This document shows positions 1 to 32,560 of a stretch of 32,560 bases of DNA, piece by piece. The DNA lies in contig CAILTI010000006.1 of the NCBI GenBank assembly GCA_903837075.1, positions 1 through 32,560 of the forward strand, given 5' to 3'. Source of the DNA: an uncultured bacterium (GTDB taxonomy: Bacteria > Patescibacteriota > Minisyncoccia > Phycocordibacterales > PALSA-1337). The position numbers were made by a program, and so were the translations under genes. The notes under the pieces are model-generated. The model searched no databases, was not told the DNA's origin, and saw nothing but the letters and a program-made list of their open reading frames with translations. Numbering within the stretch: position 1 is the stretch's first letter; every line of letters starts with the position of its first letter.

Positions 1-1197
1 GGTTCATTTATCCCTTTCTATAATGATTCATTAAGTCAATTTACTGTTTACAGTTGGGGAATCATTGCGGCGGGCGCAACCTTCACCATATCATCTATCA
101 CAGCATTATATGGAATTACATTTTCCGCTCTACAACGATTTGATATTGCTTCAAAAATAGGAATGGTGATACTAACTATTCAACAGATCTCGATCCTCAT
201 ATTTGTGTTATTTGGTTATTCAGTCAATGCGATCTTCAGTATTCAACTTATAGTTTCCATTATCTCATTCCTTATTCAGAGACACCTGGCACACAAGATA
301 TTACCAGAATTACCTAGAAATCTTTCCTGGAACAGGACTGAGGCTATCAAATGCTATAGATTTGGTCTCATCACATTCATTAATAATATTTCAACATCCT
401 CGCTTACATATCTAGATCGTTTAATCATGCCATTCTTTCTCGGCCCATCAAACCTGACCTACTATAGCCTTCCCGGGAACGTCACTGCCAAGATTCCCAA
501 TCTCTCAAATAGCCTTTCAGTTATACTCTTCCCCATGGCTTCAGGGCTTCAGAGTATTGGTGACATCGAAAAGATCAGAACTCTATACATACGCTCATTC
601 AGACTGATCACTGTTGTTTCAGCTGCTATGACCGTCACTGCGATAACTTATGCGCACCAAATACTACAATACTGGATATCTCCTGACTTTGCAGAAAAAG
701 GAACCACGGTACTCATCATCCTTGCAGTTACAAATTTCATCCTTGCTCTTTCGGGGCCACTATCAAACTTCCTTCTAGGACTTGGGAAGCTCAAGTTTCT
801 TACCACACTGTCTATAACCATGGCCGTGACTAATACGATACTGCTCGTAATCCTACTCCCCATCTCGGGTATCAATGGTGCAGCATGGGCATACCTTCTT
901 TCATTATTCCCCGTTGCCTATATGTTCTACTTTACCGAGAAACATTACCTCGGTCTATCCAAAAGAAAACAATACTATAAAAAAATTGTCTTCGGAAACC
1001 TGTTGGTCGGATTGATCGTTTATACAATTTCGACACTATTCCTAGTAAATCTTGCAACAAGTCTACTGCTCGTCTTGATTATAGGAGGTGTAACAGGAAT
1101 ACTTTATCTATCTCTCTATTGGCTATTCAATTTCTTTGAACCAGAAGATATCGATTCAATAAAATTATTTGCTAGGAGAATGTTCGGAAAGATATAA
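1..1197 (+). CDS. Polysaccharide flippase / Wzx-like membrane protein, 5' truncated by window edge
   Basis: Frame 1 is open from base 1 (GSFIPFYNDSLSQF...) into the listed ORF at 163; many hydrophobic TM segments with MATE/Wzx-like character (LDRLIMPFFLGPSNLTYYSLPGNVTAKIPNLSNSLSVILFPMAS). Confidence 0.8.
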   Translation, partial: GSFIPFYNDSLSQFTVYSWGIIAAGATFTISSITALYGITFSALQRFDIASKIGMVILTIQQISILIFVLFGYSVNAIFSIQLIVSIISFLIQRHLAHKILPELPRNLSWNRTEAIKCYRFGLITFINNISTSSLTYLDRLIMPFFLGPSNLTYYSLPGNVTAKIPNLSNSLSVILFPMASGLQSIGDIEKIRTLYIRSFRLITVVSAAMTVTAITYAHQILQYWISPDFAEKGTTVLIILAVTNFILALSGPLSNFLLGLGKLKFLTTLSITMAVTNTILLVILLPISGINGAAWAYLLSLFPVAYMFYFTEKHYLGLSKRKQYYKKIVFGNLLVGLIVYTISTLFLVNLATSLLLVLIIGGVTGILYLSLYWLFNFFEPEDIDSIKLFARRMFGKI

Positions 1198-1212
1198 TAG
1201 CATTTCAATACT

Positions 1213-1989
1213 ATGTCCTATCACGAATCAACACTGACCAAGCTAAATAAATTGATCAACAATCCGAGAACCTATATCGGAAAGATATTACCTTTTACTT
1301 TGAGTAAAATTGAGCCGTACAAGAGAGACATACTTGAATCTTTTGGTAACGATAGACTTTCCAAGCCATATCCAGGGCACGAGAAACTGATGCAATACAT
1401 AACTAATACCGATGGTTTTTTCGTGGAATGCGGTGGGAACGATGGCCATTTCCAGGATCCAACTTACTATCTCGAGAAGTTTCGGGACTGGAAAGGTGTG
1501 ATAGTCGAACCGTTACCGATCGGAAACCTCTGCAAGAGAAACAGGAAAAAATCAACGATATACAAGGTAGCCCTTATTTCGAAAGGTGACAAGAGGGAGA
1601 CGGTAGACTTTATAGATATCAACGCCATGTCATTCATCGAAGGCAGTATTGAGAACGAAGAGGAGTGGATTGCGGCTGGAAAGAATTCTCAGAAGATCGA
1701 ACAGCGAAAGATATCTGTATCCGCAACAACTATTCAGCAAATCATCGATGACTACAATCACGGAAATCAAGTTCATAAACAGATCGACCTATTTATTGTT
1801 GATGTTGAGGGCTCTGAACTCGAAGTATTGAAAGGTCTCGATTTCGAAATAAACTCTCCATTGAATATTCTAGTGGAAGCACACACTGACAAGAGACTTT
1901 CTGATATCCGGGAATTCTTATCAAGGGAAGACTATGAACTTATTACGCACATCGGTGACAATGACTACCTCTTTAAAAAGGATCGATAA
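1213..1989 (+). CDS. FkbM family methyltransferase
   Basis: FFVECGGNDGHFQDPTYYLEKFRDWKGVIVEPLP ... IDLFIVDVEGSELEVLKGLDF, typical FkbM motifs. Confidence 0.88.
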   Translation: MSYHESTLTKLNKLINNPRTYIGKILPFTLSKIEPYKRDILESFGNDRLSKPYPGHEKLMQYITNTDGFFVECGGNDGHFQDPTYYLEKFRDWKGVIVEPLPIGNLCKRNRKKSTIYKVALISKGDKRETVDFIDINAMSFIEGSIENEEEWIAAGKNSQKIEQRKISVSATTIQQIIDDYNHGNQVHKQIDLFIVDVEGSELEVLKGLDFEINSPLNILVEAHTDKRLSDIREFLSREDYELITHIGDNDYLFKKDR

Positions 1990-2000
1990 CATGAAAATCA

Positions 2001-2849
2001 ATGACCGTAATACCTATCAGACAATTAAAAAAGATCATCAAGCCATTATATTATGCTGGATTGAGAACCAAGTTGGTCCTACGAAGAAAGACGCACAAAT
2101 ATATTCGTACTTTTGTACCCGCAAGGAGAGATACTTCCTACTCATTCGCAATTCTGTGTATCAAAAAGACAGAATATGCAAAAATGGCTATAACCAATAT
2201 CAATTCTCTCCACGTCCTAAATCCAACCCACGCCTTCATATTGTATTGCGACACGATATCCGCTGAGTATATAAACTCAAGAAAGAAAGAGATAGATTAC
2301 CCAGATAAAGTATCCATCCTCGACAAGTTTGGAATAGCCACCAAAGCATGGCAATACTACAAGATCGAAGTTCATATAGAAGCCTCTAGAGAAGGATATA
2401 TTGATACCGACGCCGATGGTCTTTGGCATAGCGACCCCATACTCGACCGTAGCAAGATCACCATGCTAGCTCACGCTCACAACTTTGCTGATAAACCGAA
2501 TGAAGTCAGTACAATTACCCACCTATTCCCCGATCGAATAGACTATCTCAAGTTCCGACACTGCGTCGCTGCATTTGTCTCTATGCCATCAAAATTCATG
2601 ACAGCGAAATTAGCCAGTGATATGCGTGAGATAAATAACAAGATATTCATGAGCCCTCTCGATTTCCTTCCCAACGACAAAGAACGTGGTGAAGCAAAAA
2701 GGTTGTCTGAGGAATTTGCCGTCAATCTGGCTATTCAAGGCAATTATCCACAAAAAGATCTCGTCGTACTAAAAGCAGAAGACGGTTGGGGTAACAAGAA
2801 TATTTTGCAATCTCTTTATTATGGAGCTGGAAATAGAGTCAATGAATAA
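2001..2849 (+). CDS. Putative glycosyltransferase-like protein (GT-A-like, DxD present), otherwise hypothetical
   Basis: Intact 282-aa ORF in the glycan cluster; AREGYIDTDADGLW resembles a DxD nucleotide-sugar site. Confidence 0.55.
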   Translation: MTVIPIRQLKKIIKPLYYAGLRTKLVLRRKTHKYIRTFVPARRDTSYSFAILCIKKTEYAKMAITNINSLHVLNPTHAFILYCDTISAEYINSRKKEIDYPDKVSILDKFGIATKAWQYYKIEVHIEASREGYIDTDADGLWHSDPILDRSKITMLAHAHNFADKPNEVSTITHLFPDRIDYLKFRHCVAAFVSMPSKFMTAKLASDMREINNKIFMSPLDFLPNDKERGEAKRLSEEFAVNLAIQGNYPQKDLVVLKAEDGWGNKNILQSLYYGAGNRVNE

Positions 2850-2863
2850 TATATATTTATATC

Positions 2864-3733
2864 ATGATATTCAGAATCAAAAGTAAAATATACCGGGAAA
2901 TAGCTCGTCTATTTAAATACAGGCCCGCAAGCTATCCATATATAAGTGGTGATGGCTTTCGTTCAGTGGCCGATCACATTTACGACGAAACAGGAAAATG
3001 TAAACCCAGACATATTCGGAATGACGACATAGTATTTCTCAAGTCTGATCTAGTAAAAGAATGGTTTGCAAATATTCATCCGAAAATTGATGCAAAATAT
3101 AAACTTATCACTCATAACAGTGATTCTTCTGTGGGTGAAAACGAGGCTAGATTCATCGATGACAAGATCATTCGTTGGTTTGCACAAAATAACACATTCA
3201 AACATGACAAAATTTCACCGATTCCGATCGGATTGGAAAATATTTCACTCTATATGAGTGGGTGGGTTTTTTACAAGATGGTTCCACAACTAAAGAAAGA
3301 GGAGTTCGAGAAAAAGCAAAAAATTTTATTTGGGTTCAATACCAACACGAATGTAGCAGAACGAACTCTTGCACTACTCTCTCTGAGAGCCTGCCCCGTC
3401 GCCGAGGAAATACCCGCACGATTGAATGCTCGTGACTATTTCCAATTGTTGAATCAGTACGCTTTTATTGCTTCACCAGAAGGTAATGGTGCGGACTGCC
3501 ATCGTACATGGGAGGCTGTCATTCTCGACATTATTCCAGTAACGAGCAACTCATCAAGTAACCAGATATTGACTGAGAGCAAATTTCCGATCTTACTTAT
3601 AAATGATTGGACGGAACTTAGATGCATGACGGAAATTGGACTGCGAGAAATATCTAACAGGTATGAATTTCCATCAAATTCTGATATAACTATGCTCAAT
3701 TATTGGGTAAACATAATTCGTAACAGTAAATAA
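2864..3733 (+). CDS. Exostosin-like (GT47-type) glycosyltransferase
   Basis: C-terminal FIASPEGNGADCHRTWEAVILDIIPVTSNSSSNQIL resembles the exostosin-family C-terminal motif. Confidence 0.55.
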   Translation: MIFRIKSKIYREIARLFKYRPASYPYISGDGFRSVADHIYDETGKCKPRHIRNDDIVFLKSDLVKEWFANIHPKIDAKYKLITHNSDSSVGENEARFIDDKIIRWFAQNNTFKHDKISPIPIGLENISLYMSGWVFYKMVPQLKKEEFEKKQKILFGFNTNTNVAERTLALLSLRACPVAEEIPARLNARDYFQLLNQYAFIASPEGNGADCHRTWEAVILDIIPVTSNSSSNQILTESKFPILLINDWTELRCMTEIGLREISNRYEFPSNSDITMLNYWVNIIRNSK

Positions 3734-3821
3734 CTTTTTATATGAATCACCTACTAGATACTGGAAATCAGCGGCAGACATATTTTTCTTCATCCCTTAT
3801 TAAATATAACAGAAATCCATC

Positions 3822-4475
3822 ATGTTAAATGCAAATCTTCTGAAACAAAACTTTTGGGCATTGACGCATTTCCAACAAATTCTTTACGTTCTATTTATAC
3901 GACCCTTTCAAAAAAAAGATGTCCGCATATTTTTTGATGCTGTTCTATCATTGCCAGGCCAAATGTATAAGGCCGAACGCAAAGCTCTATATGCCACAGT
4001 CCGTGAGGTAAAACCTGATTATTGTTTTGAAATTGGGACTTATACAGGTGGTGGCAGTACATTTTTTATTTCCAAGGCCCTCATGGATAACGATGCGGGT
4101 AGACTATTTACGATAGAAAACTCTGAAAGATTGTACAACAAGGCAATAAATTTTTACGAGAGATCTTTAAAGACCCAATACCCCTTCATAAAATTCATCT
4201 TGAGTTCGAGTCCGACAGTATTCGAACAATATCTAAAGGAAAATAGATCAAACATGATATTTCTCGATGGCGCAGAGGATGGCAAACAAACACTCGAACA
4301 GTATAATTTTTTTAAACCGTATTTTAAAAAAGGAACCATTCTAGCGTTACATGATTGGAATACAGAAAAAACGATAAAGGTAAAACCTGTTATTACAAGA
4401 AATAATCACTGGATTAAACTTACCGAGCTGCAGCAGCCAGAAAGCATTGGCTTCGCTATATTTAAATATGAATAA
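3822..4475 (+). CDS. Class I SAM-dependent methyltransferase (Methyltransf_24 / CmcI-like)
   Basis: PDYCFEIGTYTGGGSTFFISKAL ... NMIFLDGAEDGKQTLEQYNFFKPYFKKGTILALHDW. Confidence 0.75.
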   Translation: MLNANLLKQNFWALTHFQQILYVLFIRPFQKKDVRIFFDAVLSLPGQMYKAERKALYATVREVKPDYCFEIGTYTGGGSTFFISKALMDNDAGRLFTIENSERLYNKAINFYERSLKTQYPFIKFILSSSPTVFEQYLKENRSNMIFLDGAEDGKQTLEQYNFFKPYFKKGTILALHDWNTEKTIKVKPVITRNNHWIKLTELQQPESIGFAIFKYE

Positions 4476-5274
4476 TAAACTAAAAAAATTTAGCTTGATA
4501 TTGTCAGAACCTAAAAAGCTTGGGGGATTTCTTATTGAAAAATATGGAAAAAATCTGTCGTCGTTTTTCAGAAATAAATCATTCTATCTTCAGGGACAGA
4601 TGGATATACATCCGGCCTCAATCTGGAATAAAATTGATTTTATAAATGAAACTGGCGGTTTTTATCCCCGAAATGACTCGACCCACAGAGAAATTATCGA
4701 CCTCGAACCGTGGGATAATACGAGACGCGATATGATAATCTTGTTAATTAGGACCTTGTTAGAAAATGATATTCCTGGAGATTTTGTGGAAGTGGGTGTT
4801 TATAGAGGTTATACAGCAAAACTAATACATAAATACGTACCAGAAAGGAAACTTTATCTGTTTGATACTTTTTCTGGCTTCAATAAGCGCGGAATCGACA
4901 CCGAAAAAATCAAAACTGGCAATAATATTAGTTCCATGCAGTTTACCGACACGAGCGTGGATATAGTGACAAATTACATAGAACCAAACAATAACGTATT
5001 TTTTTTCCCAGGCTATTTCCCTGAAAATATGCCGGCCAATTTCGAAAGAATGAAATTCGCTCTCGTTCATCTCGATGCAGATTTATACGATCCGATCATC
5101 AATAGCCTAAGAGTATTTTATGAAAATATGTCCACAGGTGGCATCATTATCATTCACGATTACAACGCGTGGATAGGTGCACGTACGGCCGTCGACGAAT
5201 TCTTTATGAATAAGCCTGAGAAGCCCGTACCTATGCCCGACAAGAGTGGTTCGGCCATAATTATAAAACAATGA
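4468..5274 (+). CDS. TylF/MycF-family (macrocin O-methyltransferase-like) methyltransferase
   Basis: GDFVEVGVYRGYTAKLIHKYVPERKLYLFDTFSGF ... FALVHLDADLYDPIINSLRVFYENMSTGGIIIIHDYNAW. Start chosen at the internal Met (MNNKLKK), an 8-bp overlap with the upstream gene. Confidence 0.85.
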   Translation: MNNKLKKFSLILSEPKKLGGFLIEKYGKNLSSFFRNKSFYLQGQMDIHPASIWNKIDFINETGGFYPRNDSTHREIIDLEPWDNTRRDMIILLIRTLLENDIPGDFVEVGVYRGYTAKLIHKYVPERKLYLFDTFSGFNKRGIDTEKIKTGNNISSMQFTDTSVDIVTNYIEPNNNVFFFPGYFPENMPANFERMKFALVHLDADLYDPIINSLRVFYENMSTGGIIIIHDYNAWIGARTAVDEFFMNKPEKPVPMPDKSGSAIIIKQ

Positions 5275-7262
5275 ACAGAATTGGAATATCAATAATTATC
5301 CCCTGCTTTAACTGTGCCAATACTTTGGAACAAGCCTTTGATTCGTGTTTTTCTCAATGCACACCAGGATCAATCGAAGTGGTGATGGTCGATGACTTCT
5401 CAACTGATGAGACACGTGATGTCATGCGGAGACTAGCAACAGGAAGAAACAACGTAAAATTATTTTATCACAAACAAAACATGGGCGGAGGAGCAACGAG
5501 AAACACTGCAGTTAGGAATGCTTCGAGTGATGTTATTTTTTGTCTAGATAGTGACGATATCCTGCCAAATGGATCAATAGGTAAAATGTACACTCTCCTC
5601 AAGGAAAAGAACGCCGACGGTGTTGGTATCCATCGCTCAATCAAATTCAATGGTAACAACACTAACAACATAAGCCACGTAAATGTATTCGGATATTTAG
5701 GAATGAAAATACCATTCGAAAGTCTGATGGAGAGACCTAGTGGACCATTCTGTCCGCTTTATTCAACATTCATGTTTACCAAGGAGGCCTTTGAAATAGC
5801 TGGGGGTTATCCGGAGAACCATGGATTTGATACGCAATCATTTGCCTGGAAATTTCTAGCTAACGGACTGACCGCCTATACGTGTAAAGATGCTGAGTAT
5901 CTACATCGAATTCATTATAATAAATCATATTATGTTCGTGAATACGAAGATGGCAAGATCAATCATAACTGGTTCAAAATTTTTGAAGAATTTTTGTATT
6001 TGTTCAATGATGAAACTCAGAGAGAAATATTATCACTCAACCTCAATGACCCGAATGAGTCTATCTTCAATAAGATAAATGCTAAAGCAAATATATTCAA
6101 GGACAACTATGCGACATTACTGAAGCATGATTCTGAACTAAAATATGAGAAATACCTGACTGACAAAATAGACATACCAGCTGGAGATATGTACTGGTTA
6201 GCTGTCAGGAAATATGATCAAAAGAAGTACGCTGAAGCATTTGCACTTTTTGAGACGATGATCGGTAGTGGCCTGAATAACGGTTATGCCCACCTATATC
6301 TAAAAAATGCTTCAAGTATGCTCGGTAAACCATCATTGCTTATAGACGAAAACGTCATAGAGAAAAATTTTGCATTCAGGAAGCAGGGATCGCAGGTGAA
6401 CATTTTTACGAGAATATATAGAAAAACACGAAAAGAAATCAAGGGTAGGCTAAATAAAATAAATATTATCAGTAAATACTATTACCGATTTGTCGGTATT
6501 CGAAATAACATTTATCAATATTTTACCGAGAAATCTGAGTATTTGCGATATCGTGAGGATATTGAGGAAATAATAAGAAGAAAGGAAATTGTCATTCAAC
6601 TAGATTGGGGTGGGCTAGGTGATGTGCTCGCATATACCCTATTACCTCGGACACTTGGTAAAAAATATGGCATCAATTTCTATTTGAGCGAACGTAGTCG
6701 ACACATCTTTAGAAATTCTGACATCCTCAAACTATGCTTTGAGATGAACCCCTACTTCAGGGGGTTCAAAAATCAAGTGGGATTTAAATACAAAACATTC
6801 TCTCGAGAAAAGCCTGCATCCGAATTGTTGTTAGACATCCACGGAAAAAACATAATGCAAAATCTCAATGATCAATTTGACATTGGGGGACCAGCCATCC
6901 CGCAAATATATTATACGCCGCACCTCATACCGGAATATCGAGATACAATTTTGATCGACGTGAATTTCATAAGCGGACATAAGCTTGGGTGGGTATATGA
7001 TATCAAACAGATTGAAAATTATGTCAAACATATTTCATGTGACAAATATAGGGTAGAATACATTGACCCTGTAAAACAGGACATTTTCAGGTACGCGGAC
7101 ATGATTCATTCCTCTCATAAATTCGTGACGGTACTATCTGGCGGAGCTGCATTGGCTGCAGCATTGCACACTAAAGCAATCGTATTTCTGCCAAAAAATG
7201 TCCGCGGTGGCAGTGTCTATAATTTTACATTCGAGAATTCATCTGTCACATACATACCATGA
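5271..7262 (+). CDS. Two-domain glycosyltransferase: N-terminal GT2, C-terminal GT9/heptosyltransferase-like
   Basis: N-term ISIIIPCFNCANTLEQAFDSCFSQ...VVMVDDFSTDETRDVM...CLDSDDILP (GT2); C-term EIVIQLDWGGLGDVLAYTLLPRTLGKKYG ... LSGGAALAAALHTKAIVFLP (GT9-like). 4-bp overlaps with both neighbours. Confidence 0.8.
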   Translation: MNRIGISIIIPCFNCANTLEQAFDSCFSQCTPGSIEVVMVDDFSTDETRDVMRRLATGRNNVKLFYHKQNMGGGATRNTAVRNASSDVIFCLDSDDILPNGSIGKMYTLLKEKNADGVGIHRSIKFNGNNTNNISHVNVFGYLGMKIPFESLMERPSGPFCPLYSTFMFTKEAFEIAGGYPENHGFDTQSFAWKFLANGLTAYTCKDAEYLHRIHYNKSYYVREYEDGKINHNWFKIFEEFLYLFNDETQREILSLNLNDPNESIFNKINAKANIFKDNYATLLKHDSELKYEKYLTDKIDIPAGDMYWLAVRKYDQKKYAEAFALFETMIGSGLNNGYAHLYLKNASSMLGKPSLLIDENVIEKNFAFRKQGSQVNIFTRIYRKTRKEIKGRLNKINIISKYYYRFVGIRNNIYQYFTEKSEYLRYREDIEEIIRRKEIVIQLDWGGLGDVLAYTLLPRTLGKKYGINFYLSERSRHIFRNSDILKLCFEMNPYFRGFKNQVGFKYKTFSREKPASELLLDIHGKNIMQNLNDQFDIGGPAIPQIYYTPHLIPEYRDTILIDVNFISGHKLGWVYDIKQIENYVKHISCDKYRVEYIDPVKQDIFRYADMIHSSHKFVTVLSGGAALAAALHTKAIVFLPKNVRGGSVYNFTFENSSVTYIP

Positions 7263-8140
7263 GTATACTTTTTGAAATCAAATCCAGAATACATGATCCA
7301 TCTAAGCTAATATTCCTTTTTGTTCTATACATAGAAAAAGCTCTAAAAATACATTTTAATGCTAACAAAACTGATTCCGTCGAGGAAATCGACGTTGTGA
7401 TTCCAACAATCAATAAGGACTTTGCCCTTCTAGAAATTTTTATCTCATCTATAAAAAACAATATTTTAAACCCCATTCATAATATTTATATCATCTCAGA
7501 AACAAATCGTGAATTATCAGCATTTTGTAAAAATCATAATTTGATATTTGTAGACGAAAATACAATTCTCGGATATGGTAAAACTTCCATCAATTATGTA
7601 ACTGATGGAAAGAACAGAAACGGCTGGCTTTTTCAACAATTACTCAAACTTGGAGCAGATAAATTAGTGAGTACAGATAGCTATGCAGTTATTGACTCTG
7701 ATACCATTCTTCTCAATAATCACAATTTCCTACAAGGAGGAAAATATGTTTTTTTTGAAAGTAACGAATGGCATCAGAAGTATTTTGACACCATGCGAAA
7801 ACTGCTCGGCTTTAGAGCTAAGAGCAAACTTTCCTTCGTGGCCCATATGATGATATTCGATAGAGCAATTCTAAATGAAATGAAAAGTGCTATCGAGTCA
7901 ATACATCACAAAAAGTGGGATCAGGCCATCATATCCTTGATCGACCAAACCGAGCTTTCATATTTTTCTGAATACGAGACCTATGGTAACTACGTGCTAA
8001 AATACCATGCCGACAAAATCATTACCAAACCATTTTATAATAAATCTCTCACTACAAAAGATATAGAGCCGTTAAATGAACTAAAAGAAATCTATTCGGA
8101 AAAATTCAATTCCGTATCATTCCATAACTGGATAAAATAA
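7259..8140 (+). CDS. DUF6492-like glycosyltransferase-related protein
   Basis: IDVVIPTINKDFALLEIFISSIKNN ... GWLFQQLLKLGADKL...SYAVIDSDTILLNNHNF pattern. Confidence 0.6.
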   Translation: MSILFEIKSRIHDPSKLIFLFVLYIEKALKIHFNANKTDSVEEIDVVIPTINKDFALLEIFISSIKNNILNPIHNIYIISETNRELSAFCKNHNLIFVDENTILGYGKTSINYVTDGKNRNGWLFQQLLKLGADKLVSTDSYAVIDSDTILLNNHNFLQGGKYVFFESNEWHQKYFDTMRKLLGFRAKSKLSFVAHMMIFDRAILNEMKSAIESIHHKKWDQAIISLIDQTELSYFSEYETYGNYVLKYHADKIITKPFYNKSLTTKDIEPLNELKEIYSEKFNSVSFHNWIK

Positions 8141-8167
8141 CCAACGACAATTTTAGAATCAAATTTT

Positions 8168-9097
8168 ATGATCATCATTCAACTTAAAGGCGGGCTCGGT
8201 AATCAACTATTCCAGTACGCATGCGGACGAGCATTGATGCTACGTCAAAAAGCAATTGGTCATGATTCGCAACAACTCGGTCTCGATATTACAGGCTACA
8301 ACAGAGACAACGGTGCGGACACGCCACGTAAATATTCTTTGAACTTCTTCAATATTCATGCAGATTTGGCCACACCTCTACAAATACAAAGATTGAAATA
8401 TCCCTACGGCATTATTTCAAAAGTGCTTCGATTCATCTGGATCAAAGTATTGCGCCAAGGCAATCCACCCTTTAGAAAATATATATTTTACACTGAGAGA
8501 AACGTGTACCTTGACGGATTCTTCCAAACAGAAAAATATTTCATCGACTTCGAAACAGAGATTCGTCGAGATTTAACTCTTAGAAATCCTCTAAATGCTC
8601 AGGCTCGCAATATTTCCGATACGATCAGAAATACACCGAGATCGATCTCCCTCCACGTTCGCCGCGGCGATTATGTGAGCGATACCAAGACCAATGAACA
8701 CCACGGCACATGCGGCGCAGAATACTATACTGACGCACTCGAATACTTGACGAGCAGGATAGATTCTAGCCTTTCTCTGAACGACCTGTCCCCTGGTCAT
8801 CAGGATAGCTCGCTTGTCCACATCTTCGTTTTTTCCGACGATATCGAATGGGTCAAGACGAATATGCCACTCAAATATCCAGCTACTTATGTCTCATCAC
8901 CAGAGATTCCCGACTACGAGGAGCTCATCCTCATGTCAGAATGCAAGCATAATATCATCGCTAACTCATCATTCAGCTGGTGGGGTGCATGGCTGAATGA
9001 AAATCCGAGCAAAATTGTGATAGCACCCAAAAGATGGATAAAGGGCAATGACATTGATTACAAGGACATCTGCCCAACATCGTGGATCCGCATTTAG
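8168..9097 (+). CDS. Alpha-1,2-fucosyltransferase (GT11)
   Basis: MIIIQLKGGLGNQLFQYACGRAL, SISLHVRRGDYVSD, NIIANSSFSWWGAWLNENPSKIVIAPKRW are characteristic GT11 motifs. Confidence 0.92.
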   Translation: MIIIQLKGGLGNQLFQYACGRALMLRQKAIGHDSQQLGLDITGYNRDNGADTPRKYSLNFFNIHADLATPLQIQRLKYPYGIISKVLRFIWIKVLRQGNPPFRKYIFYTERNVYLDGFFQTEKYFIDFETEIRRDLTLRNPLNAQARNISDTIRNTPRSISLHVRRGDYVSDTKTNEHHGTCGAEYYTDALEYLTSRIDSSLSLNDLSPGHQDSSLVHIFVFSDDIEWVKTNMPLKYPATYVSSPEIPDYEELILMSECKHNIIANSSFSWWGAWLNENPSKIVIAPKRWIKGNDIDYKDICPTSWIRI

Positions 9098-9171
9098 GAT
9101 ATATTTTGGAACATTCCTGGTCTAAGCTGATGCGCGGATTTGATTTACTGACCAATAAGACCTAAAATGGG

Positions 9172-9945
9172 TTGATGAGCAAAGAACCCAAAGTATCAGT
9201 CATCATGCCCGCATTCAATCGCGAGAATTTCATCGCTGAGAGTATTCAGAGTGTACTGTCACAGTCATTCACTGATTATGAACTCATCATCATCGATGAT
9301 GGTTCGACAGATAGGACCATGGAGATTGCTTCAAAATTCCTCAAAGATCCACGCATCCGTATTGTCAAAAATGAGACAAATCTGGGTATTCCGCAGACCA
9401 GGAACCGGGCACTGAAACTAGCGAAGGGGCAATACATCGCCCCTCTCGACTCCGACGATGTCTGGCTCGACCATGACAAGCTAGAGAAGCAGGCCCTGTT
9501 CCTCGACGAGAATCCCGACTACGCCATACTAGGTGGCGGTATCATGCACATAGATACAGAATCCAAACCATTGAAGAAAGTGCTCTTCCCTATCTATGAT
9601 TCGGTGATCAGAAATATCATCCTACAGTTCAACCCATTCGCCCAATCAACATTGCTCTACAGGAAATCAGCAGCACTGGAATGTGGCGGGTACTCGATAG
9701 AATACAAGATCTGTGATGACTATGATCTGTGGCTAAAGATCGGACTGAAACACAAATTCACCAATATTCCTCAAGTCCTCTCCGGTTACAGGATCCACGG
9801 CGAGAACATTACAAAGAGAAAGAGGCTGACAGTTGCTCGAGAGATACTAGAAATCGTCCGTAAAAATAGTGGCAACTATCCTCGCTCCATGATCGGCAAA
9901 ACAAAGTCCTATCTCAGGATCCTGCTTTCATATGTGAGGACTTAA
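9172..9945 (+). CDS. Glycosyltransferase family 2
   Basis: KVSVIMPAFNRENFIAESIQSVLSQSFTDYELIIIDDGSTDRTMEIA ... IAPLDSDDVWLDHDKLEKQ. Confidence 0.92.
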   Translation: MMSKEPKVSVIMPAFNRENFIAESIQSVLSQSFTDYELIIIDDGSTDRTMEIASKFLKDPRIRIVKNETNLGIPQTRNRALKLAKGQYIAPLDSDDVWLDHDKLEKQALFLDENPDYAILGGGIMHIDTESKPLKKVLFPIYDSVIRNIILQFNPFAQSTLLYRKSAALECGGYSIEYKICDDYDLWLKIGLKHKFTNIPQVLSGYRIHGENITKRKRLTVAREILEIVRKNSGNYPRSMIGKTKSYLRILLSYVRT

Positions 9946-9949
9946 AATA

Positions 9950-11875
9950 TTACTTCAGAACATTTCGGAGAACTTCTTCTGGAACTTCCTTTATGTCTGT
10001 TTTTATTTCTGCTTTTTTCTCAACCGGCTTGATTTCAGTCGGTTTTTTCTCAACCACCTTCACTTGCGCCCCATTTTGAATTTCGGATTTAGAATTTAGA
10101 ATTTGTTTAGGATTTGGGATTTCGATATTAGGATTTTGAGTCTTTCTCAGATTTTCTATCTTCACAGTATCCGTCTTTGCCCCGCCCTTTTTCAACACCG
10201 CCGCCAATGCTGACTTCAGATCACTGACATTCTGTTTGGTTGGTACCTTCGGATCAACTTTCTGACTATTTGGCTTGGGCACCAGATTCGCGAGATGAAC
10301 TGGGGCAGGAGGGTTTAGGGGATGGGGTTTAGGGTTTAGGGACGATATGATAGGTTCTGGTTTTACAGGAATTTTAGCCACAGGAACATCCTTTGATATG
10401 ACTGATTCAACCTTCGCAGCAACCTTTGATAATATTGCCTCAAAAGGTTTGTGAGTTGGTGGTGTAGCGGGCTTCACCTTCTCTACGACATCATTCACGA
10501 CCACTGGTAGCGGAGGCTTTTCCTTACCAACCTTGGGAACTTGAGTGGAAGCACTACTCGCGCCTACAGGCAATACCTTTGCGGCCACCACCGGATTGTG
10601 GAACTTGACGACCGCCTCCTCAACTTCCGCTCGTGGCCTAGAGAACTGTTCACGGGATGCGGCGATGATCTCCTTCACGTATGAAACATCTGGATGAGCT
10701 ATCGGCGGCAATGTTGTTGCAGAAAATGGTGCCGACGAGAGTCCATCTATCATCAACTTCAGATATATCTGTGTAAAGCCTAGGTTGACCAGATCCTCGA
10801 TGACGAATTGCGGAGCGAATTCCTTTTCCAGCAATTCTGCATCTGATGCACCGACACGAAAAGAGATCATCGTACCAACGTTACCGAAAACTGCCGGCCT
10901 GACTATCTCATCCATCTGCTCGACATATTGGTGAGCGATCGTTAGGTTCAGTTTGTATTTGCGTGCCTCAGACAAGATGTCGGCAAAACTAGCGTTGGCG
11001 AAGTTCTGGAACTCGTCCACGTATAGATAAAAGTTCGGCAACATCTGCATCGTCCTGTCAGGTACATCCGCACGTGACATCGCCGCCAAGTATATCTTTG
11101 TTACCAGAAGTCCACCCAATAGTTTCATATTCTCATCACCTATCCTTCCCTTTGACAAGTTGATGATGACGATCTTTTTGCGGTCGATAGCTTCGCGAAA
11201 ATCGAATGATGAATGCGACTGACCGATCATGTTCCTGATGAGTGGATTGGCGGTAAATTGTCCAACCTTGTTCTGGATAGCAGGCACCGCCTCTGCGGCT
11301 TGGCGTTCTGTATAGTTAGCGAACTCTTTTTGCCAGAAAGCTTTGACCGAGGGGTCCTTGATATTGTTAACCACATCTTTACGATATTCCTTGTCAGAAA
11401 GCATCCTATTCACACCGAGTAATGTCGCACCAGGATACTCGAGGAGCGCCAGTAGCGTATTCGTCAAAATATATTCCATACGTGCCGACCAAGCATCTTC
11501 CCAGATCTTCTTGAACGTACTCATGAGACCGGAAGAAACTAGGTGTCTCTTGTCAGGATCGACTTGTTCGAGCACATTGAATGAAATGGGGTGTTCGATA
11601 TCGAATGGTGCGATATAGATAACATCCCTGATACGCTCCTTGGGAACATACTCGAGCATGAGGTCAGCAGTCTTGCCGTGCGGATCGATAAAGCACATTC
11701 CTTCCCCATTCTGGATATCCTGTGCGGCCATATTTTCCAGCATGGTAGACTTACCCATACCTGTCTTTCCAATGACGTAAACGTGTTTCGTACGATCCTT
11801 GGCTTTGATGCCAAACTTGACCCTCTTGTTACGAGCGTCAGTTTGAGCAAAATATGTGATTCTATTTTCATCCAT
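9950..11875 (-). CDS. TraD/VirD4-like type IV secretion coupling ATPase (HerA/FtsK superfamily) with long Pro/Lys-rich C-terminal tail
   Basis: KHVYVIGKTGMGKSTMLENMAAQDIQNGEGMCFIDPHGKTADLMLEYVP (Walker A), NFYLYVDEFQNFANASFADILSEARKYKLNLTIAHQYVEQM (Walker B and TraG/TraD C-terminal motif). Confidence 0.88.
   Translation of the reverse strand: MDENRITYFAQTDARNKRVKFGIKAKDRTKHVYVIGKTGMGKSTMLENMAAQDIQNGEGMCFIDPHGKTADLMLEYVPKERIRDVIYIAPFDIEHPISFNVLEQVDPDKRHLVSSGLMSTFKKIWEDAWSARMEYILTNTLLALLEYPGATLLGVNRMLSDKEYRKDVVNNIKDPSVKAFWQKEFANYTERQAAEAVPAIQNKVGQFTANPLIRNMIGQSHSSFDFREAIDRKKIVIINLSKGRIGDENMKLLGGLLVTKIYLAAMSRADVPDRTMQMLPNFYLYVDEFQNFANASFADILSEARKYKLNLTIAHQYVEQMDEIVRPAVFGNVGTMISFRVGASDAELLEKEFAPQFVIEDLVNLGFTQIYLKLMIDGLSSAPFSATTLPPIAHPDVSYVKEIIAASREQFSRPRAEVEEAVVKFHNPVVAAKVLPVGASSASTQVPKVGKEKPPLPVVVNDVVEKVKPATPPTHKPFEAILSKVAAKVESVISKDVPVAKIPVKPEPIISSLNPKPHPLNPPAPVHLANLVPKPNSQKVDPKVPTKQNVSDLKSALAAVLKKGGAKTDTVKIENLRKTQNPNIEIPNPKQILNSKSEIQNGAQVKVVEKKPTEIKPVEKKAEIKTDIKEVPEEVLRNVLK
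10071..10141 (-). repeat. Heptamer-period repeat (GAATTTA/GGATTTA-like) inside the TraD-like ORF
   Basis: GAATTTC GGATTTA GAATTTA GAATTTG TTTAG GATTTGG GATTTCG ATATTAG GATTTTG on the + strand; translated as NLRKTQNPNIEIPNPKQILNSKSEIQNG. Confidence 0.75.
10311..10341 (-). repeat. TTTAGGG-type repeat inside the TraD-like ORF
   Basis: gggtttaggggatggggtttagggtttagggacg on + strand; encodes SSLNPKPHPLNPPAP. Confidence 0.75.
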
Positions 11876-11973
11876 AAGCTGTCATAAAGTATATCACAAG
11901 AGTGTACATATCGTAACAAAAATTGTACAACTGAACCCCCGCACTCCAAAGGAGGACCTACCTGAGCGCACTA

Positions 11974-12013
11974 GAAACATACCCTGTAAAAGTTTTTTTG
12001 CAGGGTATGTTTC
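11974..12013. terminator. Strong hairpin, possible terminator of the DUF4015 operon
   Basis: gaaacataccctg (11974-11986) and cagggtatgtttc (12001-12013) are perfectly complementary (13 bp); the loop continues pairing as TAAAA/TTTTG. Lies between two minus-strand genes. Confidence 0.55.
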
Positions 12014-12078
12014 ATAAAGCGCGAGTTTCGCAGGTGCATGATGGACACATTTACTGGGTGCCCTTACTTAAAGAACTT

Positions 12079-13245
12079 TTATTTCGGCAACAGATCCTCC
12101 TTGTCATATACACTCGCCGCATCCCACAATAACCAACTAGAGAGACCGACATCATTCGTTGCCCTTATCTGTGCACGAACCATGTCTGGTGTGTAGACAG
12201 CACCAAGGTCGAAAGCCTGCAACCAAGGACGCAGCTTGTTTGGCGACGACGAAGCCGCGATAGCTCGATCACGAGCAGTACTCATGGCGAACTTCACTAC
12301 TTCATATGGCTGTAAGGCGGGTTTTGTGAGGTTGAGATATCCTTTTGAGAAATGCGAAGGATAGACCATAGGTGACACGTAATCAAAATATGGCAAAGCG
12401 TCTACCAATACCTGACCGATACCGAGATCATCATTGGAACTCGTCGTGAGACCAAATAGGTCCGCAGATATCGGGATAGGCACAGAATCGATAGAGAGAT
12501 TTTCTCTCATATATAAATAGAAATCATGCATAACTTCTCTACGATTGCGCCCCGCACTCCATGAATAAGCGACATCATCCAAATTTCCATCCGACGGGTA
12601 TCTCATATAATCAAAATTCAATTCGTCGAAACCATAGGCGTAAGACTGCTTACCGATCGCTATGAGATAATCCCAGACAGGTTGCGCGCCAGCATCCAAC
12701 CATTTTACCCCTTTGTAATCCTGCCAAATTTTCCCATCATTGGTTTTCACCGCCCACTCAGGATGAACATTGATGAGGAATGAATCCTGGAACGAAGATA
12801 TGCGCGCGATCACATATACACCCCTAGCATGCAGTCTGGCAATATAGTCGACAACATCGGGTATACGATTCTGCGAAGCGCCGATCTTTACCAACATCGG
12901 ATCGTCTACTGGAAAACTGATACGCCCACTGTAATCTTTTACATCGATGACGACAGCATTGATCTCTGTTGTGTCTACGAGGTCGAACAATCGGTCACGA
13001 AACTTCTTGTTCCCCGCGGCCCAACCAGTCAGATACACTGCCTTGAGTGGATCTGGTGTCTTTATATGTGTTACAACCGATTCGGTACTAGTTGCAATGA
13101 TGGGTGCTTCGAAAGCATTCGAATAAGTCACCTTACCGAGAGGTAGAGATGAGAAAACTACAAAAATACAAACGAAAATGAAACATGCGCCCAGTAATAT
13201 TACTACGACGCGCGTTGTTCCATTGTCCAGCCACGAATACATCAT
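12079..13245 (-). CDS. Putative glycoside hydrolase (DUF4015/GHL-type TIM barrel), N-terminal membrane anchor
   Basis: KAVYLTGWAAGNKKFRDRLFDLVDTTEINAVVIDVKDYSGRISF ... GFDELNFDYMRYPSDGNL ... PYFDYVSPMVYPSHF. Confidence 0.85.
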   Translation of the reverse strand: MMYSWLDNGTTRVVVILLGACFIFVCIFVVFSSLPLGKVTYSNAFEAPIIATSTESVVTHIKTPDPLKAVYLTGWAAGNKKFRDRLFDLVDTTEINAVVIDVKDYSGRISFPVDDPMLVKIGASQNRIPDVVDYIARLHARGVYVIARISSFQDSFLINVHPEWAVKTNDGKIWQDYKGVKWLDAGAQPVWDYLIAIGKQSYAYGFDELNFDYMRYPSDGNLDDVAYSWSAGRNRREVMHDFYLYMRENLSIDSVPIPISADLFGLTTSSNDDLGIGQVLVDALPYFDYVSPMVYPSHFSKGYLNLTKPALQPYEVVKFAMSTARDRAIAASSSPNKLRPWLQAFDLGAVYTPDMVRAQIRATNDVGLSSWLLWDAASVYDKEDLLPK

Positions 13246-13505
13246 TGATTTTGTGCTGGATCGTCTTTCGTAATGTTCTCTTCGACGATGGTAACTATTT
13301 CATCCTTCTTGTCCCTCTTGTAATCCACGTAAGTCAGCGTCTGCTCATTCACTTCCTTGACTTTCGGTGCCATCCGATACGCAATACCGATGATCAGCGC
13401 CCCGCACACAAAAGTGAAAAACTTGTTCCATGACGGCGGGAAGCCGAGGAATTGGATAATGATGATCAATACCGCCAATAACATTATAAATTGTCTTTTA
13501 GACAT
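13242..13505 (-). CDS. Small membrane protein, hypothetical
   Basis: 87-aa ORF with two hydrophobic segments, 4-bp overlap with the DUF4015 gene, same strand. Confidence 0.6.
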   Translation of the reverse strand: MSKRQFIMLLAVLIIIIQFLGFPPSWNKFFTFVCGALIIGIAYRMAPKVKEVNEQTLTYVDYKRDKKDEIVTIVEENITKDDPAQNQ

Positions 13506-13541
13506 GATGTTGCCATTATAGCGCAGAATGCTAGGATAATG

Positions 13542-13958
13542 CCAGATGGAATAGAAAGTGCACCAATGAACAACTTACAATTACAAACTGAATTGACATC
13601 CGTAAAAGAGCGGGCCAAGATCCCTTTCGTCTGTTGTAGGCTCGAACTGCCATCAGGCGACATACATGTCGGCGAAATAGAATCCTACCACTTCGTCGGA
13701 AACGAGTTGAGACTGAAGCTCAGGCTAATGGTTAAGGTCATATATTTTGAACCAGCATCACAGACGAAACCTGAGGTCATCCTCAGGCACCGCAGTTACG
13801 AAATGACTTTCGAAGGGTGCCGGGTCATCCCCAAGGAGACCACTGGCACAAAAACGACACTTCATTCCGCGACCGGCGACACCATCGTCCTAACATCAGA
13901 TCCGCAAGACATTGTCGAGATCAATGACCTGCTACGACAAGAAGTGCTACAACATTAG
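13542..13958 (+). CDS. Hypothetical protein
   Basis: Open ORF 13491-13958; a start at 13542 (MPDGIES...) or 13566 avoids overlap with the divergent gene. No family recognised. Confidence 0.55.
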   Translation, partial: PDGIESAPMNNLQLQTELTSVKERAKIPFVCCRLELPSGDIHVGEIESYHFVGNELRLKLRLMVKVIYFEPASQTKPEVILRHRSYEMTFEGCRVIPKETTGTKTTLHSATGDTIVLTSDPQDIVEINDLLRQEVLQH

Positions 13959-13976
13959 CACTTTGACCCATCACAC

Positions 13977-14017
13977 ATCCGCAACCGACTTTACAAGTTG
14001 GCTGCGGATTTTCTTAT
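13977..14017. terminator. Bidirectional terminator-like hairpin between convergent genes
   Basis: atccgcaaccgactt tac aagttggctgcggat ttt; near-complete stem with G-U tolerant mismatches between the convergent hypothetical gene and rsmI. Confidence 0.6.
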
Positions 14018-14769
14018 GTATTGGAAACTATCACTACGAACTCTCCACGAACCTTGTCTGGGTGAGCAGTAAAATACTCGAACACTTCCGCCGCTGTACC
14101 ATTCACCACTTCCTCGAATATCTTCGTCAGCTCCCTACAGATGGTGATCTTTTTAAGTCTAACCTCTGATTTCTTTGACTGATCATCAGCAGATTCACCG
14201 GATACAGAACATTGATCGTTGATCATTTTCAATGTCTTCATTATCCTATGTGGCGATTCGTAAAAAATCATCGTTCTTTCTGCTGACATGATCTCCGTAA
14301 ATAATGTCTGTCTACCCTTTTTATGAGGCAGGAATCCCAAGAAAGTGAATTCCGCACAAGGCACACCAGCGATAGAGATTGCCGCCGTCAACGCAGATGG
14401 TCCGGGGATCGCCTCGATCTTCAGTGCACCACTCACGATCTCATTATGTAATTCAACTCTGATCTTACTGATCAATTCCGATCCAGGATCAGATATACTC
14501 GGTGTACCAGCGTCAGAAACGAGGACGACATTTTGGATGACGGACTTATTCGACCTCAATATCCCCACTATCTCCTCAACTCTAGAAAGTTTACTATGCA
14601 TATGATAAGACATCGTCTTTACATGAATATCGTGTCTATCCAAAAGTCTCTTGGTCATTCTAGTATCCTCACAGAGAACGAGATCCGCATTGCGCAAAAC
14701 ATTCAAAGCTCGGAGAGTGATATCCTCGAGATTACCGATCGGTGTTCCAACTACTGAAAATGTGATCAT
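14014..14769 (-). CDS. rsmI: 16S rRNA (cytidine1402-2'-O)-methyltransferase RsmI
   Basis: FSVVGTPIGNLEDITLRALNVLRNADLVLCEDTRMTKRLLDRH ... VVLVSDAGTPSISDPGSELI ... AIPGPSALTAAISIAGVPCAEFTFLGFLPHKKGRQ. Confidence 0.95.
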   Translation of the reverse strand: MITFSVVGTPIGNLEDITLRALNVLRNADLVLCEDTRMTKRLLDRHDIHVKTMSYHMHSKLSRVEEIVGILRSNKSVIQNVVLVSDAGTPSISDPGSELISKIRVELHNEIVSGALKIEAIPGPSALTAAISIAGVPCAEFTFLGFLPHKKGRQTLFTEIMSAERTMIFYESPHRIMKTLKMINDQCSVSGESADDQSKKSEVRLKKITICRELTKIFEEVVNGTAAEVFEYFTAHPDKVRGEFVVIVSNT

Positions 14770-14832
14770 GGAAATACATTACCATATTCATCATTTCTGT
14801 ACATCGACACCATTTTATATTAGACTGCTTCC

Positions 14833-16152
14833 ATGGCTACAGATACGAAGATAATATACGTAACGAGAGAAATAGAGCGCGCCCTTGGAACAACTCCAAA
14901 TGAGCGCTATATCATCGTCTCAAACAAGACTAGATATGGTGAAGGTATAAAAGCACAATACCCTGATTCCGTCATACTGATCGAGAATCCAGACAAGAAA
15001 CTACTCGGCACAACAGACCTTTTGGCACATCCAGTCACAAAGGATTTGATAGCACAAATGTCTGGATCACCATCCCCTATACCCTATACCCTAAACCCTA
15101 GCCCCTCCTCTACCCCCTACCCCCAAAACCCTAGCGCCTCCCCTGTCTCCAACCTCGTCATCAATAACACTATTCGTGTCGAGACTTCGGCAAATCTATT
15201 GAAATGTAAATTTCTGAATCCACCAGCTTCCCTATCTGAACGAGTAGAAAACAAGATCACTCAACTTCGCTGGCTCGGACAACTAGGTTTGAAATACCTA
15301 CCACCTCATGCTGCCAAACTGACCAAGACCATCACCTGGAAAGGCGAGAATCCTTTTGTGATCCAGTGGAATCATGGACATACTGGCGACGGTACGATGC
15401 TCATAAAAACTTTCGATGACCTGCGTGCAGTTCAAGAGAAATTTCCAGAAAGAATAGCGCGCATAACTGCCTATGTCGCTGGCCCATCATTCACAGTAAA
15501 TGTCGTCGTTACACCAACTAGGATCATGATCGGCAATATCAGCTACCAGATCACTGGTATGATTCCTTTTACCGACGGATCATTCAGCACAGTAGGAAAT
15601 GATTGGTCACTGGCGAAGAAAATTCTCAGCGCCGAGGACGTGAAATACATAGCAAATATGGCAAATGAGATAGGTGTAAAGTTACAGGCTGATGGCTGGA
15701 GAGGGCTCTTTGGTATCGACCTCATCAAACACGACAACAGTGGTCGCATATTCCTCATAGAGATAAATGCTAGGCAACCCGCTTCGACAACCTTCGAATC
15801 ATCACTCCAGGAAAAATTACGCGCGACTGGTGCCCGCGGCCTGACGACATTCGAAGCACATGTCCGCGCACTAGCGGATCTACCGATCGATCAGGATCTC
15901 ATCGTTATAAATGACGGCGCACAAATAGTCCAACGCGTCACCAAGAACGTGCAGGAGATTTTCGACGACATCGCCATTTCATTAAAAAAACTAGGATACA
16001 GTGTCGTGGCGTATCAGAATACCGGCTACAACGCGGATCTCCTCCGTATCCAATCAGACCAAGGTATCATGGAATCACACAACTCATTCAATACCAAGGG
16101 TCGCGAGATCGCTGATGCGGTAAAGGGTGCACATATCAAGATAGAAATCTAG
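14833..16152 (+). CDS. ATP-grasp domain protein (D-Ala-D-Ala ligase / carboxylate-amine ligase-like)
   Basis: NPFVIQWNHGHTGDGTMLIKTFDDL ... GWRGLFGIDLIKHDNSGRIFLIEINARQPAST (ATP-grasp metal/ATP site). Confidence 0.75.
   Translation: MATDTKIIYVTREIERALGTTPNERYIIVSNKTRYGEGIKAQYPDSVILIENPDKKLLGTTDLLAHPVTKDLIAQMSGSPSPIPYTLNPSPSSTPYPQNPSASPVSNLVINNTIRVETSANLLKCKFLNPPASLSERVENKITQLRWLGQLGLKYLPPHAAKLTKTITWKGENPFVIQWNHGHTGDGTMLIKTFDDLRAVQEKFPERIARITAYVAGPSFTVNVVVTPTRIMIGNISYQITGMIPFTDGSFSTVGNDWSLAKKILSAEDVKYIANMANEIGVKLQADGWRGLFGIDLIKHDNSGRIFLIEINARQPASTTFESSLQEKLRATGARGLTTFEAHVRALADLPIDQDLIVINDGAQIVQRVTKNVQEIFDDIAISLKKLGYSVVAYQNTGYNADLLRIQSDQGIMESHNSFNTKGREIADAVKGAHIKIEI
15071..15142 (+). repeat. 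CCCTATA/CCCTAAA heptamer-type repeat inside the ATP-grasp ORF
   Basis: catcccctataccctataccctaaaccctagcccctcctctaccccctacccccaaaaccctagcgcctcccc, read as SPSPIPYTLNPSPSSTPYPQNPSASP. Confidence 0.85.
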
Positions 16153-16153
16153 C

Positions 16154-16930
16154 ATGAATACAAAGACACTATCAACTCGCGCTTCTTCTGTTATCGACCA
16201 ATACAACCATTTCGGCATAATGAATGCCGCCTGTTCAGTTCCCTATTACAATAACAAGACTCTCCGAGTTCGCGGTGCACTTCGGACCTACGCTGGTAAA
16301 GGTAGCCCCCAAGATATCCATGAAGAGATCGAGTCATTGATCCGGAAAAACCATATTTCTGCAGAGCAGGTCTCTGACGAAGCTCTGAAGAAAATCCTCA
16401 CTGATCAGAATATCGGTATCGATTGTTCCGGCTTTGCATATTACGTCCTGAATGCCGAAAGTGTAGAATCAGGCAAAGGTTCACTAGACAAACATCTATC
16501 ATTCGTGAATTGCACCGGGATCATCAGCAGGATCCGATGTTCTCTGCGACCGATCGAAAACTGTGACGTCAACACACTAGCCAATGACCGGAACAGCCGC
16601 GCGGTTCCTATTTCTGATATACACCCAGGAGATATGATCACCATGCAAGGTGATGAAAATGAACGCGAGCGAGATCATGTGCTGATCATTCACCAAGTCG
16701 ACTACCAGAATTTCGTACCAGTCAAATTGTTCTATTCTCATGCTGTCGCCTACCCAGAGGACGGTGTCTACGGTTCTGGCATAAAGCAAGGCACGATCGA
16801 GATCGTCAATGCGAACAAACTCCTGACTGAAGCTATCTGGACCGAAAGTGGCAAACAGGGTGCAAATGCCAACATTTTCATACGCGCCCAGAAATCCAAT
16901 ACCGAAATTCGTAGATTGAAGTGGATGTAA
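16154..16930 (+). CDS. NlpC/P60-like putative cysteine peptidase/amidase-fold protein
   Basis: NIGIDCSGFAYYVLNAE ... HPGDMITMQGDENERERDHVLIIHQVDY: Cys and downstream His arranged as in NlpC/P60 folds. Starts 1 nt after the ATP-grasp stop. Confidence 0.6.
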   Translation: MNTKTLSTRASSVIDQYNHFGIMNAACSVPYYNNKTLRVRGALRTYAGKGSPQDIHEEIESLIRKNHISAEQVSDEALKKILTDQNIGIDCSGFAYYVLNAESVESGKGSLDKHLSFVNCTGIISRIRCSLRPIENCDVNTLANDRNSRAVPISDIHPGDMITMQGDENERERDHVLIIHQVDYQNFVPVKLFYSHAVAYPEDGVYGSGIKQGTIEIVNANKLLTEAIWTESGKQGANANIFIRAQKSNTEIRRLKWM

Positions 16931-16947
16931 TTTTTTAATACAAAGAA

Positions 16948-17113
16948 CTGGGTAACCACCCATACCCATTTTCATCCCGAGGATATTCTGTTATCAATAT
17001 GCCAGCGCATTTTCCAAAGGATGAGTGAAGCCTTGGAGCGAATCCTTTGTGAAAATGCTGGTATATTGGGAACAGAGCCGCAGGGATGAAAATGGGTATG
17101 GGTGGTTACCCAG
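16948..17113. repeat. 166-bp inverted-repeat element (31-bp perfect terminal arms plus imperfect inner pairing)
   Basis: ctgggtaaccacccatacccattttcatccc (16948-16978) is the exact reverse complement of gggatgaaaatgggtatgggtggttacccag (17083-17113); inner segments CAATATGCCAGCGCATTTTCCAAAGGAT and ATCCTTTGTGAAAATGCTGGTATATTG also pair imperfectly. Confidence 0.93.
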
Positions 17114-17122
17114 AACTAGAAA

Positions 17123-17152
17123 TTGAATAAACGGCATATTTCGTGGTATTGT
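17123..17152 (+). promoter_or_regulatory. Candidate sigma70-type promoter for mraY, possibly leaderless
   Basis: TTGAAT (17123-17128), 18-nt spacer, TATTGT (17147-17152); ATG at 17160 lies about where transcription would begin. Confidence 0.4.
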
Positions 17153-17159
17153 ATTCTCT

Positions 17160-18287
17160 ATGATAACAATCCTGCAAGGAACAGCAGACCTAGCATATAT
17201 CATGAGTTTTGCCCTATTGGGCACGATTGTGGCCTTCCTTTGGGCACCACTACTGTCAAAGATCCTGTACAAACTGCACGTCATAAAAGGCCCAAAAATA
17301 GAGCTAAGTGCCCTTCGTTCTAACACTTACAAACACACGACACCGGTCATGGGTGGACTATTGGTCATCATAACCGTGGCAGTGATCACAATAGCCTTCA
17401 ATTGGTCTAGGAACTTCACGTGGGTACCGATAGGTGTGATGATACTATCTGCCGCATTGGGAGCTATTGATGACTTCATGAATATCTATGGCCGCGAGCG
17501 ACATTCCAGAAAACTGGACCATGTCATGCGCCTCATCAAGGTACACAAAGATTTCCGCATGCGAGCCTGGTATGTGATGACATTACCATGGACAGCATTC
17601 AAGAGAATGTCAGTCTGGTTCGGTTCGAGACCTGGAAAAGGTATATTCGTCCATGAAAAACTCATCCTCCAATTCATCGCAGGATCTCTAACTGCGTGGT
17701 GGATCTATGCCAAACTAGGTCCTGCTTGGCACTATATATATTTCCCATTTGACATCGCTCTGAATGCTGGAATATTCATCATACCGATCATCATCTTCAT
17801 CGTTATGTTCACCGCCAATGCTGTCAATATCGCTGATGGGATGGATGGTTTGGCAGGAGGAACACTCATCATCACATTTAGTGCCCTAACATTGCTATCG
17901 TGGATCAATGGCTTCGGCGAGATCGCTATACTGAATGCCACAACGATCGGAGCACTGGTAGCCTATACGTATTTCAATATTAAACCTGCCCGATTCATGA
18001 TGGGAGATGTCGGCAGTTTGGGCCTCGGAGCACTTCTCGCCGTGAATGCCATGGCCATAGGAGAGACCAGTGCACTATTTTTCCTCGGATTTATTTTTTA
18101 TATCGAGGCATTGTCTGTCGTCATCCAGGTCACCTCACGATACATATTTGGTCGCAAAGTTTTCCGCATGGCACCGATACATCACCATTTCGAATTAATA
18201 GGATGGAGTGAGGAGAAGACAGTGATGAGGTTCTGGATCATTCACTTCATCTTCGTTATTTTTGGATTCTGGTTGGCACTTCACTAA
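17160..18287 (+). CDS. mraY: Phospho-N-acetylmuramoyl-pentapeptide-transferase MraY
   Basis: HTTPVMGGLLVI, AIDDFMNIYGR, NAVNIADGMDGLAGG, ARFMMGDVGSLGLGALLA, APIHHHFELIGWSEEKTVMRFWI are MraY signatures. Confidence 0.92.
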   Translation: MITILQGTADLAYIMSFALLGTIVAFLWAPLLSKILYKLHVIKGPKIELSALRSNTYKHTTPVMGGLLVIITVAVITIAFNWSRNFTWVPIGVMILSAALGAIDDFMNIYGRERHSRKLDHVMRLIKVHKDFRMRAWYVMTLPWTAFKRMSVWFGSRPGKGIFVHEKLILQFIAGSLTAWWIYAKLGPAWHYIYFPFDIALNAGIFIIPIIIFIVMFTANAVNIADGMDGLAGGTLIITFSALTLLSWINGFGEIAILNATTIGALVAYTYFNIKPARFMMGDVGSLGLGALLAVNAMAIGETSALFFLGFIFYIEALSVVIQVTSRYIFGRKVFRMAPIHHHFELIGWSEEKTVMRFWIIHFIFVIFGFWLALH

Positions 18288-18329
18288 ACCCTATACCCTA
18301 TACCCTATACCCTAACCCCTAGACCCTCT
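18285..18329 (+). repeat. CCCTATA heptamer tandem repeat between mraY and the ATE-Mpl fusion
   Basis: taaaccctataccctataccctataccctaacccctagaccctct fills the whole intergenic gap and includes the mraY stop codon. Confidence 0.9.
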
Positions 18330-20582
18330 ATGAACTACCTTCACTGGAATGAAACCACCATCACCGACTTCTCGGACCAGAATATTTCCGATATGTACAA
18401 CCGTGGCTATGTCTTCACTCGACTTGGCAGAGGCATGATGCAACAGACGCGCTCGGTACGTATCGATCTGTCCAAATATTCACCGACTAGTGAAAATAGA
18501 CGCATATTGAAGAAAACAGACGGTATCACATTGGATACAGCGAGTCTGCCGATCACGAACTATGACTTCAAGATCGGTAAAATAGCCAAAGACTTCTATG
18601 AGGCCAAGTTCGGTCCAGGTATCATGAGCGCCCAGAAAATTAAGGAGATGCTAACTCAAGGCGAAAAAAGTAATTTCAATACTTTGTTTGAATACACTAT
18701 ACTCACTGACCCGACGAAGCCACCGCAAAATCCGGACATCTCTCCCATCGCCTACACTATCGCTTACGAGAATACCTCTTTACTACATTACTCATACCCT
18801 TTTTATGATCTCAACACAACTGAGAAAGATACCGGCCTCGGGATGATGATACGCGCTATCGAATATGCCAAAGCTGCTGGTCTGAAATATGTATATCTCG
18901 GCTCCCTCCAGCGTCCTAGCGACACATACAAACTGCAATTCGAAGGTTTGGAATGGTTCGACGGCACTACTTGGCAAACGGATCTCAAAAAAGTCAAAGC
19001 AGTACTCGGAGAAAAACAACTACCATCACTCAACATGACAAATCTGCCAAAAAAGATCCACGTTATCGGTATCTGTGGTGTGGCTATGAGCGCCATTGCC
19101 ATCGCTTTCAGAGAAAGAGGGGTAGAAGTTACCGGTAGTGACAAGGGATTCTATCCTCCCGTCTCAACAGAATTGGAAAAGCACAACATCTATTTCTATG
19201 CTGGCTGGCATCCAGAAAAGATGATGGAAGGTGGCGCACCAGACGCGATAATGATCGGCGCCGCTTCAGGTAGTCACAATCCAGAAACCATTTATGCCAA
19301 GGAGCATGATATCCCGATGTACTCATTTCCGGAGATGTTAGGTAAATATTTTGTCAGGGAAAATTCTATCGTCTGCTCTGGTACCTGGGGAAAAACTTCA
19401 TCTTCTGCCCTGTTGTCTTTCATACTAGAGCACGCAAAAAAAGATCCTTCGTATATGTTCGGTGGCGTCTCCCTATCCCACGGATCATCAGCCAAATTGA
19501 CAGACTCAACATGGAGTGTTTTCGAGGGCGACGAATACAAGAGTTCCCCAACAGACCTTCGAGCAAAATTTTTTCATTACAAACCGACCCATCTATTATT
19601 GACAGCAGTTTCTTGGGATCACGCAGATCTGTATACGACAGAAGACAGCTATTTCGAGGCGTTCAGAAAGTTGCTATCGGGAATGCCACATGATGGCCTA
19701 TTGGTCATGAGGGCCAACCAGCCCGGCATCGACAGGATCAGGAGTTCATTCGATGGGCGTGTTGTTAGTTATGGTTCTGCGATGCCTGGTAAATTTGACG
19801 AAAATGTAGTCAAACTTCATGACCATGCAAAATCGGATTCCCCGCAAATTTCACAGAATACGATAGCCCCAGACTACACATACTCTGATATTCACCAATC
19901 CAGATCTGGCATAGACTTCGCCATTTCACATAAAGGACAGATATTTCACATCCATTCCCCACTTCTCGGCGATTTTCAAGCGGAAAACATCACCGGCTGC
20001 TTCGCCTTGGCAAGTACTATGGGCATTGACGGAGCAGAGATCATCGAGGCTATTTCACTATTCAATGGATTGAAGAGAAGGATGGAAAAGCGTTTTGATG
20101 GCACGACCCCGGGAGGCGGAAAGACTATTTCGAATGGTATCACTGTGATCGACGATATCGCCCATTCACCAGAAAAGGCGTCATCCGTTCTGAAGACCTT
20201 GAAAGATATTTATGGTGGCAAAAATGGAGGACGGGTCTTTGCCATTTTCGAACCAAATATTGGAGGCCGCGAACGCCAGTCAGCCGACAAATATGATGGC
20301 GCATTCGTCGACGCCGACACAGTGATCATCCCGAAACTCACAAAGTTGAAGATCGCAGCCGAGTCATCAAAGACTCCCGACTCGACGGAGTCATCGCCGA
20401 TGGAAGGCGACGAATTGGCCGATAGGATCATGAGAACTCACAAATCAACCCTATTCATCGATGATGACAAGGCCTTAGTTGACTATCTATTAGCCAATAC
20501 AAAAAGCGGCGACGTGATCGCCTTCCTAGGTTCACATGGATTCAGGGGCATGATAGAAGCTGCAGGAAAAATGTTCAATTAG
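18330..20582 (+). CDS. Fusion: N-terminal ATE/Bpt-like (arginyl/leucyl-tRNA-protein transferase-type GNAT) domain + C-terminal Mpl/MurC-like Mur ligase
   Basis: N-term MMQQTRSVRIDLSKYSPTSENRRILKKTDG ... TGLGMMIRAIEYAKAAGLKYVYLGSLQRPSDTYKLQFEGLEWFDGTTW (ATE_C-like); C-term KIHVIGICGVAMSAIAIAFRERGVEVTGSD, CSGTWGKTSSSALL, FEGDEYKSSPTDLRAKFFHYKPTHLLLTAVSWDHADLY, RRMEKRFDG, VIDDIAHSPEKASSVL (Mpl/MurC). Confidence 0.83.
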   Translation: MNYLHWNETTITDFSDQNISDMYNRGYVFTRLGRGMMQQTRSVRIDLSKYSPTSENRRILKKTDGITLDTASLPITNYDFKIGKIAKDFYEAKFGPGIMSAQKIKEMLTQGEKSNFNTLFEYTILTDPTKPPQNPDISPIAYTIAYENTSLLHYSYPFYDLNTTEKDTGLGMMIRAIEYAKAAGLKYVYLGSLQRPSDTYKLQFEGLEWFDGTTWQTDLKKVKAVLGEKQLPSLNMTNLPKKIHVIGICGVAMSAIAIAFRERGVEVTGSDKGFYPPVSTELEKHNIYFYAGWHPEKMMEGGAPDAIMIGAASGSHNPETIYAKEHDIPMYSFPEMLGKYFVRENSIVCSGTWGKTSSSALLSFILEHAKKDPSYMFGGVSLSHGSSAKLTDSTWSVFEGDEYKSSPTDLRAKFFHYKPTHLLLTAVSWDHADLYTTEDSYFEAFRKLLSGMPHDGLLVMRANQPGIDRIRSSFDGRVVSYGSAMPGKFDENVVKLHDHAKSDSPQISQNTIAPDYTYSDIHQSRSGIDFAISHKGQIFHIHSPLLGDFQAENITGCFALASTMGIDGAEIIEAISLFNGLKRRMEKRFDGTTPGGGKTISNGITVIDDIAHSPEKASSVLKTLKDIYGGKNGGRVFAIFEPNIGGRERQSADKYDGAFVDADTVIIPKLTKLKIAAESSKTPDSTESSPMEGDELADRIMRTHKSTLFIDDDKALVDYLLANTKSGDVIAFLGSHGFRGMIEAAGKMFN

Positions 20583-20602
20583 TCATTCACTGAACATTCT
20601 CT

Positions 20603-20776
20603 CTACTTTCCTTCATCTACAATGTCAGTCTTGACATTGCCACTAGATTCGATCTCCTTTACGAGCAAGGTCATGCCACAATGATCGCACTCGACAACCA
20701 TGCCTGGCGTCAGATTCGGATATCGTGAAAGGTTAACCGTGTTTTTACATTCAGGGCAAACTAGTAGAGTATTCAT
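20603..20776 (-). CDS. LysW-like zinc-ribbon small protein
   Basis: MNTLLVCPECKNTVNLSRYPNLTPGMVVECDHCGMTLLVKEIES: two CPxC/CxxC knuckles with LysW-type spacing and a 'GxVVEC' core; C-terminus ...DIVDEGK. Start taken at the internal Met of the 20603-20800 ORF. Confidence 0.65.
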   Translation of the reverse strand: MNTLLVCPECKNTVNLSRYPNLTPGMVVECDHCGMTLLVKEIESSGNVKTDIVDEGK

Positions 20777-20828
20777 AGCTTTATAATTTTGTTGAAACAT
20801 TATTTTTTAAAACGCCACAGGTGCGTTC

Positions 20829-20857
20829 TTTCAATATTAGTCGAAAAAGTGTAGGAT
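20829..20857 (+). promoter_or_regulatory. Candidate promoter for the PLP-enzyme gene
   Basis: TTTCAA (20829-20834), 17-nt spacer, TAGGAT (20852-20857), ATG at 20868; no Shine-Dalgarno visible in the short leader. Confidence 0.4.
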
Positions 20858-20867
20858 TACAAGCAAC

Positions 20868-21746
20868 ATGACACCATTAGAAAAATATCCTGAACTAGCA
20901 AAAGCACTCGGACTACGCGAGCTCTATTTCAAGCGTGAAGACTTGCACCCATACGGCTCACACAAGGGTCGTTCTATTCCGGCGATGATCGACCACTACA
21001 TGGAACAAGGTTCAGAGGAATTCGTCATCTCCTCATCAGGCAATGCGGCTCTAGCTGCCGCTCTGTATATAGAGAAGATCAACTCTGATCCTTCTCGAAT
21101 ATCCAGTCCCATGACCCTAGACATCTTTGTTGGCAACCACATAGCGCCACATAAACTGGAGAAATTGAATGCTTTGGAAGACGATAATATCAGCGTCCTC
21201 ATCAAGGAGCGACCTCTCCAATCCGCCACCCTAGCTAGTCAGGTAGGGGCCGTTAGTTTACGCCAATCGACAGATGACACCGCCCTACTCGGTTATGGGG
21301 CTCTAGCGCGAGAATTGGGCTCTACAAAGGGTATTGGGGCTATATTTATGGGCACATCTTCTGGTACCACTGCACAGGCCCTAGCCATGTATTTTACCAA
21401 TGAAAACCAGCCAGTTCAGATCCACATCGTGCAAACCTCTTCATGTCACCCTATTGCTGACGGTATCGAAACTTTCGATGGTGAAAATATTGATTCTATA
21501 GCAGATGCTATCGTTGACAGAACTGCGATGCGCAAATCTGCCCTGATTCCACTCATCAAGAAAACTGCAGGTCACTCTTGGGTAGCGTCGAATGTCGAGA
21601 TCATCGCCGCACGTGATATAGTACGAAAACATACCGGCCTAGAGATATCTACAAATAGTGCTTTGTCGGTGGTTGGTGCAATGCAGTCAGCATATAGAGG
21701 TTGGGAGATCAACGGCGCAGTGGTTTGTATGATCTGTGGAGAATAG
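20868..21746 (+). CDS. PLP-dependent enzyme of threonine synthase / fold-type II family
   Basis: LGLRELYFKREDLHPYGSHKGRSIPAMIDHYMEQGSEEFVISSSGNAALAAALY (PLP-Lys region, SSGN phosphate-binding loop), IFMGTSSGTTAQALA. Confidence 0.8.
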   Translation: MTPLEKYPELAKALGLRELYFKREDLHPYGSHKGRSIPAMIDHYMEQGSEEFVISSSGNAALAAALYIEKINSDPSRISSPMTLDIFVGNHIAPHKLEKLNALEDDNISVLIKERPLQSATLASQVGAVSLRQSTDDTALLGYGALARELGSTKGIGAIFMGTSSGTTAQALAMYFTNENQPVQIHIVQTSSCHPIADGIETFDGENIDSIADAIVDRTAMRKSALIPLIKKTAGHSWVASNVEIIAARDIVRKHTGLEISTNSALSVVGAMQSAYRGWEINGAVVCMICGE

Positions 21747-21753
21747 AATAGAG

Positions 21754-21866
21754 AATGTTCAATGTTCAATGTTCAATGTTCAATGAATGTTCAATATTCA
21801 ATATTCAATGACGCAATGTTCAGTGAATGACTAATTGAATATTCGTTGCGTTATTGAACATTGGTC
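21754..21866. repeat. TTCAATG/TTCAATA heptamer repeat block, left flank of the four-helix-bundle gene
   Basis: aatgttcaatgttcaatgttcaatgttcaatgaatgttcaatattcaatattcaatg... followed by ...ttgcgttattgaacattgg. Confidence 0.9.
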
Positions 21867-21870
21867 ATTT

Positions 21871-22236
21871 TCACTGTCCTCGCGCTTTTACAGTATCTAT
21901 TGACTTTGAAAAAATCAAAACCAATTCTCCTGCTTCAGACCACGAGCCGATCATTGTCGCACGACTTTCTGGATTGGCCTTAGCAAGCAATCTTATCCAA
22001 TGTTGCGATTCTTTTGCCTCCTTTTTTGAAATGCTCAATTTATGAATAAAATCTTTTTTACTTTCCGCCTCTGCCGCCTCGCAATAATTCGCTCCAACAG
22101 AACCAGCAGATCTTACTAATTGTTCAATAATTTTTCGATTGACTGAATCCGTGCCTATTTTCTTTACTTGTACAATAATATTTTCAGCGAATCTAGCCGT
22201 TCTCTCGACCAGGTCAAAATTTCTATGTATTTTCAT
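21871..22236 (-). CDS. Four-helix-bundle protein (TIGR02436 / S23-type IVP family)
   Basis: MKIHRNFDLVERTARFAENIIVQVKKI...IIEQLVRSAGSVGANYCEAAEAESKKDFIHKLSISKKEAKESQHWIRLL is the typical family signature. Confidence 0.88.
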   Translation of the reverse strand: MKIHRNFDLVERTARFAENIIVQVKKIGTDSVNRKIIEQLVRSAGSVGANYCEAAEAESKKDFIHKLSISKKEAKESQHWIRLLAKANPESRATMIGSWSEAGELVLIFSKSIDTVKARGQ

Positions 22237-22275
22237 AGATTATTATGTTAGTGAGTAATATCAACCACACCGAAC

Positions 22276-22347
22276 AATGCTCCATTGAACATTTAGTTAT
22301 TAGTTGTCGAATATTCAATGAACATTGAATATTGAATATTGAACATT
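22276..22347. repeat. Inverted-orientation ATTGAAT/ATTGAAC heptamer repeat block, right flank of the four-helix-bundle gene
   Basis: ctccattgaacatttag...cgaatattcaatgaacattgaatattgaatattgaacatt; contains the palindrome aatattcaatg-aa-cattgaatatt. Confidence 0.88.
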
Positions 22348-22349
22348 TT

Positions 22350-23669
22350 TTATAGACTTCTAACCGCTCTCACGAATCTCTCTCCTCTCTCCTTGCGTGA
22401 GCCATCAGAGCCATATGCCTCAAAACCTGGACTAAAGAGAACACGATCACCTTTTCTAGAATTTTCCATAGCCAATCGAGCCGCCTCTTCTATAGATGGA
22501 GCTGAAATGATATTTACGTCCTGTATTTCCCGTAGGAATGCCCTCTCACGCATCGTGCCGCTCCCAGGAACCAGGACTACGGCATGCGCATATTGCGGAA
22601 GCTTAGCAAATAATTTCGTGTAATCACTACCATTGTCTGCACCCCCCAATACGAGCACTACATTCTTATTTATCGACAGAGATTCGAGAGCCAATTCCGT
22701 AGAACGAGAAACGACTGAGGCTGTATCATTATAGAATTCTACATTCCTCAACTTCTTGATCAATTCCATGCGACCCTTTAGCGGCTTCCAAACCTTCATC
22801 AACCTCTCAGCTACATCGTCGTCGACTTTAAATAGCTTCGCTGCTTGGAGTGCGAGCGACGCATTTTCCTTGTCCTGAGGGCCACGCCCGACGAATTCCC
22901 AGGCATCTGGAATGATCCCGGTCTTGGTTCGAAGCATTTTGGCCTTTGGCTGTATCTTCAATGCATGAATGAGATCGACTACAGTATCATTGCCCACGAT
23001 AAAATTGTTATACGTCTGATATTCCAGCAATTCGAAGGCTGCATTTGAGTATGTACCCTTACTCGGTAAAGTCGTAAAGATGGCGACATGTGGACTCATG
23101 CGCGCAGCATGCAATTCTATAGCCATCGACTCCGTGACTCTCATGAGCACGATATCTCCACTCTTGATCTTTTTGAGATGAGAGATCGTGCCATTATCTG
23201 ATTCTGGGTCGATACAGTAAAGTTTCTGATCACCAAAATCAGCACATGCGCTCTCGAGCATCGGTGCGAGCATGGACACGACAGTAGATTTGCCACACAT
23301 TCCCATAACACCAACAACACTGACCGGAGGGGCCTGCTTGAAGAATACTGTTTCTGGATATTCGATCGGGATATTATTGGCTTTGACTTCTTTCAAGAAT
23401 GACGAATCGCGAGGATACTCGTGCGACAAGATCACCATATCCATGTCGAGTAGATCATCGACAGGAACTGGCCCACAGACATAATTGGCTAGACCGATAG
23501 ATCGGAGAAAGACAAGGTAGTTCTTCAGTCTCGCTTCACTTCGTAGATCATATATAGCAACTAGTGCACCGGCCTTGATGAGATATTTCACATCCTCCAT
23601 CATTTCTCCATGCAAACCGAGTCCGATGACGGCTACCATCTTACCTTTAAAATAATCTCTAGATGCCAT
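22350..23669 (-). CDS. murD: MurD-like Mur ligase (UDP-N-acetylmuramoylalanine-D-glutamate ligase family)
   Basis: GKMVAVIGLGLHGEMMEDVKYLIKAGALVAIYD, VVGVMGMCGKSTVVSML, KPLKGRMELIKKLRNVEFYNDTASVVSRSTELALESL, VVLVLGGADNGSDYTKL, VLFSPGFEAYGSDGSRKERGERFVRAV. Confidence 0.85.
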   Translation of the reverse strand: MASRDYFKGKMVAVIGLGLHGEMMEDVKYLIKAGALVAIYDLRSEARLKNYLVFLRSIGLANYVCGPVPVDDLLDMDMVILSHEYPRDSSFLKEVKANNIPIEYPETVFFKQAPPVSVVGVMGMCGKSTVVSMLAPMLESACADFGDQKLYCIDPESDNGTISHLKKIKSGDIVLMRVTESMAIELHAARMSPHVAIFTTLPSKGTYSNAAFELLEYQTYNNFIVGNDTVVDLIHALKIQPKAKMLRTKTGIIPDAWEFVGRGPQDKENASLALQAAKLFKVDDDVAERLMKVWKPLKGRMELIKKLRNVEFYNDTASVVSRSTELALESLSINKNVVLVLGGADNGSDYTKLFAKLPQYAHAVVLVPGSGTMRERAFLREIQDVNIISAPSIEEAARLAMENSRKGDRVLFSPGFEAYGSDGSRKERGERFVRAVRSL

Positions 23670-23710
23670 GATGCATACAGTCTACAACAAAGTCACTGAA
23701 GTCGGAAGGA

Positions 23711-24100
23711 CTACTTCCATATCCACTTCTTTACCCTGACCATCTCCTGTAACATTGCCTGGAGCTTTATGCTGTCATCGCTAGATATATTGGAATCAAC
23801 TAGGAAGTGCGACAATTTCTTTATGAATACTCCATACAGATCGATGAAATATTCCTGCAATATTTTGTATTGTGTATCACTGAGCTGTCCACCGACCCGC
23901 AGCTTCTCACCCTGCACACTTGTTTGATCATTGTTCGTTGAACATTGAACATTCTTTTTCCCTTCCTTCATCCTCCCCTTCGACGCCGGCCCATCTAATA
24001 TCCTCAATATCTCGAGTGGCCTCTTTACTCCTTCATATAACAATGAATCATGGTTCAATACACCCTCCAGTGAAGGTGACGCTATTTGGTAATCTCGCAT
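23711..24100 (-). CDS. Hypothetical protein with heptamer-repeat-derived segment
   Basis: MRDYQIASPSLEGVLNHDSLLYEGVKRPLEILRILDGPASK...; internal NVQCSTNNDQ is encoded by a TTCAATG-type repeat (about 23923-23954). Confidence 0.55.
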   Translation of the reverse strand: MRDYQIASPSLEGVLNHDSLLYEGVKRPLEILRILDGPASKGRMKEGKKNVQCSTNNDQTSVQGEKLRVGGQLSDTQYKILQEYFIDLYGVFIKKLSHFLVDSNISSDDSIKLQAMLQEMVRVKKWIWK

Positions 24101-24108
24101 ATAGATAA

Positions 24109-24222
24109 TGCAAAAATGAAAATTCAAAAATGAGAATTGCGAGTAATGATCTGAAATGCCTTTACTATTTACATTTCAAATCATCACCTTGGTTTTTGAT
24201 ATTTGCATTTTTAATTCTGAAT
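24109..24222. repeat. Intergenic AAAAATG/AAAATTC heptamer-type repeat with hairpin
   Basis: CAAAAATG AAAATTC AAAAATG AGAATTG, then tgatctgaaatg ... catttcaaatca (12-bp stem, one mismatch), then an inverted-like ttgatatttgcatttttaattctgaa. Confidence 0.65.
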
Positions 24223-24945
24223 AATGCTCGCAAATCTGTCTTTTGTAATGATGACATGATCGAGAACGGTGATACCCAAGATCTTCCCCGCTTGGACTAA
24301 CTGCTTTGTTATCTCGATATCTTCGGCACTAGGTGTAACCTCACCTGATGGATGGTTGTGTGCCAATACTACTGCAGCGGCATTGTATTCGATGCCGGCG
24401 CGAAACACTTCTCGTGGATGAATAATATTTGAATTGACTGTACCTATCGATATGACTTCGTCTCGTATGATCCTACTGTGTCCGTTCAGAAATAGCCCTC
24501 GGAGATGCTCCTTGGGTAGATTCCTCATATCCTGCAAATAGTCGTAAACATCCTGCGCGTTCCTGATCGTCGTAAAGCCGCTCTTGTTCTTGTCAGAATA
24601 ACGACGCGCGATCTCTCCCACCGCAACGATGACGCATGCCTTGCCTATGGGTATGTCTAGATCCTTCGATAACTGTTCGGCATCCGTCTCGGCCAATATG
24701 GTCTTTTCCCCATATTCCTTGACGATCCTATTCGATAGTTCTAGAACGTCTTCTTTAGTGGAAACTGTATTCAAGACGACGGCCATAAGTTCGCTCATAC
24801 TGAGCGACTCGGGGCCTTGAGACATGAGTCTTTGACGAGGTTTTTCCTCGTTTGGCAGGTCATGTATCGTCAGTATATAGTCACGACTAAAAGAGCGGTC
24901 TAAAAACAGCGCGTTATCGACTATTTTGTATCCGACCTTTTGCAT
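24211..24945 (-). CDS. radC: RadC family protein (JAMM/MPN domain)
   Basis: LPNEEKPRQRLMSQGPESLSMSELMAVVLNT ... EHLRGLFLNGHSRIIRDEVISIGTVNSNIIHPREVFRAGIEYNAAAVVLAHNHPSGEVTPSAEDIEITKQL. Start may be 24945 (MQKVGYK) or upstream to 25002. Confidence 0.93.
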   Translation of the reverse strand: MQKVGYKIVDNALFLDRSFSRDYILTIHDLPNEEKPRQRLMSQGPESLSMSELMAVVLNTVSTKEDVLELSNRIVKEYGEKTILAETDAEQLSKDLDIPIGKACVIVAVGEIARRYSDKNKSGFTTIRNAQDVYDYLQDMRNLPKEHLRGLFLNGHSRIIRDEVISIGTVNSNIIHPREVFRAGIEYNAAAVVLAHNHPSGEVTPSAEDIEITKQLVQAGKILGITVLDHVIITKDRFASIIQN

Positions 24946-25126
24946 ACCACCAGTATATACCAATATATTTATTTGGCGAATTTTTACAGAGTTTCCACCC
25001 ATTTCGTAATTTGGGATTTGTTAGTACCACTGTGATTTGTAATCACATCTTCATCTATATCAATACCTAGAGCATTTTTTGTGGCTAATGTTCATTATCC
25101 CTTTGAATTATGAACGGTTACCATAT

Positions 25127-25924
25127 TTATATAATCGTAGTGACTTTTTCATACAACATCGGCCAACTATCCTGTCGCATCCTGAATTTCGTCCCGTGAT
25201 TATGTCCACTTCGTGCATCAAAATCAACGAGAATTTTTGCCTCCTCAATTGCTTTTAGGAATCCCTCGAAACTGAATTTCTGCAGCATCATGACTTTCGT
25301 GTATTTATAATACTCCTTCCGACGGAATGTTTTTACTTCCGACTGAACATAGAAACTGTTGAGCAGTTTCGTGCCGGCCTTGTGTTCAAGGTCGTCAAAT
25401 CCCCAGTACGGTTGCGGGTCGAGCTCTCCGAGGCCTATCCGCTTTTTTACGGATTGGAGCCAGTGGGCGTGACGGCCGTCCACACTCTTTGCATCGAAAG
25501 AAATAAGAACCTTCTTTTCGGCACGGTCAATCTTGACCATAAAACCGCGATCGCTTCTTGAAAGACCATGGATCGTTTGCCGAAAACTCATTTCTCCCTT
25601 CTCGTATTTCTTACCATCTTCCTTATGAGCCCAGCCGTATTTCGGCAGGAGTACCTGTGGGACAAAGCGGATTGCGCGTGGCGATGGTTCAATATGAAAA
25701 AGTGTGCAGAGCGATGTAGTATCAATCCTCTGCGCCTTGAGCTCCCACTCGGCCGCATTCGGAATTGGTAGGTTATTTTCCTTAATTCCAAGCAGATCCT
25801 CCAGAGTGTTACCAATACCACCAACGTTTCCCTTTCTTGTATTCAATATCCAGTCCATAGCAGCAATTTCCCTCAGCTTTTCGATGAGAGATTGCTTGGT
25901 ATAGATTTTTGGTTTGTTAGGCAT
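25127..25924 (-). CDS. MvaI/BcnI-family type II restriction endonuclease
   Basis: LREIAAMDWILNTRKGNVGGIGNTLEDLLGIKENNLPIPNAAEWELKAQRIDTTSLCTLFHIEPSP: GIGNTLE...EWELKAQR nuclease core as in MvaI/BcnI-type enzymes. Confidence 0.82.
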   Translation of the reverse strand: MPNKPKIYTKQSLIEKLREIAAMDWILNTRKGNVGGIGNTLEDLLGIKENNLPIPNAAEWELKAQRIDTTSLCTLFHIEPSPRAIRFVPQVLLPKYGWAHKEDGKKYEKGEMSFRQTIHGLSRSDRGFMVKIDRAEKKVLISFDAKSVDGRHAHWLQSVKKRIGLGELDPQPYWGFDDLEHKAGTKLLNSFYVQSEVKTFRRKEYYKYTKVMMLQKFSFEGFLKAIEEAKILVDFDARSGHNHGTKFRMRQDSWPMLYEKVTTII

Positions 25925-25936
25925 AAAATTATTGGA

Positions 25937-26752
25937 TTATAAAAGCTTGGTCTGCGATTTATGTTGTTGAATCCTTTCGTCGGCCATCTTGCAGTAATCT
26001 GGCGAGATCTCGATGCCTATATATTTCCTGTCAGCATTGATAGCCGCCAATGCCGTTGTGCCGGACCCCATGAACGGATCGAGTATGATTTTGGCATCGG
26101 TTGATAATACAATTCGATCGATGAGATCGACAGGAAATGCCGCCGGATGTTCGTTATTCATCTCCTGAGTAAATTCCCATACATCCCCCAGACCACTAGC
26201 CCTTGGCTGAAGCTTGAACTTCGGCTTGGCGATGAGATATATTACCTCGTAGGTCGGCACGAAATATCCTGGATTGAAATTGAATCCACCTTTTCGTCTC
26301 CAGATGATGATTTGGCGTACTGGAAAACCGCTTACAATATCTTGCCGATCCTGAAGAAGGCCTCCTTGTACTCGCCATTTGTGATTGTAAAAAATTGCCC
26401 CGTCATCAGGAATGATCCGCAGCATTTCGGTCAGACATTCTCGCTGCCACTTCACGTATTCATCATGAGGCATGCAATCGTTGTGATGCGTGTATCCCTT
26501 CTGAAGTGCCGCATTTGCCCACTTGCCTCCGCGACCATCCTTCATTCCGTTGCCGGTCGAATTCTTGAGATTGTATGGCGGTGAAGTGATGATCAGATCA
26601 ACTGATCCGTCTGGTATGCGCTTCATCACTTCGACCGTGTCGCCACAGATGATATTATTAAGAAAACATGCAGGGAATCCAAACTCGTCTCCCGCCATTT
26701 CCGACGCAGTCATTATTTCTCTTAATTTTGGGCGAGTTTGTAGTACTGGCAT
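25937..26752 (-). CDS. Site-specific DNA methyltransferase (N4-cytosine/N6-adenine family)
   Basis: NIICGDTVEVMKRIPDGSVDLIITSPPYNLKNSTGNG ... KIILDPFMGSGTTALAAINADRKYIGIEISPDYCKMADERI. Confidence 0.92.
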   Translation of the reverse strand: MPVLQTRPKLREIMTASEMAGDEFGFPACFLNNIICGDTVEVMKRIPDGSVDLIITSPPYNLKNSTGNGMKDGRGGKWANAALQKGYTHHNDCMPHDEYVKWQRECLTEMLRIIPDDGAIFYNHKWRVQGGLLQDRQDIVSGFPVRQIIIWRRKGGFNFNPGYFVPTYEVIYLIAKPKFKLQPRASGLGDVWEFTQEMNNEHPAAFPVDLIDRIVLSTDAKIILDPFMGSGTTALAAINADRKYIGIEISPDYCKMADERIQQHKSQTKLL

Positions 26753-26801
26753 AATGCCATTGTCTCATTTCTTCAACTATTTATCAATAACAATTTCACC
26801 T

Positions 26802-28217
26802 CTACAATGTCTCCACCATTATGAAATTCGTCTCACTGGAAACTCCGAATGGCATACCCGCGACGATGATCACTTTGTCGCCCTTCTTTACCAACTTTTT
26901 GTCGAGAGCCATCTTGCGAACGATATTCATGATCTCATCGGAAGAATTGAATGTTGGCGCTACTATCGGGAAACAACCAAAGGTCAACATCAGCTGATTT
27001 GCATGTCCTACGGCGTCAGAAAGCGCCAGGATAGATTCTGCAGGCCTATAACGAGCGATCATCCTAGCCGTACGTCCAGAACGTGTGAGGGCAACTATGA
27101 GCTTGGCATTGACCGCATGTGCGGCACGTACAGCAGACTGTGATACAACATCTGTCACACCATGAGACTCCGCATACTCTGCGATCGTATCACGAGTATA
27201 GACTTCCTTCTCTATACGAGTAGCGACACGCGTCATGATCTCTACGGCTTCTATCGGGAATTTTCCTAGAGTCGTCTCCTCAGAAAGCATGATAGCGTCT
27301 GTTCCATCGATGATAGCATTGGCTATATCTGAAACTTCAGCACGTGTTGGTACAGGACTCTCTAGCATCGACTCCAACATCTGTGTCGCTGTGATAACAG
27401 GTTTACCAACAGAATTACATTTCCTGATGATCATTTTCTGAACCAGTGGCACTTCTTCTGCTGGTATCTCTATAGCCAGATCTCCACGAGCGACCATGAT
27501 GCCATCGGAAGCATCGAGAATGGCGTCGATATTGTGTAAAGCTTCTGGAGTTTCGATCTTGGCGATGATATGAGCATCTGAACCGGCCTTTTCCAATATT
27601 GCACGAAGCTCCTTTATATCTTCTGCTCTACGCACGAAAGACAGCGCAACGTAGTCAACTTTATTCGCTATACCGAATTCTAGATCTTTGCGATCCTTCT
27701 CTGTCAGCGAACTTATCGACAAACTGGCACCAGGGACATTGACTCCCCTATGATCCCCGAGGGTTCCGCCAACCTTTACCGTAGTGATGATGTCATTGCC
27801 TTTGATCTCCAAGATCTCCAATCTTTTCGTTCCATCCTGTAGCATGATCGTCCCACCAGCCTTCACCTCTCTCGGTAGATTTGCATAATTGATAAACACT
27901 CTCTCACTATCTCCGATACAGTCATCTGTCGTCAATGTGAAAGTTTGATCTTTTTTCAGAGTGATCTTGCCTTCCTTGAACTTACCGATGCGTATCTTTG
28001 GTCCAGAAAGGTCCTGGAGTATAGCGACGGCTTTACCAGTATCTTGCATGATCTTTCTCACTGTATCTACACAGAGTTGATGTGTTGGAAAGTCACCATG
28101 TGAAAAATTGAGTCTCACAACATTCATACCTGCATCCATGAGTTTTTCCAGCATCTCCGCAGACTTCGTAGCTGGGCCTATCGTACAGACGATCTTTGTT
28201 TTTTTACCTAATGTCAT
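26802..28217 (-). CDS. pyk: Pyruvate kinase
   Basis: KTKIVCTIGPATKSAEMLEKLMDAGMNVVRLNFSHGDF ... GIMVARGDLAIEIPAEEVPLVQKMIIRKCNSVGKPVITATQMLESMLESPVPTRAEVSDIANAIIDGTDAIMLSEETTLGKFPIEAV. Confidence 0.97.
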   Translation of the reverse strand: MTLGKKTKIVCTIGPATKSAEMLEKLMDAGMNVVRLNFSHGDFPTHQLCVDTVRKIMQDTGKAVAILQDLSGPKIRIGKFKEGKITLKKDQTFTLTTDDCIGDSERVFINYANLPREVKAGGTIMLQDGTKRLEILEIKGNDIITTVKVGGTLGDHRGVNVPGASLSISSLTEKDRKDLEFGIANKVDYVALSFVRRAEDIKELRAILEKAGSDAHIIAKIETPEALHNIDAILDASDGIMVARGDLAIEIPAEEVPLVQKMIIRKCNSVGKPVITATQMLESMLESPVPTRAEVSDIANAIIDGTDAIMLSEETTLGKFPIEAVEIMTRVATRIEKEVYTRDTIAEYAESHGVTDVVSQSAVRAAHAVNAKLIVALTRSGRTARMIARYRPAESILALSDAVGHANQLMLTFGCFPIVAPTFNSSDEIMNIVRKMALDKKLVKKGDKVIIVAGMPFGVSSETNFIMVETL

Positions 28218-28265
28218 TTTAGTTAGTGATTAGTAAGTAGTGATCAGTGATTAGTCGCTAGTATT
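28213..28265. repeat. TAGTGAT/TAGTAAG heptamer repeat upstream of pyk
   Basis: TAGT TAGTGAT TAGTAAG TAGTGAT CAGTGAT TAGTCGC TAGTATT. Confidence 0.75.
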
Positions 28266-28457
28266 CGCCATCACCCTATTGATTGATATACAATTATAAT
28301 ACAAAAGGGGAAACTTTTCATATAGTTAATATGCACATATCCCTTCACGGGGTAATTCCCCCTTTGATCTATTGTCTTCTATTGATCAAATATAGCCGTT
28401 CTCTGAGTATTTGAAGATCCAACAATAGCAAATCCTGCAATTATTGCAACAACGGGT

Positions 28458-29024
28458 TCATTTCTTGCGACAGGAATATACGAAGGCTGGTGGAATGTTT
28501 CTCAATTCGAAACCTATGATCTTTGCACGAAATACCTTGCGAGCATGTAACCAGCTCGCCAACAGATATTGGAATTGCACGTATATACCATCATCTCTCA
28601 TGCCAGCGTATATAGCGTCGAATATCTTCTGACGTGCGGTGCGACTGAAATTACCTATCGGCAATCCTGATACGATGTAATGCGCCTGAGGAATATTCAA
28701 TCTCCTCAAATGATCACCCAGAGCTGCAGCATCATCTTCTACGAGGATGAGACCGCCCGAAGCCAGATCATCATGAAAATCGACACGTAACTTCTCTGCC
28801 AGTGCCCTATTATTCTCAAATGCGATCAGTTTGGCGCCCGCTGGCAATCTTCCCATGATCTCTTTCGTGAATATTCCCGTGCCCGCACCGAGCTCCACGA
28901 TGACCGTATCCGGTCGGATAATGAGTGGGCGCAACATGCGTCGGCCCAGCGCCGAAGAACTGGGAATGATAGAACCTTGGGTTCGAATCTTCTTTAATGC
29001 TTCTTTTGTAAATACGAGGGACAT
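28458..29024 (-). CDS. Class I SAM-dependent methyltransferase (PmtA/KsgA-like)
   Basis: LRPLIIRPDTVIVELGAGTGIFTKEIMGRLPAGAKLIAFENNRALAEKLR ... YIVSGLPIGNFSRTARQKIFDAI ... LRNIPPAFVYSCRKK. Confidence 0.8.
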   Translation of the reverse strand: MSLVFTKEALKKIRTQGSIIPSSSALGRRMLRPLIIRPDTVIVELGAGTGIFTKEIMGRLPAGAKLIAFENNRALAEKLRVDFHDDLASGGLILVEDDAAALGDHLRRLNIPQAHYIVSGLPIGNFSRTARQKIFDAIYAGMRDDGIYVQFQYLLASWLHARKVFRAKIIGFELRNIPPAFVYSCRKK

Positions 29025-29051
29025 CGAATAAGTATAGCAGATATTCTCAAA

Positions 29052-29097
29052 GATTCTTTCCCTACGGGAACATCCAGGATTCTTTCCCTACGGGAAC
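29052..29097. repeat. Two 20-bp direct repeats, each a small hairpin (TTCCC-TAC-GGGAA)
   Basis: gattctttccctacgggaac at 29052-29071 and 29078-29097. Confidence 0.85.
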
Positions 29098-29158
29098 GGT
29101 ACAGTCTTCACATTTTCTCCTCCCTCGTAAAACTCGGGACTCGAAAATATGTTCAGAC

Positions 29159-29242
29159 TTTTCGAATCCTGTCCGAACGTGCCGCAGGGCACGTTCTCAC
29201 GCGCCAATAGAAAACTGCCCATAGGCAGTTTTCCTTGTGCGC
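29159..29242. repeat. 84-bp direct repeat, copy 1 (double hairpin)
   Basis: ttttcgaatcctgtccgaacgtgccgcagggcacgttctcacgcgccaatagaaaactgcccataggcagttttccttgtgcgc; contains gaacgtgcc-gcag-ggcacgttc and gaaaactgcc-cata-ggcagttttc. Confidence 0.95.
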
Positions 29243-29282
29243 ATTGTGGGACGATATTGGAAAGAAATTAACCAAGAATGAT

Positions 29283-31616
29283 TCATCCCTTATAAGTTAC
29301 CCATAACGTGGCTTTCCCGAGAATATTATATGAACTATCGTACACAATGACTGTGTAATATCCTTCTGTTGCTATCCCTCCAAAGGATGCGAGCCATCCA
29401 ATTCCATCACCATTCGCAGATATTACCTTACTTACTGCGGTATAGTTTGATCCACCTTTTAAGAGGTTTCCGACCATATTCCAATCTGTATTACCGGCAT
29501 AATTAGGACCAACTATGGCGACTGTGTATGTACCAGTTCCCGATGTGCCGCCAGACAATCTGAAACTTGATCCCGGCATAACTTTCAAATCGCCCGGGTA
29601 GAAAGTAATGGAATCCAGAGTAGTTGGTGGAGGATTCGTAACCGCGGTAATAATTACGGTGTGACTGCATGACCCACTACCATTAGGACCAGCTACTTGG
29701 AGACCTACCCCAACTTTACCAATGTCACTCGCTATCAATTGCTGTGAGCCGCTGGCAGGTAGCTTATCGCTAGGTAGCCATGTATATCCGCCACCTGAAT
29801 CCGCATTTTGCCATGATGCATACGTTGCATTTTTACTTGTCCAGGAATAAGTTATTCTTTCTCCAAGCATATACGAACTCTTATCAGAAATTAGCGAGCA
29901 CGTAGGAATGGCTGACGGAGATGGACTTTTAACCACAACAGAAATCGAACGTTCAGCTGATAGACCATCTTTACCTGTACCAGGATCATTCACACACCAT
30001 AATTTGTAAGAAGTGGTTTGTGTTGGATTAAACCTTTTCGATCCATTTACTGAGACCGATTCTTCACCCGAACCAGATTGGATAATACAGCGAGTTGCAT
30101 TTCCTGTCACCCAAGAAAGCTGTGATATTTGTCCTGATACAATCTCAGATGGCAATGCGTTGAAGCTGGAAATAGTTGGTAAAACACCAGTCGCGGTTGA
30201 TGTAGATGTTGCACCTGAAATCAATCTTGATTTAGATAGGAAACGGTCGAAACTATCTCGAATAAGTAAGGAATTATACGGTCCAAAAGTAAACGGATCG
30301 AGAAATTGATCGCGCATCAACGAATTATCAGTTGGTCTGAAAGCATTTAACCCTATCTTCCCAGCCCCTTCAAAACAATTCGTACCTGGTAAGCCGTGCC
30401 AAGGGGCATCCTGTTGACATTCCGTTAAGGAACCATAAAAAATATTTTTTTGTGCCTGAAATATAGACCTTAATTTCTGAATACTGATATATACCGGACT
30501 CGCTGTCTGATCAGGAAAGACCACATATTCATCACCTAGATTCGCAAAAGTATGACCAAACTCATGAGTGAATGTCCTTTGAAGGGAGTCGGCTTCTGCA
30601 GATTGTGTGGGATCAGAAACCCTGGAGTATGGCATCACAACGACTACGCTTCTTGCAAAAGCTCCAACCTCTTGATCATATGCATTCCTATCATGAACCT
30701 CTACAAGATAAGAATTTGGATATGGACAACTCTGTGACAATTCTTCATTGGAACAAGGTTGATTTATTAGTGTGCATTGCCCAAGTGGATATGATCTATC
30801 CACGTACCAAAAATTAAATAAATTACTATTACCCTTGAAAGGCTCGGCAGAAAAAAGTCCGTGTCCCGTGGCACCTAGGTCTAATAATCTGCCAGCAACC
30901 TTCGTAAAAACATCCGAAAACGACTCACCACTAACATTAGAATACCCAACTCCAACGAATATTAAATTAAACCTGTTTTTCGAAACATCGTTAGAATTAT
31001 GTTGTGGAAATACGGCCTTACATAATGCAGTCGATACATTCCTAAACGTGAATTCACGAACGGCAGAACCAGTAATCTTTTTCCCTCCTGAATCAGTACC
31101 ACTCACATTGAATTTGTATGTCTTCTTTCCTAGTGATAAATTACTTGTATTCCATACATTATTTTTACAGTAAAAAATACCCTGAGTTTCCTCGCATTCA
31201 AGTTCAATGTTAGCAATAACACGACCACCCGGATCCGATACCTCAACATTGATATCATTCAAAACATCCTCTGACGAACTACCACCCGTACCGAAAATTG
31301 CAGACATATCAAAAACCTGCCCTAGAGGAAATTCGGCTATATTTTCTCCCCTATTAGGATTAGGTTGTAATCCAATATCCAATAATTTAATGGGGGATAC
31401 TAAAATACCGGACACAGAAGACCTGCCTTTATCTGTAATAGCGCTACTATCATATTTTACAAGATTGCCCTGATCGCTACTAAAAATATCTATCGATTGC
31501 TGGATCTCATGCTGAGGTACTATTGGTACCTTCTGAATATTATTGGGTAATTGCAAACCAAAAAAAGACTGAACTGCTGATAAGACTGAAGCAACAAAAA
31601 GATTAGATATAATCAT
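29283..31616 (-). CDS. Secreted peptidase M64-like (IgA peptidase-like) metalloprotease with C-terminal Ig-like domains
   Basis: N-terminal signal-like MIISNLFVASVLSAVQSFFG; RTFTHEFGHTFANLGDEYV (HExxH-type HEFGH plus downstream GDEY as in M64); C-term Ser/Gly-rich SFNALPSEIVSGQISQLSWVTGNATRC Ig-like repeats. Confidence 0.8.
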   Translation of the reverse strand: MIISNLFVASVLSAVQSFFGLQLPNNIQKVPIVPQHEIQQSIDIFSSDQGNLVKYDSSAITDKGRSSVSGILVSPIKLLDIGLQPNPNRGENIAEFPLGQVFDMSAIFGTGGSSSEDVLNDINVEVSDPGGRVIANIELECEETQGIFYCKNNVWNTSNLSLGKKTYKFNVSGTDSGGKKITGSAVREFTFRNVSTALCKAVFPQHNSNDVSKNRFNLIFVGVGYSNVSGESFSDVFTKVAGRLLDLGATGHGLFSAEPFKGNSNLFNFWYVDRSYPLGQCTLINQPCSNEELSQSCPYPNSYLVEVHDRNAYDQEVGAFARSVVVVMPYSRVSDPTQSAEADSLQRTFTHEFGHTFANLGDEYVVFPDQTASPVYISIQKLRSIFQAQKNIFYGSLTECQQDAPWHGLPGTNCFEGAGKIGLNAFRPTDNSLMRDQFLDPFTFGPYNSLLIRDSFDRFLSKSRLISGATSTSTATGVLPTISSFNALPSEIVSGQISQLSWVTGNATRCIIQSGSGEESVSVNGSKRFNPTQTTSYKLWCVNDPGTGKDGLSAERSISVVVKSPSPSAIPTCSLISDKSSYMLGERITYSWTSKNATYASWQNADSGGGYTWLPSDKLPASGSQQLIASDIGKVGVGLQVAGPNGSGSCSHTVIITAVTNPPPTTLDSITFYPGDLKVMPGSSFRLSGGTSGTGTYTVAIVGPNYAGNTDWNMVGNLLKGGSNYTAVSKVISANGDGIGWLASFGGIATEGYYTVIVYDSSYNILGKATLWVTYKG

Positions 31617-31635
31617 ATTATATTATAATACCACA

Positions 31636-31719
31636 TTTTCGAATCCTGTCCGAACGTGCCGCAGGGCACGTTCTCACGCGCCAATAGAAAACTGCCCATA
31701 GGCAGTTTTCCTTGTGCGC
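31636..31719. repeat. 84-bp direct repeat, copy 2, overlapping the last 5 nt of tRNA-Ile
   Basis: Same 84 nt as 29159-29242 with no mismatches seen. Confidence 0.95.
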
Positions 31720-31787
31720 GCGCCAGGATTCGAACCTGGGACCCCGCCAGTATCAGTGGCGTGCTCTACCAACTGAGCTACGCGCGC
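31715..31787 (-). tRNA. tRNA-Ile (anticodon GAT)
   Basis: Reverse complement GCGCGCGTAGCTCAGTTGGTAGAGCACGCCACTGATACTGGCGGGGTCCCAGGTTCGAATCCTGGCGCGCGCA folds as a cloverleaf: 7-bp acceptor, anticodon stem CGCCA/TGGCG with loop CTGATAC, T-loop TTCGAAT; no encoded CCA. Confidence 0.96.
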
Positions 31788-31947
31788 ATGCGAACAATGT
31801 CAATTTCACAGACGTGACCGAGATATGAGCCTAGAGATTGGATCAGAGCTGATACCTCAAATCAGTGAGTATACATTAGCAAAATCGCGTCCAAAATGCA
31901 AAATGACCGATCGAAACTACGCGACATAGAATGATCTACACGCCCCA

Positions 31948-32560
31948 TCACAAAACCTGCACAGCCTTCCTCGTAATAGGTCCGAAGTACCCTGTTGCTG
32001 ATATACCATTGGCTTTTTGGAACTTGATAAGGGCTGCCTTGGTCTTGTTACCGAAGGTGAGAACTTCATGACCTGGAGAGCCTTCACCTGAGGTAGCAAC
32101 GATGAAATCGTGATTGTTGAGGTATACCTGTAGAGCACGGACGTCCTCCCCTACAGAGCCAAATGTTAGATCTCTAGGAAATGATGTTGGTTTTGTGATC
32201 GTGGTCTTCAGTATTGGCTTCACTACAGATCCTGGTGTAGATGTTGTGGTGGTGGTAGTACTTGTTCCACACAAAGAAGCAGCGAGGTCGATGTTCAATG
32301 CTGTCCTAGTCAGTGGTCCGACGAGGCTAGCTTCTGATATTCCACGTGCTTTACGGTATAGGGTGACTGATTGGACTGTCAGTGGTCCGAAGTTACCTGT
32401 AGAAGCCGCTATCGAGAAGTTTAGCTTGCCTAGAAGCTGTTGTAATGAGGTTACGGCAGCGCCACTCATACCTATGGACATATCTGTATCAAATGCTTTG
32501 TAGGCGACATTACATGTCTTTGGAGTGGTTGTGGCTACCTTCACTGAGCATATGAAGCCA
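31948..32560 (-). CDS. Peptidoglycan-binding domain protein (two PGBD-like repeats), N-terminus beyond window
   Basis: MSGAAVTSLQQLLGKLNFSIAASTGNFGPLTVQSVTLYRKARGI...GPLTRTALN and GSVGEDVRALQVYLNNHDFIVATSGEGSPGHEVLTFGNKTKAALIKFQKANGISATGYFGPITRKAV; frame open to window end (GFICSVKVATTT). Confidence 0.85.
   Translation of the reverse strand, partial: GFICSVKVATTTPKTCNVAYKAFDTDMSIGMSGAAVTSLQQLLGKLNFSIAASTGNFGPLTVQSVTLYRKARGISEASLVGPLTRTALNIDLAASLCGTSTTTTTTSTPGSVVKPILKTTITKPTSFPRDLTFGSVGEDVRALQVYLNNHDFIVATSGEGSPGHEVLTFGNKTKAALIKFQKANGISATGYFGPITRKAVQVL

Follow-up and report, generated by a model that had tools for sequence, protein, structure and literature searches.

We report a conserved gene pair of CPR bacteria which we regard as a strong candidate for another way of beginning stem-peptide synthesis. 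One gene encodes a relative of the aminoacyl-tRNA-protein transferases ATE1 and Bpt (ATE-like), the other a UDP-MurNAc ligase of the Mpl type (Mpl-like). Both were found in a stretch of 32,560 nucleotides from an uncultured bacterium (hereafter the window; contig CAILTI010000006.1), where they form a single reading frame. It is the conserved pair, and not this fusion, that is the larger finding. The association is well supported; that the two enzymes form one pathway, and that in many CPR genomes of the Paceibacteria type this pathway has taken the place of MurC and MurD, is in our opinion only a little short of probable.

The locus and the status of the fused frame

The features of the window on which the argument depends are these:

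14014..14769, minus strand: RsmI, a flank marker of the locus that holds canonical murC and murD in sister families
14833..16152, plus strand: ATP-grasp ligase
16154..16930, plus strand: NlpC/P60-like protein
17160..18287, plus strand: MraY (phospho-MurNAc-pentapeptide transferase), directly upstream of the fused frame
18330..20582, plus strand: fused ATE-like and Mpl-like frame, 750 aa
18330..19034, plus strand: residues 1-235, predicted ATE_C-family aminoacyl-tRNA-transferase-like domain
19035..19038, plus strand: ATGA, the ATG of the ligase overlapped by a TGA of the +1 frame
19035..20579, plus strand: residues 236-750, Mpl-type UDP-MurNAc:peptide ligase
20868..21746, plus strand: PLP-dependent enzyme (threonine synthase/dehydratase family)
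22350..23669, minus strand: degenerate MurD-like protein

The window also contains short tandem arrays with a period of 7 bp and differing units (CCCTATA, AATGTTC, ATTTAGG and others), some of them intragenic (10073-10136, 10310-10341, 15075-15100, 18284-18327, 21754-21822, 22319-22347), and an MvaI/BcnI-family restriction endonuclease beside an N6/N4 DNA methylase (25127-26752(-)).

The original prediction of an uninterrupted 750-aa frame is correct, since 18330-20582(+) is open over 750 codons from ATG to stop. That the fusion represents an enzyme architecture we can no longer maintain. Alignment against GTDB genomes gave 249 candidates for orthologues of the N-terminal domain, and 80 loci were retained (Taylorbacteria, Magasanikbacteria and other Paceibacterota/Parcubacteria records). 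The orthologues are stand-alone genes of about 220-250 aa, and none of the 80 loci has a fused frame, which rules out a conserved fusion. The fused frame is confined to this genome; it may have arisen recently, or it may be an error. Past VKAVL, the +1 frame of the window terminates at a TGA that shares bases with the start codon of the ligase (ATG at 19035). This resembles the ATGA gene overlap of several relatives, and a single additional base relative to their arrangement would explain the fusion. Given this one-base distance, the lack of fused relatives and the runs A5 and A6 just upstream, an assembly or base-call error is entirely possible for the frame itself (the gene pair aside). We nevertheless lean slightly against it, because neither domain contains a stop or a frameshift and because neighbours in the cluster do fuse elsewhere: in G105 (L053:5289-7193(+)) the ATP-grasp and NlpC/P60-like proteins form one ORF of 634 aa.

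The pair, on the other hand, is stable. At 72 of the 80 loci the ligase gene follows downstream in the same orientation. It lies within 60 bp at 33 of them; at the other 39 the distance is larger, frequently because of inserted genes, which are mostly unrelated. The ligase is missing at eight loci, seven of which end no more than 1.3 kb from the ATE-like gene; the true exception is L154, where the ATE-like gene is on its own and neither MraY nor the ligase nor any other gene of the cluster lies within 4 kb of it. In Paceibacteria-type CPR the whole cluster consists of the ATP-grasp, NlpC/P60-like, MraY, ATE-like, Mpl-like and PLP genes; its flanks are formed by RsmI, a DUF4015 protein and a TraD-like protein at one end, and by MurD-like, RadC and pyruvate kinase genes at the other. 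Within about 4 kb, MraY was found at 79 of the 80 loci, the NlpC/P60-like gene at 61, the PLP enzyme at 57 and the ATP-grasp gene at 51; contig ends truncate many of these loci.

The structure model of the ATP-grasp protein is similar to PurK, to an ATP-grasp peptide ligase from Streptomyces and to an L-amino acid ligase. The first peptide bond could have another maker, which counts against the central role that we give below to the ATE-like protein: the ATP-grasp enzyme, together with the NlpC/P60-like and PLP proteins, might build a peptide for the Mpl-like ligase to load, while the ATE-like protein would have a secondary task such as capping. Location in the same cluster and the fusion in G105 are consistent with this. 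However, the ATP-grasp gene is missing at the locus in distant clades that keep the pair; in G057, G061 and G069, where both ATP-grasp and PLP genes are lacking there, the ATE-like gene still adjoins the Mpl-like gene with at most one gene in between. We regard this explanation as improbable. A role of the ATP-grasp enzyme as a substitute for Ddl was rejected, since 30 of 32 genomes from the two groups (with and without the ATE-like gene) have Ddl.

The two proteins of the pair

Judged from sequence and from a structure model, the ATE-like domain is a member of the ATE_C / aminoacyl-tRNA transferase superfamily with a GNAT fold. Residues 40-217 match NCBIfam arginyltransferase models (NF002343, E 6.6e-14). 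The match of the window protein to Pfam ATE_C is weak (21-24 bits, just below the cut-off of 25), and 18 of 21 orthologues match this family. An AF2 model of residues 1-235, built from 21 orthologues, has a pLDDT of 90 and a pTM of 0.88; its best match in the PDB is human ATE1, followed by A-PGS, L-PGS, MprF, yeast ATE1, FemX and LFTR. The ATE/FemX GNAT fold originally proposed for residues 1-230 has thus found its structural match. ATE1, A-PGS, L-PGS, MprF, FemX and LFTR all draw amino acids from tRNA. Invariant positions of the domain are R41, S42, R44, S54-E55-N56, F158-Y159, G169, Y189, G191, Y200-K201, F204 and E208.

The protein is not an ATE or Bpt proper, however, if the Cys-rich N-terminal motif is taken as the mark of these enzymes. 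Its absence had been noticed before, and indeed residues 1-235 contain no cysteine at all, while a Bpt-type protein recovered by similarity (L266) has both CPYL and CAECSAC motifs. The two types share ATE_C homology and motifs of the RIxxxxF, FY, YLG and YKxxF type, but the ATE-like protein sits in a wall cluster and is tied to a wall ligase. Like FemX/FemAB, MprF/L-PGS and LFTR, it would be a GNAT-fold aminoacyl-tRNA transferase. FemX acts on UDP-MurNAc-pentapeptide; the target of the Fem enzymes is the residue-3 side chain, and they are found together with MurC and MurD. Unlike FemAB, the ATE-like protein has only ~225 aa and gives no match to PF02388 (FemAB/FemX), ATE_C and Acetyltransf_6 being the only families matched. 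The invariant Y200-K201-x-x-F204 of the ATE-like protein may be the counterpart of the region around the catalytic Lys305 in FemX (PMC12945691).

For the remainder of the frame, first described as Mpl/MurC-like, the choice can be narrowed to the Mpl type. All three Mur ligase domains are matched above cut-offs (residues 242-736), and the UDP motif, the P-loop (GTWGKT) and the DH motif are kept. In the tree the ligase groups with E. coli Mpl (support 98), apart from MurC, and all ATE-linked ligases form one clade (support 97) within the clade that contains E. coli Mpl. An insert before the DH motif and a Tyr after the EGDE motif are further likenesses to Mpl. Neither equivalog cut-off is reached, with 197 of 389 bits for Mpl (TIGR01081) and 234 of 335 bits for MurC (TIGR01082).

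The ligase departs from known Mpl in the C-terminal domain. In the main ATE-linked group, the motifs proposed to bind the tripeptide in Psychrobacter Mpl (FAHH, EPRSNT and SNG; PMC3060825) read IAHS/HAPT, EPNxGG and GSHGFRG instead, and they are altered in yet another way in the ligases of G057 and G061. Psychrobacter Mpl uses L-Ala-D-Glu about 200-fold and L-Ala 370-fold more slowly than the tripeptide (PMC3060825); with such a preference, an altered peptide site is what one would expect of a ligase that carries a different peptide. A further difference is that Mpl is an accessory enzyme of recycling (PMC3060825), whereas in the near-complete relatives tested this ligase is the cell's only one of the MurC/Mpl type.

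Replacement of MurC and decay of MurD

The chromosomal slot of the pair (TraD, DUF4015 protein, RsmI, ..., MurD, pyruvate kinase) is occupied by canonical MurC in sister families. The pair would hold the pathway position of both MurC and MurD; where the ATE-like gene is present, MurC is replaced and MurD is lost or degenerate. Each of eight near-complete genomes with the ATE-like gene has just one PF01225 ligase, and it is the Mpl-like one. Among 119 related genomes the ATE-like gene occurs in 51 and a MurD above the curated TIGR01087 cut-off in 44, with no overlap, though kinship among these genomes means that Fisher p values overstate the evidence. Both the ATE-like gene and a ligase of the clade (scored at 400 bits or above) are present in 48 genomes; three have the ATE-like gene only, and one has the ligase only, at a contig edge. 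On a tree of TraD, RsmI and the DUF4015 protein, used as a species proxy, the trait changes 3 to 6 times. Independent pairs go nearly always in the expected direction, and the supported ones are too few for significance; for the ATE-like gene against MurD there are three well-supported independent pairs, all concordant (p 0.25). It must also be said against a bypass of MurC and MurD that 24 of the 68 genomes without the ATE-like gene likewise lack a MurD above the cut-off, some of these genomes being incomplete.

Within the family of the window, genomes with the ATE-like gene have retained a MurD-like gene. We aligned its products with MurD of E. coli and with six canonical proteins from sister families, looking at the catalytic residues E157 and H183, at the substrate residues K348 and S415, and at K198. 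The last is the carbamoylated lysine required for MurD activity (PMC4816537). All five residues are kept in all six canonical sister-family proteins. In the window and in eight relatives (nine of nine copies), E157 is changed to R, H183 is deleted together with its block, K198 has become A or P, and K348 and S415 are lost, so that by these residues the window protein does not qualify as a MurD. In more distant genomes with the ATE-like gene there is no such MurD-like match, the matches being the Mpl-like ligase and MurE/MurF-like proteins.

The MurE-like and MurF-like proteins deserve a separate remark. In the copies sampled across the order (L001:1354-2643(+), L002:949-2262(-) and L240-L252) they have no N-terminal UDP-MurNAc-binding domain, and a hydrophobic or amphipathic stretch directly precedes the P-loop domain. 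It is possible that these proteins act on lipid-linked precursors. The loss of the domain was dropped as a feature specific to the ATE-like group, as it occurs alike in genomes without that gene.

The state of MurD bears on the simplest alternative, in which the Mpl-like ligase acts as MurC and adds L-Ala, the ATE-like protein being an ordinary neighbour or an N-degron transferase. Overexpressed E. coli Mpl does complement a murC mutant (PMC3060825). But MurD would then remain necessary, and in these genomes it is absent or catalytically broken; moreover, the ATE-like gene stays with the ligase despite many unrelated insertions, and its product is without the Cys motif of ATE/Bpt. We consider this alternative largely refuted and very improbable.

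A more serious rival, although in our view an unlikely one, is that the Mpl-like ligase loads murein peptides of a host or prey, making MurC and MurD unneeded, while the ATE-like protein adds a side-chain or bridge residue to UDP-MurNAc-peptide or lipid II in the manner of FemX. This comes close to the salvage and branch formation of the original prediction. This rival has in its favour that Mpl as known serves recycling (PMC3060825), that the structure search matched FemX and L-PGS too, and that the ATE-like gene adjoins MraY. In three genomes without the ATE-like gene (G060, G101 and G108; L190, L194 and L195), the best MurC-type ligase is an Mpl with the true motifs and there is no MurD above the cut-off; these bacteria possibly make their wall from salvaged tripeptide, and they imply that an Mpl-type ligase can work without an ATE-like partner. 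A profile search near the G101 gene gave no match to a hidden ATE relative. Against this rival, the tripeptide-binding motifs are altered in precisely the ATE-linked clade, and a pure branching enzyme need not accompany the loss of MurC and MurD. FemAB does not track the ATE-like gene, occurring in 3 of 51 genomes with it and 9 of 68 without, and replacement of FemAB by the ATE-like protein was discarded, as the two do not alternate. Branch formation is not the best-supported reading because MurC and MurD, and not FemAB (rare in either group), vanish with the pair; salvage is likewise not favoured for a ligase that is the sole one of the MurC/Mpl type in the near-complete relatives tested.

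A proposed tRNA-dependent start of the stem peptide

What MurC and MurD together load onto UDP-MurNAc is an L-amino acid joined to D-Glu. Bpt carries out the same reaction as ATE1, with Leu. In that reaction ATE1 takes an L-amino acid from tRNA and joins it to an Asp or Glu at the N terminus of the substrate (PMC10115844). We infer the catalysis itself, its donor amino acid and acceptor, and the order of steps. The ATE-like enzyme would draw an L-amino acid from aminoacyl-tRNA, Ala being the obvious candidate, and join it by a peptide bond to an acidic residue at its alpha-amino group; this acceptor would be D-Glu or D-Asp in free form, or else the residue with which a small peptide begins. 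The Mpl-type ligase would then use ATP to load the resulting peptide onto UDP-MurNAc, and MurE-like, MurF-like and Ddl enzymes would be left to add the later residues. With a ready-made peptide loaded on UDP-MurNAc, both MurC and MurD would become dispensable. Glutamate racemase is rare in genomes with and without the ATE-like gene, so that even D-Glu at position 2 is a presumption; the racemase was set aside as a discriminator of the two groups for the same rarity.

The proposal builds on the folds and families of the two proteins, the conserved cluster, the in-place replacement of murC, the exclusion and decay of MurD, and the changed motifs of the ligase. A functional link of the two domains, as first suggested from the fusion, now has much stronger grounds than a single fusion could give, because the two genes keep their order, occur together, and take the place of MurC and MurD. 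The specific chemistry, that is, formation of the first stem-peptide bond from aminoacyl-tRNA by the ATE-like enzyme, with Mpl-type loading, in a large part of Paceibacteria, we put forward tentatively, as possible but somewhat on the doubtful side.

To our knowledge, MurC and MurD are regarded as universal steps of bacterial wall synthesis, and in the open-access literature we found nothing relevant on their loss, or on an ATE-like wall enzyme, in CPR. A caution follows for annotation: 'Mpl' in these genomes should not be read as recycling. If the proposal is true, there is a second way to begin the stem peptide, in which charged tRNA is linked directly to the main chain of the wall, and this offers a testable prediction for the cell-wall chemistry of CPR bacteria, which is almost unknown.
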